DNA of 64,000 nucleotides from NCBI GenBank assembly GCA_945860205.1, contig CAMARK010000012.1:1-64000 (forward strand), written 5' to 3'. This document shows, in pieces, positions 1-64,000 of the stretch. Positions within the stretch are counted from its first letter, which is position 1, and each line of letters starts with the position of its first letter. Under the pieces are notes generated by a model, which ran no database searches, was not told the origin of the DNA, and saw only the letters and a program-made list of their open reading frames with translations. A program made the position numbers and the translations under genes. The stretch is from Reyranella massiliensis 521 (GTDB lineage Bacteria > Pseudomonadota > Alphaproteobacteria > Reyranellales > Reyranellaceae).

Positions 1-823
1 CCTCGTCGCCGCGTTCGGTTACGCGCCGCGCGGTTTTCGGCGCAAGATCGAGCAACGCCTTGATCGCGCCTGAGGTTGCTTCGCGCGCGCGCAGTTCGAG
101 AACCTGGCCCAGCAGCACCAAAACCGTAATGACGGCGGCGGATTCGAAATACACCGCGGCGGTGCCATGTCCGGCGTGCGGAAACAGGCCGGGGATAAGT
201 GTCGCGATCGCGCTGTAAACGAAAGCAACGCCGGTGCCGATCGCGATCAGCGTGAACATGTTGAGGTTGCGCGTGAGCAGCGATTGCCAGCCGCGCACGA
301 AGAACGGCCATCCACACCACAGCACCACCGGCGTAGCCAAGGCGAACTGCAGCCAGTTCGACGTCTTCTGCCCGAGCAGCATATGCAGGTTGGTGAGGTG
401 GCCGCCCATCTCCAGCGCCACGACCGGCAGACTGAGCACGAGCCCGATCCACATGCGCCGTGTCATGTCGATCAGCTCTTCGTTCGGTCCGTGATCGAGC
501 GAAACCTCGGCCGGCTCCAGCGCCATGCCGCAGATCGGACAGCTTCCCGGACCGACCTGGCGGATCTCGGGATGCATCGGGCAGGTAAAGATCGTGCCCG
601 CGGCGACGGGCGGCGCCGGCGCTGCCTCGGCCGGCTTCAGGTAGCGGGCGGGCTCCACCGTGAACTTCTGCAGGCACTTGGGATTGCAGAAATAATAGGT
701 CTGGCCTTCATGCACGGTCGTATTCTTCGCGCCCGCGATCTTGACCTTCATGCCGCAGACCGGATCGATCGCGATGTCGTGGTCGTGGCCGCACCCGGGG
801 TCGTGATGATGCTCGTGGTTCAT
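1..823 (-). CDS. copA: Cu(+)/Ag(+)-exporting P-type ATPase, N-terminal part (runs off the left edge)
   Basis: Pumps monovalent copper or silver out across the inner membrane. Only the first 274 codons are in the window. The start ATG is at 823 and is followed by a His-rich leader (HEHHHDPGCGHDHD). A YHS-type domain with paired cysteines spans about residues 20-55 (DPVCGM, YYFCNPKC). A heavy-metal-binding domain follows at 79-103 (TCPMHPEI, CPICGMALEP), then membrane helices from about residue 122 (MWIGLVLSLPVV and on). This order is typical of CopA/SilP ATPases with a C-terminal P-type core, which lies outside. The gene faces csoR across only 27 bp and no Shine-Dalgarno is visible, so the mRNA may be nearly leaderless. 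Copper rather than another soft metal is inferred from the domains and neighbours. Confidence 0.93.
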   Translation of the reverse strand, partial: MNHEHHHDPGCGHDHDIAIDPVCGMKVKIAGAKNTTVHEGQTYYFCNPKCLQKFTVEPARYLKPAEAAPAPPVAAGTIFTCPMHPEIRQVGPGSCPICGMALEPAEVSLDHGPNEELIDMTRRMWIGLVLSLPVVALEMGGHLTNLHMLLGQKTSNWLQFALATPVVLWCGWPFFVRGWQSLLTRNLNMFTLIAIGTGVAFVYSAIATLIPGLFPHAGHGTAAVYFESAAVITVLVLLGQVLELRAREATSGAIKALLDLAPKTARRVTERGDE

Positions 824-833
824 GGCTTGCCAT

Positions 834-852
834 GTATACCCTACGGGGGTAT
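834..852. promoter_or_regulatory. CsoR-type operator and shared divergent promoter
   Basis: Inverted repeat ATACCC (836-841) and GGGTAT (847-852) with a 5-nt spacer, the A/T-C/G-rich dyad expected of a CsoR-family operator. The perfect palindrome GTATAC (834-839) can serve as a -10 box in both directions (TATACC on plus, TATACA on minus). It is the only possible regulatory region between copA (start 823) and csoR (start 851 or 863). Repressor bound here would block both genes; copper would release it. Confidence 0.65.
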
Positions 853-1138
853 GGTTCAAGTCATGGATGGCAAACTCAGGAAATCCCAGCTCGCGCGCCT
901 TGGCCGCATCGAGGGCCAGGTCCGCGGCGTCGCCCGCATGATCGAGGAGGAGCGCTACTGCATCGACGTGCTGACCCAGATTCGCGCGGTGCGGGCGGCC
1001 TTGAACAAGGTCGAGCAGGAGACGCTCAACGACCACCTCCAGCATTGCGTGGCGCACGCTTTCCATGCCGGTTCCGAGAAGGACCGCAAGACCAAGATCG
1101 ACGAATTGCTCGAAGTGTTGGATAGTCGTCGCCGCTGA
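851..1138 (+). CDS. csoR: CsoR family copper-sensing transcriptional repressor
   Basis: DUF156/CsoR-RcnR family repressor of 95 residues, all-helical, expected to bind the operator just upstream and release it when Cu(I) binds. The family segment RRIEGQVRG-like is seen as GRIEGQVRGVARM (residues 18-30). Cys37, His62 and Cys66 fall where the Cu(I)-binding Cys-His-Cys triad of copper-type CsoR lies, which argues for copper rather than nickel or formaldehyde sensing. Divergent copA is the obvious target and the operator gives autoregulation. The start is uncertain: ATG 851 lies inside the operator dyad with no ribosome-binding site, while the in-frame ATG at 863 has a G-run about 13 nt upstream and would give 91 residues. 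Confidence 0.92.
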   Translation: MVQVMDGKLRKSQLARLGRIEGQVRGVARMIEEERYCIDVLTQIRAVRAALNKVEQETLNDHLQHCVAHAFHAGSEKDRKTKIDELLEVLDSRRR

Positions 1139-1248
1139 CGGATCGGCGGCAAAGCCCGCGAACGGCAGGCCCTGATTTTGCCGCACTTGAAAGCGCCCTG
1201 GCGGAATCATACGTACTAGAGACTGTGGCTTATGATAAATAGGAACAG

Positions 1249-1659
1249 ATGAACCTGAAGTTTTACCTTTCGCGGGCGTTGGGAGCGGTGATCGGTTTGA
1301 TCGCGCTGTTGACCCTGCCGTCCATCGCGAGCGCCCATGAAGGGCACGCGCGGGACGCGCAGCTTGCGGCTTCGGTTTCTGTGAACCATCACGTTGATAA
1401 GGAATCGGCTACTGTTTCTGCCCGATCCGCAGACTCCCTGTCCCTTGAACTACGTACCTCCGATTCCAGCGACACACCGTCCTGCGCCGGCACGTGCTGC
1501 TCAGGCGCGCCATGCGGCGGATGCGTCGCGCTTTCATTTGTAGAGTCCTTCAAAATCGGACCCGACCTTCGAGGGTCGTCCGTAGGTCTGCACGCGTCCG
1601 CGCCTATGTCCGGATTTGTGCCGGAAGGCCTTCGCAAACCTCCCAGATCCTTCACCTGA
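1249..1659 (+). CDS. Small secreted Cys-rich protein of a metal-resistance locus
   Basis: A 136-residue protein of unknown function. It has a Sec signal peptide (about residues 1-29, ending PSIASA before HEGHA), then a low-complexity Ser/Asp-rich stretch and a tight cysteine cluster CAGTCCSGAPCGGC near residues 79-92. The tail (GLRKPPRSFT) ends in the Arg/Pro-rich manner of other small proteins beside copper pumps. HEGH at the mature N-terminus matches the start of the mature CusB-like protein downstream. A role in periplasmic metal binding is inferred from cysteines and context only. The start ATG has AGGA about 5 nt upstream. Confidence 0.7.
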   Translation: MNLKFYLSRALGAVIGLIALLTLPSIASAHEGHARDAQLAASVSVNHHVDKESATVSARSADSLSLELRTSDSSDTPSCAGTCCSGAPCGGCVALSFVESFKIGPDLRGSSVGLHASAPMSGFVPEGLRKPPRSFT

Positions 1660-1677
1660 TTCGATCCGCGCGGAAGC

Positions 1678-1720
1678 GCACGTAACTGCCTCATGGCAGT
1701 GCGGGTGCTTCGGGCTTTTT
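1678..1720 (+). terminator. Possible rho-independent terminator
   Basis: ACTGCC (1685-1690) pairs with GGCAGT (1695-1700) around a TCAT loop, with outer GCAC/GGTGC pairing, and TTTTT follows at 1716-1720. The distance from stem to T-run is long, so this is a weak call. Confidence 0.35.
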
Positions 1721-1759
1721 GCCGCGCGTCCGTTCGATCAATGGTGAAGGATTTGTCCG

Positions 1760-3397
1760 ATGTTTCCCCGATTTGCTGTCGCGCTTGCGATAGCCTCAAT
1801 TCTCTCTTCAGGCGCTGCGCCCGCGCGCGCGCATGAAGGACACGACCACGCTGAAAAGCCGGCCATGGCATCCGCGCCTTCCGGTGCCCGGGCTGACGCG
1901 GTCGCTGGCGCATTCGAGCTGGTCGCTGTCGCCAAAGGCAATGCGTTGCTCATCTATCTCGATCAGGTCGCGACCAACACGCCCATCGAGAATGCAAGTA
2001 TCACCGTCGAGACGCCATCGGGCTCACAGGCAGCCCGCGCCGAAGGTGATTTATACCGTCTCGAAGCGCCTTTTCTTGCAACGCCGGGGCGGTATGACCT
2101 GATCTTCACCGTCGCCGCTGGCGATGCGGTCGAGGTCATGCCCCTCATGCTCGAAATCCCCAAAGCGGTTGCGGGTGCATCGCTTGCCAGCGACCGTCGT
2201 GCGTGGCTGTCCATGCTGGAGCTGCCGGGCATGCTTCTCCTGGGGATCGGACTTGGCTTTGCGCTCGCCATGTTCAGGCGAAGCCGCGCGGCGATGCCGC
2301 TTTGCCTGCTTGTATTTTCCACCGCTCTCTGGCCGATGCCGGTAAATGCGCATGAAGGGCATGACCATGGCGACGATAAGAAACAAGCCATTGCCGCATC
2401 CGGGGAACTTGCCCAGAAGCTTTCAGACGGAACGCTCTTCATACCCAAGCCCGTGCAACGAATATTCGGGCTGCGTACCACGCTCACCGTGTCAGGCGCG
2501 TTCAATCGATCGGTCGAGCTTCCGGGCCGCGTTATTCCGGACCCCAACGCCAGCGGCTTCGTGCAGGCGTCCGTGGGCGGCCGGCTCTCGCCGCCGCAAG
2601 GCGGGTTCCCGCGCCTCGGCACGCCCGTCAAGAAGGGCGACGTTCTGGCCCATGTCGCTCCACCGATCCAGGCAATTGACGTATCCGACATGCGCCAGCG
2701 CCAAGGTGAACTCGATCAGCAAATCTCGATCGTAGACGGACGGATTGCGCGCTATCAGAGGCTGGCCCCCAGCGGCGCCGTGCCCCGGCAGCTCCTCGAT
2801 GAAGCCCTCATCGAGTTGCAAGGCCTTAAAGACCGGCGCGCATCCCTCGACATAAGCCGCCGTGAAGCCGAAAGCCTCGCAGCACCGGTAGACGGAGTCA
2901 TCGCAGACGGCACACCCGTCGCAGGTCAGATCACACAACCCAATGCCGTTGTGTTTCATATCGTTGATCCCGCACGTCTGTGGGTCGAGGCCTCAAGCTT
3001 CTCCGCGATCAATCCGGCAACGGCAACCGCCACGACTGCTGACGGCAAGACCATGAAACTGGCGTTTCGCGGCTCCGGCTTCGCCGATCGCAATCAGACC
3101 ATTCCCGTCCATTTCGCGATCGAGGGAGATCCAACCGGCTTGCGCGCGGGACAGTTCGTTTCCGTCCTGGTTTCGACGGAAGGAAAGCGTGAAGGCATCG
3201 CCGTGCCGCGCGCCTCTGTCGTGCGCAATGCCAACGGGCAGGATTTCGTTTTTGAGCATATCGCGCCGGAGCGTTTCATCGCGAGACCAGTGCGCACGGA
3301 AGCCTTGGACGGGGAACGCACGCTCATCGTTGCCGGTGTGCAGCAGGGCCAGCGGATTGTCACCCAAGGCGCCGAACTCCTCGACCACGTGCGATAG
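1760..3397 (+). CDS. cusB: CusB/CzcB-like RND efflux periplasmic adaptor with an extra N-terminal module
   Basis: Membrane-fusion protein linking the RND pump to the outer membrane. 545 residues, longer than ordinary CusB/CzcB. Residues 1-24 are a signal peptide ending ARAHEGHDH. Residues about 45-140 form a beta-rich extracytoplasmic module (LIYLDQV, PGRYDLIF), followed by a transmembrane helix near 152-168 (MLLLGIGLGFALAMF). A second signal-like segment ends in a second HEGHDH motif (residues 198-203). From about 230 on comes the adaptor proper: barrel-sandwich (KKGDVLAHV), alpha hairpin with Arg/Gln-rich helices, and C-terminal beta domains (GQFVSVLVS, GIAVPRASV). It looks like two separate secreted proteins fused in frame. 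12 nt separate it from cusA, so they are cotranscribed. Confidence 0.9.
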   Translation: MFPRFAVALAIASILSSGAAPARAHEGHDHAEKPAMASAPSGARADAVAGAFELVAVAKGNALLIYLDQVATNTPIENASITVETPSGSQAARAEGDLYRLEAPFLATPGRYDLIFTVAAGDAVEVMPLMLEIPKAVAGASLASDRRAWLSMLELPGMLLLGIGLGFALAMFRRSRAAMPLCLLVFSTALWPMPVNAHEGHDHGDDKKQAIAASGELAQKLSDGTLFIPKPVQRIFGLRTTLTVSGAFNRSVELPGRVIPDPNASGFVQASVGGRLSPPQGGFPRLGTPVKKGDVLAHVAPPIQAIDVSDMRQRQGELDQQISIVDGRIARYQRLAPSGAVPRQLLDEALIELQGLKDRRASLDISRREAESLAAPVDGVIADGTPVAGQITQPNAVVFHIVDPARLWVEASSFSAINPATATATTADGKTMKLAFRGSGFADRNQTIPVHFAIEGDPTGLRAGQFVSVLVSTEGKREGIAVPRASVVRNANGQDFVFEHIAPERFIARPVRTEALDGERTLIVAGVQQGQRIVTQGAELLDHVR

Positions 3398-3409
3398 GCG
3401 GGCCGAGCC

Positions 3410-6400
3410 ATGTTCACACTCCTCGTCACCCAATCCCTTCGCAATCGCCTGCTCGTGCTGGCGATCAGTGCCGCGCTGATCCTCTTTGGGCTCTACACCG
3501 TGCCGCGGCTTCCGGTTGATGTCTTCCCTGACCTCAACCGACCGACCGTCACGATCATGACGGAATCCGAGGGTCTGGCGCCGCCCGAAGTCGAAGTCCT
3601 GGTCTCCTTTCCGATTGAAACGCAGATGAACGGCGTACCCGGGGTGACCCGCGTGCGCTCGGTTTCCGGGGTTGGCCTCTCCATCGTTTACGTCGAATTC
3701 GCGTGGAATACCGACATCTATCGCAATCGGCAGCTGATCGCCGAACGGCTCGCGTCTGTTCGCGATCAACTGCCCGCCAACACTGTACCCCAGCTGGGAC
3801 CGGTTTCATCTATCATGGGGCAGATCCTGCTGATTGCGCTCAGCAGCGACAGCGTTTCCCCAATGGAATTGCGCGAGCTCGCCGACTTTACCGTGCGGCC
3901 CAGGCTCTTGAGCATTCCGGGCGTGGCCCAGGTGATCCCGATTGGCGGCGAAGTCCGCCAGTATCGCGTCGCACCCCAGCCCTCAGCTTTGCGCGCTCTT
4001 GGCGTGACCTACGAACAGGTCGAGAAAGCGCTCGCCCAGTTCGGCACCAATACCGGCGGCGGCTTCACGGATATTCATGCGCGCGAGTATCTGATCCGCA
4101 ATATCGGGCGCACCACCAGTCTAGAAGACTTGCGCAGCATCGCCGTTGCAAACGTCAATGGCAGGCCGGTCCTTTTGCATCAGGTCGCATCAGTGACTTT
4201 CGCGCCGAGGGTCAAACGCGGCGATGCCGGCTATATGGGCAAGCCATCCGTCATCGTCTCCGTCGAGAAGCAGCCGAACGTGGATACGGTCGCGCTCACC
4301 GGCCAGATCGAAGACGCCCTGCATGAGCTTGAACGCAGCCTGCCCGGCGGCATCAAGGCCAACCAGATTCTCTTCAGGCAGGCCAACTTCATCGAAGCCT
4401 CGATCAATAATGTGCAGCGCGTCCTGGTCGAGGCCGGACTTGTGGTCGCCGTCATCTTGTTCGCGTTTCTTCTCAACTGGCGGACAACGGCAATATCGCT
4501 GACCGCCATACCGCTATCCATCTTGACGACCGCGATCATCTTTCATCTGCTCGGGCTTTCCATCAACACGATGACTCTGGGTGGGCTTGCGATCGCGATT
4601 GGCGAACTCGTCGATGACGCAGTGGTCGATGTCGAGAACATCTACAGGCGACTGCGCGAGAACCGCGCGCTGGCGGCCCCGCGCCCTGTGTTCGATGTCG
4701 TGGTCTCTGCGTCGCAGGAAGTGCGCTCGGGCATCGTTTACGCGACCATGATTATCGTGCTGGTCTTCGTGCCGCTCTTTGCGCTGACCGGCATCGAGGG
4801 CCGGTTGTTCGCCCCGCTCGGCGAAGCCTATATCATTTCCATCCTCGCAAGCCTTCTGGTGTCCATCACGCTTACGCCCGTGATGGCCTATTACCTTTTG
4901 CCGCGCATGAAGCATCTTTCCGATCACGAGAGTCCGCTGGTGCGTGTTCTGAAAACCTTTTACCGGGCGAGCCTTGTGCGCGCCCTGAGCCATGGGCGCA
5001 TGATTGCGGGTGGGGCTGTGCTGGCTGTTGTTCTGGCTGGCGTGGTCGCCTTCATGCTTCCCCGTGCATTCCTGCCTCCGTTCAACGAGGGCACGTTCAC
5101 CGTGAACATGCTCTTCAATCCCGGTGTAAGCCTGAGCGAATCCAATCGTGTCGGGCTGATTGCCGAACGCCTGCTGCTCGATATCCCCGAAGTGAAGACG
5201 GTCGGGCGCAGAACCGGCCGAGCTGAACTGGACGAGCATGCTGAAGGCGTTCATTCGTCGGAAATCGAAGTCGCTCTCAAAGGTGACGGGCGGCCCAAAC
5301 CCGAAATCATTGCCGACATCCGGCAACGCCTCGCTGTATTGCCGCTCTCCGTCAACGTAGGCCAGCCGATATCCCACCGCCTCGATCACATGCTCTCCGG
5401 AGTCCGCGCCGAGATCGCGCTCAAGATATTCGGCGATGACCTCGATAGCTTGCGCACGATCGGAGAATCGCTGCGGACCAGACTCACCGCCATTCCCGGC
5501 CTTGCCGACATCCAGGTCGAAAAGCAGGTTCGCATTCCTCAGCTTGAAATCCGCGTCGATTATCCACGTGCCGCGCTCTACGGCATGCAGCCGGGTGCGA
5601 TCGTCGAGCATCTCAGTCGCCTGTCCAGCGGCCGCGTCGTAAGCCGCGTTGTCGATGGTTACAGGCGCTTCGACGTGGTCATGCGGCTTGATGATTCAAC
5701 ACGCACGACCGAACGTCTTGGCGACCTTCTCATTGAAACACCGTCCGGTTGGATTCCGGCGCGTCAGCTTGCCGATATCCGCGAGACGGATGGGCCTAAC
5801 CAGATTCTTCGCGAAAACGGCAGACGCAGGCTCGTCGTTCTCGCCAATACCGATGGCAGCCGGGATATGGCGGCAATCGTTGCCGATATACGCCTCGCTT
5901 TACGGGACGCGAAGATGCCTCAAGGGTATTTCACCGCGCTCGAAGGCACGTTCCAGGCGCAGGAGGAAGCCGCGCGCACGATTGGGCTTCTCTCGCTCGT
6001 GTCGCTCTCCCTGATCTTCGCGATCCTCTACAGCCGCTATCGCTCTGGCTCTTTGGCGCTGATCATCATGGGAAGCGTTCCGCTGGCGCTGATCGGATCG
6101 GTTGCCGCCCTTACGCTCGCGGGACAGCCTCTCTCGGTCGCCAGCATGATCGGCTTTATCACGCTCACGGGCATTGCTGCGCGCAACGGCATCCTCAAGG
6201 TCAGCCATTACATCAATCTCGCCTTGCATGAAGGCGTTCCATTCGGGCCGGAACTCGTCATTCGCGGCAGTCTCGAGCGCATGACGCCCGTGCTCATGAC
6301 GGCACTGGCGGCGGGCGTGGCGCTGGTGCCACTCCTGATCGATGCCTCCACGCCGGGCAAGGAAATCCTGCACCCTGTCGCCATTACGATCTTTGGCGGG

Positions 6401-6544
6401 CTGGTCAGTGCCACGCTGCTGGATGCCTTCCTGACCCCCATCCTGTTCCTGAAATTCGGGCGCACGCCGCTGGAGCGGCTGCGCCTGTCCCGTCAATCCC
6501 AGCCCGCATCCGCAGGCACCACACCGCCGGCGGAAGCATTCTAG
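3410..6544 (+). CDS. cusA: CusA/CzcA heavy-metal efflux RND pump
   Basis: Inner-membrane proton-driven pump of the HME-RND family, 1044 residues, the usual length. It has the N-terminal helix, two large periplasmic loops and twelve membrane helices. The family segment in TM4 reads [18 protein letters not shown]-like around residue 395-412, with acidic residues in the proton-relay position. [13 protein letters not shown] and [14 protein letters not shown] are recognisable RND segments. With the adaptor just upstream it makes two parts of a tripartite pump; no CusC/CzcC outer-membrane factor is in the window. Copper or silver as substrate is inferred from copA/csoR nearby and not from a substrate-defining residue. 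Codon use is less GC-rich than in genes to the right. Confidence 0.95.
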
Positions 6545-6563
6545 AAAGAAAGGAAACTTACCG

Positions 6564-6941
6564 ATGAAACTTCAATCACTTGTCCTCGTTAGCATGATGG
6601 GGATGGCGATCCCTGCTTTGGCTCACCCTGCTTTGGCTCACGAGGCCAAAGGCCCCAATGGCGGTCGGCTCACGGACGCTGGCCGTTACCACGTCGAAAT
6701 GGTCGCAAAGCCAAATGAAATCGAGGTCTTCGTATCCGATGCGAAGGAACAACCGGTTGCCGCCACCGGCTTCAGGGGCCTCGCCATTCTGGTCATTGAG
6801 GGCAAGCCACAGCGCATCACGCTTGAGCCAGCGGGCAACGACAGGCTCAAGGGGTCGTCAGCATTGCCGGTCCCCGGGAATCCAAAGGGCGTGATCCAGC
6901 TCACCGCGCCCGATGGCACTGTCAGCCAGGCCAAATTTTAA
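6564..6941 (+). CDS. Small periplasmic protein, CusB N-terminal-domain-like
   Basis: A 125-residue secreted protein 19 nt after cusA and preceded by AAAGAAAGGA. The signal peptide carries a perfect 15-bp tandem duplication (6611-6625 and 6626-6640) that makes PALAH twice. The mature part begins HEAKGPNGGRLTDAG and is beta-rich (YHVEMV, EIEVFVSD, ITLEP). GPNGGxL followed by a short beta domain is seen in accessory modules attached to metal-efflux adaptors, so it may be a free-standing metal-binding partner of the pump. No catalytic motif is visible. Function is inferred from context. Confidence 0.75.
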   Translation: MKLQSLVLVSMMGMAIPALAHPALAHEAKGPNGGRLTDAGRYHVEMVAKPNEIEVFVSDAKEQPVAATGFRGLAILVIEGKPQRITLEPAGNDRLKGSSALPVPGNPKGVIQLTAPDGTVSQAKF

Positions 6942-6972
6942 CCTACCCGAGTCAACCTGAAGGAGAACCACC

Positions 6973-7377
6973 ATGAAGACGCTTACCATTCTTACGGCTG
7001 GCGCAATCCTCGCCGTAGTGACCGCCACCGGCGCCATTGCCCAGAGCAGCCACAGCCACACCCCCATGGATGCGGGCGCGATGCAAAAGATGATGCAGGA
7101 CATGACGCCCCAGCCGTCCGATGCGCCGTCCACCAAGGCGGCCAAGGAAGCGCATATGTCGATGATGAAGGGGATGCACATAGCCTTCACTGGCGACGCC
7201 GACGTTGACTTCGTGCGCGGCATGATCCCCCACCACCAAGGCGCAATCGACATGGCAAAGGTGGAGTTGCAGTACGGCAAGGACCCAGTACTGCGCAAGT
7301 TGGCCGAGACGATCATCCAGGATCAGGAAAAAGAAATCGCCGCCATGAAGGAATGGCTGAAGAAGAACGGCAAATAA
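6973..7377 (+). CDS. DUF305 (CopM-like) periplasmic Met/His-rich protein
   Basis: A 134-residue secreted protein with a signal peptide ending AIAQSS and AAGGAGAA before the ATG. The mature part is rich in Met and His (HSHTPMDAGAMQKMMQDM, HMSMMKGMH) and carries the DUF305 signature DFVRGMIPHHQGAIDMA near residues 78-94. DUF305 proteins such as CopM bind copper in the periplasm, which suits the neighbouring copper efflux genes. Last of the tightly packed run with the genes from 1760. Binding of Cu(I) by the Met pairs and of Cu(II) by the HH motif is an inference. Confidence 0.9.
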   Translation: MKTLTILTAGAILAVVTATGAIAQSSHSHTPMDAGAMQKMMQDMTPQPSDAPSTKAAKEAHMSMMKGMHIAFTGDADVDFVRGMIPHHQGAIDMAKVELQYGKDPVLRKLAETIIQDQEKEIAAMKEWLKKNGK

Positions 7378-7481
7378 TCCTGAATTGTGCGCCGCTCACG
7401 GCCCTCTGCATCGGGCTCATCGACCGAAATGTCATTAACGTTCCTTGTGATCCATTTTCAAACAAAGAGGGAGATCCCGTC

Positions 7482-8015
7482 ATGAAAGCACTGACGGCCG
7501 CTATCGCGGCCATGCTGATGACCGCCTCAGGCGCTCACGCCCAGTCGCAATCTTACGGCGCGCTGCAGGAGCGTCCGATCAAGGCACTGTCGGCCGATGA
7601 CATTGCGGGCCTTCGCGCCGGCCGCGGCATGGCCATGGCCTTGCCGGCCGAACTCAACCGCTATCCCGGCCCGATGCACGTGCTCGAGAACGAAGCGGCG
7701 CTGGGATTGACGGCCGGGCAGAAGGAGGCACTCGGCCGCCAGGTCGAGACGATGCGGGCGGCGGCGATCGCGCTTGGTGAGCAGATCATCGCCCGCGAAA
7801 GCGCGCTCGAAGCGGTATTCAGCTCCGGCAGCGCCGACTCCGCGTCGATCGACAGGATCACTGGGGAAATCGCCACGCTTTACGGACAGTTGAGGGCGGT
7901 TCACCTGCGCACCCATCTGGCGACGCGCGCGACACTGACCGAGCCTCAACTGGCGATGTATCAGAAGGTGAGGGGCTATGACGGCGCGGGGCGAGGTCCC
8001 ACCCACAAGCATTAG
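7482..8015 (+). CDS. Spy/CpxP-like periplasmic LTxxQ-motif protein
   Basis: A 177-residue secreted helical protein. The signal peptide ends GAHAQS; the ATG at 7482 has AGAGGGAGA upstream. LTAGQKEAL (near residue 78) and LTEPQLAMYQ (near 155) are the two LTxxQ-type motifs of the Spy/CpxP/CnrR fold, joined by long amphipathic helices. Such proteins act as periplasmic chaperones or metal sensors that restrain an ECF or two-component system. No cognate sigma factor or kinase lies in the window. It closes the plus-strand metal run and converges on the Cys-rich pair. Confidence 0.8.
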   Translation: MKALTAAIAAMLMTASGAHAQSQSYGALQERPIKALSADDIAGLRAGRGMAMALPAELNRYPGPMHVLENEAALGLTAGQKEALGRQVETMRAAAIALGEQIIARESALEAVFSSGSADSASIDRITGEIATLYGQLRAVHLRTHLATRATLTEPQLAMYQKVRGYDGAGRGPTHKH

Positions 8016-8021
8016 TGAAAA

Positions 8022-8046
8022 CGCCCGCCCCGGTGAGGGGCGGGCG
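8022..8046. terminator. Bidirectional terminator hairpin
   Basis: CGCCCGCCCC (8022-8031) and GGGGCGGGCG (8037-8046) form a perfect 10-bp stem with a GGTGA loop, between the convergent ends of the Spy-like gene (8015) and the Cys-rich peptide gene (8055). The T-rich tail is weak (CCTTTC on plus, TTTTC on minus). Confidence 0.75.
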
Positions 8047-8054
8047 CCTTTCGG

Positions 8055-8183
8055 TCACTCGTCGCAGCAGGGACTCGCTTCTTCGCAACACGGGCTGCCT
8101 TCGTCACAGCAGGGCTGTGCCGCATGCGCCGCCGTTCCGAAGGCGAACAGCAGGACGAGAGTGGAGAGAATCGTACGTAACAT
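8055..8183 (-). CDS. 42-residue secreted peptide with three Cys-Cys pairs
   Basis: A tiny exported protein with a clear start: GGAG sits 8 nt upstream of ATG at 8183. Residues 1-22 are a signal peptide (TILSTLVLLFAFG, cut near AAHAAQ). The mature part is only about 20 residues and consists of the repeat PCC-D/E-E three times. No family is recognised. Three acidic-flanked dicysteines suggest a soft-metal ligand in the periplasm. It lies 40 nt downstream of another Cys-rich small gene on the same strand, so the two probably share a transcript. A metal role is inferred. Confidence 0.75.
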   Translation of the reverse strand: MLRTILSTLVLLFAFGTAAHAAQPCCDEGSPCCEEASPCCDE

Positions 8184-8223
8184 TTTTATCTCCGTTGATT
8201 GGAAAAGACACTCCGCAGCGGCG

Positions 8224-8529
8224 TCAACGGGGAGGTGGCTCGGCGGGAGTCGGCTCGATGCCAGTGCCGGTCGTGGACGGGCCAATGAGCCAGGCGGCAT
8301 TTGTGAACGTCTGCGGAGCCGCGAGCTCGCCTTCCGCTGCTATGCCGGCCTGGCAGCCAGGGCAGGCGAGAATAGCGCCGAGTGCGGCCTTGCCCTCACA
8401 GCATGGGCAAGCTTCCCCCTCGATCTCCGCTGGAGCAGCGGCGGCCACGACGACGGCCGGGAGGGCAACCCACAGCATCGCCGCAAGCAGGGCCAAGCAT
8501 GACAGGAAGCGGGTGGCGATCTTGATCAC
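8224..8529 (-). CDS. Small secreted or membrane Cys-rich protein
   Basis: A 101-residue protein starting at GTG (8529). An N-terminal hydrophobic segment (LALLAAMLWVALPAVVVAAAA) acts as signal or anchor. The mature part carries CPCCEGK near residue 41 and CPGCQAG near residue 56, then a Pro-rich end (PTPAEPPPR). It resembles the small Cys-motif proteins beside copper-resistance genes, though no exact family is claimed. No strong ribosome-binding site is seen before the GTG, so an internal start is possible. It is the upstream member of the pair with the 42-residue peptide. Confidence 0.65.
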   Translation of the reverse strand: MIKIATRFLSCLALLAAMLWVALPAVVVAAAAPAEIEGEACPCCEGKAALGAILACPGCQAGIAAEGELAAPQTFTNAAWLIGPSTTGTGIEPTPAEPPPR

Positions 8530-8641
8530 GCCGACAGGTTAGGCCTGTTTACCGCCTTTGTCAGGGTCCGCCCCGTCACGGGGCAGCACGATCGCGTTAC
8601 GGCCACGGCGCCCGATTTGGCGTTACCGTCACTTGCGTTGC

Positions 8642-8846
8642 CCCCTTGCGTCGCTGGGGCGAAGTATTAAAAGGCCGCCGTTTTCGGGGATTAACCGTCC
8701 GCCCCTCTAGCGGAGTTGGCGTCAACAAACTTGGCTTCGGCCATGGCGCCCGCGACGGATCGCAAGGTCCGGACTGGCCAGACCGACGACATGGGAGTTC
8801 CGGCTCGCGTCGGGGGATTCTCGTGTCGTCGTGCAGCCGCGGCCCC
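8642..8846 (+). repeat. Copy 1 of the yybP-ykoY-like leader, altered in its core motif
   Basis: 205 bp aligned without gaps to 10131-10335 with 16 mismatches by my count (92% identity). Copy 2 precedes a TMEM165/GDT1 gene; this copy runs straight into a CusF-like reading frame. The conserved loop GGGGAGTA of copy 2 reads GGGGATTA here (8686-8693), so Mn(II) sensing may be lost. GGAGTTGGCGTCAACA and the GC-rich helices are kept. Confidence 0.85.
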
Positions 8847-9080
8847 GCCCTTGCCACCAGTCGCGATTCGAGCGCCGAGCTCATCAAGATCGACAAAGCG
8901 GCCGGCAAGATCACGCTGAAGCACGGGCCGATCAAGAACCTCGACATGGATTTCATGACGATGGTGTTCCGCGTTGCCGATCCGGCGCTGCTCGACAAGG
9001 CCAAGGCAGGCGACAAGGTCCGGTTCGAGGCCGATCGCATCAATTGCGCGATCACAATCACCGCGATGAAGGCGAAATGA
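8823..9080 (+). pseudogene. CusF-like copper-binding domain lacking its signal peptide
   Basis: The C-terminal 65 or so residues are a good CusF_Ec domain: ELIKIDKAAGKITLKHGPIK, then LDMDFMTMVF with the His and the Met-x-Met pair used for Cu(I)/Ag(I), Met replacing the usual Trp. CusF is a periplasmic metallochaperone handing metal to CusB. Here nothing resembling a signal peptide precedes the domain. The frame stays open upstream to a TTG at 8646 but through the duplicated leader RNA. GTG 8823 is the nearest in-frame start without that. The most likely reading is that the leader duplication replaced the 5' end, leaving a dead or cytoplasmic remnant. Confidence 0.65.
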
Positions 9081-9249
9081 GGGGTTACGAGGGCGCCGTG
9101 GCAAATCCGCCCCACAAACACCAAGACCCGGGTGCCTCAAAATTCGCCATGCTTGGCAACCTCGCGTCGCCTGTCGTGTTGCACCCACACGACAAGCCGC
9201 TCGTCCCCCCGGGCAAGCGGGCACTTTAACATTGCTGGAGATTTGAACC

Positions 9250-10068
9250 ATGTTGAAACATGTCGCTCTCTTGGGCGTGTTGGCCACCTTCGGCGCCGCC
9301 TCGGCCTATGGCCAGACGACCACGACACCCAACACGGCGCCGGCCAAGCCTGCTGCAAGCCCGCAAATAGCCACGGCCGTCGTCGATACCAAGAAGCTGA
9401 TCGGCCGCAATATCAGGAACTCCCAGAACGAGACGATCGGCGAGATCAAGTCGATCCAGCTCGGCAAGGACGGCAAGGTCGACACCGTGATGGTCGGCGT
9501 CGGCGGCTTTCTCGGCATGGGCGAACGCGAAGTGGCGCTGGCCTGGAAGGATCTCGTCATCGCCGACAACGGCGAGAAGGTCACGGTCAACATGACCAAG
9601 GACCAGCTCAAGGCCATGCCGGAGTACAAGTACACCGACCCGACCTACCGCGGCACGGTCTTCGGCGACAACACCACGCGCAGCACGACGACGGCGTCGG
9701 GCGACCGCATGGCCACCACGACGACAGCGACCACGGCCTCGACCGGTGACTTCAACGCCGCCGGCAACATCTCCGCCAACGCCCTGATCGGCGGCACGGT
9801 CAAGAACAGTGCCAATGAAACGGTCGGCACGGTGAGCGACGTCTACATCGACACCAACGGCGCCATCAAGCAGGTGGTCGTCTCGGTCGGTGGCTTCCTC
9901 GGTATGGGCGCGCGCTATGTCGCCGTGCCGTGGCAGGACATCAAGTCCTCGCGCGACGGCAACTCGCTTCTTCTGAAGACCAGCTGGACCAAGGACTCGC
10001 TGAAAGCGATGCCGGAATACAAGTACGAGCGTCGCGCCATGGCGACCCCGGCGGGCGAGAAGAAGTAG
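9250..10068 (+). CDS. Secreted protein with two PRC-barrel domains
   Basis: A 272-residue exported protein. The signal peptide ends near ASAYGQ. Two PRC-barrel repeats at about residues 45-130 and 180-262 share the segments IGRNIRNSQNETIGEI / IGGTVKNSANETVGTV, VGVGGFLGMG / VSVGGFLGMG, and LKAMPEYKY at each end. A Thr/Ser-rich linker joins them. PRC-barrels mediate protein or RNA contacts; secreted versions are common in Rhizobiales and Rhodospirillales and their function is not settled. It stands alone between the two leader copies, with a strong terminator after it. Start ATG follows CTGGAG. Confidence 0.88.
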   Translation: MLKHVALLGVLATFGAASAYGQTTTTPNTAPAKPAASPQIATAVVDTKKLIGRNIRNSQNETIGEIKSIQLGKDGKVDTVMVGVGGFLGMGEREVALAWKDLVIADNGEKVTVNMTKDQLKAMPEYKYTDPTYRGTVFGDNTTRSTTTASGDRMATTTTATTASTGDFNAAGNISANALIGGTVKNSANETVGTVSDVYIDTNGAIKQVVVSVGGFLGMGARYVAVPWQDIKSSRDGNSLLLKTSWTKDSLKAMPEYKYERRAMATPAGEKK

Positions 10069-10088
10069 TCGGTTCTGCGACAACGAAC

Positions 10089-10116
10089 GACGGCGCGGGC
10101 ATTGGCCCGCGCCGTC
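10089..10116 (+). terminator. Terminator hairpin after the PRC-barrel gene
   Basis: GACGGCGCGGGC (10089-10100) pairs perfectly with GCCCGCGCCGTC (10105-10116) around an ATTG loop. Only a short TTG follows, so termination strength is uncertain. Confidence 0.7.
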
Positions 10117-10130
10117 TTGCGTTGCGCCGG

Positions 10131-10335
10131 CCCCTTGCGTCGCTGGGACGAAGTGCTAAAAGACCGCCGTTTTCGGGGAGTAACCGTCCGCACCCTCAGC
10201 GGAGTTGGCGTCAACAAACTTGGCTTCGGCCATGGCGCCCACGACGGACCGCAAGGTCCGGACTGGCCAGACCGACGATATGGGAGTCCCGGCTCGGGTC
10301 GGGGGATTCTTGTGTCGTCGTGCAGCTGCGGCCCC
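10131..10335 (+). ncRNA. Probable yybP-ykoY manganese riboswitch (copy 2)
   Basis: The leader directly precedes a UPF0016/TMEM165 exporter, the classic partner of this riboswitch. It holds the diagnostic loop GGGGAGTA at 10175-10182, GC-rich helices, and the block GGAGTTGGCGTCAACA. Mn(II) binding would favour expression of the exporter. The assignment rests on the core loop, the structured GC-rich leader and the gene context; I could not run a covariance search. Confidence 0.7.
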
Positions 10336-10349
10336 CGGACGTTCATTTC

Positions 10350-10919
10350 ATGGAAATCATTCTCACGTCGATCGCCGTCGTTGCGATCGCCGAAATCGGC
10401 GACAAGACCCAGCTTCTGGCCATCGTGCTCGCGGCCCGGTTCCGCAAGCCGCTGCCGATCGTGCTCGGCATATTCGCAGCGACTCTGCTCAACCACGCCG
10501 TCGCCGCGACGTTCGGCTATCTGGTGGCGCAATGGCTGACGGGCGCCACCTTTCAGATCGTTCTGGGCGTCGCGTTCATTGGCATGGCGGTCTGGGCGCT
10601 CGTCCCCGACAAGCAGGACGAGAACGCGGCGAAGGTTTCGACGCGCGGCATCTTCCTCGCGACGCTCGTTGCCTTCTTCTTGGTGGAGATCGGCGACAAG
10701 ACACAGATCGCGACCTCGCTGCTGGCCGCGCAGTTCCACAACGTCGAGCTCGTCACCATCGGCACGACGATCGGCATGATGCTGGCGAATGTTCCGGCGG
10801 TTTATCTCGGCGAGGCGGCGACGAAGATCGTGCCCTTGAAACATGTGCGGATGGCCGCCGGCGCGATCTTTGCCGTCATCGGTGTCTGGGTCGTGCTCGC
10901 CGCTCTGAGTATTGCCTAG
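10350..10919 (+). CDS. TMEM165/GDT1 (UPF0016) family manganese/calcium exporter
   Basis: An inner-membrane cation transporter of 189 residues. Two inverted halves each carry the family signature E-x-G-D-K-T: AEIGDKTQLLA near residue 14 and VEIGDKTQIAT near residue 113. Six or seven hydrophobic helices surround them (VLGIFAATLLNHAVAATFGY, ILGVAF-like). Proteobacterial members such as MneA export Mn(II). A manganese riboswitch directly upstream supports manganese export here. ATG 10350 lies 14 nt after the end of the leader homology. The gene is monocistronic and converges on the desaturase pseudogene. Confidence 0.92.
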   Translation: MEIILTSIAVVAIAEIGDKTQLLAIVLAARFRKPLPIVLGIFAATLLNHAVAATFGYLVAQWLTGATFQIVLGVAFIGMAVWALVPDKQDENAAKVSTRGIFLATLVAFFLVEIGDKTQIATSLLAAQFHNVELVTIGTTIGMMLANVPAVYLGEAATKIVPLKHVRMAAGAIFAVIGVWVVLAALSIA

Positions 10920-10923
10920 TCTC

Positions 10924-11778
10924 TCAAGGGGAGCGTAGTCCCGGCGGCATCTCCCGGTTGATGGTGTAACCGCTTGCCGGCCCGAGCGCGGGCTGGACCA
11001 GCATCCGGTCGAGCCGCAGGTCGCGCCGTGTGCGGAACTGCTCGATGCCGATGGTCATGCCTTCATGGCCGTCTCGCGGTTGCGCGCGATAGGTGCCCAA
11101 CAGGCAATCCCACTACGGCAGATTGAAGCCGAAATTGCTGTTGGTCTCTTCAGGATGAACAGAATGATGGACGCGGTGCATGTCCGGCGTGACGACGATC
11201 CAGCGCAGGACGCGATCCATGGCTGCTGGCAGTCGGACGTTGCCGTGGTTGAACATGGACATGGCGTTCAACAGCACCTCGAAGATCAGCACCGCCAGGG
11301 CCGAGGGGCCGAGTGCTGCAATCACCAAAAACTTGATGCCCATCGACAGGGCGATCTCGACGGGATGGAACCGCAGCCCCGTCGTGACATCGAATTCGAG
11401 GTCGGCATGGTGCATGCGATGCAGGCGCCACAGCGCGGGGACGGCATGGAAGACGATGTGCTGCAGGTAGATCGCGAGATCGAGCGTTACGACGGCGAGG
11501 GGCAGGGCGAGCCAGCCTGGCAGGGCGATCGCATTGAATAGCCCCCAGCCGCATGCCTCGGCGGTGGCCGCCATGCCGACGGCCGCGGTCGGCAGCAGGA
11601 TGCGTATCAACACGGTGTTGAGGGTGACGATGCCGAGGTTGCTGGGCCACCGCACCAGCCGGCCGATCTTTTGAGGCCGGCGCGGGAACAGGGCTTCAGC
11701 CGACGCAAGCAGGGCGAAAACGGTGGCGCTGATGACGAGACGAATCATCGGCTCGTGATCGAGCAGGACTTCGGACAA
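10924..11778 (-). pseudogene. Sterol desaturase/fatty acid hydroxylase family gene with an in-frame amber stop
   Basis: Di-iron membrane hydroxylase family. The histidine motifs are present: HIVFH, HRMHH, and HRVHHS near the C-terminus. After NSNFGFNLP the codon at 11113-11115 (minus strand) is TAG where the family has Trp (LPWWDRL). Reading through gives WDCLLGTYRAQ and about 60 further in-frame residues to TGA at 10924, so a single TGG-to-TAG change explains everything. The start is TTG at 11778 with a perfect AGGAGG 6 nt upstream, giving LSEVLLDHEP before the first Met. A sequencing error or suppression would make it intact. It follows the nitroreductase gene by 17 nt. Confidence 0.85.
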
Positions 11779-11795
11779 GCGCTGCCTCCTGAAAC

Positions 11796-12458
11796 TCAGG
11801 AATGCATCGGACGAACCGGCGCCACGGGGCAATGCGGTGTCCGAGCACGTCGAGCTTGCGCGGCGGCCTTGCCGTTGAGTGGACCGCTCCAGTCGATGAC
11901 ATGGGCGTGCCGGTCCGGCCGCGCTGCCGGACCGGCGGCGCCCGGGGACGGCGCCTTGGCCGTTCCGACCGCGAGGAAGCCGACCAGCCGGCTCGGCGCC
12001 TGGAAGCCCAGCGCCGCGTTCACCTTCGGATCGTAGGTATTGGCGCCGGTCACCCACATGCCGGCGTAGCCCAGCATGTGGATGGCGTTCAGCATGTTCA
12101 TCGCCGCGGCGCCGGCCGACAGCATCTGCTCGATCTCGGGAATGGAATGGCCGGGTCGGATCTGGGCGCCGACGCCGATCAGCAGAGGAGTCCGGAGCGG
12201 CCAGGCGCGAATGCGATCGATCTGCGCCTGCGGCGCCTGGCGGTCGCGCCCCGCCGCCGCGAGGCAGTCGCTGAGCGCCATGCGGGCATCGCCGCGGATC
12301 AGCACGAAGCGCCATGGCCTGAGGCGGCCATGGTCGGGCGCTCGCAGCCCGGCCTCGAGGATCAGGTCGAGGTCGGCGCCCTGGGGCGCCGGATCTTCGA
12401 GCGCACCGACGGATTGGCGGGAGAGGAGCGGGTCGAGCAGGTGAGGGGAGGTGTGCAT
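11796..12458 (-). CDS. Nitroreductase family protein (YdjA-like)
   Basis: An FMN-dependent oxidoreductase of 220 residues. The N-terminus has the flavin-phosphate-binding pattern SRQSVGAL followed by EAGLRAPDHGRLRPWRFVLI, the short single-domain YdjA/TdsD type. AGAAAMNMLNAIHMLGYAGMWVTG is the second conserved region. The last 30 residues after DWSGPL are Arg/Ala-rich and probably not part of the fold. Physiological substrate unknown. A Fur-like dyad lies about 20 bp upstream of the start (12478-12498), so iron control is possible. It likely heads a transcript with the desaturase gene. Confidence 0.88.
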   Translation of the reverse strand: MHTSPHLLDPLLSRQSVGALEDPAPQGADLDLILEAGLRAPDHGRLRPWRFVLIRGDARMALSDCLAAAGRDRQAPQAQIDRIRAWPLRTPLLIGVGAQIRPGHSIPEIEQMLSAGAAAMNMLNAIHMLGYAGMWVTGANTYDPKVNAALGFQAPSRLVGFLAVGTAKAPSPGAAGPAARPDRHAHVIDWSGPLNGKAAAQARRARTPHCPVAPVRPMHS

Positions 12459-12477
12459 CGGGCAAGGATGCTATAGA

Positions 12478-12498
12478 TGCGAATGACTGTCATTTGCA
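12478..12498. promoter_or_regulatory. Fur/Mur-like inverted repeat
   Basis: Half-sites TGCGAATGAC (12478-12487) and GTCATTTGCA (12489-12498) flank a central T: a 10-1-10 dyad with one mismatch. It resembles Fur-family boxes of alphaproteobacteria. It is placed to control the nitroreductase gene on the minus strand and a possible small RNA on the plus strand. Confidence 0.5.
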
Positions 12499-12501
12499 TA
12501 G

Positions 12502-12592
12502 TTGCAAGTTCAGCAGGATATGATAGGGTATCTCCTGTAAGATGCCCTTTGTTACGCCCGCCCTTCGCAACCCCGAGGAGCGGGCGTTTTCG
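12502..12592 (+). ncRNA. Possible small RNA with its own promoter and terminator
   Basis: TTGCAA (12502-12507) and TAGGGT (12525-12530) are spaced 17 nt as -35 and -10. CAGGATAT/ATCTCCTG near 12511-12536 could pair, and a terminator ends at 12590. No ORF of note and no plus-strand gene follows. Very tentative. Confidence 0.25.
12554..12590 (+). terminator. Plus-strand rho-independent terminator without an upstream gene
   Basis: ACGCCCGC (12554-12561) pairs with GCGGGCGT (12580-12587), followed by TTTT. The T-run is on the plus strand, so it does not serve the minus-strand gene that ends at 12788. Confidence 0.55.
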
Positions 12593-12787
12593 TTGGGGCG
12601 GGGGCGCCGACGGCGAGAACGGTTTGGGACAGCTCCGCGATTCGGACCCGGTGCCGAAGCGTAGCGGCGGTGTCCCGGCGGGCTGCGCAAATCGTTGAAC
12701 TGGCGTGCGAATCGCATCGTCGCGGCACACGCAGCGGCACAGCTGCCGCCTGGCAGCGGGACACTTCGTGTGCCGCTGCTTGGTCGA

Positions 12788-13768
12788 TCACTGGGGCTCG
12801 ATCTTGGCGATCTTGACGTATTCCGCCCACTTGGCGCGTTCGTCGCGATCCTGCTGGGCGCACTGTTCCAGGGTGAGCGGCCGCGAGGTCAGCGCGAACT
12901 CGTTGGCGAGGCGATTCTTGATGTCGGGCGAGGAGAGCGCCTCGTTGATCAGCGCGTTCAGCCGCTCCTGCACCGGCCTGGGCGTCGCCTTCGGAACGGC
13001 GATGGCGAGGAAGCCCGTGGTGGTGAAGCCGGGGAAGCTCTCGGCCAGGGTCGGCAGGTCGGGATAGAGCGGGCTGCGCGCCGGCAGGGTCAGCGCCAGC
13101 GGCCGCGCCTTGTTGGCCACGACCTGGCCGCGGCCTGCCGTGAGGTCGACGAACATGAACTGGATGGCGCCGGCGTAGAGGTCGTTCCAGGCGTTGCCGA
13201 TCGCCTTGTAGGCCACGCCCTGCCATTCGACGCCGGCGCGCGCCGCCAGCACCTCGGCCGGGACCTGCGAGCTTGCGTTGAAATAGCCGAAGTTCAATTT
13301 GCCCGGGTTGGCTTTGGCATAGGTCAGCAGGTCGGTCAGCGTCTTGTGCGGGCTGTTCTCCGGCACCACGAGGAAGGCGCCGGACGAGCCGATGATGCCG
13401 ACGACGGTAAAGTCCTTCTCCGGGTCGTAGCCCGGGTTCTTGTACATGTGGACGTTGGCGGCGTTGGTCGAGGTCGTGGCCAGCATCAGCGTGTAGCCGT
13501 CGGGCGGCGCGGTCTTGACGGCGAGCGCGCCGACGATGCCGTTGGCCCCAGGCTTGTTCTCGACCACGAAGGGCTGGCCGGTCTTGTCCTCGATGTACTT
13601 GCCGACCAGGCGTGCGGTGATGTCACCCGACCCGCCCGGTGCGAAGGGCACGATGATGCGGATCGCCTTGGTCGGGAAGGTTTCGGTCTGCGCTGCCGCC
13701 GGAAGCGCCGCGAGGAGCGGCAGGGTGAAAACCGCGCGGCGAGAAAGCGATGTGCGAAATGAGGTCAT
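12788..13768 (-). CDS. Bug/TctC family solute-binding protein
   Basis: Periplasmic substrate-binding protein of the tripartite tricarboxylate transporter type, 326 residues, usual length. The signal peptide (residues 1-26, RRAVFTLPLLAALPAAAQ) precedes the Bug hallmark IIVPFAPGGSGDITARLVG and VENKPGANG, with APPDGYTL in the next conserved block. These proteins bind small carboxylates; the ligand cannot be read from sequence. No TctA or TctB membrane genes are near, the usual situation for the expanded Bug family. It is divergent from the CoA-transferase gene, which may act in the same catabolism. Confidence 0.93.
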   Translation of the reverse strand: MTSFRTSLSRRAVFTLPLLAALPAAAQTETFPTKAIRIIVPFAPGGSGDITARLVGKYIEDKTGQPFVVENKPGANGIVGALAVKTAPPDGYTLMLATTSTNAANVHMYKNPGYDPEKDFTVVGIIGSSGAFLVVPENSPHKTLTDLLTYAKANPGKLNFGYFNASSQVPAEVLAARAGVEWQGVAYKAIGNAWNDLYAGAIQFMFVDLTAGRGQVVANKARPLALTLPARSPLYPDLPTLAESFPGFTTTGFLAIAVPKATPRPVQERLNALINEALSSPDIKNRLANEFALTSRPLTLEQCAQQDRDERAKWAEYVKIAKIEPQ

Positions 13769-13834
13769 GGCGCGGCAGTCTAATGCAAAGCCCGCGCATG
13801 GACAGTGCGCCGCTTGCAGCCCTACCTTGCAGTC

Positions 13835-15043
13835 ATGGCAACATCAGGTCGGCCGCCGCTCGACGGCATTCGCATCATCGATTTCTCCCGCGTGATTGCG
13901 GGGCCCATGTGCACCCAGATGCTCTCCGACATGGGCGCCGAGGTGATCAAGATCGAGAACCCCGACGGCGGCGACGACACGCGCAAGGGCGCGGGGCCGC
14001 GGGCCGGCGGCGAGACGGGCGAAAGCCACTTCTTCATGACCTACAACCGGGGCAAGAAGAGCGTCGCGCTCGACTTCACCAAGCCCGACGGTCAGGCACT
14101 CGTGCACAAGCTGCTCGGATCAGCCGACGTCATGCTGGAGAATTTCCGCCCCGGCGTGCTCAAGAAATACGGCCTCGATTACGCCAGCCTCTCGAAGAAA
14201 TATCCGAAGCTGATCTACCTCTCGATCTCGGCCTATGGCCAGACCGGGCCGTTGTCGGACCGGCCGGGCTACGATCCGGTGCTGCAGGCCGAGTCGGGCA
14301 TGATGAGCGTCAACGGCGAGGCCGACGGCGAGGGGCTGCGCCACGCCATCGCCATTGTCGACACCATGACGGCGATCCATTCGGTGGCTGCGATCAACGC
14401 GGCGCTCTATGCGCGGCGCGACACCAACAAGGGCCAGCAGATCGACCTCGCGCTCTATGACACGGCGCTGGTCTCGCTCGGCAATCTCGGCTCGTACTAC
14501 CTGATCGGCGGTGATCAGCCCAAGCGCGCCGGCAACGGCCATTTCGCCTCGGCGCCCAACAGCTCCTTCGATACGTCGAATGGCAAGATCTACATGGCGG
14601 TGGCCAACCAGAAGCTGTTCGTCGACACCTGCAAGGCGATGGGCCACCCCGAATGGGCGACCGATCCGCGCTTTTCGACGATCGCCCAGCGCGTCGCCAA
14701 CAAGCCCGAGCTGACGCGCCTGATGGAAGAGGTGCTGGTGACCGACACCAAGGAGAACTGGACGCAGAAGCTGCGCCATCTGCCGGCCGGGCCGATCCGC
14801 ACCATGAAGGAGGCGCTCGACGAGCCCGAGGTGAAGCGCCGCGGCATGCTGAAGAATTACAAGCACACCAGGGTCGGCGACGTGCCGCTGATCGGCTCGA
14901 ACTACCGCTTCTCCGACACGCCGGTCGACGACACGCGCCCGCCGCCGTCGCTGGGCGAGCATACCGACCGGGTGCTGCGCGAGGTGGCCGGCGTGAGCGA
15001 CGCCGAGCTGGCGGCGCTGCGCGGCAACAAGATCATCGGCTGA
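13835..15043 (+). CDS. CaiB/BaiF (family III) CoA-transferase
   Basis: It moves CoA between carboxylic acids. The fold is recognisable from LDGIRIIDFSRVIAGPMCTQMLSDMGAEVIK-type opening segments, followed by NRGKKSVALDFTKPDG, DVMLENFRPGVLKKYGLDY (with the catalytic Asp of family III expected in the ENFRPG region) and GQTGPLSDRPGYDPVLQAESG. About 402 residues from ATG 13835; a GTG at 13805 would add ten residues without better support. The specific acid is unknown. Divergent TctC at 13768 suggests uptake and activation of one carboxylate. Confidence 0.93.
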   Translation: MATSGRPPLDGIRIIDFSRVIAGPMCTQMLSDMGAEVIKIENPDGGDDTRKGAGPRAGGETGESHFFMTYNRGKKSVALDFTKPDGQALVHKLLGSADVMLENFRPGVLKKYGLDYASLSKKYPKLIYLSISAYGQTGPLSDRPGYDPVLQAESGMMSVNGEADGEGLRHAIAIVDTMTAIHSVAAINAALYARRDTNKGQQIDLALYDTALVSLGNLGSYYLIGGDQPKRAGNGHFASAPNSSFDTSNGKIYMAVANQKLFVDTCKAMGHPEWATDPRFSTIAQRVANKPELTRLMEEVLVTDTKENWTQKLRHLPAGPIRTMKEALDEPEVKRRGMLKNYKHTRVGDVPLIGSNYRFSDTPVDDTRPPPSLGEHTDRVLREVAGVSDAELAALRGNKIIG

Positions 15044-15088
15044 GTTCCCGGCGTAGCGCGGGCCGTCTCGCTGCGGTAAACCGGCGTC

Positions 15089-16225
15089 ATGGCCGCCGCT
15101 TCCACCCGCGACATCCGCCTCGACCTGTTCCGTGGGCTGGCGCTGTGGTTCATCTTCCTCGACCACATCCCGACCAACATCGTGAGCTGGCTGACCGTGC
15201 GCAATTACGGTTTCAGCGACGCCACCGAGATCTTTGTCTACATCTCCGGCTACACCGCCGTGATCGCCTACAGCCGCATGATGGAGCGCGAGGGGTGGAC
15301 CCGCGCCGCCGCCCGCATCTATCGCCGCGTCTGGCAGCTCTACGTCGCCCACATCCTGCTGTTCGTGGCCTTCTCCGCCCAGATCGCCTTCGTCTCGATC
15401 GCGCGCGACACGCCGGCCCTGATCGAGGAGATGGAGCTTCTGGGCCTGGGCCAGAATCCCTACCGCGCCATCCTCGAGGCGGCGCTGCTCAGGTTCCGTC
15501 CGGTCAATCTCGACGTGCTGCCGCTCTACATCGTCCTGCTGGCGGCCTTCCCGCTGGTCCTGCCGGCGGTGGTGCGCTGGCCGCTCGGCGTGATCGCCGT
15601 CTCGGTCGCCCTCTATGCGGTGACCTGCCACTACAACTGGAGCCTGCCGGCCTACCCCGAAGAGAAGGTCTGGTACTTCAACCCGATGGCTTGGCAGGTC
15701 GTGTTCCACGTCGGGGCGGCCTGCGCTGTGCTCGGCCCCAGGATCGCCTGGCTGGATCGCTTCCGCTGGCCGCTGACGGTATTGGCCGTCGCCTTTCTGT
15801 TGTTTTCGGCCTTTATTGCGCTTTCCTGGCACTACAATCCGCTGGAACGGCTGATTCCGGCCTGGGTCTCCCGGCAGATCTATCCGATCGACAAGACCAA
15901 CATCGATGTCCTGAGATTCCTGCATTTCCTGGCGGTCGCCTGGGTGGTCCGCCTGCTAGTGCCGATCGACGCACCCTTCCTGAAATGGCGGATCTGGCAG
16001 CCACTTCGCAGGTGCGGTGAGGCCTCGTTGCTCATATTCTGCATCGGTACCTTCCTGGCCCTCTCGGGCCAGGTGATCGTCAGCCAACACGAAGATTCGA
16101 TTTTGTCGCAGATTGTCGTAAGCATCGCAGGCATCGCGATCATGTCCTTGGCGGCCTATGTCGCGGCCTGGTTCAAAGCAGGCGAGACGGCGCGCGCGCC
16201 GCGTGTCGCCAAGGCGGCCGAATGA
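15089..16225 (+). CDS. OpgC-type membrane acyltransferase
   Basis: A 378-residue polytopic membrane protein of the OpgC family, which in other bacteria succinylates osmoregulated periplasmic glucans. The opening DIRLDLFRGLALWFIFLDHI and then FSDATEIFVYISGY are family hallmarks. About ten hydrophobic helices follow. The stop overlaps the start of the SGNH hydrolase gene, so the two are translationally coupled and may act on the same acylated glycan. No opgGH genes are in the window, so the glucan link is by family only. Confidence 0.88.
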   Translation: MAAASTRDIRLDLFRGLALWFIFLDHIPTNIVSWLTVRNYGFSDATEIFVYISGYTAVIAYSRMMEREGWTRAAARIYRRVWQLYVAHILLFVAFSAQIAFVSIARDTPALIEEMELLGLGQNPYRAILEAALLRFRPVNLDVLPLYIVLLAAFPLVLPAVVRWPLGVIAVSVALYAVTCHYNWSLPAYPEEKVWYFNPMAWQVVFHVGAACAVLGPRIAWLDRFRWPLTVLAVAFLLFSAFIALSWHYNPLERLIPAWVSRQIYPIDKTNIDVLRFLHFLAVAWVVRLLVPIDAPFLKWRIWQPLRRCGEASLLIFCIGTFLALSGQVIVSQHEDSILSQIVVSIAGIAIMSLAAYVAAWFKAGETARAPRVAKAAE

Positions 16226-16962
16226 GAAGGTGCCTCCTCTGGCTGGCGGCGGCCGCCGCGCTTCTGGTGCCGGCGACGGCGTCGCCGCAATCGATGACGG
16301 CCTGCCGCGCCAAGCCCGAGCTTCTGAAAATCGGCTCGACGCTGCCGGTCGCGCGCAAGGCGATGACTGAGCGCAAGCACCTCCGCATCATCACGCTCGG
16401 CTCCTCGTCGACGGCAGGCTACGGCGTGTCCAACCCGGCCTACGCCTATCCCATGCAGCTCCGCATCGGTCTCGAGAAGGCGCTGCCCGGCATTGAAATC
16501 GAAGTGATCAATCGCGGCATCGGTGGCCAGGATGTCGAGGAGATGGCGGCCCGCATGCGCGCGGACATGATGTCCAACCCGCCGTCGCTGGTGATCTGGC
16601 AAACCGGCACCAATGCCGCGATGCGCCACATGCCGCTCGACCTGTTCGAGCAGCGGTTGCGCGAGGGCATCAAGCTCGGCCAATCGCTCGGCGCCGACTT
16701 CGTGCTGATGACCCTGCAGTATGCACCCGCGGTCGTGGCGCTTCAGGACGAGGAAGTATACGAGCGCGTCATGGCGAAGGTGGCGGCGGAGGTCGGCGCC
16801 GGCCTGTTCCGCCGCTACGACATCATGCGGAGCTGGTACGACGACGGCATGCCCTACGCCCAGTTCGTACAGCTCGACGGATTGCACCTCAACGATTTCG
16901 GCCAGAAATGCATCGGCAGGCTCCTGACCCGCTCGATCCTCGGTGCGCTGACTGGCCCCTAG
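16222..16962 (+). CDS. Secreted SGNH/GDSL hydrolase
   Basis: A 246-residue exported esterase-type hydrolase. The signal peptide ends PATASPQS. Block I is ITLGSSSTAGYG (nucleophile Ser near residue 59), block II RGIGGQD (Gly), block III QTGTNAA (Asn), and the catalytic Asp-His pair is in LDGLHLNDFG near residue 226. This is the complete SGNH set. It overlaps OpgC by 4 bp (ATGA), suggesting it removes or edits acyl groups on an OpgC-modified polymer; that link is inference. Confidence 0.9.
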   Translation: MRRCLLWLAAAAALLVPATASPQSMTACRAKPELLKIGSTLPVARKAMTERKHLRIITLGSSSTAGYGVSNPAYAYPMQLRIGLEKALPGIEIEVINRGIGGQDVEEMAARMRADMMSNPPSLVIWQTGTNAAMRHMPLDLFEQRLREGIKLGQSLGADFVLMTLQYAPAVVALQDEEVYERVMAKVAAEVGAGLFRRYDIMRSWYDDGMPYAQFVQLDGLHLNDFGQKCIGRLLTRSILGALTGP

Positions 16963-16980
16963 CCAAGCCCGGAGTTCGTC

Positions 16981-17757
16981 ATGCCCCGCCGTTTTGTCGA
17001 CCTCTCGATCTATCTCGAAAACGACGTGATCTCCGATCCGGTGCCGTTCGGCCCGAAGATCCAGTATCACAAGCACGAGAATACGGCGGCGCAGATAGCG
17101 AGCTTCTTCCCCGGCCTCAAGAAGGAAGACCTGCCCGACGGCGAGGGCTGGGCGGTCGAGACCGTCAATCTGTCGACGCACAACGGCACGCATCTCGACG
17201 CGCCCTATCATTTTCATTCGACGATGAACAAGGGTGAGCGCGCCATCACCATCGACGAGGTGCCGCTCGAATGGTGCTTCCAGCCCGGCGTAAAACTCGA
17301 CTTCCGGGCGATGGAAGACGGCCACGTCATCACCGCCAAGGAAGTCGACGACGAGCTGAAGCGCATCGGCCACGAGCTGAAGCCGCTGGAAATCGTCGTG
17401 GTCAACACCCGCGCGGGCTCACGCTACGGCAACAGCGACTATGTGAACTCGGGCTGCGGCATGGGCTACGACGCCACCATGTACCTGCTGGAGAAGGGCA
17501 TCCGCCTGACCGGCACCGATGCCTGGAGCTGGGACGCGCCGTTCTATTTCACTGCCCAGAAATGGGCGAAGGACCACGACCCGTCGATCATCTGGGAAGG
17601 CCATAAAGCCGGCCGTGACATCGGCTACTGCCATCTCGAGAAGCTGCACAATCTCGAGGCCCTGCCGGGCGACGGCTACACCATCTCGTGCTTCCCGCAC
17701 AAGATCCGCGGCGCCTCGGCCGGCTGGACGCGGGCGGTGGCAATCTTCGAGGAATAG
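16981..17757 (+). CDS. Cyclase family protein (kynurenine formamidase-like fold)
   Basis: A 258-residue metal-dependent hydrolase of the cyclase/KynB family. The signature HxGTHxDxPxH appears as HNGTHLDAPYHF near residues 76-87. Further blocks are VVVNTRAGSRYG, CGMGYDATMYLLEKGIRLTGTDAWSWD and GRDIGYCHLEKLHNLEALP. These fit the longer cyclase subfamily rather than tryptophan-pathway KynB (about 210 residues), so the substrate is not assigned. 18 nt after the SGNH gene with CGGAG upstream; possibly the same transcript. Confidence 0.9.
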   Translation: MPRRFVDLSIYLENDVISDPVPFGPKIQYHKHENTAAQIASFFPGLKKEDLPDGEGWAVETVNLSTHNGTHLDAPYHFHSTMNKGERAITIDEVPLEWCFQPGVKLDFRAMEDGHVITAKEVDDELKRIGHELKPLEIVVVNTRAGSRYGNSDYVNSGCGMGYDATMYLLEKGIRLTGTDAWSWDAPFYFTAQKWAKDHDPSIIWEGHKAGRDIGYCHLEKLHNLEALPGDGYTISCFPHKIRGASAGWTRAVAIFEE

Positions 17758-17760
17758 GGC

Positions 17761-18393
17761 CTAGAGCGCGGCGGGTCGACGCGCGAACAGGAGCGCGAGG
17801 CCGAGGCTTGCGATCGCAAGGCCGGCGCCTTGCCGCAGCCGCCGAAGCAGCGTCGGCCGGGCGACGGCCATCGAGCGCGCCCGCGACGCCACGACGACGA
17901 CCGCGACGTCGGCCGCGGTGTTGAGGATCACCGAGACCAGTCCGAGCAGCAGGAACTGCAGCCACACCGGGCCGGCCGCGGGATCGACGAACTGCGGCAG
18001 GAAGGCCAGGAAAAACGCTGCGGTCTTGGGATTGAGCGCCTCGACGACGATGCCTTCGCGGAAGGCGCGCCGCGCGCCGGTTGGTTCGGCGCGCATGTCG
18101 ATGGCGATCCGCGCCTCGCGTACCGTCTTGATGCCCAGCCAGACGAGGTAGGCCGCACCGGCGATTTTCAGGAGTGTAAAAGCCTCGGCGCTGGCCAAGA
18201 CGAGCGCTGAGACCCCGATCGCGCCTGCGGCGACGTGGACGAGACCGCCCAGCCCGGTGCCGAAGCTCGATGCCAGTCCCTCCCCGCGGCCACCGGCCAA
18301 GGTGCGCGCGGCGACATAGAAGATGCCCGGCCCCGGCGAGATTGCGATGGCGAGAGCCGCGACGACGAACAGGACGACGTTGGTGAGGTCCAT
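17761..18393 (-). CDS. LysE/RhtB family amino-acid exporter
   Basis: A 210-residue inner-membrane exporter with six hydrophobic segments. The N-terminal ISPGPGIFYVAARTLAGGR and GLGGLVHVAAGAIGV are family marks, followed by LKIAGAAYLVWLGIKT and LNPKTAAFFLAFLPQFV. The exported solute cannot be named from sequence. It ends three bases from the convergent cyclase gene stop and starts 3 nt after the carboxymuconolactone decarboxylase-like gene, with which it forms a minus-strand pair. Confidence 0.92.
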   Translation of the reverse strand: MDLTNVVLFVVAALAIAISPGPGIFYVAARTLAGGRGEGLASSFGTGLGGLVHVAAGAIGVSALVLASAEAFTLLKIAGAAYLVWLGIKTVREARIAIDMRAEPTGARRAFREGIVVEALNPKTAAFFLAFLPQFVDPAAGPVWLQFLLLGLVSVILNTAADVAVVVVASRARSMAVARPTLLRRLRQGAGLAIASLGLALLFARRPAAL

Positions 18394-18396
18394 CGA

Positions 18397-18945
18397 CTAG
18401 ACGAGCGGCTCCGGTTCGCCCGGCGGCAGCGGCATCTCGAAGACGTTGAGCGTCATCGACACCAGCATGTAGTAGCCGCAGACGCCGACCAGATCGACGA
18501 CACCCTGCTCGCCGAAGGCATCGACGGCGCGCTTGTAGTTTGGCGTCGCCACCCGGTTGGTGTCGAGATACTCGGTGACGAAGTCGTAGACGACCTTCTC
18601 GACATCACGCGTGAAGGGCGGCGTGGCGCGCGTGCGCACGGCTTCGATGATGGCGGGCGCCAGGCCCGCTTCCTGGGCGAGCCGGGCATGAGCGTAGAAC
18701 TCGAACTGCGCCTTGAAGTGGCGCCCGACCAGGCAGATCGCGAGCTCGGCGAGGTCCTTGGGTAGCGTCGTGTTGAAGCGGCAATACTCACCCAGTTTCT
18801 GGGCGCGGTCGGCGAGCTCGGGGCGGCGCAGCCACGGATCGAACGGCCCGCGCAGGCCGCCGCGCGGCCCCGCCACGATGGCGTCGGCCACCTTCTTCTG
18901 TTCGGGGGTGAGTTTGTTGAGGTCGAGCGGAACCAGGCGCGGCAT
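18397..18945 (-). CDS. Carboxymuconolactone decarboxylase-like (AhpD fold) protein
   Basis: A 182-residue helical protein of the CMD/AhpD superfamily. The core segment LAICLVGRHFKAQFEFYAHARLAQEAGL carries the acid/His pattern of CMD proteins, followed by FTRDVEKVVYDFVTEYLDTNRV. There is no CxxC pair, so the peroxidase/thiol activity of AhpD is not expected. Start ATG is at 18945. First gene of the pair with the LysE exporter. Substrate unknown. Confidence 0.85.
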   Translation of the reverse strand: MPRLVPLDLNKLTPEQKKVADAIVAGPRGGLRGPFDPWLRRPELADRAQKLGEYCRFNTTLPKDLAELAICLVGRHFKAQFEFYAHARLAQEAGLAPAIIEAVRTRATPPFTRDVEKVVYDFVTEYLDTNRVATPNYKRAVDAFGEQGVVDLVGVCGYYMLVSMTLNVFEMPLPPGEPEPLV

Positions 18946-19080
18946 GTAAACCCATCTGTTTCGAACTGAGGTGGGTCGTGATAGCCGATGCTGCGGATCT
19001 CCTCAAGGCCGGCCACTCTCGCATCTTGTCGCTTCGGACGAGACGCGAAAGGGCCGGATACTCGAAGCCGCGGATCAGTT

Positions 19081-19338
19081 CTAGAACTTGACGCCGATGC
19101 CGCCCGCCGTCTTGCAGGCATCCGCATTGGCCGCTTCGGCCCAGCCGGCTCCCTTGCAGGAATTCATGCCCTTGCAGGCACTGGCGGCAGTCTTGCAGGC
19201 GCTGGTGCCCTTGCAGGAATTGGCGCCGATGCACTTCACAGTCGTTTGGGCATGGGCCGGCGCGGCGATCATGGCGACGGTGCCGGCCGAGAACATGGCT
19301 GCGGCCGCGATGGCGGCCAGGCTACGGGTAGAAGTCAT
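19081..19338 (-). CDS. BufA2-like bufferin, small secreted copper-binding candidate
   Basis: An 85-residue exported protein with a signal peptide ending APAHAQ and GGAGA upstream of ATG 19338. The mature part has six cysteines in repeated units (VKCIGANSCKG, ACKTAASACKG, NSCKG, DACKTAGG), the pattern of BufA2 bufferins, ribosomally made peptides that store copper after modification by BufB/BufC. No bufB (DUF692) or bufC gene is adjacent, so it is either unmodified or modified by enzymes elsewhere. It stands alone with about 135 bp to the next gene. The family call rests on cysteine spacing and length. Confidence 0.75.
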   Translation of the reverse strand: MTSTRSLAAIAAAAMFSAGTVAMIAAPAHAQTTVKCIGANSCKGTSACKTAASACKGMNSCKGAGWAEAANADACKTAGGIGVKF

Positions 19339-19550
19339 GGGCTGTCTCCTTCGGTTTTAATCAGGCTCATTCCCTGGCGGACATGGGCCCGGAAGGGATA
19401 CTCACTTCATACGATTGCTTGAGATGAGCCTAAGTACCTTACGCGCCGAACCGAACACGCAGCGTCACAGTGCTGTGACGACGCGGACACGGTTCTGTGC
19501 GACCGCTGGGAGGTTCAATGAACGCCGCGTGATCGCTTGTTATTTGCGGT

Positions 19551-20159
19551 TCAGAGCGGGCAGCCGGCGTCGCCGACGCGGTTCTTGTCGGCGTTATCGA
19601 AGATGTTGTTGATCATCATTTCGCCAGCACGCTGGGCAATGTCGGCCTGGGTCTGGCAAGACGCGGTGGCGCTCCACAACACCTTGCCGCTTTCGACATT
19701 ATAGAGCGAGAGCGAGATGCGCAGCGTCGGGCCTGCCGACGAGGGCGTGCGGCCGGTGCTGCGGCCGATCGGGTTGGCGGGCACGGCCAGGTAGGGGTTG
19801 GAGCCGGTCTCGGCATAGGCTGGTTGCTCGCCGAGCACGCCGTAGTTCGGCCTGCTGCCGCCGCCCATCAGGTCGAAGTAGCTCACGTCCATGCGCATGA
19901 CGTTGCTGCCGCTGAAGCCGACCTCGTTGCCGCGCTGCGACAGGCGGACCATCACCTGCCGGCGCAGTTCGCGCCCCAGCCTCGTGTCGGAGCCGAGCTG
20001 CACGGCGGTCTTGGTCTTGGGGATCGGCTGCCAGGCCTTGATCTCGAGTTCGCCGAGCTTGGGTCCGCCGCCGACGCTGCCGTAGTTCTGGGCTGACGCC
20101 GGCGCCGACGTCGTGTGCGCGAGCGCCCAAACGGCCGCGAGTGCGAGTACGATTCTCAT
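19551..20159 (-). CDS. Secreted protein of unknown function
   Basis: A 202-residue exported protein. The start has a textbook AGGAGG 5 nt upstream of ATG 20159. The signal peptide ends APASAQN. The mature part includes SDTRLGRELRRQVMVRLSQRG, VMRMDVSYFDL and LRISLSLYNVESGKVLWSATASCQT, which resembles envelope proteins of the DUF4136/lipoprotein kind that sum up periplasmic components, though it has no lipobox. One late cysteine pair (ASCQ, AGCPL). It follows the class II aldolase gene by 9 nt and is probably cotranscribed. No function is proposed. Confidence 0.8.
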   Translation of the reverse strand: MRIVLALAAVWALAHTTSAPASAQNYGSVGGGPKLGELEIKAWQPIPKTKTAVQLGSDTRLGRELRRQVMVRLSQRGNEVGFSGSNVMRMDVSYFDLMGGGSRPNYGVLGEQPAYAETGSNPYLAVPANPIGRSTGRTPSSAGPTLRISLSLYNVESGKVLWSATASCQTQADIAQRAGEMMINNIFDNADKNRVGDAGCPL

Positions 20160-20168
20160 TGTTTCCTC

Positions 20169-20912
20169 CTAGGCCGTCGGCTTCTGCCAGCCGGGCTCGT
20201 CCCTGTCGAGCAACCGCTTGAGCGACTCGAAATGCAGGAAGGCCTGCTGCGCCTCGCCCGCGATCTGCCTCGCCGTGTGCTCGGCCATCGCCTCGTCGAT
20301 GTTGTGCAGCGGGCGGCCGGTCTGCATCGCCAGCACCTGCACCATCGCGGCGCGCTCGAGATAATAGAGGTCGTCGTAGGCCTGGGCGACGGTCGGTCCC
20401 GAGACGATCACACCATGATTGCGCAGGAACAGAATGTCCTTGTCACCCATGGCGCGGCACATGCGCTCGCCCTCGTCGTTCGAGAGCGCGACGCCGCCAT
20501 ATTTGTCGTCGTAAGCGATGCGGCCCCAGTAGCGGAACGCGTTCTGGGTGCACATCTCGATCTTGCCATCCTGGATTGAGGTCAGCGCCGTGGCGTAGGG
20601 CATATGGGTGTGCAGAACGACCTTGGCGCGCGGGTTGCCGCCGTGGATGCGGGCATGGATGTAGAACGCCGTCGCCTCGACCGGATATTTTCCTTCGATG
20701 ACGTTGCCGTCGCCGTCGGCCATGACGATGTCGGACGGCGTGATCTCCGACCAATGCAGACCCTGCGGATTGACGAGGAACAGGTCCTCGCGACCCGGCA
20801 CCGTCATGCTGAAGTGATTGCAGACACCCTCGTTCAGCCCGTGGCGCGCCGCCGCCCGCAGCGCCGTGGTCAGGTCGATTCGCGCCTGAGTGACCGGGTC
20901 GTTGATCAGCAT
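20169..20912 (-). CDS. Class II aldolase/adducin family protein
   Basis: A 247-residue zinc-dependent fold shared by fuculose-phosphate aldolase and ribulose-5-phosphate epimerase. CNHFSMTVPG near the N-terminus binds the phosphate or carboxyl group. The metal histidines are seen in HTHMPYATAL and in LRNHGVIVSGPTVAQAYDDLYYLERAA. The latter block with HGxxxxG typifies the family. Start placed at ATG 20912 because GGAG lies 7 nt upstream; a longer frame to 20978 has no such site. The substrate is unknown. Confidence 0.92.
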   Translation of the reverse strand: MLINDPVTQARIDLTTALRAAARHGLNEGVCNHFSMTVPGREDLFLVNPQGLHWSEITPSDIVMADGDGNVIEGKYPVEATAFYIHARIHGGNPRAKVVLHTHMPYATALTSIQDGKIEMCTQNAFRYWGRIAYDDKYGGVALSNDEGERMCRAMGDKDILFLRNHGVIVSGPTVAQAYDDLYYLERAAMVQVLAMQTGRPLHNIDEAMAEHTARQIAGEAQQAFLHFESLKRLLDRDEPGWQKPTA

Positions 20913-21013
20913 CGATAAGGCTCCATCCGCAAGGTTTGTTGCGGCCCGGATGATGCGGCTTCGCGCACGCCCGGCCAAGGGAAATTGCGCAAGGAAAGCA
21001 CGCCGCCGGCCGG

Positions 21014-21739
21014 TCAGGCTGGTGCGGGGAGGGCGCCTTCGACCGAAGAGATCTCGCGGACGAGCTTGGTCCGCACGGCGCGGCCGAAATGGTCGAAATT
21101 GTCGGCCACGATCATGAAGGAGCCCGGCCCGCCGATCACGTTCTCCTCATAGTACTTGTCGAGCGTGAGGTCCGGCGGCCGGCCGAAGTTGGTGCGGTTC
21201 ATCATCACCGGCAGACCGTTGATGACGATGCCCATCGCGACCAGCTTGTCGCGCACGATCTCGGCAGGCGGCCCGTCGTTGGTGCGGCCGTCGCCCGAGA
21301 TGTCGATGACGCGCCGCTTGGAGGTGAAGCCCGAAGCGTCGAATCTCTGGCCGGCATGGACGAGAGCGGCACCGACGGCGGTCCAGCTCTGCGACGCGCG
21401 GGGCGCCTCGGCGAGCTTGTCCGCGAACCGGCGCGCGCCCGCGGCGCTGTCGATCACCGACCAGTCGATGACCACGGCCTGATAATGCGTGCCGGCCCAT
21501 TCGGTGTAGCAAAGCGCGATGCGCCGGTGCTCGCCGGACAGGATCGCATCGATGACGCGGTCGTTGGTCAGTGCTTCGATATATCCGCGCCGCTGGAGTT
21601 CGGCTTCGACTTCGTCGATCGAGCGCGAGACGTCGACTGCGAGCACGAGTTGCAGGTCGACCGGCGTGTCGGCCGCCCTGGCCGTCGTCGACGCGGCCAT
21701 GGCCGCCAAGGAGCCTATAAGCGCCGACCGTCGCTTCAT
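21014..21739 (-). CDS. DUF1194 von Willebrand factor A-like secreted protein
   Basis: A 241-residue exported protein of the DUF1194 family. After a signal peptide (ASTTARAAD) it shows the MIDAS-like opening LVLAVDVSRSID, followed by RVIDISGDGRTNDG, another metal-site loop of VWA domains, and NYEVIGGPGSF-like end sequence (YYEENVIGGPGSFM). The start is put at ATG 21739, which has GGGAGG 5 nt upstream; an in-frame start ten residues earlier lacks one. Role unknown. Transcribed alone. Confidence 0.9.
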   Translation of the reverse strand: MKRRSALIGSLAAMAASTTARAADTPVDLQLVLAVDVSRSIDEVEAELQRRGYIEALTNDRVIDAILSGEHRRIALCYTEWAGTHYQAVVIDWSVIDSAAGARRFADKLAEAPRASQSWTAVGAALVHAGQRFDASGFTSKRRVIDISGDGRTNDGPPAEIVRDKLVAMGIVINGLPVMMNRTNFGRPPDLTLDKYYEENVIGGPGSFMIVADNFDHFGRAVRTKLVREISSVEGALPAPA

Positions 21740-21801
21740 GCACGCCTCCCGTCGAAGGACGAGGAGCATAGCACCGGAGGGGCGATAGCAAAGGAAGAGG
21801 C

Positions 21802-21834
21802 AAAGAAAAACGCCGGAGGAAAACCCCCGGCGTT
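21802..21834 (-). terminator. Terminator of the RRM gene
   Basis: On the minus strand, AACGCCGG (from 21834) pairs with CCGGCGTT (to 21809) with further GG/CC inside, followed by a T-rich tract complementary to AAAGAAAA at 21802-21809. Confidence 0.75.
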
Positions 21835-21870
21835 CGTGTCGACCGCTGCTTGCGGCCTACTGCCTAAGAT

Positions 21871-22563
21871 CTATTGATCGTCGTCGAAGCCGCGCTTGCG
21901 CGGTTCGTAGTCGCGCTCGCGGCGCTTGTCCGGACCGGGCGCATCGCGCCGGCGCACCGGCTTGGCGACTTCGCCGCCCGGAGAGTCAAAGCCGCCGGCT
22001 GCCGGGGGAGCCCCCGAGAAATCGGCACGCCGATCGCGCATCGGGCCGCCGTCGCTGGGGCCAGACGGCGCACCGCGGTAACCACCGCCGCCGCCGCCGC
22101 CGGCACCACCGCCGCCGCCGCCGCCGCGATAGCCACCGCCACCGCCGCCGCCGCCATAACCGCCGCCACCGCCACCACCTTCACGACCGCCGCCGCCACC
22201 GCCGTAGGGGGGGCGCGGACCGCGCGGACGGAAGCCGCCGCCATCGCGGCCACCGCCGCCACCTTCACGGCCGCCGCCACCGCCAAATCCACCGCCGCCA
22301 CCACCACCACCGGGCTGACGTTCGACGGCTTCACGGACCGCGATCGAGCGGCCGTCGAGCAATGCGCCGTTCATGGCCTGCATAGCCGCGGCGCCCTGAT
22401 CGTCGGTTTCCATTTCGAGGAACGCGAAGCCGCGGCTGCGGCCTGTCTCGCGATCCGCGATCACTTTCGATGAGCTGACGGTCCCGAATTGGGAGAACGC
22501 CTCGCCCAGACGCTCGGACGTGACCGAGTAGGGCAGATTGCCCACAAACAATTTGCGACTCAT
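21871..22563 (-). CDS. Glycine-rich RNA-binding protein with one RRM
   Basis: Residues 1-80 form an RNA recognition motif: RNP2 KLFVGNLPY and RNP1 SRGFAFLEM, with VTSERLGEAFSQFGTV between them. Residues about 85-190 are almost pure Gly with FGG, REGG and YRGG units, resembling cold-shock RNA chaperones of cyanobacteria and some proteobacteria. The tail is Arg/Asp-rich. The GGN-repeat DNA is a coding feature and not a CRISPR. Followed by a clear terminator, and probably monocistronic. RNA chaperone activity is inferred from the architecture. Confidence 0.92.
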   Translation of the reverse strand: MSRKLFVGNLPYSVTSERLGEAFSQFGTVSSSKVIADRETGRSRGFAFLEMETDDQGAAAMQAMNGALLDGRSIAVREAVERQPGGGGGGGGFGGGGGREGGGGGRDGGGFRPRGPRPPYGGGGGGREGGGGGGGYGGGGGGGGYRGGGGGGGAGGGGGGGYRGAPSGPSDGGPMRDRRADFSGAPPAAGGFDSPGGEVAKPVRRRDAPGPDKRRERDYEPRKRGFDDDQ

Positions 22564-22835
22564 TCAAAGCTCTGTGCTGGAGGAAGGATTGAGCGGAGTC
22601 CGGCGCGCGCTTGCTGGACGACTGTGTCCAAGCGTTTCGTTGTCCGTTGACGGGTGATCAAGAATCTCACGGAAGACGTTGCCGGTATCGCGCTCCGCGA
22701 CTGTGCCGAGACTCATGATGATGCTCGTCGGCCAGTGTCGCAATGCCGCACTTATGCGCTGATTCACCGGCTGAGTCCACCGTTTGCGCCCGCGGCGAGC
22801 AAGCCACACAATCGTCACCGAAAAGGGAGAACGCC

Positions 22836-23150
22836 ATGATCGTCGATCATCGAACTTATGAACTGCAGCCCGGCAGGTTACGCGAGTTCCTCGCGCTCTA
22901 CGAAAAAGAAGGTCTGCCGGTCCAGATGAAGCATCTCGGCAATCTTGTCGGATATTTCACTACCGAGGTCGGCAATGTGAACGAGATCGTGCATATCTGG
23001 GGCTACGACGATCTCGCCGACCGCGCCAAGCGTCGTGCCGCGATGGCCGCCGACCCGGCATGGCAGGCCTATTTGCAGAAGAGCCGTGAATTCATGAAGC
23101 ACATGAACAACAAGATATTGGTGCCCACGGCCTTCTCACCCACGAAGTAA
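22836..23150 (+). CDS. NIPSNAP family protein
   Basis: A 104-residue alpha-beta dimeric barrel protein of the NIPSNAP family (VDHRTYELQPGRLREFLALYE, GYFTTEVGNVNEIVHIWGYDDLADR). Start at ATG 22836 with GGGAGA 6 nt upstream; the frame is open further left but without support. It lies 10 nt before a TPP-dependent enzyme gene and shares its transcript. NIPSNAP proteins often accompany catabolic operons; the activity is unknown. Confidence 0.9.
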   Translation: MIVDHRTYELQPGRLREFLALYEKEGLPVQMKHLGNLVGYFTTEVGNVNEIVHIWGYDDLADRAKRRAAMAADPAWQAYLQKSREFMKHMNNKILVPTAFSPTK

Positions 23151-23160
23151 GGGAAAAATC

Positions 23161-24846
23161 ATGGCGACCGCCCATCCGCGCCGCAGTGGCGCGCAGGTTC
23201 TGATCGATCAACTTCGCATTCATGGAACCGAAACCATCTTCGGTGTGCCCGGCGAGAGCTATCTCGCGGCCCTGGATGCGCTTTATGCGCAACGTAACTC
23301 CATCCGCTACGTGATCTGCCGCCAGGAAGGCGGCGCGTCCTACATGGCCGAGGCTTACGGCAAGCTCACCGGCAAGCCCGGCATCTGCTTCGTCACCCGC
23401 GGTCCCGGCGCCACCAATGCTGCGGTCGGAATGCATACCGGCTTCCAGGATTCGACGCCCATGATCCTGCTGATCGGGCAGGTGGCGCGCGAAACCACGG
23501 ACCGCGAAGCCTTCCAGGAGATCGACTACCGCCGCATGTATGGCCAGATGGCCAAGTGGGTCACCCAGATCGAGGACGCCCGGCGCATTCCGGAGCTCCT
23601 GAGCCAGGCTTTTCATACCGCGCTCAACGGCCGGCCCGGTCCGGTCGTGGTGGTCCTGCCGGAAGACATGCTGACCGACGAAGTCGAGGTGGCGGATGCC
23701 GGCCCCTACCGGATCGCGCGCGGCGCACCGGCGGCGGCCGACATGGCGACGCTGCGCGAGCTTCTCGCGGCATCCAAGCAGCCGCTTCTCATCCTGGGCG
23801 GCGGCGGCTGGAATGCCGAGGCCTGCGCCGACATCAAGGCGTTCGCCGAGGCCAACCACCTGCCGGTCACCACGGCGTTCCGCAACCAGGACCTGATCGA
23901 CAACCGCCACGCCAACTTCGTGGGCGATCTCGGGTTGGGCGTCAATCCGCCGCTCGGCAAGCGCATCAAGGAGAGCGACCTCATCATCGCCGTCGGCCCG
24001 CGGCTGGGCGAGGCGACGACCGGTGGCTACACCATGTTCGACCTGCCGGTGCCGGCGCAGAAGATGGTGCATGTCCACGCCAGCGCCGAGGAACTCGGCC
24101 GCGTCTACCAGGCGACGCTGCCGATCAACAGCGGCATGGCCCAGTTTGCGGCATCGGCCAAGGCGATGAAACCTGTCGATGCCTCGGCGTGGAAGGACAA
24201 GGTCGCCGTGGCGCGTGCGGACTATCTCAAGAACATCGAGCCCGTGGTACAGCCGGGCTCGGCGGACCTCGCCGCGATCGTCGGCTGGCTGAACACGCGG
24301 TTGCCTGACGACGTGATCGTCACCAACGGCGCCGGCAATTATGCCGGCTTCGTCCATCGCTTCTTCCAGTACCGCGGCTTCCGCACCCAGCTCGCACCGA
24401 CCAACGGCTCGATGGGCTACGGCGTGCCGGCGGGTGTCGCGGCCAAGATCGCGGCCCCCGGCCGCATGGTTGTCTCCTTCTCGGGCGACGGCTGCTTCCT
24501 GATGAACGGCCAGGAGTTCTCGACGGCGGTGCAGCACGGCGCCAACACGGTGTTCATCGTGGTCGACAACGGCATGTACGGCACGATCCGCATGCACCAG
24601 GAGCGCGACTATCCGACCCGCGTTCACGGCACGGAGCTCAAGAACCCCGACTTCGCGGCCTACGCCCGCGCCTTCGGCGGCCACGGCGAGACGGTCGAGA
24701 AGACGGCCGACTTCGCCGCCGCGTTCGAGCGTTGCGTCGCCATCGGCAAGCCGTCGATCATTCATATCAAGACAGACCCCGAGGCGATCACCTCGCGGAT
24801 CACGCTCAGCAAGCTGCGCGAGCAGTCACTGGCCAAGAAGCACTGA
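23161..24846 (+). CDS. Acetolactate synthase-like thiamine pyrophosphate enzyme
   Basis: A 561-residue TPP enzyme with the three usual domains. The N-terminal PYR domain has the catalytic Glu in CRQEGGASYMAEAYG (near residue 58) and RGPGATNA. The C-terminal domain carries the TPP/Mg motif GDGCFLMNGQEFSTAVQHGANTVFIVVDN. It is related to IlvB and to oxalyl-CoA or sulfoacetaldehyde-type enzymes, but no partner small subunit is present, so valine/isoleucine synthesis is unlikely. It lies between a NIPSNAP gene and a Bug binding protein in one tight run, which suggests catabolism of an imported keto or carboxylic acid. Confidence 0.9.
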   Translation: MATAHPRRSGAQVLIDQLRIHGTETIFGVPGESYLAALDALYAQRNSIRYVICRQEGGASYMAEAYGKLTGKPGICFVTRGPGATNAAVGMHTGFQDSTPMILLIGQVARETTDREAFQEIDYRRMYGQMAKWVTQIEDARRIPELLSQAFHTALNGRPGPVVVVLPEDMLTDEVEVADAGPYRIARGAPAAADMATLRELLAASKQPLLILGGGGWNAEACADIKAFAEANHLPVTTAFRNQDLIDNRHANFVGDLGLGVNPPLGKRIKESDLIIAVGPRLGEATTGGYTMFDLPVPAQKMVHVHASAEELGRVYQATLPINSGMAQFAASAKAMKPVDASAWKDKVAVARADYLKNIEPVVQPGSADLAAIVGWLNTRLPDDVIVTNGAGNYAGFVHRFFQYRGFRTQLAPTNGSMGYGVPAGVAAKIAAPGRMVVSFSGDGCFLMNGQEFSTAVQHGANTVFIVVDNGMYGTIRMHQERDYPTRVHGTELKNPDFAAYARAFGGHGETVEKTADFAAAFERCVAIGKPSIIHIKTDPEAITSRITLSKLREQSLAKKH

Positions 24847-24853
24847 GGACAAG

Positions 24854-25822
24854 ATGAACATCACAAGACGCGCCGCGTTCGCGGTGCCGCTGATTGCACT
24901 CGCGACCGGCGCTCACGCGCAATCGGAATGGCCAAAGGGACAGCCGCTGCGCGTGCTGATCCCGTTCGCGCCGGGCGGCGTGCCCGACATCATCTCCCGG
25001 ATCGTGACGCCCAGGATGGGCGAGACGCTCGGCCAGTCCTTCATCATCGACAACAAGCCCGGCGCGGGCGGCGGCCTGGCCGGCCAATTGCTGTCGCAGG
25101 CCACGCCCGACGGCTACACGCTGCTGATGGGCACGGTCTCGACCATGTCGATCGTGCCGGCGGTCAATCCGTCGCTGAAGTACGATCCGACGAGCTTCGC
25201 CGCGATCGGCCTCGCCGCCGTCGTGCCGATCGTGGTGGTGGTGCGCGCCGAATCGCCAGCGCAGGACATGGCGGGCCTGGTCGAGCTCATCAAGAGCAAA
25301 CCCAACTTCAACTACGGCTCGTCGGGCAACGGCTCGATCCTTCACCTCGCCGCCGAGCTCTTCACGCTCAGGACCGGGCTCAAGATGCAGCACATCCCCT
25401 ATCGCGGCTCGGCGCCGGCGCTGCAGGCGTTGCTGTCGGGCGAGATCGACGTGGTATTTGACGCGCTGCCGCCGACGATGGGCCAGATCAAGGCGGGCAA
25501 GCTGCGTGCGCTGGGCCTCGCCATGACCAAGCGCTCGCCGGCCTTGCCCGATCTCAAGACCCTGGGCGAGCAGGGCATCGCAGGCGTCGAGGCCTATACC
25601 TGGGCGGGCCTCTATGCGCCGGCCGGCACCGCGCCTGCGATCGTGAATCGTTTGAACACCGAACTGCTGAAATCGCTGAAGGATCCGGAGAATGCGCGGA
25701 AGATCTCCGAACTTGGCTACGAGCTGGCGCCCTCGACCCCGGCCGAACTGGCGGCCCACACGGCGGCGGAACTGAAGAAGTGGACCGAGGTGGCGAAGGC
25801 CGCCGACGTGAAGCCCGATTGA
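24854..25822 (+). CDS. Bug/TctC family solute-binding protein
   Basis: Second orphan Bug protein in the window, 322 residues. The signal peptide ends ATGAHAQS. Hallmarks: VLIPFAPGGVPDIISRIV, IDNKPGAGGGLAGQ, ATPDGYTLLMG, YRGSAPALQALLSGEIDVVFD, and GLYAPAGTAPAIVNRLN. It starts 7 nt after the TPP enzyme gene with GAGGACA upstream. The operon position suggests it delivers the substrate of that enzyme; ligand unknown. Confidence 0.93.
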   Translation: MNITRRAAFAVPLIALATGAHAQSEWPKGQPLRVLIPFAPGGVPDIISRIVTPRMGETLGQSFIIDNKPGAGGGLAGQLLSQATPDGYTLLMGTVSTMSIVPAVNPSLKYDPTSFAAIGLAAVVPIVVVVRAESPAQDMAGLVELIKSKPNFNYGSSGNGSILHLAAELFTLRTGLKMQHIPYRGSAPALQALLSGEIDVVFDALPPTMGQIKAGKLRALGLAMTKRSPALPDLKTLGEQGIAGVEAYTWAGLYAPAGTAPAIVNRLNTELLKSLKDPENARKISELGYELAPSTPAELAAHTAAELKKWTEVAKAADVKPD

Positions 25823-25863
25823 TGGGCCCGCAGACACTGGACTTGCAGAAGGCGGGCTTGGCC

Positions 25864-25934
25864 TATATAGAGGCGGTCCGTGGAGATTTGAGCCGACCGG
25901 CTTGCGACCACGTTAAACATCGCTAAAAGGTCGG
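25864..25934 (+). promoter_or_regulatory. SAM-II riboswitch (metA-type aptamer) before metZ
   Basis: P1 is CGTGG (25879-25883) with CCACG (25908-25912). The pseudoknot is CCGACC (25893-25898) with GGTCGG (25929-25934), both perfect. The conserved strings GATTTG, CTTGC, GTTAAA and GCTAAAA lie in the expected places. A TATATA box (25864-25869) sits just upstream. SAM binding should reduce metZ expression. This class is largely alphaproteobacterial. Confidence 0.93.
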
Positions 25935-25944
25935 AGGTGCTCGC

Positions 25945-25978
25945 AAAAGCCCCCGTCCTTCCAGGTCGGGGGCTTTTT
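25945..25978 (+). terminator. Intrinsic terminator, expression platform of the SAM-II leader
   Basis: AAAAGCCCCCG (25945-25955) pairs with CGGGGGCTTTTT (25967-25978), a strong GC stem with T5, placed 10 nt after the pseudoknot and 48 nt before the metZ start. It may be the regulated terminator. Confidence 0.85.
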
Positions 25979-26025
25979 CGTTGCGCGTTTTGCTCGAGGG
26001 CAGGTGCGGACGTGGGGAGAGTACG

Positions 26026-27237
26026 ATGGACGGTTCGATTCCGAGGAAGAAGACACAGGCGGACATCAAGAGCTGGCGGCCGCAGACGCGGGCCGTACGC
26101 GCCGGCCAGCAGCGCAGCAATTTCGACGAAACCTCGGAGGCATTGTTCCTGACCTCGGGCTACGTCTATGCGAGCGCCGAGGAGGCCGAGGCCACCTTCA
26201 AGGGCGAGGGCAACCACTACCAGTATTCGCGCTTCGGCAATCCCACCGTCAGCATGTTCGAGAACCGGCTGGCCGCGCTCGAAGGCGCGGAGGCCTGTCG
26301 CGCCACCTCGACCGGCATGTCGGCGGTGTTCTTCTCCCTGCTCGCCCTGCTCAAGTCCGGCGACCGCATCGTGGCGGCGCGCCAGCTCTTCGGCTCCTGT
26401 CATTACATCGTGGCCGAGCTGCTGCCGAAGTACGGCATCCAGGGCGAGTTCGTCGATGGCGGCGATCTCGCGGCCTGGGAGAAGGCGCTGTCGAAGCCCA
26501 CCCAGGCGGTGCTGTTCGAATCGCCCAGCAACCCGATGCTCGACATCGTCGACATCAAGGCGGTGTGCGATCTCGCGCACAAGGCTGGTGCCAAGGTCGT
26601 GCTCGATAATGCCTTTGCGACGCCGATGCTGCAGCGCCCGCTCGAGTGGGGCGCCGATATCGTCGTCCACTCCGCCACCAAGTACATCGATGGCCAGGGC
26701 CGCACGCTCGGCGGCGCGGTGCTGGGCTCCAAGGAATTCATCCTCGAAAAGCTGCAGCCGATCATCCGCAACACCGGCCCGTCGCTCAGCCCTTTCAACG
26801 CCTGGGTGCTGGTGAAGGGCCTGGAGACGCTGGGCCTCCGGGTCGATCGTCACTGCGCCAACGCCGCGCGCGTCGCCGATGCGCTGGCCGGCCACCCCGC
26901 CATCTCACGCGTGCTCTATCCCGGGCGCAGCGACCACCCGCAGCACAAGCTCGCGGCCAAGCAGATGTCGAACTTCGGCGGCGTCGTCACCTTCGACCTC
27001 AAGGCCGGCAAGTGGGCGGCATTCGAGACGCTGAACCGCCTGCAGCTCGTCGACATCGCGAACAACCTCGGCGATGCCAAGAGCATGGTCACCCATCCGG
27101 CGACCACGACGCACATGCGCATCGGCGCCGAGGAGCGCGCCAAGCTCGGCATCAACGACGGCACGGTCCGGCTCTCGGTCGGCCTGGAAGACGCTGACGA
27201 TGTCATCGCCGACCTGGTGCAGGCGCTGGGCGGCTGA
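26026..27237 (+). CDS. metZ: O-succinylhomoserine sulfhydrylase
   Basis: PLP enzyme of the Cys/Met metabolism family making homocysteine from O-succinyl- (or O-acetyl-) homoserine and sulfide. 403 residues. Key segments: YQYSRFGNPT, the PLP-contact STGMSAVFFSLLAL, ESPSNPMLDIVDI, DNAFATPMLQRPL and the PLP lysine in HSATKYIDGQGR (near residue 211). The ATG at 26026 follows GGGGAGAG; the frame is open earlier into the leader. The SAM-II riboswitch directly upstream supports the methionine assignment. tenA follows by 6 nt. Confidence 0.93.
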   Translation: MDGSIPRKKTQADIKSWRPQTRAVRAGQQRSNFDETSEALFLTSGYVYASAEEAEATFKGEGNHYQYSRFGNPTVSMFENRLAALEGAEACRATSTGMSAVFFSLLALLKSGDRIVAARQLFGSCHYIVAELLPKYGIQGEFVDGGDLAAWEKALSKPTQAVLFESPSNPMLDIVDIKAVCDLAHKAGAKVVLDNAFATPMLQRPLEWGADIVVHSATKYIDGQGRTLGGAVLGSKEFILEKLQPIIRNTGPSLSPFNAWVLVKGLETLGLRVDRHCANAARVADALAGHPAISRVLYPGRSDHPQHKLAAKQMSNFGGVVTFDLKAGKWAAFETLNRLQLVDIANNLGDAKSMVTHPATTTHMRIGAEERAKLGINDGTVRLSVGLEDADDVIADLVQALGG

Positions 27238-27243
27238 GGGCCA

Positions 27244-27855
27244 GTGTCGCTCGCGGCGACACTCTGGCAGGACAATATCCATGAAGCCGAGCGCATCCTG
27301 GCGCACGGCTTCGTGCGCGGGCTGGGCGACGGCTCGCTGCCGGTCGACTGCTTCAAGAGTTACGTGGCGCAGGATGCCTATTTCCTCGAAGCATTTGCGC
27401 GGGCTTACGCCTTCTGTCTCGCCAACAGCACGACGCGCGCGGATCTCAACGATTTCGCCGACCTGATCGCGGGCGTCCGCGACGAGCTTGAGCTGCACAA
27501 GAGCTATGCCGAGCGCTGGCAGGTCGATCTGACTGGGGTTGTGCCGCTCGCGGCGACCCAGGCCTATGTCGATTTCCTGCTAACAATCGCGCGGCGCGGC
27601 GATCTTGGCGCCACGATCGCCGCCATGACGCCCTGCATGCGGCTCTACGCGTTCCTCGGGCGCACGCTGTCGGCCGGCCGCGTGGCGCCGCTCTACGCCG
27701 AATGGGTGACGGCCTATGCCGATCCCGGCTTCGAGGCGCTGGCGGCGCGACTGGAAGCGCTGCTCGACAGGCACGCCACGAACAGCAACGAGGTGCGCGC
27801 CAACTATGCAAGCGCCATGGACCTCGAATACGGCTTCTTCGACGCCAATCTCTAG
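27244..27855 (+). CDS. tenA: TenA family protein (thiaminase II-like)
   Basis: A 203-residue all-helical protein of the TenA/PqqC fold, which hydrolyses aminopyrimidines in thiamine salvage. GTG start. Seen: VRGLGDGSLPVDCFKSYVAQDAYFL near the start, and the conserved region MTPCMRLYAFLG with the presumed nucleophile Cys near residue 122; acidic residues EYGFFD close the C-terminus. It is 6 nt after metZ and probably under the same SAM-II control, an unusual pairing of methionine synthesis with thiamine salvage. Stop overlaps the convergent marR stop by 4 bp. Confidence 0.85.
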   Translation: MSLAATLWQDNIHEAERILAHGFVRGLGDGSLPVDCFKSYVAQDAYFLEAFARAYAFCLANSTTRADLNDFADLIAGVRDELELHKSYAERWQVDLTGVVPLAATQAYVDFLLTIARRGDLGATIAAMTPCMRLYAFLGRTLSAGRVAPLYAEWVTAYADPGFEALAARLEALLDRHATNSNEVRANYASAMDLEYGFFDANL

Positions 27856-28298
27856 AGCGCGGCGAGTTTTTCCATCGACCGGTCGAGGGCGCCGTGCAGG
27901 TCGGCGGTGAGCTTGGCCCCCATGGCCGTGCGCACCTCCTGCTCGGCAGCGGCCCACAGCGGCAGGGCGCGCTTGAACAGGGCCCGGCCGGCTGCCGTGG
28001 CGACCAGCTCATGTCGGCGGCGGTCGCCGGCGGCGGTGCGCTCGATGGTGCCCGACGACAGAAGCGGCCGCAGGTTGCGGGTCAGCGTCGTGCGGTCGGT
28101 GCTGAGCATTTCCGACAATTCGGTGATGCTTACCGGCCCGCGCGCCGCGACGAAGCCCAGCAGCGAGAATTGCGATATTTTCAGGCCGGTCGGCGCCAGG
28201 TGCCGGCTGTAAATCTGGGTGACGCGCCGGGCCGCACCGCGCACGCGAAAGCAGGTGCACTCGGCGGGCGACAGGCGGCTCGGGGCGGTGCCGGACAT
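27852..28298 (-). CDS. MarR family transcriptional regulator
   Basis: A winged-helix regulator of 148 residues. Recognition region: LKISQFSLLGFVAARGPVSITELSEMLSTDRTTLTRNLRPL, and the wing with GDRRRHELVATAAG. Start at ATG 28298; the upstream frame extension has no ribosome-binding site and would overlap the operator and the divergent gene. It is divergent from a PaaI-type thioesterase with a palindrome between them, so it likely represses that gene and itself. The effector is unknown. Confidence 0.9.
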   Translation of the reverse strand: MSGTAPSRLSPAECTCFRVRGAARRVTQIYSRHLAPTGLKISQFSLLGFVAARGPVSITELSEMLSTDRTTLTRNLRPLLSSGTIERTAAGDRRRHELVATAAGRALFKRALPLWAAAEQEVRTAMGAKLTADLHGALDRSMEKLAAL

Positions 28299-28342
28299 GC
28301 TGCCAAGACTATCGCCATCGCTTGCCTTGGCAAAGGCGTAAA

Positions 28343-28354
28343 GTGTATATGCAC
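28343..28354. promoter_or_regulatory. Candidate MarR operator
   Basis: The dyad GTGTATATGCAC lies between divergent marR (start 28298) and the thioesterase gene (start 28378). It is palindromic except for one pair and sits 24 nt from the thioesterase start, where repression would be expected. Confidence 0.45.
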
Positions 28355-28377
28355 CTAAATAGACCAAGGAGAGAGCC

Positions 28378-28851
28378 GTGACTGCAGATGCCGGGTTTGG
28401 CGTGGTGCCGCTGGAACAGGCGCGCACCATGGACGGGCTCACCCTGTTCCAGGGTCTGCTGGAGGGCCGCTTCCCGGCGCCGCCGATCTCGCGGATGCTG
28501 GGCATGAGCTTGTCCGAGATCGAGTTCGGCCGCGTCGTGTTCGCCTATACGCCGGTCTACGATCACTACAATCCGCTCGGCAGTGTGCACGGCGGCATCG
28601 CCGCCACGCTGCTCGATTCGGTGATGGGCTGCTGCATCCACACCACGCTGAAGGCCGGCGTCGGCTACACGACGGTCGAGATCAAGGTGAACTACGTCCG
28701 CGCCATGACCGACAAGACCGGCCCGGTCCGGGCGGAAGGCAAGGTCATCAACGTCGGCTCGCGCATCGGCACGTCCGAAGGACGGCTGGTCGACGCGTCC
28801 GGCAAGTTGCTGGCGCACGGCACAACCACCTGCCTGATCTTCCCGATTTGA
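28378..28851 (+). CDS. PaaI-type hotdog thioesterase
   Basis: A 157-residue acyl-CoA thioesterase of the hotdog fold. GTG start with AAGGAGAG 6 nt upstream. The catalytic block GSVHGGIAATLLDSVMGCC (near residues 67-85) and VEIKVNYVRAMTD are typical of PaaI/DUF4442-type thioesterases. Substrate unknown. The divergent MarR regulator suggests induction by an aromatic or acyl compound. The stop overlaps a frame that leads into apaG, whose own start is further on. Confidence 0.92.
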   Translation: MTADAGFGVVPLEQARTMDGLTLFQGLLEGRFPAPPISRMLGMSLSEIEFGRVVFAYTPVYDHYNPLGSVHGGIAATLLDSVMGCCIHTTLKAGVGYTTVEIKVNYVRAMTDKTGPVRAEGKVINVGSRIGTSEGRLVDASGKLLAHGTTTCLIFPI

Positions 28852-28982
28852 TCGCCCGCCCTTGGAAGCGACCGGCAGGCCAGCCGCTGTACGAACTTCT
28901 CAATGACGAGCAGGCTTGGACAGGTTTGACCTTTCGGCCGGAACATCCCATGTCAGGGAGGCCTAGGGAGACCCGCCGTCCG

Positions 28983-29375
28983 ATGTATACAGCCACAACC
29001 CGTGCCATCGCCGTCACCGTCAGGCCGCAATATCTGCCCGATCAGTCCGATCCGGCCAAATCGAAGTATGTCTGGGCGTATCAAGTCCGCATTGAAAACA
29101 AGGGTGATGCCACGGTGCAGCTGCGCAGCCGCCATTGGAAAATCACCGATGGGCTTGGCCGCCAGCAGGAAGTGAAGGGGCCCGGCGTGGTCGGCGAGAC
29201 GCCGATGCTGCGGCCCGGCGACGTGTTCGAGTACACTTCCGGCACGCCGCTTTCGACGCCATCCGGCATCATGGGCGGCACGTATCAGATGGTGACCGAG
29301 TCGGGCGAGAATTTCGACATCGAGATTCCAGTTTTCTCGCTCGACACGCCCACGGCAAAGCGCAACCTCAACTGA
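28983..29375 (+). CDS. apaG: ApaG (Co2+/Mg2+ efflux-associated, FN3-like fold)
   Basis: A 130-residue ApaG protein. Conserved parts: [10 protein letters not shown]-like start, [56 protein letters not shown] and MGGTYQM. Start at ATG 28983 gives the usual length; upstream in-frame ATGs would add an unconserved Arg-rich tail. The gene is linked to folE (22 nt) and argE. The exact activity of ApaG is not settled (originally linked to cobalt resistance, and to pyrophosphate binding). Confidence 0.93.
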
Positions 29376-29397
29376 GCCTTCATTCGAGGGAAAGACG

Positions 29398-30024
29398 ATG
29401 AACAGGATGCTGAAGAAGGGCGACATGGTCTCGCTCGCCACCGGCCTCACCCGTCCCTCGCGCGAGGAGGCCGAGGCCGCCGTCCGCACCTTGATCCGCT
29501 GGTCCGGCGACGACCCTGATCGCGAGGGCCTGACCGGCACGCCTGACCGTGTCGTGCGCTCCTACGAGGAATTCTTTGCCGGCTACGACCAGGACCCGCG
29601 CGACATGCTGCAGCGGACCTTCGAGGAGGTCGAAGGCTACGACGAGGTCGTGGTGCTGCGCGACATCCGCCTCGAATCGCACTGCGAGCACCACATGGTG
29701 CCGATCATCGGCAAGGTCCACGTCGGCTACCTGCCCGACAAGCGCGTCGTCGGCATCAGCAAGCTCGCCCGCGTCGTGGATGCCTTCGCTCACCGCCTGC
29801 AGATTCAGGAGAAGCTGACGGCGCAGATCGCCAACACGCTGCAGGACGTGCTGCAGCCGCGCGGTGTCGCCGTCGTGATCGAGGCGGCGCACCAGTGCAT
29901 GACCACCAGAGGCGTCCACAAGTCCGACGTCACCATGGTGACCAGCCGCATGCTGGGTGCGTTCCGCGACAATGGCGAGACACGTCGCGAATTCCTGACC
30001 ATGATCGGTCGTACGTCAGTCTGA
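29398..30024 (+). CDS. folE: GTP cyclohydrolase I
   Basis: First enzyme of folate/tetrahydropterin synthesis, turning GTP into dihydroneopterin triphosphate. 208 residues. Zn-site segment [20 protein letters not shown] (near residues 96-115), then [27 protein letters not shown] and the third zinc ligand in CMTTRGVHK. All active-site residues recognisable for FolE type I are there. GAGGGAAAGACG lies before the ATG. Confidence 0.96.
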
Positions 30025-30040
30025 GTTTGAAAAGGGCATC

Positions 30041-31210
30041 ATGGCCGGAGAGATCGTCAATTCAGTCGAAATGCTGCGTCGTCTCGTGGCGTTCGACACC
30101 ACCTCGCGCAATTCCAACCTGGCCTTGATCGAGTACGTCCAGGGATATCTCAAGGGACACGGCATCGACTCGAAGCTGGTGCCGAACGAAGACGGCACCA
30201 AGGCCAACATGTTCGCGACCGTCGGTCCCGACGTGAAGGACGGCGTCGTGCTCTCGGGCCACACCGACGTGGTGCCGGTCGACGGCCAGCCGTGGGTCAC
30301 CGATCCGTGGACGCTGACGCTCAAGGACGGCAAGTATTACGGCCGCGGCACCTGCGACATGAAGGCCTTCTATGCCATCGCGCTCGCCATGGTCCCTGAG
30401 TTCAAGAAGGCCAAGCTCAAGAAGCCGATCCATTTCGCGCTCTCCTATGACGAGGAGATCGGCTGCTTCGGTGCCCATTCCCTGGCCGCCGCCATGGCGA
30501 CCGAAGTGCCGCGCCCGCGCGCCATCATCATCGGCGAGCCCACGATGATGACGGTGGTCCATGCCCACAAGGGCAGCCAGTCCTACGTCACCAGGTTCAC
30601 CGGCTTCGAGGCTCATTCCTCGATGACGCACCTCGGCGTCAGCGCCATCCACTTCGCCGGCGAGTTCGTCCATTACCTCAATACGGTGCAGGAGGAACTC
30701 GAGGCGGCCGCGCCGAAGAACAGCGAGTTCATGCCGGCGGCGGCGACCTTCAACGTCGGCACCATCATCGGCGGCACGGCCGGCAACATCCTGGCGCGCG
30801 AGTGCGAGGTGTTGTGGGGCTATCGCGAATTGCCGACCCGGCCGATCGAGGAGCTGGGCGAGCGCGCCAAGAAGTGGCTGGAAACGGAACTGCTGCCCAA
30901 GATGAAGGCCAAGCATCCGGCCGCCGCCATCGCCACCGAGCTGCGCGCCTCGACGCCGGCCTTCTCGCCCGAGGGAAACGACGAAGCCAAGACCCTGGCC
31001 GGCAGCTGGTCGGGCTCCAACACCGTGGGCAGCGTGGTCTATGCCACCGAAGCCGGCATCTTCCGCAAGATCATGGGTGTGCCGACGGTGCTGTGCGGCC
31101 CCGGCGACATCGCCCAGGCGCACCAGCCCAACGAATTCCTGATCGCGTCGCAGATCGAAGCCTGCGAGGCCTTCATGAAGCGCATGGTCGAGTGGTGCTG
31201 CCGGGACTGA
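30041..31210 (+). CDS. argE: Acetylornithine deacetylase (M20 peptidase family)
   Basis: Hydrolyses N-acetylornithine to ornithine. 389 residues. M20 zinc motifs: VVLSGHTDVVPVDGQPW (His and catalytic Asp), GRGTCDMKAFYAIAL (bridging Asp), and SYDEEIGCFGA (catalytic Glu). GPGDIAQAHQPNEFL near the end has the last metal His. ArgE is preferred over DapE because of the GTCDMK and DIAQAHQPNE segments. Located 16 nt after folE; argD and argF are nearby at 36000-38100, and together they cover several arginine steps. Confidence 0.93.
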   Translation: MAGEIVNSVEMLRRLVAFDTTSRNSNLALIEYVQGYLKGHGIDSKLVPNEDGTKANMFATVGPDVKDGVVLSGHTDVVPVDGQPWVTDPWTLTLKDGKYYGRGTCDMKAFYAIALAMVPEFKKAKLKKPIHFALSYDEEIGCFGAHSLAAAMATEVPRPRAIIIGEPTMMTVVHAHKGSQSYVTRFTGFEAHSSMTHLGVSAIHFAGEFVHYLNTVQEELEAAAPKNSEFMPAAATFNVGTIIGGTAGNILARECEVLWGYRELPTRPIEELGERAKKWLETELLPKMKAKHPAAAIATELRASTPAFSPEGNDEAKTLAGSWSGSNTVGSVVYATEAGIFRKIMGVPTVLCGPGDIAQAHQPNEFLIASQIEACEAFMKRMVEWCCRD

Positions 31211-31246
31211 GTCAAAGGTCCCGAGCGTAGCGAGGGACCTTTCGTT

Positions 31247-32545
31247 TCACCCCGTCGCCGCCAGTGCCTGTGTCAGATCGGCGATCAGGTCGTCGGGATG
31301 TTCTATGCCGACCGAGAGGCGGATCGTCGTGTCCAGCACGCCGATGCGGTCGCGGACCTCGACGGGAACGCCGGAATGCGTCATGGCGGCGGGATGGCTC
31401 GCCAGCGATTCGGTGCCGCCGAGGCTGACCGCCAGCTTGAAGATCTGCAGCGCATTCAGGAAGGCGAACGCCTCCTTCTCGCCGCCCTTGATGTCGAACG
31501 AGAAGGTCGAGCCGGCGCCCGTGCATTGCCGGGCAAAGACCTTCTGCGCCTGCGAGCCTTCCTCCAGGAATTTCAGGTAGTGAACCTTGTCGACCCGGGG
31601 ATGGTCGCGCAGATACTCGGCAACGAGTCTCCCATTGGCCTCGGCCCGCTCCATCCTGATCCCGAGCGTTTCCAGCGAGCGGCCCAGCATCCAGCAGGAA
31701 TGCGGATCGAGCTGCGTGCCGAGGCTGCCGCGCAGCGCCTTGATCGGCCCGATGGTCGCCTGCGCGCCCAGCGTCGCGCCGGCGATGAGATCGGAGTGGC
31801 CGCCGACATACTTGGTGAGCGAGTAGACCGAGACATCGGCGCCATGGTCGAGCGGACGCTGGAACACCGGACCCAGCAGGGTGTTGTCGCAGACCAGGAT
31901 CGGCCTGAAACCCTGCGCGGCGCCAATCTCGTCGGCAATCCGTCGCAGCAGCGCGATATCGACCAGTGTTACGGTCGGGTTGGCCGGCGTTTCGATCATG
32001 ATGACCGACAGGCGTCGCTTGTCGCGTCCCTGGCCGCATGCCTCGGCCGCGGCCGCGCGAACGGTGGCTTCGTCGACGCCGTCGACGAACCCGACCGAGC
32101 CGATGCCGAAGCCCGACATCGTGCGCGACAGCAGCGTTTCGGTGCCGCCGTAGAGCGGCTGGGAATGGAGGATGACGTCGCCGGGCCGGGCAAAAGCCAG
32201 GATCGTGGTGGCGATCGCCGACATGCCGGACGAGAACAGCACGCACGATTCCGCTCCTTCGTAGACCGCGAGGCGATCCTCGACGATCTCGCTGTTGGGA
32301 TGGTTGAAGCGCGAATAGACGAGGCCGGCGCCGGTGCCGGCGGGTGGCTTGCGGCGCCCCGCGGCATAGTCGAAGAAGTCGCGCCCTTCCTCCGCCGTGG
32401 CGAACACGAAGGTGGAGGTGAGGAAGACGGGCGGCTTCACCGCGCCCTCCGACAGTTTCGGATCGTAGCCGTAGCTCAGCATCAGCGTCTCGGGCTTGAG
32501 CGCATGATTGCCGATATGGGTTTTGGAGGGACGTGGCGCGACCAT
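31247..32545 (-). CDS. Cystathionine gamma-synthase/beta-lyase family PLP enzyme
   Basis: A 432-residue transsulfuration-type enzyme of the longer subfamily ([36 protein letters not shown]). [17 protein letters not shown] and [19 protein letters not shown] are PLP-site blocks; the Schiff-base lysine is in [19 protein letters not shown] near residue 230. [15 protein letters not shown] closes the active site. Whether it is a synthase, beta-lyase or methionine gamma-lyase cannot be settled from sequence. AGGAGA precedes the ATG. Second Met/Cys PLP enzyme in the window but with no SAM-II leader visible. Confidence 0.88.
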
Positions 32546-32655
32546 GGCGTGTTCTCCTGTCGGCGGTTCCGGTGGGGCAGGATAGCCCAGGGCGGCGGCG
32601 TCCGCTGTCTATCGGGAATCGAAGTCGTTAGAGTGAACGCCGGAGGGAGCAGGAC

Positions 32656-33531
32656 GTGCCGTCATTGATCGCCGTCGACTGGGGAACGAGTTCTTTGCGC
32701 GGCGCCCGTCTCGACGAAGCGGGCCGCGTGCTGGAGGAGAAGAGCGCTCCCCTCGGCATCCTCAACGTCTCCAACGGCGACTTCGCGGGCACCTTTGCCT
32801 CCTCGTTCTCGGACTGGATGAAGCCGGCCGGCAGTGTCTGCCTGATTTCCGGCATGGCCGGCAGCCGGCAGGGCTGGGCCGAGTCACCTTACGTTGCCTG
32901 TCCCGCCGGGCCCGACGAAGTCAGGCAACGCCTGCATTGGATCGAGCCCGGGCGGATCGCCCTTGTGCCCGGCCTCAGCGATGAGCAGCGCGACGTGATG
33001 CGCGGCGAGGAGGTACAGATCTTCGGCGCGATGCGGCTGGCTGGTCTCACGGACGGGCTGTTCGTTCTGCCCGGCACGCACAGCAAATGGGCCACGGTGC
33101 GGGGCGGCCGGATCATCGGCTTTCGCACCTTCATGACCGGCGAGTTCTATGGATTGCTGAGCCAGCATTCCATCTTGGCGCGCACGCTCGAAGCTGATGC
33201 GCCGCTCGACGAGGCGGCCTTCCTGCGTGGTGTCGCGCGCGCCGGCAATGGCGAAGGCCTGCTGCACAATGCCTTCGGCGTGCGCGCGCTCGCGCTGTTC
33301 GGCCGGCTGTCGCCGTCCGAGTCGGCCAGCTATCTCTCCGGCCTGCTGATCGGCGAGGAATTGTATCTGCAGAAGCTGCCGCCGGGGCATGAGGTGATCG
33401 CGATCGGCGCGGCGGCATTGACCGCGCGCTATGCCCTCGCGCTCGGAAAGATGGGCGCCCGCGTGCGCACCTTCGGCGCCGAAGCGACATGGTCTGGGCT
33501 GAGGGCATTGCTGCCCCCAGGTGGCTTATGA
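32656..33531 (+). CDS. dgoK: 2-dehydro-3-deoxygalactonokinase family kinase
   Basis: Phosphorylates KDGal in the De Ley-Doudoroff galactose route. 291 residues, GTG start with GGAG upstream. Actin-like ATPase segments: IAVDWGTSSLRGARLD (phosphate 1), SGMAGSRQGWAESPY, VLPGTHSKWATV (family block) and FMTGEFYGLLSQHSIL. No dgoA aldolase is in the window, although such pairs are common. The stop codon is the first bases of the tandem repeat that follows, so the repeat may have altered the 3' end. Confidence 0.88.
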   Translation: MPSLIAVDWGTSSLRGARLDEAGRVLEEKSAPLGILNVSNGDFAGTFASSFSDWMKPAGSVCLISGMAGSRQGWAESPYVACPAGPDEVRQRLHWIEPGRIALVPGLSDEQRDVMRGEEVQIFGAMRLAGLTDGLFVLPGTHSKWATVRGGRIIGFRTFMTGEFYGLLSQHSILARTLEADAPLDEAAFLRGVARAGNGEGLLHNAFGVRALALFGRLSPSESASYLSGLLIGEELYLQKLPPGHEVIAIGAAALTARYALALGKMGARVRTFGAEATWSGLRALLPPGGL

Positions 33532-33638
33532 TTACTTTTAGTAACTAGTACACAATAATACTCTGCTGAAAAAGATGGTCGCTTGATTACTTTTAGTAAC
33601 TAGTACACAATAATACTCTGCTGAAAAAGATGGTCGCT
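33529..33638. repeat. Perfect 2 x 55 bp AT-rich tandem repeat
   Basis: Unit 33529-33583 is repeated base for base at 33584-33638. The first unit starts with the TGA stop of dgoK. The block is far more AT-rich than its surroundings and contains TTACTTTTAGTAA, a short dyad. It lies just ahead of the PadR promoter. Confidence 0.97.
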
Positions 33639-33642
33639 AGAC

Positions 33643-33674
33643 TTGTATTTTTGAGCACTCAAGATATATCTTGA
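33643..33674 (+). promoter_or_regulatory. PadR gene promoter with overlapping palindromic operator
   Basis: TTGTAT (33643-33648) and TATATC (33665-33670) are spaced 16 nt. The perfect 16-bp palindrome TCAAGATATATCTTGA (33659-33674) covers the -10 box, the natural place for autorepression by the PadR protein. Confidence 0.6.
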
Positions 33675-33703
33675 ATATGTTCAAACATAAAAGGATACAG
33701 TCA

Positions 33704-34279
33704 ATGAGACCCTTTCATCATTCCAGGGGCGAAGAAGCCCATCGGCACCATTTCGGTCGGCGTGGCTTCAGCCGGCATGGTCACGGCTTCGAGGCCGAGC
33801 GCGGCGAGGGGCGCGGTCGCCGGCGCGTCTTCGACTCGGGCGAGCTGCGGCTCGTGCTGCTCAAGCTGATCGCCGACGAGCCGCGCCACGGCTACGAACT
33901 CATCCGCGCCATCGAGGAGCTGACGGGCGGCAGCTACGTGCCGAGCCCCGGCATGGTCTATCCGACGCTGACGATGCTGGACGAGATGGGCCACATCGCC
34001 GAGGTGAAGTCGGAGGGCGCGCGCAAGGCGTTCGCCGTCACCGACGATGGCACGTCACACCTCGTCGAGAAGAAGGAAGAAGTCGCGGCGCTGTTCGCGC
34101 GGCTGGCCGAGCTTGCCGATCTGCGCGAGCGCACCGATGCGATGCCGGTCCGCCGTGCCATGGGCAACCTGCGCGCGGTGCTGATCCATCGCCTGGGCCG
34201 GGACAGCGTGCAGGCTCAGACTGTTCACGACGCGGTCGCCATCATCGACGAGGCCGCGCAGAGGATCGAACGCCTATGA
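33704..34279 (+). CDS. PadR family transcriptional regulator
   Basis: A 191-residue regulator. After a His/Arg-rich leader (residues 1-40) comes the PadR winged helix: ELRLVLLKLIADEPRHGYELIRAIEELTGGSYVPSPGMVYPTLTMLDEMG. The C-terminal helices (VEKKEEVAALFARLAELA) allow dimerisation. ATG 33704 is chosen because AAGGA lies 9 nt upstream; starts at 33671 or 33677 would overlap the operator. The downstream DUF2218 gene starts within the stop (ATGA). Such PadR-DUF2218 pairs are often tied to iron or siderophore genes, though none lies here. Confidence 0.92.
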   Translation: MRPFHHSRGEEAHRHHFGRRGFSRHGHGFEAERGEGRGRRRVFDSGELRLVLLKLIADEPRHGYELIRAIEELTGGSYVPSPGMVYPTLTMLDEMGHIAEVKSEGARKAFAVTDDGTSHLVEKKEEVAALFARLAELADLRERTDAMPVRRAMGNLRAVLIHRLGRDSVQAQTVHDAVAIIDEAAQRIERL

Positions 34280-34596
34280 CCGTCCACCGCAACGCGGCCG
34301 TGCCGACCGCGAACGGCAGCCGCTACCTCCAGCAGCTGTGCAAGCACTGGAGTCACAATCTGGCTGTCGAGTTCACGGCAGAGACAGGCAAAGTTGTCTT
34401 TCCTCGAAATGCCCGTGGTGCCGACGGGCCGGGCGATGCGACGCTCCTGCTCAGCGCAAAGGGCGACAGTCTCGAATGTCGGCTGGAAGCGAGCGTCGAG
34501 GGACAGCTCGAGGCACTGAAGGGTGCCGTCGCCCGCCATCTCGATCGCTTCGCCTTTCGTGAGGCGCCGCTCGCGTTCGACTGGCAAGACGTGTAG
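34276..34596 (+). CDS. DUF2218 domain protein
   Basis: A 106-residue protein of the DUF2218 family (YLQQLCKHWSHNLAVEF, VVFP, HLDRFAFREAPLAFDW). It overlaps the PadR gene by 4 bp and so is translationally coupled to it. The family is often found beside siderophore-interacting proteins; its biochemistry is unknown. The probable role is a partner of the PadR regulator in an iron- or stress-linked response, by association only. Confidence 0.9.
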   Translation: MTVHRNAAVPTANGSRYLQQLCKHWSHNLAVEFTAETGKVVFPRNARGADGPGDATLLLSAKGDSLECRLEASVEGQLEALKGAVARHLDRFAFREAPLAFDWQDV

Positions 34597-35024
34597 GCAC
34601 TGCCTGCGCTCGCTCCTGCGAACGGAAGTTGCAAGTTCAGCAGGTTTATGCCTATATTTTCTATAGGTTGGCGCCTGGACTGCGCCGGCCTTTTCCATTC
34701 CGGCACGACCCCTCGCGGCACGCCCGCGGGACAGGCCCTGAGCCTCGGGTGCAGCCGCCCTGGGTCCTGACCCAGGGGTGAGAGCAGTCCATCTACGCCC
34801 AAAGGGTCTTGTGCTGGCAGTGCTGGCGCCAACAGGAAAAGAGCCACGCCTCGAACCGTGGACAGGCAATCGCGTGCAAGCCAGGGCACAGATCCGGGCC
34901 CACATTGGGGCACAACACACGGACGTTTCAGGTGTGCCCGATGAGCTGCGCAAAAGCCCGTCGCTATTGGCTTTCCGGCGTGCGGAGAGCCAAATATCTA
35001 TGTGTCGAGTTGGGCCAGATTCGT
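34597..35024. other. 428-bp intergenic region with hairpins and no supported gene
   Basis: It holds the 17-mer GTTGCAAGTTCAGCAGG (34628-34644), also at 12501-12517. Here it is followed by TATATT as a possible -10, and by an ATG at 34648 opening a 40-codon frame of unknown worth. There is a perfect hairpin CCCTGGGT/ACCCAGGG (34758-34777) and an imperfect one TTGGCT/AGCCAA (34969-34995). No known RNA family was recognised. Confidence 0.5.
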
Positions 35025-35993
35025 CTACGCAGCGGACGCGTAGAGGCGGTCGAGATCGTCGTCGTCGTAGGCGTATTGGGTTGAGCAGAACTCGCAGGTG
35101 ACGGCGACCAGGCCTTGCGGATCGCGCAGGTCGGCCAGCTCCTCGCGCTTGATCGATTTCAGCACGCCGTCGATGCGCTCGCGGCTGCAGCGGCAGCGGG
35201 CGGCGAAGGCGCGGGGCTCGAACAGGCGCGCGCCCTCGGCATGGAACAGGCGGAACAGCAGCATCTTGCCCGGAAGCGCAGGGTCGAGCATTTCCTTCTC
35301 GGTGGCCGAGGCCATCAGGATGACGGCCTTGCGCCAGTCGTCCTCGCGCTGGTCCTGGTCGATGTCGACGCGGCCGGCGTCGAACTCCGGCATCTGCTGG
35401 ACGACCAGCGCCGATGCCCGCCAGTGATGGCCTTCCGTCGTCTCATCGCGGCGGGCCACGATCTTGATGCCGGTCGGCAACTGCTCGGACTGGCGGAAAT
35501 AGGTGTGGGCGCAGTCGGCCAAAGTCGGACCTTCCAGCGGCACGACGCCCTGGTAGCGCTGGGTGTGCTGGCCCTGGTCGACGGTGAAGGCAAGGCGGCC
35601 CTGGCCGAACAGTTTGGGCACATAACCGTCGGGCGCATCGTGGTTGCCGGTACCGAGGGCCACGGCAAGCTTCCACGAATCGAACTGGGCATAGCCGCGC
35701 AACGCGCCCTCGCTGGTGAGGTCGGTGACGAGGAGGCGGATCGGGCCGTCGCCGCTGATCTGCAGGGTGAAGATGCCGTCGTATTTCAGCGACGTCGCCA
35801 GCGCCACGCACAGCACCATCGCCTCGGCCAGCGGCCGCGCCACGGCGAGCGGATAGCCGTGGCGTTCGATGATGGCGTCGAGCGAGGGCCCGAGCCGCAC
35901 GAGGCGGCCGCGGACGCCCAGCGCGTCGAGCTGGAAGGGCAGGACGCGGTCCCAATCGTCGGAAGGGGTGAGGCCCTCCGACGCGAGACTCAC
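35025..35993 (-). CDS. hslO: Hsp33 redox-regulated chaperone
   Basis: Oxidation-activated holdase chaperone, 322 residues. Conserved core [36 protein letters not shown] and LRGYA. The C-terminal zinc redox switch is complete: CRC near residue 270 and CEFC near residue 302. Start is GTG at 35993, overlapping the argF stop (GTGA), so it is translationally coupled to argF. argF-hslO adjacency recurs in alphaproteobacteria. Confidence 0.95.
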
Positions 35994-36916
35994 GATAGAC
36001 ACCACGCCAAAATGCTCTTCTGAGCGTGCAGGCGGTTCTCGGCCTCGTCGAACACGACCGACTGCGGACCATCGATCACGTCCGCGGTCACTTCCTCGCC
36101 GCGATGTGCCGGCAGGCAGTGCATGAAGATCGCGTCCTTCTTGGCCTGCTTCATCAGGTGCTTGTCGACCTGATAGCCGCGCAGCAGATTGTGCCGCCTG
36201 GTGGCACTCGGGCTTTGCGGATCCTCGTCGCCCATCGACACCCAGGTGTCGGTGACGACGCAATCGGCGCCACTCACCAGCTTCTCGGGGTCGTGGCCGA
36301 TGCGGATGCGGCCCTTGGACTTCTCCGCCCACTGCACGACGTCGGCGGGCGGCGTTAGTTCCGGCGGGCAGGCGATGCGCAGCTCGAAGTCGAACTGCAC
36401 GGCGGCGTGGATCCAGGACGTGGCCATGTTGTTGCCGTCGCCCGACCAGGCGACCGACTTGCCCTTGATCGAGCCGCGATGCTCCTCATAGGTCATGACG
36501 TCGGCCATGAGCTGGCAGGGGTGCGTCTTGTCGGTGAGCCCGTTGATCACCGGCACGGTCGCGTACTTGGCCATCTCGAGGAGTTTCTCCTCGACGGTGG
36601 TGCGCATCATGATGATGTCGACGTAGCGGCTGAGCACGCGCGCGGTGTCGGCGATGGTCTCGCCGCGTCCCAACTGCGTGTCGGTGCGGCCGAGCATGAT
36701 CGTGTCGCCGCCCAACTCGCGCATGCCGACCTCGAACGACACGCGCGTGCGGGTCGAGGGTTTCTCGAAGATCATGGCGAGCGTCTTGCCTGCGAGGGGC
36801 TTGTCGTGCCCCCCGTTCGAGCGCTGCTTCTTCATCGCCTTGCCCTGATCGAGAATCTGGCGAAGCGTCTTAGGGTCGACCTGGTCCAGGTCGAGGAAAT
36901 GTTTGGGTGTCGACAT
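35990..36916 (-). CDS. argF: Ornithine carbamoyltransferase
   Basis: Makes citrulline from ornithine and carbamoyl phosphate. 308 residues. All signatures are present: [15 protein letters not shown] (carbamoyl-phosphate site), [18 protein letters not shown] (HPCQ), [11 protein letters not shown], and the ornithine-site [11 protein letters not shown] (HCLPAHRG) near the C-terminus. It starts 6 nt after the argD stop and overlaps hslO by 4 bp. Confidence 0.97.
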
Positions 36917-36922
36917 CGGTCG

Positions 36923-38110
36923 TCACTTGGCCGCGGCTTCGAACGAGATCGCAGCCTGTTCGAGGATGGCCACGCCTTCGTCGAGGATCGCCTTGTCGGC
37001 GACCAGCGCCGGGAAGATACGAACGACGTTCTCGCCCGCCGGCGGGACCAGGAGGCCCAGCGACTGCAGCTTGTTCACCATGTCGCCGGCCGGCACCGCC
37101 GGGGCGCATTGCACGCCCTGGAGGAAGCCCATGCCACGCTGCTCGACGAAGACCTTGGGGTGCTTCTTGCACAGCTTCTCGAGCTCGCCCTTGAGATACT
37201 CGCCGCGCTCGCGCACACCCTCGATGAAGCCCGGCGCCAGCAGCACGTCGAGCACCGCGTTGGCCACGCCGGTGGCCAGCGGATTGCCGCCGTAGGTCGA
37301 GCCGTGCGTGCCCGGCACCATGCCGACCGCCGCCTTCTCGGTCGCCATGAAGGCGCCGATCGGGAAGCCGCCGCCCATGCCCTTGGCGATCGCGGCCACA
37401 TCGGGCTTCACGCCCGACCAGTCGTAGCCCCACATCTTGCCGGTACGGCCGAAACCGGTGTGGATTTCGTCGTAGAACAGCAGCAGGCCGAACTCGTCGC
37501 AGATCGCGCGCAGGTCCTTCAGGAACTGCGTCGTGGTGGCGCGAATACCGCCCTCGCCCTGGATCGGCTCGACCAGGATGCCGGCAGTCTCGTCGTCGAC
37601 CATGTCGCGCACGACATTGGTGTTGTTGAGCGGCGCGTGCAGATAACCTGGCGCCGGCGGGCCGAAGCCTTCGAGGTATTTCTCGTTGCCGGTGGCCGAG
37701 AGCGCGTTCAGCAGGCGGCCGTGGAACGCCGCCTGGAAGCAGATCAGCTTGTACCGCTGGGGCTGGCCGTTCATGAACTGATACTTGCGGATCAGCTTGA
37801 TGCCGCCCTCGATCGCCTCGGCGCCCGAGTTGCAGAAGAACATGGTGTCGGCGAACGAGTTCTCGACCAGCCGCTTGGCCAGCTTCTCGCCGTTGCCGAT
37901 GCGGAACAGGTTCGAGGTGTGCCACAGCTTCTGGCCCTGCTCGGTCAGAGCCTTGACCAGATGGGGGTGGCAGTGGCCCAGCGCGTTGACGGCGATGCCG
38001 GAGGTAAAGTCGACATAACGTCGGCCATCCGCCGCGTAGAGATAGGAACCCTCTCCGCGTTCGAACACTACGTCCTTGCGACCGTACGTCGGCATAACAG
38101 CCGTAATCAC
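36923..38110 (-). CDS. argD: Acetylornithine aminotransferase
   Basis: PLP-dependent class III aminotransferase in arginine (and lysine) synthesis, 395 residues. Seen: DFTSGIAVNALGHCHPHLV, FCNSGAEAIEGGIKLIRKY, FHGRLLNALSATGNEKY, and the PLP pocket LLFYDEIHTGFGRTGK with the following Schiff-base Lys in VAAIAKGMGGGFPIG near residue 245. GTG 38110 has GGAGGG 6 nt upstream. First gene of argD-argF-hslO, preceded by a sigma-70-like promoter. Confidence 0.96.
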   Translation of the reverse strand: MITAVMPTYGRKDVVFERGEGSYLYAADGRRYVDFTSGIAVNALGHCHPHLVKALTEQGQKLWHTSNLFRIGNGEKLAKRLVENSFADTMFFCNSGAEAIEGGIKLIRKYQFMNGQPQRYKLICFQAAFHGRLLNALSATGNEKYLEGFGPPAPGYLHAPLNNTNVVRDMVDDETAGILVEPIQGEGGIRATTTQFLKDLRAICDEFGLLLFYDEIHTGFGRTGKMWGYDWSGVKPDVAAIAKGMGGGFPIGAFMATEKAAVGMVPGTHGSTYGGNPLATGVANAVLDVLLAPGFIEGVRERGEYLKGELEKLCKKHPKVFVEQRGMGFLQGVQCAPAVPAGDMVNKLQSLGLLVPPAGENVVRIFPALVADKAILDEGVAILEQAAISFEAAAK

Positions 38111-38138
38111 AGCTAGACCCTCCTTCAGAAGTAAAATT

Positions 38139-38192
38139 CCCCCGCTTTTGGCGGGGGTCGGGCACTATCTTACCGAGGTCGGGGTGTGTCAA
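38139..38192 (-). promoter_or_regulatory. argD promoter with a hairpin at the 5' end of the mRNA
   Basis: Minus strand -35 TTGACA (38192-38187), 17-nt spacer, -10 GATAGT (38169-38164). The expected start near 38157 coincides with a stem CCCCCGC/GCGGGGG (38157-38139, loop CAAAA) followed by AATTTTAC. The hairpin may stabilise the mRNA 5' end or attenuate. Confidence 0.55.
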
Positions 38193-38264
38193 CGTCGGCC
38201 ACGGGCGCCGGTGTCAGCGTCTTGAGGGCCTCCCGACCCCTCTGCTAGGAGACCCGCCGTTCCA

Positions 38265-40007
38265 ATGGACCCGCTTCCTTCACGCAACACGCAGCTCGCG
38301 CAGCGCCGTGCCGATTTCGCCTCGGTGCCGGAGATGCTGGACTATGCGGCGCGGGGCCAGACCGGCGTCTCCTTCTACAATGCCAAGGGGGACCTGCTGT
38401 CGACCCTCACCTGGCGCGAGATCCGGGAACGCGCCCATGTCACCGCCCGCAAGCTGATCGGGGCGGGATTTGCGGTGGGCGAACGGCTCCTGATTACCGC
38501 CGACACCTGGCCCGGCTTCTTCGATTCGTTCTTTGGCGCCCAGTATGCCGGCCTGGTGCCTGTCCCGGTGTCGATCCCGGTCGGCATCGGCGGCAAGGAC
38601 GCCTATCTCGACCAGCTCCGCCGCCAGCTGTTTGCCTCAGGCGCGGTCGCCGCTGTCGGCATCGACGATCTCGCGGGTTTCCTCGCCGACGCCGCCAGGG
38701 AATTCCCGGCGGTGCGCCTGCATGGCGGCAAGAATGCCCTCGACGCGTTGCCGGAGAAGGCGGTCGACCTCAGGCCGCTCGGCCCCGCCGACCTCAGCTA
38801 CATCCAGTTCTCCTCGGGCAGCACGCGTCACCCGCACGGCGTGCAGATCTCGCAGCGGGCGCTGATGGCCAACCTGCAGGGCATGACCGGGCCGGCCGGC
38901 CTCGACGTGGTGCCGGGCGACCGCGCCGTGAGCTGGCTGCCGCTCTATCACGACATGGGCCTGATCGGCTTCCTGATGGGGCCGCTCTCCAGCCAGCTCG
39001 CGATCGACTATCTGACGCCGCGCGATTTCGCGCGCCGGCCGATGCAGTGGCTGAACATCATCTCGCGCAATCGCGGCAGCATCTCCTACAGCCCAAGCTT
39101 CGGCTACGACCTCTCGATGCGTCGCGGCGCGATGCAGGTGCCCGCCGACCTCGATCTCTCGTGCTGGCGGCGCGCCGGGATCGGCGGCGACATGATCCGT
39201 CCCGAGGTGCTCCACCGCTTCGCCGACGCCTTCGAGCCGTCGGGCTTCGATCGCAAGGCCTTCATTCCCAGCTACGGCATGGCCGAGGTCTGTTTGGCCA
39301 TCACCTTCAGTCCCCAGGGCGTGGGCGTGCGCACCGACATCGTCGACCGCATCGCCCTGGCCGACCAGCAACGTGCGGTCCCGGCCGCCAATCCCCAGGA
39401 CGGGCAGCGCGCCCGCAGTTTCGTGCTCTGCGGCCGGGTCCTGCCGGGCCATGTTCTCGAAGTGCGCGACGGCGACGGCACGCTCCTGGCCGACCGCGAA
39501 GTGGGGCGCATCTTCATCCAGGGCCCCAGCGTCATGCCGGGCTATTTCGGCGAGCCCGAAGCCACCCGCGAAGTGCTCACCGACGACGGCTGGCTCGATA
39601 CCGGCGACCTCGGCTACTGGCTGAACGGCGAGATCGTCGTCACCGGCCGCGCCAAGGACCTCATCATCATCAACGGGCGCAATGTCTGGCCGCAGGACAT
39701 CGAGTGGGCGATCGAAGCCAAGCGCATCGTGAAGAACGGCGACGCGGCTGCCTTCTCCATCGACACTGGCGATGGCGAGCGCGTGGTCGTGGCCGTCCTG
39801 GCGCGCGTGTCGGGCGAGGAGGCGCGGGCGGCCCTGGCGCGCGATGTCGCGGGCGCGGTGCGCGAGGCGATTGCCGTCGATTGCGATGTCGCCCTGGTGC
39901 CGCCGACGGCGGGACTGCCGACGACGACGTCCGGCAAGCTCAGCCGTGCGCGGACCAAGGCCAACTATCTCGCCGGCCTCTACACTTATAAGCCTGCCGC
40001 GGCCTGA
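38265..40007 (+). CDS. Fatty acyl-AMP/acyl-ACP ligase of the ceramide cluster
   Basis: ANL-superfamily adenylating enzyme, 580 residues, FAAL-like. YIQFSSGSTRHPHGVQ is the phosphate loop, WLPLYHDMGLIGFLMGPL the A4-type block, PSYGMAEVCLAITF A5, LDTGDLGYWLNGEIVVTGRAKDLIIINGRNVWPQDIE covers A7-A8, and the A10 region near TTTSGKLSRART holds the catalytic Lys. In Caulobacter an enzyme of this type loads fatty acids on the dedicated ACP for sphingolipid synthesis. Here an ACP, a ceramide-reductase-like protein and serine palmitoyltransferase follow on the same strand. First gene of the cluster. Confidence 0.88.
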   Translation: MDPLPSRNTQLAQRRADFASVPEMLDYAARGQTGVSFYNAKGDLLSTLTWREIRERAHVTARKLIGAGFAVGERLLITADTWPGFFDSFFGAQYAGLVPVPVSIPVGIGGKDAYLDQLRRQLFASGAVAAVGIDDLAGFLADAAREFPAVRLHGGKNALDALPEKAVDLRPLGPADLSYIQFSSGSTRHPHGVQISQRALMANLQGMTGPAGLDVVPGDRAVSWLPLYHDMGLIGFLMGPLSSQLAIDYLTPRDFARRPMQWLNIISRNRGSISYSPSFGYDLSMRRGAMQVPADLDLSCWRRAGIGGDMIRPEVLHRFADAFEPSGFDRKAFIPSYGMAEVCLAITFSPQGVGVRTDIVDRIALADQQRAVPAANPQDGQRARSFVLCGRVLPGHVLEVRDGDGTLLADREVGRIFIQGPSVMPGYFGEPEATREVLTDDGWLDTGDLGYWLNGEIVVTGRAKDLIIINGRNVWPQDIEWAIEAKRIVKNGDAAAFSIDTGDGERVVVAVLARVSGEEARAALARDVAGAVREAIAVDCDVALVPPTAGLPTTTSGKLSRARTKANYLAGLYTYKPAAA

Positions 40008-40017
40008 GGCGATCGCA

Positions 40018-40944
40018 ATGGGCAGGCTGCTCGCGGTCACCGGCGCCACAGGGTTCGTCGGACCGCATCTCGTCGCGGCTCTCGCCCGGCACGGCTACAA
40101 GGTCCGGCTGCTGATCCGGCGCTGGTCGCCGGTGCCCTCGCTGGCCGGTGTCGAGGCCGAGATCGTCCTGGGCGACCTGGCCGACGAGGCGGCGCTCCGG
40201 CGTCTGGTCGACGGTGCCGATGCGGTGATCCACGCCGCCGGCCTCATCAAGGCGCGGGCGCCGGCCGACTTCATGACGGTCAATCGCGACGGAACGGCCC
40301 GCCTTTCGGCGCTCGCGCCCGAGGCGCGCTTCATCCTGCTGTCGTCGCTGGCGGCTCGCGAGCCCCAGCTCTCGGCCTATGCCGGGAGCAAGCGGGCGGC
40401 CGAGCAGGTGGTGGCGGAACGCCCTGGTCCCTGGCTCGCCGTCCGGGCACCCGCCGTTTACGGACCAGGCGATCGGGAGACCCTGGCCTATTTCAAGGCC
40501 GCGGCCCGGGGGCTTGCCCCGCGGCCCAGGGGGGAGGGCGCCCGACTGTCCCTGATCCATGTCGAGGATCTGGCCGAGGCGCTCGTTCGGGTCGTCGAGA
40601 CCCCGCCACCCGCGTCGGTCTACGAGATCGATGACGGCCGGGAAGGGGGCTACGGCTATAGCGACATGGCGGCGGCAGCCGGGGAGGCTCTTGGACGCTC
40701 CGTTCGGTCGGTGCCGATTCCCCGGACCGCCATGGAGACCGTCGGCTGGGCCAACGGCGTGCGCCATGCCCTGGGAGGGGCGGCGCAGATTCTGACCCGC
40801 GCCAAGGTCCGGGAACTGTTCCACCCCGACTGGGCGGTGCACGACCGCCGCCTGGCAGCAACAATCGGTTTCCGGCCCCGTTACGATCTGAAGGCAGGGT
40901 TCCGCGACACGATCTTGTGGTACCGCCAGAACAAATGGCTATAG
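40018..40944 (+). CDS. NAD(P)-dependent epimerase/reductase, CerR-like
   Basis: Extended short-chain dehydrogenase, 308 residues. N-terminal Rossmann motif VTGATGFVGPHLVAAL; active-site Ser and YxxxK in LLSSLAAREPQLSAYAGSKRAAE; AVRAPAVYGPGDRETL. In Caulobacter a protein of this family (CerR) reduces 3-keto-ceramide in sphingolipid synthesis. Position between the acyl ligase and ACP/SPT genes supports the same role. Starts 10 nt after the ligase stop. Confidence 0.85.
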   Translation: MGRLLAVTGATGFVGPHLVAALARHGYKVRLLIRRWSPVPSLAGVEAEIVLGDLADEAALRRLVDGADAVIHAAGLIKARAPADFMTVNRDGTARLSALAPEARFILLSSLAAREPQLSAYAGSKRAAEQVVAERPGPWLAVRAPAVYGPGDRETLAYFKAAARGLAPRPRGEGARLSLIHVEDLAEALVRVVETPPPASVYEIDDGREGGYGYSDMAAAAGEALGRSVRSVPIPRTAMETVGWANGVRHALGGAAQILTRAKVRELFHPDWAVHDRRLAATIGFRPRYDLKAGFRDTILWYRQNKWL

Positions 40945-41012
40945 GCACGTGTGAAACACTGCGTAACAAATTGTTATTTCACAAGGAATCAAGGTTTCTG
41001 TCACAAGATGGC

Positions 41013-41357
41013 ATGCCTGACCCCGGGACCGGAGAGCAGCTCTTGCACACTGCCCATCAACTGATCGTCGAAAACGACGACATCGCCAACACCCTCGAAC
41101 TGCCCCGTCTGGCATCGCGTCTCGATGTGATCCGCGAGATTTGCCGTCACCTCTCGCCTTACCAGGCCGGTGAGCGGCCAATCGTCGGCGCCACCGTCAT
41201 TGCCAAGGATCTGACCATCGATTCGCTGGCGATCATGGACATGGTCATGGAGCTCGAGGACAGCTTCGACGTGTCGATCCCGATGAACGTCGTGGCCGAG
41301 ATCCATACCGTCGACCAGCTCGCCGACACGATCCTGGATCTGCGCGCCAAGCGCTAA
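41013..41357 (+). CDS. Acyl carrier protein of the ceramide cluster
   Basis: A 114-residue phosphopantetheine carrier. The attachment serine is in LTIDSLAIMDMVMELEDSFDVSI (DSL, near residue 74), and the rest forms the four-helix ACP fold (IHTVDQLADTILDL). It is longer than the FabD-type ACP, with about 35 extra N-terminal residues. The start at ATG 41013 is uncertain, since the frame is open upstream. It is 5 nt before the serine palmitoyltransferase gene, so it likely supplies acyl-ACP to that enzyme. Confidence 0.88.
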   Translation: MPDPGTGEQLLHTAHQLIVENDDIANTLELPRLASRLDVIREICRHLSPYQAGERPIVGATVIAKDLTIDSLAIMDMVMELEDSFDVSIPMNVVAEIHTVDQLADTILDLRAKR

Positions 41358-41362
41358 ACATC

Positions 41363-42592
41363 ATGGGCTTGTTCGATCGTCACGCGGGCCTGCTCGAGGC
41401 GTATCGCGACGTCCGGACCACCGGGGCCGATCCCTTCCAGATCCGCATGGAGCGGGTGTTGTCGCCGACCGAGGCGATCATCAACGGCCGCAAGACCCTG
41501 CTGGTCGGCACCAACAACTATTTCGGCCTGACGTTCGATCCTTCCTGCATGGAAGCCGCCATCGAGGCGATCCGTGCCGAGGGCACCGGCACGACCGGTT
41601 CGCGCATCGCCAACGGCAGTTATAGCGAGCACGTCCTCCTTGAGGAGGAGATCGCCACTTTCTACGGCAAGAAGCACTGCATGGTCTTCACGACCGGCTA
41701 TCAGGCCAATCTCGGGGTCATTTCCACCCTGGTCGGCCAGGGCGACCATCTGCTGATCGACGCCGACAGCCATGCCTCGATCTACGACGCCTGCAAGATG
41801 ACCCAGGCCGAGGTCGTGCGCTTCAAGCACAACGATCCGTCGAGCCTCGAGTCCCGGCTCCGGCGCCTGGGCGACAAGCCGGGCAACCGGCTGGTGATCC
41901 TCGAAGGCATCTATTCGATGCTGGGCGACAGCGCGCCGCTCAGGGAGTTCGTCGACGTCTGCAAGAAGTACGGCGCCTATGTGCTGGTCGACGAGGCCCA
42001 TTCGCTGGGCGCGCTCGGCGAGACCGGCCGTGGCCTCTGCGAGTCGACCGGCGTCCTCGACGATTGCCATTTCATCGTCGGCACCTTCTCGAAGACCCTG
42101 GGGGCGATCGGCGGCTACTGCGTCTCGAACGACGCCGATTTCGACATCCTGCGCGTCACTGTGCGCTCCTATATGTTCACGGCCTCGCTGCCGCCGTCGA
42201 TCGTGGCCTCGGTCCGCCAGGCGCTGCGCGTCGTGCAGGCGCGGCCGGAACTGCGCAAGCAGCTGTGGGACAATGTCGCCACGCTTTATGACGGCCTCGC
42301 CGCCCAAGGCTTCAAGCTCGGGCCCGAGCATGGCCCGGTGGTGGGCGTCCATCTGCCCGACCGCATGCTCGCCATCGGTTTCTGGCGCGCCATGCTCGAC
42401 GCCGGCATCTACGTGAACGTCGCCGTGCCGCCGGCCACGCCCAACGGCGTCTCGTTGCTGCGCTGCTCGGTGTGCGCCGCCCATACGCCGGAACAGCTCC
42501 AGCACATGGTCGAGGTCATGACCGGGATCGGCCGCCAGCTCGGGGTCATTTCCGCGACGCCGAAGCTGCGCGTCGTCGCCGGCGCCCGCTAG
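41363..42592 (+). CDS. spt: Serine palmitoyltransferase
   Basis: First committed sphingolipid enzyme, a PLP-dependent alpha-oxoamine synthase condensing serine with an acyl thioester to 3-ketosphinganine. 409 residues. Seen: NNYFGLTFDP, GTGTTGSRIANGSYSEHVLLE, FTTGYQANLGVIS, DADSHASIYD (His stacking on PLP), VDEAHSLGALGETGRG, and the PLP lysine in VGTFSKTLGAIGGY near residue 250. KBL, BioF and ALAS are close relatives; the ACP, acyl-ligase and GNAT neighbours favour SPT. It starts 5 nt after the ACP gene. Confidence 0.92.
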   Translation: MGLFDRHAGLLEAYRDVRTTGADPFQIRMERVLSPTEAIINGRKTLLVGTNNYFGLTFDPSCMEAAIEAIRAEGTGTTGSRIANGSYSEHVLLEEEIATFYGKKHCMVFTTGYQANLGVISTLVGQGDHLLIDADSHASIYDACKMTQAEVVRFKHNDPSSLESRLRRLGDKPGNRLVILEGIYSMLGDSAPLREFVDVCKKYGAYVLVDEAHSLGALGETGRGLCESTGVLDDCHFIVGTFSKTLGAIGGYCVSNDADFDILRVTVRSYMFTASLPPSIVASVRQALRVVQARPELRKQLWDNVATLYDGLAAQGFKLGPEHGPVVGVHLPDRMLAIGFWRAMLDAGIYVNVAVPPATPNGVSLLRCSVCAAHTPEQLQHMVEVMTGIGRQLGVISATPKLRVVAGAR

Positions 42593-42642
42593 CGCCAGCC
42601 GTCTTGCTTGACCGTCCGGCCCGGGCGGTGGATCACCCTTCC

Positions 42643-43560
42643 ATGTTCACGCTGGCGCATCTGTCCGATCCGCATCTGCCGATGCCCGCGGCGCGCCCGC
42701 TGGATCTCATCGGCAAGCGCGTGACGGGCTATCTCAACTGGTGGCGGCACCGGGCCCATCTGCACGTGCCGGAGGCGCTGGCCGGCATCGTGGCCGACAT
42801 CAAGGCGCAGAAGCCCGATCACATCGCGTTGACCGGCGACCTGGTTAACATCTCGCTGCCCGACGAATTCGCCCGCGCCTCGAAGTGGCTCGCCGAATTC
42901 GGCTCGCCTGAGGGGGTCACGGTCATTCCCGGTAACCACGACGTCTATGTCGCCATGACATGGGGCGAAGGGCTGGGTCGCTGGGGCGCCTACATGGCAG
43001 GCGACGACAAGCCGCCAGCCACCGATTTCCAGGTCTTCCCGACCTTGCGCCGGCGCGGGCCCGTCGCGCTGGTCGGCCTCAACAGCGGGGTGCCGAAGCC
43101 GCCTTTCCTCGCCACCGGGACGCTCGGCCAGGCGCAGATCGCGGCCGCCGAGAAGATTTTGGCCGATCTCGGCCGCGAAGGGCTTTGCCGCGTCGTGCTG
43201 ATCCATCATCCGCCGCTCACCACTGAGAAGCACTTCAAGCGCCTGACCGACGCGGCGGCTTTCCAGGCAATGATCCGCCGCGTCGGCTGCGAACTCGTCC
43301 TGCACGGGCACAACCACCGCAGCGAGGTTGCGCGGATCGACGGCCCGGCAGGACCGGTGCCGGTTATCGGCGTCACCTCGGCCTCGGCGGCGTCCGGCAG
43401 CAAGTATGGTCGCGCGCGCTACCATCTGATTCGCATCGAGCGCGAAGGCGCGGGATGGCGCCTGGGCGTCGACATTCGCGCGTTGCGCGTCGACGGCACC
43501 GGATGCGAGCCCGATGGCCAGTTCGTGTTCCGAAGCGCCGCATTGGGCGTGGTAGCCTGA
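42643..43560 (+). CDS. Calcineurin-like metallophosphoesterase in the ceramide cluster
   Basis: A 305-residue binuclear metallophosphoesterase. Motifs in order: LSDPHLP (D-x-H), LTGDLVN (GD), VIPGNHDVY (GNHD), IHHPPLT and VLHGHNHRSE (GHxH). Start ATG 42643 with the motif near the N-terminus; the frame upstream is antisense-like and not conserved. Its place between SPT and the ceramide synthase suggests a lipid phosphatase or pyrophosphatase step in sphingolipid or head-group metabolism; no homolog role was recognised. Confidence 0.9.
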   Translation: MFTLAHLSDPHLPMPAARPLDLIGKRVTGYLNWWRHRAHLHVPEALAGIVADIKAQKPDHIALTGDLVNISLPDEFARASKWLAEFGSPEGVTVIPGNHDVYVAMTWGEGLGRWGAYMAGDDKPPATDFQVFPTLRRRGPVALVGLNSGVPKPPFLATGTLGQAQIAAAEKILADLGREGLCRVVLIHHPPLTTEKHFKRLTDAAAFQAMIRRVGCELVLHGHNHRSEVARIDGPAGPVPVIGVTSASAASGSKYGRARYHLIRIEREGAGWRLGVDIRALRVDGTGCEPDGQFVFRSAALGVVA

Positions 43561-43567
43561 GGCACAA

Positions 43568-44716
43568 ATGGCTCCTTCCGATCTCGTCGTTTCCCCCGTG
43601 GCCGCCAAGGCCGACCTCAAGGAATTCATCCGCTTGCCCAGGCGGCTCTACGCCGGCCACAAGGGCTGGGTGGCGCCGCTCAATGTCGAACGGCAAGAGG
43701 CCTTCTCGCCCAAGAAGAACCCGCTGTTCCAGCATGCCGAGGTCCAGTTCTTCCTGGCGCGCCGCGCCGGCCGGGTGGTCGGTCGCATCTCGGCCCAGGT
43801 CGACAGCGCCCATCTCGCGCAGCACAAGGACAGCACCGGCCAGTTCGGCTGCCTGGTGGCCGAGGACGATCCCGCGATCTTCGCCGCCCTGTTCGCCGCG
43901 GCCGAGGCCTGGCTGAGGGCCAAGGGCATGGTGCGGGTGACCGGGCCGTTCACCCTGTCGGTAAACGAGGAGGTCGGCCTCCTGGTCGACGGCTTCGACA
44001 GCCGCCCGGTGCTGATGGTGCCCTACGATCCGCCCTATGCCGGCGCGCGGGTCGAGGCCTGCGGCTATGTGAAGGCCAAGGACCTCTTCTCCTACGACTA
44101 CGACGTCCAGAACGCGCCGGAGACCATCGGTCGCAAGCTGCTCGACCGCGCCGGCCTCGCCGGGCGGGTCAAGGTCCGCACTGCCAATATGAAGATGTTC
44201 GACGCCGAGGTCCGCACCCTGGTCGGCATCTTCAACGATGCCTGGAGCGACAACTGGGGTTACGTGCCCTTCACCCAGGCCGAGATCGACCATGCCTCCA
44301 AGGCGCTGCGTCCGGTGATCGTGCCGGATCTCGCCGTGTTCGTCGACGTCGACGACGAGACGGTCGCCTTCATCCTGGCGCTCACCAATCTCTCCGAAGC
44401 GACCGTCGATTTCGACGGCGCGCTTACGCCCTGGAACCTGGTGAAGCTGCTGCTGCGGCTCAAGATCACCGACGTTCGCAGCACGCGGGTGCCGCTGATG
44501 GGCGTGAAGAAGAAATTCCGCAATCATCCGCTGATGGGCGCCGGCCTCGCCATGATCGCCATCGACCATCTGCGCGCCAACGGCAAGCGACTGGGCAAGA
44601 CCTCGGCCGAGCTGGGCTGGATCCTCGAGGACAACAAGGCGACCAACAACATCATCCGCTCGGTCGGCGGCGTTCACTACAAGACCCACCGGATCTACGA
44701 GAAGGCGCTGGGGTGA
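43568..44716 (+). CDS. GNAT-fold protein, probable bacterial ceramide synthase
   Basis: A 382-residue protein with the arrangement of bCerS from Caulobacter (a GNAT-superfamily ceramide synthase): EFIRLPRRLYAGHKGWVAPL at the N-terminus, FFLARRAGRVVGRISAQVD, and a C-terminal GNAT half with FNDAWSDNWGYVPFT, then GAGLAMIAIDHLRANGKRLGKTSAELGWILEDN. The reaction would be N-acylation of 3-ketosphinganine. It sits 8 nt after the phosphoesterase and overlaps the MFS gene by 4 bp (GTGA). Assigned from the GNAT segments and the cluster. Confidence 0.8.
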   Translation: MAPSDLVVSPVAAKADLKEFIRLPRRLYAGHKGWVAPLNVERQEAFSPKKNPLFQHAEVQFFLARRAGRVVGRISAQVDSAHLAQHKDSTGQFGCLVAEDDPAIFAALFAAAEAWLRAKGMVRVTGPFTLSVNEEVGLLVDGFDSRPVLMVPYDPPYAGARVEACGYVKAKDLFSYDYDVQNAPETIGRKLLDRAGLAGRVKVRTANMKMFDAEVRTLVGIFNDAWSDNWGYVPFTQAEIDHASKALRPVIVPDLAVFVDVDDETVAFILALTNLSEATVDFDGALTPWNLVKLLLRLKITDVRSTRVPLMGVKKKFRNHPLMGAGLAMIAIDHLRANGKRLGKTSAELGWILEDNKATNNIIRSVGGVHYKTHRIYEKALG

Positions 44717-45960
44717 GCCCGCCGACGCCCGGCGCCGGCCACCCGGCATCGGCCTTCGCTCCCTTCGCCAACCGCTCCTTCGCGCTGCTGTGGACCGCCA
44801 ATGTCCTGTCCAACACCGGCGGCTGGATGGCGACCACGGGTGCCGCCTGGGAGATGACCAGCCTGACGCAGGAGCCGATCTTCGTGGCGCTGCTGTCGGC
44901 GGCGGGCACCCTGCCGATGTTCCTGTTCTGCTTCTTCGCCGGAGTCCTGGCCGACCGTTTCGACCGCCGCCGCTACATCATCGTCTGCCAGGTCTGGATG
45001 ATGGCAGTGGCCGCCACTCTGGCTGTTCTGGCGTTCCTCGGCCGGCTCGACCACTGGAGCCTGCTTGGCTTGAGCTTCTGTATGGGGCTCGGCAACGCCA
45101 TGAATGCACCGGCCTGGCATGCCGTGGTGCCCGAGATCGTCTCGGGGCCGCACCTCCGGCCGGCCATCGCGCTGAACAGCGCCGGCTTCAACCTCGCCCG
45201 CACGGTGGGGCCGGTGGTCGGCCAGCTCCTGCTCAGCCTGGTCGGTGTCTTCATGCTCTTCGCCGTCAACGCCGCCACCTATGTCGGCGTCATCTTCGCC
45301 ATGCTGCGCTGGCGCCGGCCGGCCGAGGCCAAGGCCGACCAGCGCCGCGAGGGGCTGGTCGAGGCGGCGCGGACCGGCATCGCCTTCGTGCGCGATTCCG
45401 GCGAGCTGAAGGCGATCTTCGCCCGCGGCCTCTGCTTCTTCGTGCCGGGCATTGCCGTCGGCACCCTGCTGCCGGTGATCGGTCGCTTCGAGCTCGGCCT
45501 CGACGAGTTCGCCTTCGGCATTCTCTACGCCGTGTTCGGTGCCGGTGCCGTGGCGGGCGCCGTCCTCATGCCGACCGTGAACCGCCTGCTCGGGCCGGAC
45601 CGCGCCAACATCTGGGCGATGGGCATCCACACCGCCGCCACGTTGGTGATCGCGCTCGTGCTCACGCCGCTGGTGGTGGGGGCCTGCATCGCCCTTTCGG
45701 GTGCCTGCTGGATCACCTTCATCGCCAACAACGGCACCGCCGTTCAGACGATCCTCCCCAACTACATGCGGGCGCGGGGCATGGCGGTACACCAGATGGT
45801 GTTTTTCGGCGCCATGGTCGTCGGCTCTCTCCTGTGGGGCAAGATCGCCACCCTATTTGGGACTCAGGCATCGTTGATCGTCTCGGCAGTAACCCTGGTA
45901 CCGCTGACGATGCTGGCGGCATCGATCCGGTTGCCGGGTTCGCCGCTGCCCCGGTCCTGA
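44713..45960 (+). CDS. MFS transporter (enterobactin exporter EntS-like group)
   Basis: A 415-residue, 12-helix transporter with a GTG start overlapping the GNAT gene stop. Conserved loop motif GVLADRFDRRRYIIVCQ between TM2 and TM3, and FANRSFALLWTANVLSNTGGWM at the N-terminus typical of the MFS_3 group. Coupling to the ceramide genes suggests it moves a lipid precursor or is a shared-promoter passenger. Substrate unknown. Confidence 0.88.
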   Translation: MSPPTPGAGHPASAFAPFANRSFALLWTANVLSNTGGWMATTGAAWEMTSLTQEPIFVALLSAAGTLPMFLFCFFAGVLADRFDRRRYIIVCQVWMMAVAATLAVLAFLGRLDHWSLLGLSFCMGLGNAMNAPAWHAVVPEIVSGPHLRPAIALNSAGFNLARTVGPVVGQLLLSLVGVFMLFAVNAATYVGVIFAMLRWRRPAEAKADQRREGLVEAARTGIAFVRDSGELKAIFARGLCFFVPGIAVGTLLPVIGRFELGLDEFAFGILYAVFGAGAVAGAVLMPTVNRLLGPDRANIWAMGIHTAATLVIALVLTPLVVGACIALSGACWITFIANNGTAVQTILPNYMRARGMAVHQMVFFGAMVVGSLLWGKIATLFGTQASLIVSAVTLVPLTMLAASIRLPGSPLPRS

Positions 45961-45974
45961 CGCGCCTGTGTGCT

Positions 45975-46376
45975 CTTTTGACCACAAGCCCCCAAAAAAT
46001 TTGCGGGAGGAGGAAGAATCCTCTTGTAAGCGTGTCAATTAGTTGTAGATACGAAAATCCAAGACGCCCAACGCACGTGCCGCTGGCCCTTAGTGGTTAC
46101 GCAACGACGGAAAGTGTTCTTTTTGGCAGTGCCGGTTTCACGCCGGCGTCCGGGAAGGAGCTTCTGATATGGTTGCTTACCGCGCGGGGCGCATTCCCCG
46201 TTCTTATGTCAATGGCCTGGCTATATGCCGGGCTGTCCCCCTCGACCTTCCGCTCAAGCGGATCGTGTCTCCGTCGAGTATGGGCTGACGCACTCCGCCC
46301 TTTTGGGCGCCGTGCGTCGCGTTCGACCTCTCCTGCCGAACCTGCCTGACTATTAGTGACGGGGAACCCCCCAGCG
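45975..46376 (+). promoter_or_regulatory. speF-type structured leader of the ornithine decarboxylase gene
   Basis: About 400 nt of non-coding, structure-rich sequence precede a fold-III ornithine decarboxylase gene, the setting of the alphaproteobacterial speF leader. Hairpins: GCCGG/CCGGC near 46130-46146, TTCCGCT/AGCGGAT near 46249-46264, a long one GACGCAC (46287-46293) with GTGCGTC (46312-46318) enclosing GCCC/GGGC, and GTTCG/CGAAC (46321-46341). It holds a 39-codon ORF. No covariance test was possible. Confidence 0.7.
46169..46288 (+). CDS. Upstream leader peptide (39 aa) in the speF-type leader
   Basis: ATG 46169 has AAGGAG 8 nt upstream, a better ribosome-binding site than the decarboxylase gene itself shows. 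It encodes 39 residues rich in Arg, Pro and Leu (starts MVAYRAGRIPRSYVNG, ends RIVSPSSMG). The TGA at 46286-46288 lies at the base of the large leader hairpin (46287-46318), so a ribosome at the stop would melt or block it. This recalls arrest-peptide control of speF in enterobacteria (SpeFL), but the peptide sequence is different. Not known to me as described. Confidence 0.55.
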   Translation: MVAYRAGRIPRSYVNGLAICRAVPLDLPLKRIVSPSSMG

Positions 46377-47507
46377 ATGACCGAGCGTATCTTTCGTTAT
46401 CTCCGCGAGCAGCAGCCCGAGACCCCTTGCCTGGTGGTTGACCTAGACGTGGTCGAGAACAACTTCCGGCGCATGCGCGAACTGCTGCCCACGGCTCACA
46501 TCTTTTACGCCGTGAAGGCCAACCCGGCGGCGCAGGTCCTGTCGCGCCTGGCGACAGCCGGCTCGAAGTTCGACACGGCGAGCCGTGGCGAGATCGAGTT
46601 GGTGCAGGCCACCGGCATCTCGATGGACCGCATTTCCTTTGGCAACACCATCAAGAAGGAAAAGGACATCGCCTGGGCCTACCAGCAGGGCGTGCGCCTG
46701 TTCGCCTTCGACAGCGAGGCGGAGCTGCAGAAGCTCGCCCGCGTGGCGCCGGGCGCCCGCGTGTTCTGCCGCGTGCTGGTCGATTGCGACGGCGCCGAAT
46801 GGCCGCTCAGCAAGAAGTTCGGTTGCGCGCCGGAGATGGCCAAGGATCTCCTGCGCAAGGCCAAGACCTGGGGCCTCGATGCCTACGGCATCTCGTTCCA
46901 CGTCGGCAGCCAGCAGACCGACCTCGAGCAGTGGGACAAGGCGCTTGGCCAGGTCTCGCAGATGTTCTTCGCGCTGGCAGAAGAGGGCGTGGACCTGCGC
47001 ATGGTCAACCTGGGCGGCGGCTTTCCGGCCCGTTATCGCGCCGAGGTCAGCAGCATCGAGGCCTATTGCGAGGCGGTCGGTCGTGCGTTGGTGCGCCATT
47101 TCGGCAACCGCATGCCGGAGGTCATCATCGAGCCGGGCCGTTCCATGGTGGGCGACGCCGGCGTGATCCAGAGCGAGGTCGTGCTGGTCTCGCGCAAGGC
47201 GGCCAACGACCGCAAGCGCTGGGTCTACCTCGACATCGGCAAGTTCAGTGGTCTCGCCGAGACCATGGACGAGAGCATCAAGTACCGCCTGCGGACCAGC
47301 CGAGACGGCACGCGCGTCGGTCCAGTGGTGCTGGCCGGCCCGACCTGCGACAGCGCCGACATTCTCTACGAGAAGACGGAGTACAAGCTGCCGCTGTCGC
47401 TCAAGCCCGGCGACAAGGTCGAGATTCTCTCGACCGGCGCCTACACGACGACCTACTCGTCGGTGGCCTTCAATGGCTTCGCGCCTTTGAAAGCGGTCTG
47501 CATCTAA
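46377..47507 (+). CDS. speF: Ornithine/lysine decarboxylase, fold III (alanine racemase-like)
   Basis: Makes putrescine from ornithine. 376 residues from ATG 46377. Fold-III hallmarks: FYAVKANPAAQVL with the PLP lysine (near residue 46), YGISFHVGSQQ, NLGGGFPARY (phosphate), EPGRSMVGDAG, and the catalytic Cys in GPTCDSADIL near residue 325. GAYTTTYSSVAFNGF closes the site. It could also use lysine. Homospermidine synthase follows, giving putrescine then homospermidine. The gene is controlled by the structured leader upstream. Confidence 0.93.
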   Translation: MTERIFRYLREQQPETPCLVVDLDVVENNFRRMRELLPTAHIFYAVKANPAAQVLSRLATAGSKFDTASRGEIELVQATGISMDRISFGNTIKKEKDIAWAYQQGVRLFAFDSEAELQKLARVAPGARVFCRVLVDCDGAEWPLSKKFGCAPEMAKDLLRKAKTWGLDAYGISFHVGSQQTDLEQWDKALGQVSQMFFALAEEGVDLRMVNLGGGFPARYRAEVSSIEAYCEAVGRALVRHFGNRMPEVIIEPGRSMVGDAGVIQSEVVLVSRKAANDRKRWVYLDIGKFSGLAETMDESIKYRLRTSRDGTRVGPVVLAGPTCDSADILYEKTEYKLPLSLKPGDKVEILSTGAYTTTYSSVAFNGFAPLKAVCI

Positions 47508-47533
47508 GCTCAAATCTTCTCAAAAGGATCACC

Positions 47534-47559
47534 GACGGGGCCTTGAGAAAGGCCCCGTC
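47534..47559 (+). terminator. Intergenic hairpin between decarboxylase and homospermidine synthase genes
   Basis: GACGGGGCC (47534-47542) pairs perfectly with GGCCCCGTC (47551-47559). There is no T-run, so it may be a partial terminator or a processing stem lowering hss expression relative to speF. Confidence 0.5.
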
Positions 47560-47600
47560 GCCGTTTAACGACCGGAATCCCGTCGATCGGAGACGTAATC

Positions 47601-49046
47601 ATGGCGAAGAAGACCGCGCGCAAGGCGACCCTCAGCAAGAAGTACCTTTCGTTCAAGGGCCGCATGGTCATGGTCGGCTTCGGCTCGATCGGCCAAGGCG
47701 TGCTGCCGTTGATCCTGCGCCATATCGGCATCAAGCCGTCCCAGATCACCATCATTGCCGAGGATCTGCGCGGTGGCATCCCCGAGGCCGAGCGCTATGG
47801 CGTCACCTTCATCGAGAAGCGGCTGACCAAGTCCAACTACCGCCAGATGCTGGAAGGCCGGCTGGGCAAGGGCGATTTCCTGGTCAATCTGTCGGTCGAG
47901 GTCGCCTCGACCGCGCTGGTCGAACTCTGCCAGAAGCAGGGCGCGCTCTACATCGACACCTGCATCGAGCCGTGGCCGGGCGGCTATTCCGATCCCTCGC
48001 TCTCGGTGTCGCGGCGCTCGAACTACGCGCTGCGCGACACCATGCTGAAGTTCAAGTCGAAGTACCGTGGCGGGCCGACGGCAGTGAGCGCCCACGGTGC
48101 CAACCCCGGCCTGGTCTCGCACTTCACCAAGCAGGCGATGATGAATCTCGCCCGCGACACCGGTCTCAAGACGGCGGTACCGACGACCCGTGAGGGCTGG
48201 GGCAAGCTCGCCCGCCGGCTCGGCGTCAAGGTGATACATGTCGCCGAGCGCGACACCCAGGTCTCGCCTGTTCCCAAGGAAGTGGGCGAGTTCGTCAACA
48301 CCTGGTCGATCGACGGCTTCGTCTCGGAGGGCGGCCAGCCGGCCGAGATGGGCTGGGGCACCCACGAGAAGGCGCTGCCGCCCGACGGCGCGCGTCACAA
48401 GTTCGGCTGCGATGCCGCGATCTACCTGAACCGGCCTGGCCTGCTCACGCGCGTGCGCACCTGGACGCCGCTCGAGGGACCGTTCCACGGCTTCATCATC
48501 ACGCACAACGAGTCGATCTCGATGGCCGACTACTTCACCGTCCGCGACGGCAAGAAGGTCGTGTACCGCCCGACAGTGCATTACGCCTATCACCCGTGCG
48601 ATGCCGCGATCATGTCGATGCACGAGATCGCCGGAAAGAACCTCAAGCAGCAGAAGCGCCAGCGGCTGATGGTGGACGAGATCACCTCCGGCCGCGACGA
48701 GCTTGGCGTGCTGTTGATGGGCCACAAGAAGGGTGCCTACTGGTACGGCTCGCAGCTCGACATCCACGAGGCGCGCAAGCTCACGCCCTACAACAACGCG
48801 ACCTCGATCCAGGTCTGTGCGCCGGTCCTGTCGGGCATCATCTGGGCGCTCGAGAATCCCGACCGCGGCCTCGTCGAGGCCGACGAGATGGATTTCGCGC
48901 GCAACCTCGAGATCTGCATGCCCTATCTCGGCCCGGTCGTCGGCAAGTACAGCGACTGGACGCCGCTCGATGGCCGTGGTGCGCTGTTCCCCGAGAACAT
49001 CGACAAGGCGGACCCGTGGCAGTTCAAGAATTTCCGCGTAAGCTAA
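47601..49046 (+). CDS. hss: Homospermidine synthase
   Basis: A 481-residue NAD-dependent enzyme joining two putrescine-derived units to sym-homospermidine. Rossmann start MVMVGFGSIGQGVLP, EDLRGG, and family blocks CIEPWPGGYSDPSLS, SAHGANPGLVSHF, GWGTHEKALPPDGARH, AYHPCDAAIMSMHE, and VLSGIIWALENPDRG. It is about the right length for the alphaproteobacterial enzyme. The preceding gene supplies putrescine. A strong terminator follows at 49070-49101. Confidence 0.94.
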   Translation: MAKKTARKATLSKKYLSFKGRMVMVGFGSIGQGVLPLILRHIGIKPSQITIIAEDLRGGIPEAERYGVTFIEKRLTKSNYRQMLEGRLGKGDFLVNLSVEVASTALVELCQKQGALYIDTCIEPWPGGYSDPSLSVSRRSNYALRDTMLKFKSKYRGGPTAVSAHGANPGLVSHFTKQAMMNLARDTGLKTAVPTTREGWGKLARRLGVKVIHVAERDTQVSPVPKEVGEFVNTWSIDGFVSEGGQPAEMGWGTHEKALPPDGARHKFGCDAAIYLNRPGLLTRVRTWTPLEGPFHGFIITHNESISMADYFTVRDGKKVVYRPTVHYAYHPCDAAIMSMHEIAGKNLKQQKRQRLMVDEITSGRDELGVLLMGHKKGAYWYGSQLDIHEARKLTPYNNATSIQVCAPVLSGIIWALENPDRGLVEADEMDFARNLEICMPYLGPVVGKYSDWTPLDGRGALFPENIDKADPWQFKNFRVS

Positions 49047-49069
49047 ATTTCAATGTAAAAACAATGACT

Positions 49070-49101
49070 TAGACACCCATGAATGCGGGTGCCTAGGTTT
49101 T
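49070..49101 (+). terminator. Terminator after homospermidine synthase gene
   Basis: TAGACACCC (49070-49078) pairs with GGGTGCCTA (49087-49095), with one mismatch, followed by GGTTTT (49096-49101). Confidence 0.75.
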
Positions 49102-49539
49102 GCCTAGAACGCTGGTAAGTTGCACTGTTGCCTCGAATCGCGGTCAGCGTTGTAGTCCTCTGGGGCCTGTCGACCGGCATCATCAAGGACGCGGTCCGCG
49201 CCTACCGCCGCGCACGATACGACAGCAGTGCCCATGGCCCGGCCAATTTCAGGCCGCCCGGGTGATCACCGCCCGCTGCCCGCACTTGGACACTGACCGG
49301 GGTGTCGATCGAGCCCGCGACATGGCCGAGCACATGCTGGTCTATGTCGAGGCGCGGCACCGGGAATGGTTCTGGAAGGGCCTTGAGGGCGAGCACCACC
49401 TGCCGGTCTTCGCCAATCAAAAGTAGCGCGAAGGCACGTCGCCTCGCCCACCGTCACGAGGTCGCTTGCATTGCGGCAGCAACTTCCTATGTTGTGACTA
49501 TGCGGGATCGCCCGCTACTGACCAATACGGGGATGCCCA
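49102..49539. other. 438-bp intergenic region, no supported gene
   Basis: No frame in this stretch has a family match I recognise. A short frame ending near 49426 has EARHREWFWKGLEGEHHLPVF and could be the end of a decayed gene. It marks the left border of the accessory pair that follows. Confidence 0.4.
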
Positions 49540-50208
49540 ATGTCGTCATTCGTCTTTCCGGACACTTCGAAGCTTGTCTTGCTTGCCGCCGAGATCATCT
49601 ACGGCGACGCCGCCGATTGGATGCTGATGATGGCATCCGACCTTGGCGTGCGTACCGACACGATTAGTCAGTGGGCGAAAGCGCGCCGCACACCGCCGCG
49701 CGCTGTTATCGAGCAGCTGAAGACGATGCTGCATGAGAAGATGGCCAAAGGCGCCAAGTTCGCCGCTCAAATCGAGGCTGCGTTGCCGCGCATGGTCTGC
49801 CCGGAATGCTCGGCCAATCTCAAGGTCATTCAGTCGCCCAACGGCCGGACGATCGATTGTGAAAATGGTCATCACTTCATGGAAGAACCAGGCGCTCCGT
49901 TCGGTCCCTACGTCGAAAAGACCTTTGTGCTCGTGCCGGGCTTCGAGAGGCGCGGCTCCGTGGTTGTCGGGCGCAATCCGAACAGTATCATCTTCGTGCT
50001 GTCTCGCGAGGTCCTGCCAGCGGACCGTGACGCACTGCTCAAGAGCTTCAACGACTTTACCGACCGCCTTGGTTTGCAGAGGGGGCATGTCACTGCCAAC
50101 GGCAGCCGCATGCGGGCGGTGCTTCGGGACAACTTGGTCGGACGGCAGCCGCGCGAGTTACGCGAATGGTTTGACAACGAATGCAATCGCATCGATGGCG
50201 AGAGCTAG
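49540..50208 (+). CDS. Unknown protein with helix-turn-helix-like N-terminus and zinc ribbon
   Basis: A 222-residue protein I cannot place in a family. Residues about 18-60 (WMLMMASDLGVRTDTISQWAKARRTPPRAVIEQL) look like a helix-turn-helix. CPECSANLKVI (near 87) and DCENGHHF (near 107) form a treble or ribbon zinc site. The rest (VPGFERRGSVVVGRNPNSIIFVL, RELREWFDNECNRI) is unassigned. It is separated by 3 nt from a DUF3800 gene, so they form a unit. Defence or plasmid-like accessory functions often have this style, but that is inference. Confidence 0.8.
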   Translation: MSSFVFPDTSKLVLLAAEIIYGDAADWMLMMASDLGVRTDTISQWAKARRTPPRAVIEQLKTMLHEKMAKGAKFAAQIEAALPRMVCPECSANLKVIQSPNGRTIDCENGHHFMEEPGAPFGPYVEKTFVLVPGFERRGSVVVGRNPNSIIFVLSREVLPADRDALLKSFNDFTDRLGLQRGHVTANGSRMRAVLRDNLVGRQPRELREWFDNECNRIDGES

Positions 50209-50211
50209 GCC

Positions 50212-50940
50212 GTGCCATTCACCGCAATGTCCATTTTTATCGACGAGAGCAGCCAAACAGACAACCGATATCTCGTTCTGGGTGCTGTGATTGTGCCGGA
50301 TGACCAGATCAGCGAGATCGAGAACGCACTTGCCGCAGTCCGACTACCTGAGCTCCCGCACGGCGAGTTAAAATGGGCGAAGGTCTCGAAATCTAAGATT
50401 GAGGCCTACCAACGCTATGTTGAGGCGTTCTTTCGCTTTCCCGATGCACATTTCCATTCGATCGTCGTCGACACGACGCAGATTAAGCATCAGGTCTTCA
50501 ATGCTGGCGACCGAGATACCGGCTTCAACAAGGAAATTTATCAACTCGTGATGAAGTGCGGCCGCCTTTATCGCGAGCCGATTTTTCACGTTTATCCGGA
50601 TCGCCGATCTACGCCCCACTCCACGACCGAGCTTCGCTCAATCATCAACCACGGCATGCACAAGAAGCTTGGACGTAGCCGCGAGTGGCCAGTGCGCAAG
50701 CTGCATTTCCGTGATTCGAAGAACACCCCCTGCCTGCACCTTGCCGATATTTTTGCTGGGGCAATTGCTTATCAGCACAATGGTCATGGCAACAAACCAG
50801 GCGCCAGCCCTGCCCGCAAACTACTGGCGGCACGCATTTTCGAACTGGCACAGGTGCGCAATCCGATTCTCGACACCAATATTGGAGGCAAGTTTACGAT
50901 TTGGCATCGACTTTTGAGGAGTGGCGTCCCGCAGCCCTAG
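50212..50940 (+). CDS. DUF3800 domain protein
   Basis: A 242-residue protein of the DUF3800 family. It begins with the FIDESSQ block of the RNase H-like fold (YIDESG-type), followed by GELKWAKVSK, FHSIVVDTTQIKH, FHVYPDRR, and LHFRDSKNTPCLHLADIFAGAIAYQ, where the acidic Asp of LADI is the conserved late position. The family is widespread in mobile and defence contexts and is assumed to be nuclease-like; activity is unproven. The start is GTG 50212 (GAGAG upstream) or ATG 50227. Paired with the zinc-ribbon protein. Confidence 0.85.
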   Translation: MPFTAMSIFIDESSQTDNRYLVLGAVIVPDDQISEIENALAAVRLPELPHGELKWAKVSKSKIEAYQRYVEAFFRFPDAHFHSIVVDTTQIKHQVFNAGDRDTGFNKEIYQLVMKCGRLYREPIFHVYPDRRSTPHSTTELRSIINHGMHKKLGRSREWPVRKLHFRDSKNTPCLHLADIFAGAIAYQHNGHGNKPGASPARKLLAARIFELAQVRNPILDTNIGGKFTIWHRLLRSGVPQP

Positions 50941-51218
50941 GAACCCGAAGGTTCTACCGCACGAGGCGGGTCTCCACCCTTAGGGTGGAGCTTCGGACTG
51001 CGGGATGTACATTATGTAGTTGATTTTACATGGAATCTCAAGGGGTTAACTAACCCCTTGGGAAGGTTGACCCTTTCGACTCTTCACCGAAATAATCCCG
51101 TCGTCTCACAAGTTCATTAGGCGTACAGGCCGCAAACCCGGCGGTGCTGCCAGCGTGCGCTGGTGAAGCCCATACGCACGGGGCGGCAACGGATCGAGCA
51201 CCTGAGGACGCTGCACTG
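50941..51218. other. Intergenic region with two perfect palindromes
   Basis: CTCCACCC/GGGTGGAG (about 50972-50990) and CAAGGGGTTA/TAACCCCTTG (51039-51048 and 51051-51060). The second is a terminator-like stem with a 2-nt centre; neither has a T-run. Codon-like content is absent. The palindromes bound the accessory pair on its right side. Confidence 0.6.
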
Positions 51219-51925
51219 ATGGATGCTGAAGCTCTCACTAAATGGAAAGCCTTGGCGGATAAGGTCCAGGGCATTGCGGTGGCGATGACCTCAATCTCAT
51301 GGGCCTGATCTTCGACAAGAACGAGTACGGACTCGAAAAGATCGGGCGGCGCGACGAACTCAACGCACGGTACGCGACCATCATCGCGCAGAACCTCACA
51401 CCCCTCATCATCGACTGTGGGGCACATTGTGGGATTGCGACCAAATTCTTCGCCGAAACCTATCCGCTGGCGCGCATCGTTGCCGTCGAGCCGGATGAAG
51501 ACAATGTCGCCTTGGCACGCGAGACCAACAGCGGCGACAGGATTGCCGTCCTGTGCGCGGCGGTCGGGAATGCCGATGGAACCGGGAGCCTGGAACGCCA
51601 GGAGCGGAACTTTGCCCACCGGGTCAACAGTGCTGTCGGGGGTGAGACCAGGATCTTGTCGATCAACACGCTTCTCGATGATGAGCGCCGCACGGGTGCC
51701 CGGCCGTTCATCGTTAAGATCGTCATCGAAGGGTCCGAAGAAAACCTGTTTGCGGATAACACCGACTGGATCGACGCGTTTCCCCTGCTGATCATCGAGC
51801 TGCATGACGGGATGCTGCCGGGAGCGGCAAACGCCCGGAATTTCCTGCGCGAGATGGGCAAGCGCGATCGCGACTTTCTGTACCACGGCAAGAACATCTT
51901 CAGCCTTTCGAATACCCTGAGGTAA
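51219..51925 (+). pseudogene. FkbM family methyltransferase, probably frameshifted near its start
   Basis: From ATG 51299 the frame gives 208 residues: LIIDCGAHCGIATKFFAETYPLARIVAVEPDEDNVALA is the SAM-binding region, and SINTLLDDE and VKIVIEGSEENLF fit FkbM (VKIDVEGxE). But the homologous segment seems to begin earlier: upstream of 51299 the same frame reads GGDDLNLMGLIFDKNEYG only after a TAA at 51259. The frame from ATG 51219 (MDAEALTKWKALADKVQGIA) would join it by one inserted base near 51278. Either a frameshift or a late start. The final bases abut the convergent glycosyltransferase gene. Confidence 0.6.
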
Positions 51926-51928
51926 TCG

Positions 51929-52927
51929 TCAGCCAGACGGTGACCTGACATAGTGCCCGGCCCATCGGCTGGCCTTAAGACGTATCCGCGCCAACAGCCG
52001 ATTCGTGAGCGATGGTGGCCCCCCGATGGAGTGTTCCGGCGTCGGAGATGTCGTGGCCGGAATGCCGCCGATCTCCTCGCGGATTTGTTTCAGGTGCGCC
52101 AGGTAGGGGCCGTAGATATCGTTCCGGACCATGGCGGAAAAAGGCCCCAGGTAGGAGATGTTGCTGCCGAGAAAGACGTTCGGCTCGATCTCCTTCAATC
52201 CTGCAAAATGAAAGAAGATCAGCGGGAATTTTCCGTCGACCACGAATGTACCCTGGGCCCCCGGGGCGATCGTGTGCCGGCAGATGTTCCACGGCCCGAC
52301 ATTCGCGCCGGGATGCGTGACTTCGGTGACATTCGGAAACTTCAGGAAAATGTGGTCGAGATATTTCTGGTCGGCGAAGCGGTCGCCGTCGACGCAGCCG
52401 TAGCACCATTCGATGCAGCTGTTGCGCCACCACCGGGCCGCTTCGAGGCCCGTGGCGTCGGCCCGAAAGCTCACCCAGCCGACATTGAAGCGCCCGTACT
52501 TCTCGAGACGCTTGGCCCACCAGTGGTAGCGGTGCCCGACCAGTCCGATCGAGGCATTCGCGATCGCCTCGAAGATCGGCGCCGGGCTCGAGTAGAACAT
52601 CAGGTCGGCATCGAGATAGGTCACGATGTCGCCGGGGTCGGCGGCCTCGAGAGCCGATGAGACGGTGCAGCCCGACAGCGTGAAGTAGTAGTCGCGGAGC
52701 GAGCGGTCGTCCTTGACGGCGAGCAGGTCGGGGTTCTCCCGCTCGAAGTCGGCGAGTGTCGTCCACGTCACGCCGGGTTCGTGCAATCGCGCGAGGACGC
52801 GCTCGCATTCCGGCGTGAGGCAAAGCACCGAGATCCGACAATCGGGATCGACGCGGCGCAGCGAACGGATCATCGCCAATCCACGATCGAGATACTGATG
52901 GTCGAAGTAGGTGCAGTAGCGATTCAT
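51929..52927 (-). CDS. Glycosyltransferase, GT8-like
   Basis: A 332-residue GT-A type protein. Start ATG 52927: MNRYCTYFDHQYLDRGLAMIRSL and RISVLCLTPECERV set the fold. The metal-binding D-x-D is in YLDADLMFYSSP near residue 105, and FNVGWVSFRAD, EWCYGCVDGDRFADQKYLDHI are typical acceptor-side segments. The product is probably a sugar transfer onto a cell-surface glycan. Beside an FkbM methyltransferase, both may edit an exopolysaccharide or O-antigen. Confidence 0.85.
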   Translation of the reverse strand: MNRYCTYFDHQYLDRGLAMIRSLRRVDPDCRISVLCLTPECERVLARLHEPGVTWTTLADFERENPDLLAVKDDRSLRDYYFTLSGCTVSSALEAADPGDIVTYLDADLMFYSSPAPIFEAIANASIGLVGHRYHWWAKRLEKYGRFNVGWVSFRADATGLEAARWWRNSCIEWCYGCVDGDRFADQKYLDHIFLKFPNVTEVTHPGANVGPWNICRHTIAPGAQGTFVVDGKFPLIFFHFAGLKEIEPNVFLGSNISYLGPFSAMVRNDIYGPYLAHLKQIREEIGGIPATTSPTPEHSIGGPPSLTNRLLARIRLKASRWAGHYVRSPSG

Positions 52928-53072
52928 TCAGAAAGACATAGGGCATTACCGCAGCCTGAGAAAGTTCAGGCGTTCCTGCGCTTTGTGATGGTCCGCTCAC
53001 GCGTGCGTGAGAGGGTTTGACCCTGTCTCGCCCGGTTTCCGCCTATACCGGCACGAAGCGGGGGAGAGACCC

Positions 53073-53492
53073 ATGACAGCATTCTTCGATACCTGGAGGG
53101 CCAGGCTCGATGCCTTTCCGCAACCGGTCCTTCAGCTCCTGATGCGTTTCAGCATCTTCTGGGTGTTCTGGCGCTCGGGCTCGCTCAAGGCCGGCAACAT
53201 CGAACAGGCGATCGGCTTGTTCCGCGATGAATACAAGTTGCCACTCCTGCCGCCCGAGATTGCCGCTTACCTCGGAACGGCGGTCGAGTTGGCCGCTCCC
53301 TGCCTAATCCTGGTCGGGCTGTTCACGCGGCTGGCCGCCCTGTCGCTGATCGGGCTCACCCTCACCATTCAGTTCCTGGTCTACTGGAACGACTATCCCT
53401 CGCATCTGCTGTGGCTGGCGATCCTGGTCTTCATCCTGACGCGCGGGCCGGGGCCCTATTCCCTCGATGCGCTCCTCTTCAGGAAGCGTTGA
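53073..53492 (+). CDS. DoxX family membrane protein
   Basis: A 139-residue, four-helix membrane protein of the DoxX family: LLMRFSIFWVFWRSGSLK, LPLLPPEIAAYLGTAVELAAPCLILVGLFTRLAAL and FLVYWNDYPSHLLWLAILVFILTRGPGPYSLD. ATG 53073 follows GGGGGAGAGA. The role of DoxX proteins is poorly known (redox or thiosulfate-related in some lineages). Usually found with a bufferin or DUF692 cluster, which is absent here. Confidence 0.92.
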   Translation: MTAFFDTWRARLDAFPQPVLQLLMRFSIFWVFWRSGSLKAGNIEQAIGLFRDEYKLPLLPPEIAAYLGTAVELAAPCLILVGLFTRLAALSLIGLTLTIQFLVYWNDYPSHLLWLAILVFILTRGPGPYSLDALLFRKR

Positions 53493-53502
53493 GCGGCCAG
53501 CA

Positions 53503-54267
53503 CTACGAAAGATACGTCGCCGACACGCCGCCATCGACGACCAGCGCATGGCCGTTGACGTAGGAGGCGGCCGGCGAGGCGAGGAAGAGGGCAGCGCCGG
53601 CGATCTCCGGCGGATCGGCCCAGCGCTTGGCGGGACAGCGCTCGCGCTGGCGCTCGCCGGTCGGCGAGGCGATCAGCTGGGCGTTGGTCTCGGTGGCGAA
53701 GAAGCCGGGCGACAGCGAATTCGACGTGATGCCCGTGGCGCCGAGCTCGGCTGCGAGCGCACGCGTGAGCGCCGCCAGCCCGCCCTTGGCGGCGACATAC
53801 GAGACTGCGCCCGGCACGGCGAGGTCGGCCACGATCGAGGTGACCAGGATCAGCCGGCCCCAGCGCCGCTCGATCATGCCGGGGACCACCAGCTTGACCA
53901 GGGCATGGGCAGCATTGAGGTCGACGTCGATCAGGCGAGCGAAATCCTCGGTCGCGATGTCGGCGAAGGGCCGGCGATCGCGCTCGCCGACATTGTGGAT
54001 CAGGATGTCGATCGGCCCCGAGGCGGCCACCTCCGCCGCCATCGCGGCGCGGTCGCCCATCTCGAAGGCCAGCGCGTCGCAGGCGACGCCTGCCCGGCGC
54101 AGCTCCTCCAGCCGGGGCGCGATCCGTTCCCGGGTACGGCCGTGCAGCAGGACCCGTGCGCCGGCCTCGGCCAGCGCCTTGGCCATCTCCCAGCCGAGGC
54201 CGCGCGCCGAGCCCGTGATCAGGGCGGTGCGTCCATCGAGGCGGAACTTGTCGGGAAAAGTCGACAT
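53503..54267 (-). CDS. Short-chain dehydrogenase/reductase
   Basis: A 254-residue classical SDR. TGSARGLGWEMAKAL (Rossmann TGxxxGxG), NVGERD, the Ser in VTSIVADLAVPGAVSYVAAKGGLAAL with the Tyr and Lys of the YxxxK, and NSLSPGFFATETNAQ. It resembles gluconate 5-dehydrogenases. The start is taken at ATG 54267 (MSTFPDKFRL); an in-frame start at 54279 is possible. Divergent from the glycerophosphodiesterase gene by 53 nt. Confidence 0.9.
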   Translation of the reverse strand: MSTFPDKFRLDGRTALITGSARGLGWEMAKALAEAGARVLLHGRTRERIAPRLEELRRAGVACDALAFEMGDRAAMAAEVAASGPIDILIHNVGERDRRPFADIATEDFARLIDVDLNAAHALVKLVVPGMIERRWGRLILVTSIVADLAVPGAVSYVAAKGGLAALTRALAAELGATGITSNSLSPGFFATETNAQLIASPTGERQRERCPAKRWADPPEIAGAALFLASPAASYVNGHALVVDGGVSATYLS

Positions 54268-54319
54268 GGGGTGGGACATTCGTCTATTGCGGCAGCCTGA
54301 GTTAGCGTTGGATTTGTTC

Positions 54320-55012
54320 ATGCTGCAACTGCCTAAAGTCATCGGCCATCGCGGGGCGGCAGCCTATGCGCCGGAAAACACGCTGGCCTCGTTCCGCGAG
54401 GCCCGCCGGCGTGGCGCCACCTGGGTCGAGATCGATGTCAAGCTGACGCGCGATGGCGTGCCGATCGTGATGCACGATGCCTCGCTCAAGCGGACCATGG
54501 GGATCGACCGGCTGGTGGCGGAGATGTCGCGCGCCGAGCTGCCGGCCGATGTGCCGACGTTCGAGGAGGCGATCGCCTGCTTTGCCGAGCTTGGGCTGGG
54601 CTGCAATGTCGAGATCAAACCCTGCGAAGGCCGCGAGCAGGAAACCGCGCGGGTGACCGTCGAGACCCTGCGGCGGGCCTGGCCAGCGCGGCTGCCGCCG
54701 CCGCTGCTGTCGAGTTTCAAGGATGCGTCGCTGGAGGCGGCCCGGGAGGCGGCGCCCGAGTTCGCCCGCGCCATCCTGCTCGACGATATCCAGGACAACT
54801 GGCGGACGCGGACCGACGCGGTCGGAGCCGTGGGCGTCAATACCAGCGGCAAGCGGCTGACGGCGCCCCGGGCCGTCGAAATCCGCGCGGCGGGCTTTGC
54901 GCTCAGCGTCTACACCATCAACGACGGCGCCATCGCCAAGGCCCTGGTCGGCATGGGTGTGCACTGCATCATCACCGACGCGCCCGACGTCATCCTGGCC
55001 GCCCTCAATTAA
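54320..55012 (+). CDS. ugpQ: Glycerophosphodiester phosphodiesterase
   Basis: Hydrolyses glycerophosphodiesters to glycerol-3-phosphate and an alcohol. 230 residues, no signal peptide, so cytoplasmic UgpQ type. GHRGAAAYAPENTLASF (His and Glu), VEIDVKLTRDGVPIVMHDASL (metal acidic residues and second His), and GCNVEIKPCEG, SVYTINDG at the end. The location before ugpBAEC fits import of glycerophosphodiesters. Confidence 0.94.
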   Translation: MLQLPKVIGHRGAAAYAPENTLASFREARRRGATWVEIDVKLTRDGVPIVMHDASLKRTMGIDRLVAEMSRAELPADVPTFEEAIACFAELGLGCNVEIKPCEGREQETARVTVETLRRAWPARLPPPLLSSFKDASLEAAREAAPEFARAILLDDIQDNWRTRTDAVGAVGVNTSGKRLTAPRAVEIRAAGFALSVYTINDGAIAKALVGMGVHCIITDAPDVILAALN

Positions 55013-55142
55013 TAGGGCGTTTAGGGGTTGCCTTTGGTACACAGTCTTGGTCGACTGTCATCAGATCGCAACAAAACAGACACATCGCAGTCTTTGGACC
55101 CGTCGATACAACGACGGGACTTCACAGGGAGGTATTTGGACC

Positions 55143-56459
55143 ATGACACGCATTCTGCTGTCCTCCGTCGCCGCGGCCGCCGTTCTGGCGAGCACACACG
55201 GCGCCGTCGCTCAGACCGAAATCCAGTTCTGGCATGCCATGGGTGGCAACCTGGGCGAAGCGGTTAACGCCCAGGTCGAGGGTTTCAACAAGTCACAGAC
55301 CGAATACAAGGTGACGCTGGTCTACAAGGGCTCCTACACCGAGACCCTGACGGCCGCGATCGCGGCTTTCCGCGCCAAGCAGGCGCCGCACCTTGTGCAG
55401 GTCTTCGAAGTCGGCACCGCCAACATGATGGCCGCCAAGGGCGCGGTCTATCCCGTCTACCAGCTTATGGCCGACGCCAAGGAGCCGTTCGATCCCAAGG
55501 CCTTCGTCGGCCCGGTCACCGGCTACTACTCGACCACCGACGGCAAGCTTCTCTCGATGCCCTTCAACTCCTCGACGCCGGTGCTCTACTGGAACAAGGA
55601 GCTGCTGCAGAAGGCCGGGCTCGACCCGAACAAGCCGCCGACAACCTGGCCGGAGCTGGGCGAGATGGCCAAGAAGGCCGTCGCCGCCGGCGCCAAGTGC
55701 GGGTTCACGCCGCAGTGGCAGACCTGGACGATGATCGAGAACTTCGGCGCCTGGCACAACCTGCCGTACGCCACCAAGGACAACGGCTTCGGCGGCATCG
55801 ACATCGAGCTCAAGTTCAACGACGCGCCGCGCGTCAAGCACATCGCGACGCTCGCCGAATGGAGCAAGGACAAGACGTTCGTCTACGGCGGCCGTGAGGG
55901 CAAGTCGACGACGCTGTTCAACGCCGGCGACTGTGCCTTCCATATCGCCTCGTCGGCCACGGCGTCGGCGATCGAGAAGGCGCTGGGCAAGGACAAGTTC
56001 GGCATTGGCATGATGCCCTACTGGCCCGACGTCATCGCCAAGCCGCAGAATTCGATCATCGGCGGCGCCACGCTGTGGGTGCTCCAGGGCAAGCCGGCGC
56101 CCGAATACAAGGGCGTCGCCAAGTTCCTGAGCTACCTGTCGAGCGGTCCGGTGCAGGCCAAGTGGCACCAGGAGACGGGCTACGTGCCCGTGAGCCTCGC
56201 CGCCGCCGAGATCACCGACAAGGACGGCTTCTACAAGACCAACCCTGGCCGTGACATCGCCGTGAAGGAGCTCACGCTCAACCCGCCGACGGCCAACTCC
56301 AAGGGCCTGCGCATCGGCAACTTCGTGCAGATCCGCGACATCGTCGATAGCGAACTCGAGAATGTGTGGTCGGGCAAGAAGGACGCCAAGACGGCGCTCG
56401 ACGATGCCGTGAAAGCCGGCAACGAGCAGCTCAAGCGCTTCGAAGCCGCCAACAAGTAG
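55143..56459 (+). CDS. ugpB: Glycerol-3-phosphate ABC transporter substrate-binding protein
   Basis: Periplasmic receptor for sn-glycerol-3-phosphate and its diesters, 438 residues. Signal peptide ends AVAQTE; the mature part starts IQFWHAMGGNLGEAVN, the diagnostic UgpB opening, with VYKGSYTETLTAAIAAFRAKQAPHLVQVFEVGTANMM and FNSSTPVLYWNK. The start ATG is preceded by GGGAGG 11 nt away. A CTGTCAT half-site (55055-55061) upstream could belong to a Pho box, but the second half is weak, so phosphate control is only a possibility. Confidence 0.95.
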   Translation: MTRILLSSVAAAAVLASTHGAVAQTEIQFWHAMGGNLGEAVNAQVEGFNKSQTEYKVTLVYKGSYTETLTAAIAAFRAKQAPHLVQVFEVGTANMMAAKGAVYPVYQLMADAKEPFDPKAFVGPVTGYYSTTDGKLLSMPFNSSTPVLYWNKELLQKAGLDPNKPPTTWPELGEMAKKAVAAGAKCGFTPQWQTWTMIENFGAWHNLPYATKDNGFGGIDIELKFNDAPRVKHIATLAEWSKDKTFVYGGREGKSTTLFNAGDCAFHIASSATASAIEKALGKDKFGIGMMPYWPDVIAKPQNSIIGGATLWVLQGKPAPEYKGVAKFLSYLSSGPVQAKWHQETGYVPVSLAAAEITDKDGFYKTNPGRDIAVKELTLNPPTANSKGLRIGNFVQIRDIVDSELENVWSGKKDAKTALDDAVKAGNEQLKRFEAANK

Positions 56460-56470
56460 GGCCATGAAGG

Positions 56471-56496
56471 AGCCCCCGCCCGCGAGGGTGGGGGCT
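56471..56496 (+). terminator. Hairpin between ugpB and ugpA
   Basis: AGCCCCCGCCC (56471-56481) pairs with GGGTGGGGGCT (56486-56496), one G-T wobble, loop GCGA. Without a long T-run it probably acts as a stabilising or partial stop, giving more binding protein than permease. Confidence 0.65.
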
Positions 56497-56509
56497 TCGT
56501 CCTGCCGGC

Positions 56510-57391
56510 ATGGAAAAGCGCGTCACCTTCAACGAGCGTTGGCTGCCCTACCTGCTGGTGGGGCCGCAGATCATCATCACGCTGGTCTTCTTCTTCTGGC
56601 CGTCGGGCCAGGCAATCTACCAGTCGGTGCTGATCGAGGATGCCTTCGGCGGCAATTCCAAGTTCGTCTACCTCGATAATTTCATCCGCCTCTTCAGCGA
56701 CGCCAGCTATTACGCGTCGGCGCGGCTGACCGTGGTGTTCAGTTTCCTGGTCGCCGCCATCGGGCTCGCCCTCTCGCTGCTGCTGGCGGTGATGGCCGAC
56801 CGCATCATCCGCGGCGCCACCGCCTACAAGGCCTTCCTGGTCTGGCCCTATGCCGTGGCGCCTGCCGTCGCCGGCGTCCTGTGGGGCTTCCTGTTCAATC
56901 CCTCGGTCGGCATCGTCGCCTGGATGCTGCAAGGCATCGGCATCGAGTTCAACTACGTGATCAACGGCAATCAGGCGCTGCTGCTGGTGGTCATCGCCGC
57001 GGTGTGGAACCAGATCAGCTACAATTTCCTTTTCTTCCTGGCCGGCCTGCAGTCGATCCCGAAGTCGCTGATCGAGGCCGCCGCCATCGACGGCGCCGGA
57101 CCCGGCCGCCGCTTCTGGGACATCATCTTCCCGCTGCTCTCGCCTGTTGGGTTCTTCCTGCTGGTGGTCAACATCATCTACGCCTTCTTCGGCACCTTCG
57201 GCGTGGTCGACGCACTGACCAAGGGCGGGCCGGGCCACGCGACCAATATCCTGGTGTACAAGGTCTACAACGACGGCTTTCGCGGCCAGGACCTCGGCGG
57301 TTCCTCGGCCCAGTCGGTGATCCTGATGATCGTCGTCATCGCGCTCACGGTCGTGCAATTCCGCTTCATCGAGCGCCGGGTGCACTACTGA
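56510..57391 (+). CDS. ugpA: Glycerol-3-phosphate ABC transporter permease
   Basis: Inner-membrane permease subunit, 293 residues, six helices. [33 protein letters not shown] at the N-terminus; the EAA loop that contacts the ATPase reads [22 protein letters not shown] near residue 190. It follows ugpB across a hairpin. Confidence 0.94.
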
Positions 57392-57407
57392 TGCCCAAAC
57401 TCTTCAC

Positions 57408-58256
57408 ATGGTAGAGAACCGGCCCTTCCTCACGGTGCTGAGCCATCTGGTCGTCCTGCTGGGCGTGATCGTCATCGCCTTCCCGGTCTGGATGACTTTC
57501 GTCGCCTCGACGCACAGCCAGCAGACCATGCTGCAGTCGCCGATCCCGCTGCTGCCCGGCCCCTACCTGTTCGAGAACTACACCAAGGTGCTGACCGAAG
57601 GTTACGGCCGCGTCGGCAGCACGGCGGTCTTAATGACGCTGACCAACAGCCTGATCATGGCGCTGGGCGTCGCCATCGGGAAGATCGCCATCTCGATCAT
57701 CTCGGCCTTCGCCATCGTCTACTTCCGCTTTCCCGGCCGGATGTATTTCTTCTGGGCGATCTTCGTCACGCTCATGCTGCCGGTCGAGGTCCGCATCGTG
57801 CCGACCTACGGCGTGGTCGCCAATCTCGGCATGCTCGACAGCTACGGCGGCCTGATCATCCCGCTGATCGCCTCGGCCACCGCCACCTTCCTGTTCCGGC
57901 AGTTTTTCCTGAGCGTCCCCGACGAGCTCACCGAGGCCGCCCGCGTCGACGGCGCAAGCCCGATGCGCTTCTTCTGGGACATCCTGCTGCCGATGAGCCG
58001 GACCTCGATCGCGGCCCTGTTCGTCATCCAGTTCATCTACGGCTGGAACCAGTATCTGTGGCCGCTGCTCATCACCACCAAGGAAAGCTATTACACCGTG
58101 GTCATGACCGTCTCGCGCCAGGCCAACGTGGTCGATTCGGTGCCGAGCTGGAACCTGCTGATGGCCATGGCGATGCTCGCCATGCTGCCGCCGGTCCTGG
58201 TCGTGGTGTTCATGCAGCGCCAGTTCGTGCGCGGCCTTGTTGAAGTCGAGAAGTAG
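57408..58256 (+). CDS. ugpE: Glycerol-3-phosphate ABC transporter permease
   Basis: Second permease subunit, 282 residues, with the EAA loop EAARVDGASPMRFFWDILLPM near residue 180. VENRPFLTVLSHLVVLLGV opens the protein. A second ATG reading MPKLFTW* lies 17 nt upstream and is probably not used. GAACCGG is at the 5' side; the start is 16 nt after ugpA. Confidence 0.94.
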   Translation: MVENRPFLTVLSHLVVLLGVIVIAFPVWMTFVASTHSQQTMLQSPIPLLPGPYLFENYTKVLTEGYGRVGSTAVLMTLTNSLIMALGVAIGKIAISIISAFAIVYFRFPGRMYFFWAIFVTLMLPVEVRIVPTYGVVANLGMLDSYGGLIIPLIASATATFLFRQFFLSVPDELTEAARVDGASPMRFFWDILLPMSRTSIAALFVIQFIYGWNQYLWPLLITTKESYYTVVMTVSRQANVVDSVPSWNLLMAMAMLAMLPPVLVVVFMQRQFVRGLVEVEK

Positions 58257-58275
58257 GAAGATGGGGAACTAGGCC

Positions 58276-59364
<1,089 letters not shown>

Positions 59365-59412
59365 CGAACTCTTCAACTTGCAGGGGCGCGTGGTTTTCGC
59401 GATATCTTGGGC

Positions 59413-60087
59413 ATGCCTGACTCAGACGAAGACCAATTCCTCGAAGGCCTGTTCGCCAACAACCGGAATTGGGCGAAGCAGATCGAGAAGCACAACCCCG
59501 GCTTCTTCGACAAGCTCGCCAAGCAACAGGCGCCGCGCGTGTTGTGGATCGGTTGCTCCGACAGCCGCGTCCCGGCCAACGAGATCATCGGCATGCTGCC
59601 GGGCGAGGTGTTCGTCCACCGCAACGTCGCCAACCAGGTCATGTTGGTCGATTTCAACTGCCTCGCCGTCCTGCAGTATGCCGTCGAGGCGTTGCGCGTG
59701 CGCCATGTCATCGTGTGCGGCCACTACGGCTGCGGCGGCGTGAAGGCCTCCTTGAAAAATCATGAGCTCGGCCTGCTCGACAACTGGCTGCACGGCATCA
59801 ACGCGCTCGGCCGCCGCTACGAGGAGGCGATCACCGCGCTGCCCAACAAGGCCGGCCAGGTCGACGCGCTTTGCGAGATCAACGTCATCGAGCAGGTGCG
59901 CAACGTCTGCAAGACGTCGATCATCCGGCAGGCGTGGCGCTGCGGCCAGGAATGCACGGTCCACGGCTGGATCTACGGCATCCAGGACGGCCTGCTCCAT
60001 GACCTCGACGTGAGCGTGAGCGAAGCCAAGGACGTCGAAGCGACGCTGGCCGCGGCACTCGCCGCGCCGCGGCTGGCGCACCGCTAG
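59413..60087 (+). CDS. Beta-class carbonic anhydrase
   Basis: Zinc enzyme interconverting CO2 and bicarbonate, 224 residues. WIGCSDSRVPANEIIG (C-x-D-x-R, zinc Cys and Asp/Arg dyad) and HVIVCGHYGCGGVKA (H-x-x-C) carry the zinc ligands. TVHGWIYGIQDGLL is the C-terminal family block. ATG 59413 chosen; a TTG two codons earlier is in frame. Stand-alone gene. Confidence 0.96.
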   Translation: MPDSDEDQFLEGLFANNRNWAKQIEKHNPGFFDKLAKQQAPRVLWIGCSDSRVPANEIIGMLPGEVFVHRNVANQVMLVDFNCLAVLQYAVEALRVRHVIVCGHYGCGGVKASLKNHELGLLDNWLHGINALGRRYEEAITALPNKAGQVDALCEINVIEQVRNVCKTSIIRQAWRCGQECTVHGWIYGIQDGLLHDLDVSVSEAKDVEATLAAALAAPRLAHR

Positions 60088-60108
60088 AGCGCCGCCTATA
60101 TATCTCGG

Positions 60109-60870
60109 GTGCGAACTCACCTGAAACGTGCCGCGCTGATCGCGCTGGGCCGGTTCCGCGCGCTCCGGCGCGAGAACGTGCGTTTCCGCGGCGCCTTCGC
60201 CTCCTTCGACGAAGCGGTTGCCCATGTGCGCCCCGGCCTGCTGGCTGGCTACGACCATGACCGCGTCACACCTGTGTCCCGGGAGGTGATGCAGCAGGTG
60301 CCGCTCTGGGACTATCCGATCCTCTACTGGCTGAAACGGCTGGCGCCGGAGATCACGCGGCTGGTCGATGCGGGCGGCCATATCGGCGTGAAGTACCGCG
60401 GGTTCGGACGCTACCTCGAACTCGAACTCGTCGACTGGATCGTCTACGACCTGCCGGCGCAGGTGAAGGCCGGCCGGGCGCAAGTGCGGCCCCAGGACCG
60501 GACCTTGTCCTTCGTCGAGCGCATCGAGGAGGCGCCCGCGGCTGACGTCCTGCTGGCGTCGGGGCTCATGCCTTACCTCAACGAGCCGCTGACCGATCTG
60601 GTGCGCCGCATGCGCGTGCTGCCACGCTACATCCTGCTCAACAAGGTGGTCACGCGCGACGGCCCGACCGTGGTGACCTTGGAGAATTTCGGGGTGGCCG
60701 AGGTGCCCTATCACATCCGCAATGTCGACGAGGTGCCGACGGCGCTAGATATGCTCGGCTACGACATCATCGATAGCTGGACCATCGATTCGCTGGCGCA
60801 CAGGATCCAGACCCATCCTGAGCTGGGCCACGCCACCTACCGCGGCTACGTTGCTCGCCTGAGGGCCTAG
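60109..60870 (+). CDS. TIGR04325 family methyltransferase
   Basis: A 253-residue protein matching the TIGR04325 methyltransferase group: WDYPILYWLKRL, LVDAGGHIGVKYRGF as SAM motif I, ASGLMPYLNEPL and ILLNKVVTRDGPTVVTLENFG. GTG start. Members lie in polysaccharide or surface-glycan regions. The target is unknown. A glycosyltransferase and FkbM methyltransferase are 8 kb to the left, but no direct operon link. Confidence 0.85.
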   Translation: MRTHLKRAALIALGRFRALRRENVRFRGAFASFDEAVAHVRPGLLAGYDHDRVTPVSREVMQQVPLWDYPILYWLKRLAPEITRLVDAGGHIGVKYRGFGRYLELELVDWIVYDLPAQVKAGRAQVRPQDRTLSFVERIEEAPAADVLLASGLMPYLNEPLTDLVRRMRVLPRYILLNKVVTRDGPTVVTLENFGVAEVPYHIRNVDEVPTALDMLGYDIIDSWTIDSLAHRIQTHPELGHATYRGYVARLRA

Positions 60871-61094
60871 CTCAGCCGGACAGACTCTAAGCCGCTTCGC
60901 CCACTGGCCGGCTCTGCACCAGCTCATGCCCGGTAAAACTGCGGGTTCCGGGCGGCGCAGCTTTGAGCGACTCTTGAAGTCGGCCAGCAGTTCCTGCTGC
61001 GGCTGTGGAGGCGTTCGGCCAACTCGACCATGTCGACGCCAGCGGCATTGGCCTGGGCGAACCGGCCTGCATGGTGGCGCGTCGAGCGAAAAAG

Positions 61095-61126
61095 AAAGGG
61101 CAGGAAGCCGATGCCTCCCGCCCCTT
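61095..61126. terminator. Bidirectional terminator
   Basis: AAAGGGCAGGA and TCCCGCCCCTTT near-complementary arms (61095-61126), followed by TCTCTTTTTT on plus and, on the minus strand, TTTCTTTTTCG. It serves the end of the minus-strand stress gene and possibly plus-strand read-through. The preceding 60871-61090 has no supported gene. Confidence 0.65.
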
Positions 61127-61139
61127 TGTCTCTTTTTTG

Positions 61140-61742
61140 TCAGGCCGCGAGGTCGTCGCGGCGTATGCGCTCGATCTCGGCCTGGCTGGGCTTGTAGGCC
61201 GGCGCCGCCGGGTCGAAGGTCTTCCAGCCGCTCTTGCGATAGTCGGCACCGCGCGTGACCGGATCGATCGGCTTGTAGCGCTCGAGGAGACCCTGGATGC
61301 GGGCCGCATCGCCGTCGGGCACGCGCACGCTCACGAGCGTGCCGCCGCGGCGGACCGACTCGGAATAGACGTGCGCATGTTCCTCGGGAATGCCCGAGCC
61401 GATCAGGGCGCCCACGATACCGCCGGTGGCCGCGCCCGCCGCCGCGCCGACGGCAAGCGCCGCCAGCCAGCCCGCGGCCACGACCGGACCGAGGCCCGGG
61501 ATGGCCAGCAAGCCGAGGCCGGCCAGGAGACCCGCGCCGCCGCCGACCACACCACCGATGCCGGCGCCGGTGCCGGCGCCTTCGGAGGCCTTGGAGGCGT
61601 CATCGACGTCGGCGTACTGGTCGCTCACGTGTTTGTTGGCCACGATGCTGACGTCGGCCGACGGGATGCCCGCTGCTTCGACATCGCTGACCGCGTTCCG
61701 GGCCTGCGCGTAGGTGTCGTACACTCGGCTGATGGTCTTCAT
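61140..61742 (-). CDS. YflT-like general stress protein with glycine-zipper segment
   Basis: A 200-residue protein. Residues 1-60 match the heat-induced stress YflT domain (ISRVYDTYAQARNAVSDVEAAGI, SIVANKH). Residues about 60-125 form Gly/Ala-rich hydrophobic stretches (GAGIGGVVGGGAGLLAGLGLLAIPGLGPV), a membrane-active glycine zipper. The end repeats the regulatory-domain pattern (GGTLVSVRVPDGDA). ATG 61742 has AAAGGA upstream. Function in membrane stress is inferred. Confidence 0.85.
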   Translation of the reverse strand: MKTISRVYDTYAQARNAVSDVEAAGIPSADVSIVANKHVSDQYADVDDASKASEGAGTGAGIGGVVGGGAGLLAGLGLLAIPGLGPVVAAGWLAALAVGAAAGAATGGIVGALIGSGIPEEHAHVYSESVRRGGTLVSVRVPDGDAARIQGLLERYKPIDPVTRGADYRKSGWKTFDPAAPAYKPSQAEIERIRRDDLAA

Positions 61743-61774
61743 GATCTGATCCTTTGACTCGTTGAGGGATTTGT

Positions 61775-62236
61775 TTACGGCGCGGCCGTGAAGACGACGT
61801 TGCCCTTGTAGTCGACGGCAACCTTGCTGGTCTTGCCGTCCATCGTGGAGGTGCCGCGCCAGATGCCGTCGGCATCCTTGGTCAGGCCGGTGACGCTGGT
61901 GGCGCCCCAGGCGGTGGCGCGGTCCTTGGCCTGGCCTTCGGTGAAGCTGTTCGAGCCCTTGAGCGGCGCGCCGGCATCGAGCTTGGGCACGGCATAGACA
62001 TCGGCCTTGCAGGCCTCGACGAAGGCCGCCTGCGTGATCTTGCCGTCGGCCGGGGCCTTTGCGTCACGCACGCGCATCGCCGCGGCATAGCGCATTGACT
62101 CGGTGTCGGAGAGCGTGCCGTCCTTGTTGACGTCGGCCTTCGTCCACATCGCGGTGCATTCGGCGTCGGTGGCCGCATAGGCTGGCACTGCCGCACAGGT
62201 CGCCACCACTACAGCGGCCAGAAGCAATTTCTTCAT
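61775..62236 (-). CDS. Secreted protein with EF-hand-like motif
   Basis: A 153-residue exported protein. Signal peptide ends PAYAATD. ADVNKDGTLSDTE near residue 35 is a calcium-binding EF-hand loop (DxNxDGxLxxxE). The middle KDAKAPADGKITQAAFVEACK could be a second, degenerate hand. The C-terminal half (GSNSFTEGQAKDRATAWGATSVTGLTKD) resembles a small stress PRC/PepSY-like fold but is unassigned. Ca2+ binding is inferred. AGGAATC precedes the ATG. Confidence 0.8.
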   Translation of the reverse strand: MKKLLLAAVVVATCAAVPAYAATDAECTAMWTKADVNKDGTLSDTESMRYAAAMRVRDAKAPADGKITQAAFVEACKADVYAVPKLDAGAPLKGSNSFTEGQAKDRATAWGATSVTGLTKDADGIWRGTSTMDGKTSKVAVDYKGNVVFTAAP

Positions 62237-62348
62237 GATTCCTACCTTGGGGAGTTTAATCGCGGCGCGTCGGGTCGAAGCGCCTTGCAGTTAAACAGCC
62301 GAGATCGAATCGAGTTGCGTCGGGAAAGAGACGATGCGCGATGAGGTG

Positions 62349-62573
62349 TTACCCGCCCAGGCTGTCCGGCTCGGGGACCGCTCGGGCCGGCTTTTCGCCG
62401 TCGATCGTTCGGGGATGCCGGTGATGCAGGAAGGCAGCGAGCTGCTCGCGGGTGCCCGAGCCAGACAATCGCACGGCCGACTCGAACAGTTCTTGCTGCA
62501 CCCTGGGCGGCAGGTCTCCCCAAACGGCAGTGACCGCGCGTCCGAGAGCTGTCGTTAGTGCTTCGGAGTTCAT
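62349..62573 (-). CDS. Small conserved hypothetical protein
   Basis: A 74-residue soluble protein with GGGGG 5 nt upstream of the ATG. LGRAVTAVWGDLPPRVQQELFESAVRL and REQLAAFLHHRHPRT suggest two helices and a His/Arg-rich end, like small stress-linked proteins of Rhizobiales. Not in a family I can name. Together with 61140 and 61775 genes it forms a minus-strand group of small proteins. Confidence 0.6.
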   Translation of the reverse strand: MNSEALTTALGRAVTAVWGDLPPRVQQELFESAVRLSGSGTREQLAAFLHHRHPRTIDGEKPARAVPEPDSLGG

Positions 62574-62706
62574 TCAGTCCCCCTCTGCAAACTATGGATC
62601 AGCCTGGACCCCTGGCAGCACCATGATCAAGGATTGAATTCAAGATCGATTGGTTTCAGGCCGCAGCGCAAAGACGAGCATCCGCTCACTTCACTATCCA
62701 TGACCT

Positions 62707-63012
62707 ATGATTATAGTCATCAGTGCTGCGACCGGGCCAAGTCCCATCGAGGCCGATGCCCTGCGTCGGGCGCAGGAGACAAGTGGCACCTTGCGGTCGC
62801 TGCTATTGCGCCATCTCCATGTTTTCATGGTTCAAGCTAGTCAAACAGCCTCGACCAATGGGCACGCCCCTATGACGGAGCGGCTCGCCCGGTGGATTCT
62901 GATGTCGCACGACCGCTTCGAAGGCGACGACCTCGTGGTCACCCATGAGTTCATCTCATTGATGCTGGGCGTCCGGCGGCAGGGAGTGACGGAGGCACTG
63001 CACGCGACGTGA
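62707..63012 (+). pseudogene. Crp/Fnr family regulator fragment
   Basis: A 101-residue frame whose middle matches the dimer helix and start of the winged helix of Crp/Fnr regulators (LLLRHLHVFMVQASQTASTNG, ERLARWILMSHDRFEGDDLVVTHEFISLMLGVRRQGVTEALH). The cyclic-nucleotide-like N-terminal half is missing and the recognition helix is cut by TGA directly after it. No ribosome-binding site is convincing. Remnant of a once intact gene. Confidence 0.7.
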
Positions 63013-63261
63013 TCAGACTGTGACAAAGGCAATGGTGGAGGGTTTGTCCGGCTCAGGACCCTTGCGCGGGGGCATCGCCGATTTATTTTAGCACGTCACT
63101 ACCCTTAAACTTGCCCCTTAACTTGCAGCGGAATCTGAACGCCCCTCAGGCGGTCGCGCCCCGGAGGCCACGTGGCTTGTGGCCCTTCAAGTCTTCGTTA
63201 TGGCTGCCGGAAATGTCCGCACCGCCATCGTCACGTATAGCATAGATCGGAGGCAACATTG

Positions 63262-63438
63262 ATGTCTGACCAAGGAGAACGTCCCAAGCCGGCAAAGACG
63301 AAGGTCGCGCTCTCCCACGACGACAACGTGCTTCCACCCGCCCGGGCTGCTGCCCAGGCACAACGCGAGGCCGAGCTATTGAAGCTGCTCAACCCCACGG
63401 CCGTCCTCGAAAAAATCAAGAACAAGCCTGGTCGCTAG
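63262..63438 (+). CDS. Small unknown protein (58 aa)
   Basis: ATG 63262 with CGGAGG 9 nt upstream. The product is 58 residues, hydrophilic (SDQGERPKPAKTKVAL, ARAAAQAQREAELLKLLNPTAVLEKIKNK), probably a helix-forming small protein. No family recognised. Start signal is good, so translation is plausible. Confidence 0.5.
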   Translation: MSDQGERPKPAKTKVALSHDDNVLPPARAAAQAQREAELLKLLNPTAVLEKIKNKPGR

Positions 63439-63606
63439 CGCCTCACCTGCACCGATCGCGACGATGTGCGTTTGACAACGCACGCCGGCGGGGATGGTCC
63501 CGTAGACGTTGGCGAAAAGGTGCTTGGCGGCGCGTCCGGCGCCGAGGGACGCATGGCCCGGCAGCGGACAGGGAGCCATGATCGCGGCTCGGCGTTGAAT
63601 CCACGC

Positions 63607-63966
63607 ATGCCCCTGCTCTCCTGGTCCACCTTTGTCGCGCGACATCCCGCGAGTCACCTGGTCATTGCCAGCCTGCCGGCCGACAGCGCCGAGATCGGGA
63701 CGACCCTCGTCAGAAATCTCAAGGGCCAGATCGGCTTGTTCATCGGTCGGCTCGACATCGCGGGTGCTTACGCCCTGACGATCATGCGCTCGGAAGGTAC
63801 CGCCGAAATTCTTGTCGGCTTCGAAAGCCGCGCCGACGCCGACGCGCTGGCTGGTGCCGTCCAGGCGAAAAAAACGGGGCGATTTCCGGAGTGGGCAAGC
63901 CGAAAGCTTTTTGTGCTTGATGAAGCTCAGTCCTTCGCGCAGTCGACGACGAAATCAGTTGAGTGA
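63607..63966 (+). CDS. Small unknown protein
   Basis: The last frame in the window, about 119 residues from ATG 63607 (open upstream to 63466 with unconserved Gly-rich sequence). Contains LVRNLKGQIGLFIGRLDIAGAYALTIMRSEGTAEILVGFESRADADALAGAVQ, mixed alpha-beta. No family is recognised. The start is uncertain and it may be a decayed gene. Confidence 0.4.
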   Translation: MPLLSWSTFVARHPASHLVIASLPADSAEIGTTLVRNLKGQIGLFIGRLDIAGAYALTIMRSEGTAEILVGFESRADADALAGAVQAKKTGRFPEWASRKLFVLDEAQSFAQSTTKSVE

Positions 63967-64000
63967 TCGCGCTGAACCGCAATCTCGGGATTTTCCGCCG

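Follow-up and report, generated by a model that had tools for sequence, protein, structure and literature searches.

The manganese riboswitch class (yybP-ykoY, RF00080) is known for ON switching, and an adenosine of loop L3 confers its specificity for Mn2+. The family is marked by the cores GGGGAGUA in L1 and GUCAACA..ACUUGG in L3. In the window (the whole stretch of 64,000 nucleotides analysed here), one of two related leaders, copy 2, resembles the family in these cores, in its RF00080 score and in its GDT1 partner gene, whereas copy 1 departs from it in having GGGGAUUA in L1, a score of 32.9 bits and no intact gene start after it. The gene fragment joined to copy 1 resembles the periplasmic copper/silver-binding protein CusF (PF11604) in its mature domain, including a DMDxMTMVF motif, but differs from it in lacking the signal peptide core, the ATG and the ribosome-binding site and in having private substitutions. 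In the published structure of the manganese riboswitch (PMC6754395), L1 adopts a sarcin-ricin-like fold that directs an adenosine towards the metal site of L3. Tandem riboswitches (reviewed in PMC9481103) likewise have two aptamers close together; unlike these, the two leaders described here are separated by 1.5 kb and an entire gene, have their own promoter regions and do not form one regulatory unit.

Two leaders of the manganese riboswitch family

Realignment of the two leaders gave a gapless match over 205 bp each with 16 differences, exactly as a sequence-only reading of this DNA had counted. That reading had also assigned both to the yybP-ykoY/manganese type, and a search with the RF00080 model agreed: copy 2 passed the curated gathering score of 45 bits with 48.3 bits (10163-10344), while copy 1 was recognisable below it at 32.9 bits (8686-8848; 31.3 bits in another run). 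The L1 difference reported between the copies, GGGGAGTA in copy 2 and GGGGATTA in copy 1, was recovered as well. The source genome, a 4.98-Mb draft in 210 contigs that is placed in the Reyranella group by the organisms carrying the closest CusF loci, yielded copies 1 and 2 and no third RF00080 leader. The coordinates of all features are collected in Table 1.

Weak gapped similarity extends upstream of copy 1 to ~8632. A longer duplicated segment was considered and rejected, since local alignment of the upstream flanks gave a short TTGCGTTGC-like match that 3% of shuffles equalled in score and the downstream flanks shared nothing beyond a 10-base, chance-like match. Two small cysteine-rich ORFs lie on the minus strand at 8055-8300 and 8224-8529 (CCDEGSPCCEEASPCCDE; CPCCEGK...CPGCQ); Pfam and NCBIfam searches of both returned no match, and the DNA of this region recurs in many genomes of the genus. 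Elsewhere in the window, a SAM-alpha riboswitch (RF00521, 59.2 bits) was found at 25870-25946 (+).

Table 1. Features of the two leaders and the genes around them
Feature	Position	Strand	Basis
Copy 1, stranded sub-threshold riboswitch leader	8642..8846	+	RF00080 score, leader alignments
L1 core of copy 1, GGGGATTA, private G-to-T at 8691	8686..8693	+	Comparison with other aptamers
Rearrangement junction: leader homology to GGCCCC (8841-8846), then GCCCTTGCC = Ala-Leu-Ala (8847-8855)	8841..8855	+	Leader and cusF alignments
5'-truncated cusF, mature copper-binding domain	8847..9080	+	PF11604; 17 intact relatives; candidate starts
PRC-barrel protein gene, between truncated cusF and copy 2	9250..10068	+	PF05239
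G+C-rich inverted repeat, possible terminator of PRC-barrel gene	10090..10115	+	Sequence
Copy 2, promoter region and manganese riboswitch leader of GDT1 gene	10131..10335	+	RF00080, orthologous single leaders before GDT1 in relatives
L1 core GGGGAGTA, intact in copy 2	10175..10182	+	Same in other aptamers read, copy 1 excepted
CCCCC-GGA-N10-ATG, putative Shine-Dalgarno and GDT1 start	10332..10352	+	MFE, pairing probabilities
GDT1/TMEM165-type cation/proton antiporter	10350..10919	+	PF01169

Copy 2 as the leader of the GDT1 gene

The gene 3' of copy 2 matched GDT1 (PF01169, E 3.4e-40), which confirms the TMEM165/GDT1 exporter named in the sequence-only reading. Copy 2 holds both conserved cores (L1 GGGGAGTA, L3 GTCAACA) and, judged by its sequence, is an ordinary RF00080 manganese riboswitch. 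In the predicted ligand-free minimum-free-energy fold, CGGACG (10336-10341), which probably contains the GDT1 Shine-Dalgarno sequence, pairs with the aptamer strand CGUCCG (10185-10190); folding of the aptamer would thus probably free the Shine-Dalgarno sequence and turn on the gene for the GDT1 manganese exporter, a predicted mechanism that fits the ON switching of the class. A general switch in which L1 pairs with the CCCC before the start was suggested by the consensus fold, but the pairing was weak in most single sequences and is not claimed here.

The junction between copy 1 and cusF

The copy 1 leader runs to GCGGCCCC (8839-8846), and homology to CusF resumes directly at GCC CTT GCC (8847-8855) with the final signal-peptide residues (GPALA in the window, GPVLA and GTALA in relatives), followed by the mature domain. 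This domain matched CusF_Ec (PF11604) with an E value of 4.4e-24 and 84.6 bits against a cut-off of 27 bits; the reading frame remains open, with the copper-site His and Met residues retained. All 17 of the aligned Reyranella-group relatives have an ATG and a hydrophobic Sec-type signal peptide before CusF, most with AGGAG-like purines ahead of the ATG; compared with these, the window cusF has no ATG, no recognised ribosome-binding site and no signal-peptide core. The native end of the leader (CCCCCGGA...ATG; CGGA-ATG), present in copy 2 and in relatives, is missing from copy 1. Since the leader end and the cusF start are both absent at the join, both partners have lost their start signals. 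Thus, the earlier statement that copy 1 precedes a CusF-like domain holds for the identity of the domain, but its wording, "in front of", is misleading because the leader stands in place of the ribosome-binding site, the start codon and the greater part of the cusF signal peptide, and because copy 1 has also lost the start signals of its own native gene.

When in-frame upstream ATG, GTG, TTG and CTG codons were scanned as candidate cusF starts, only GTG 8823 and TTG 8646 were found, and neither would provide an export signal (best hydrophobic 12-mer 0.98 vs 2.6-2.9). No second, intact cusF was found in the genome. The window CusF carries 3 private changes at 35 otherwise invariant positions (0-2 in relatives), and its pairwise dN/dS values with relatives span 0.10-0.38, whereas the relatives among themselves have a median of 0.10 and a maximum of 0.23; these values hint faintly at recent relaxation.

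State of the copy 1 aptamer

The L1 G that copy 1 has lost is kept in 44 of 45 matches from the genus (one locus, G029, being counted twice) and in 28 of 28 other Pseudomonadota aptamers, copy 1 being the sole exception. By our own mapping onto the published structure (PMC6754395), in which the exact residue number is inferred, the changed base is the one right after the metal-site adenosine, and the change is expected to impair manganese sensing. The L3 core of copy 1, which includes the Mn-contacting adenosine, is GTCAACAAACTTGG, identical to that of copy 2. Of the 85 leader columns at which the remaining twelve leaders are all identical, copy 1 departs at 4; corresponding counts of private changes are 0-1 in copy 2 and nine nearer relatives, and 9 and 11 in the two most diverged relatives (G029 and G003). 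Two of the changes in copy 1 fall within the putative -10 region, and the platform hairpin is still predicted to fold despite the private changes there.

As a test of decay, the RF00080 cut-off was discarded: scores of 37.8-44.8 bits (G013 37.8, G054 44.5) are seen in relatives whose cores are intact, so a sub-threshold score is no proof of decay. Pairwise leader differences are alike (copy 1 to copy 2, 16; copy 1 to G013, 19; copy 2 to G013, 20), which, together with the predicted persistence of the hairpin, speaks against long free drift of copy 1, so that any inactivation must be recent or partial. The sequence-only reading had offered either a decaying copy or a changed ligand; the L1 change, the private changes and the lost start signals favour decay, and no evidence in support of a changed ligand was found.

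Arrangement in related genomes

RF00080 matches occurred in 47 of the 75 family genomes, almost all as single copies. In the loci examined around matches in the genus, the leader was followed by GDT1. When related genomes were searched for the double arrangement, it appeared in this genome alone, and of 80 CusF loci taken from other genomes not one had an RF00080 match within ~3 kb. The G013 genome has cusA, a homologue of the gene at 6564, a single leader, GDT1, the nitroreductase gene and the gene at 12788-13768, without copy 1, CusF or the PRC-barrel gene, while in G054 a copper gene group with an intact CusF is followed by a single leader and GDT1. In the latter genome (locus L152, 504-2985) the manganese riboswitch-GDT1 unit closes the copper gene group, whose members, named from their sequences, are multicopper oxidase-like, cupredoxin-like, CusF and cytochrome-like. 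The genus has two leader types: one genome (G016; loci L014 and L148/L153) carries two manganese leaders of different sequence types, each before its own GDT1.

The distance between copies 1 and 2 is about that of the species split (GDT1 dS ~0.2), which means that the duplication may have happened apart from the fusion. As it is also near the distance of each copy from G013, the leaders either separated long ago or one of them was imported, and the copy 1-CusF fusion looks younger than the separation of the leaders.

Interpretation of the locus

The reading that we regard as most likely is that copy 1 is a stranded leader which is joined to a cusF lacking its beginning and has recently started to decay, and that copy 2 is the ordinary manganese riboswitch of GDT1. 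Illegitimate recombination (a deletion or tandem-duplication join) would have linked the 3' end of copy 1 into the signal-peptide sequence of cusF, probably at GGCCCC, a plausible microhomology at the join; deletion, tandem duplication or integration of a circle may each have been the route, and they look alike here. The join would have cost copy 1 the ribosome-binding site and start of its gene, and cusF likewise, after which copy 1 would have begun to decay, and we infer that it no longer functions. Besides the limited drift of copy 1, the open frame and retained copper-site residues of the truncated cusF and the many private changes in the leaders of G029 and G003 weigh against this reading.

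Copy 1 might instead keep a promoter/5'UTR role only, as the source of transcripts that cross the truncated cusF and enter the PRC-barrel gene, with or without a response to manganese, but we consider this unlikely. The promoter region does sit inside the repeat, the PRC gene lies downstream in the same direction with a possible terminator before copy 2 (the G+C-rich repeat has an opposite-strand self-match at 10081-10124), and the overall divergence of copy 1 is no greater than that of copy 2. However, PRC homologues are widespread in the genus, yet the leader there is found before GDT1 alone, and both the L1 change, with its expected effect on manganese sensing, and the two changes in the putative -10 region count against such a role. 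Within this genome the PRC gene has merely a distant second match.

That the join is an assembly error is improbable: the draft state of the genome and the uniqueness of the arrangement would allow it, but with 8% of positions different between the copies the repeat ought not to mislead an assembler, and both flanks (cusA and the gene at 6564 on one side; GDT1, nitroreductase and the gene at 12788-13768 on the other) match one contiguous locus in G013.

We give still less credence to copy 1 as a functional metal riboswitch that has been retuned and governs a new, leaderless cytosolic CusF started at GTG 8823, for although this GTG is in frame behind a GGGGGA, the copper-site His and Met persist and the L1 change adjoins the metal-site adenosine in our mapping onto PMC6754395, a predicted hairpin holds the GTG and much of that possible Shine-Dalgarno sequence, CusF has no signal peptide, the L1 G is invariant elsewhere, the Mn2+-specificity loop L3 is unchanged and the arrangement occurs in one genome only. 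Just as doubtful is a natural manganese-aptamer variant with changed L1, recruited through the fusion so that another metal would control a cytosolic, copper-binding CusF or the PRC-barrel gene.

On the favoured reading of a stranded, decaying copy 1, a riboswitch before an unexpected gene can be the scar of a rearrangement, and inspecting the downstream gene for its own start and export signal guards against false assignment of a ligand. Furthermore, copy 1 provides a naturally occurring single-base change in a loop that hardly varies, and with it a way to examine what keeps this base conserved.
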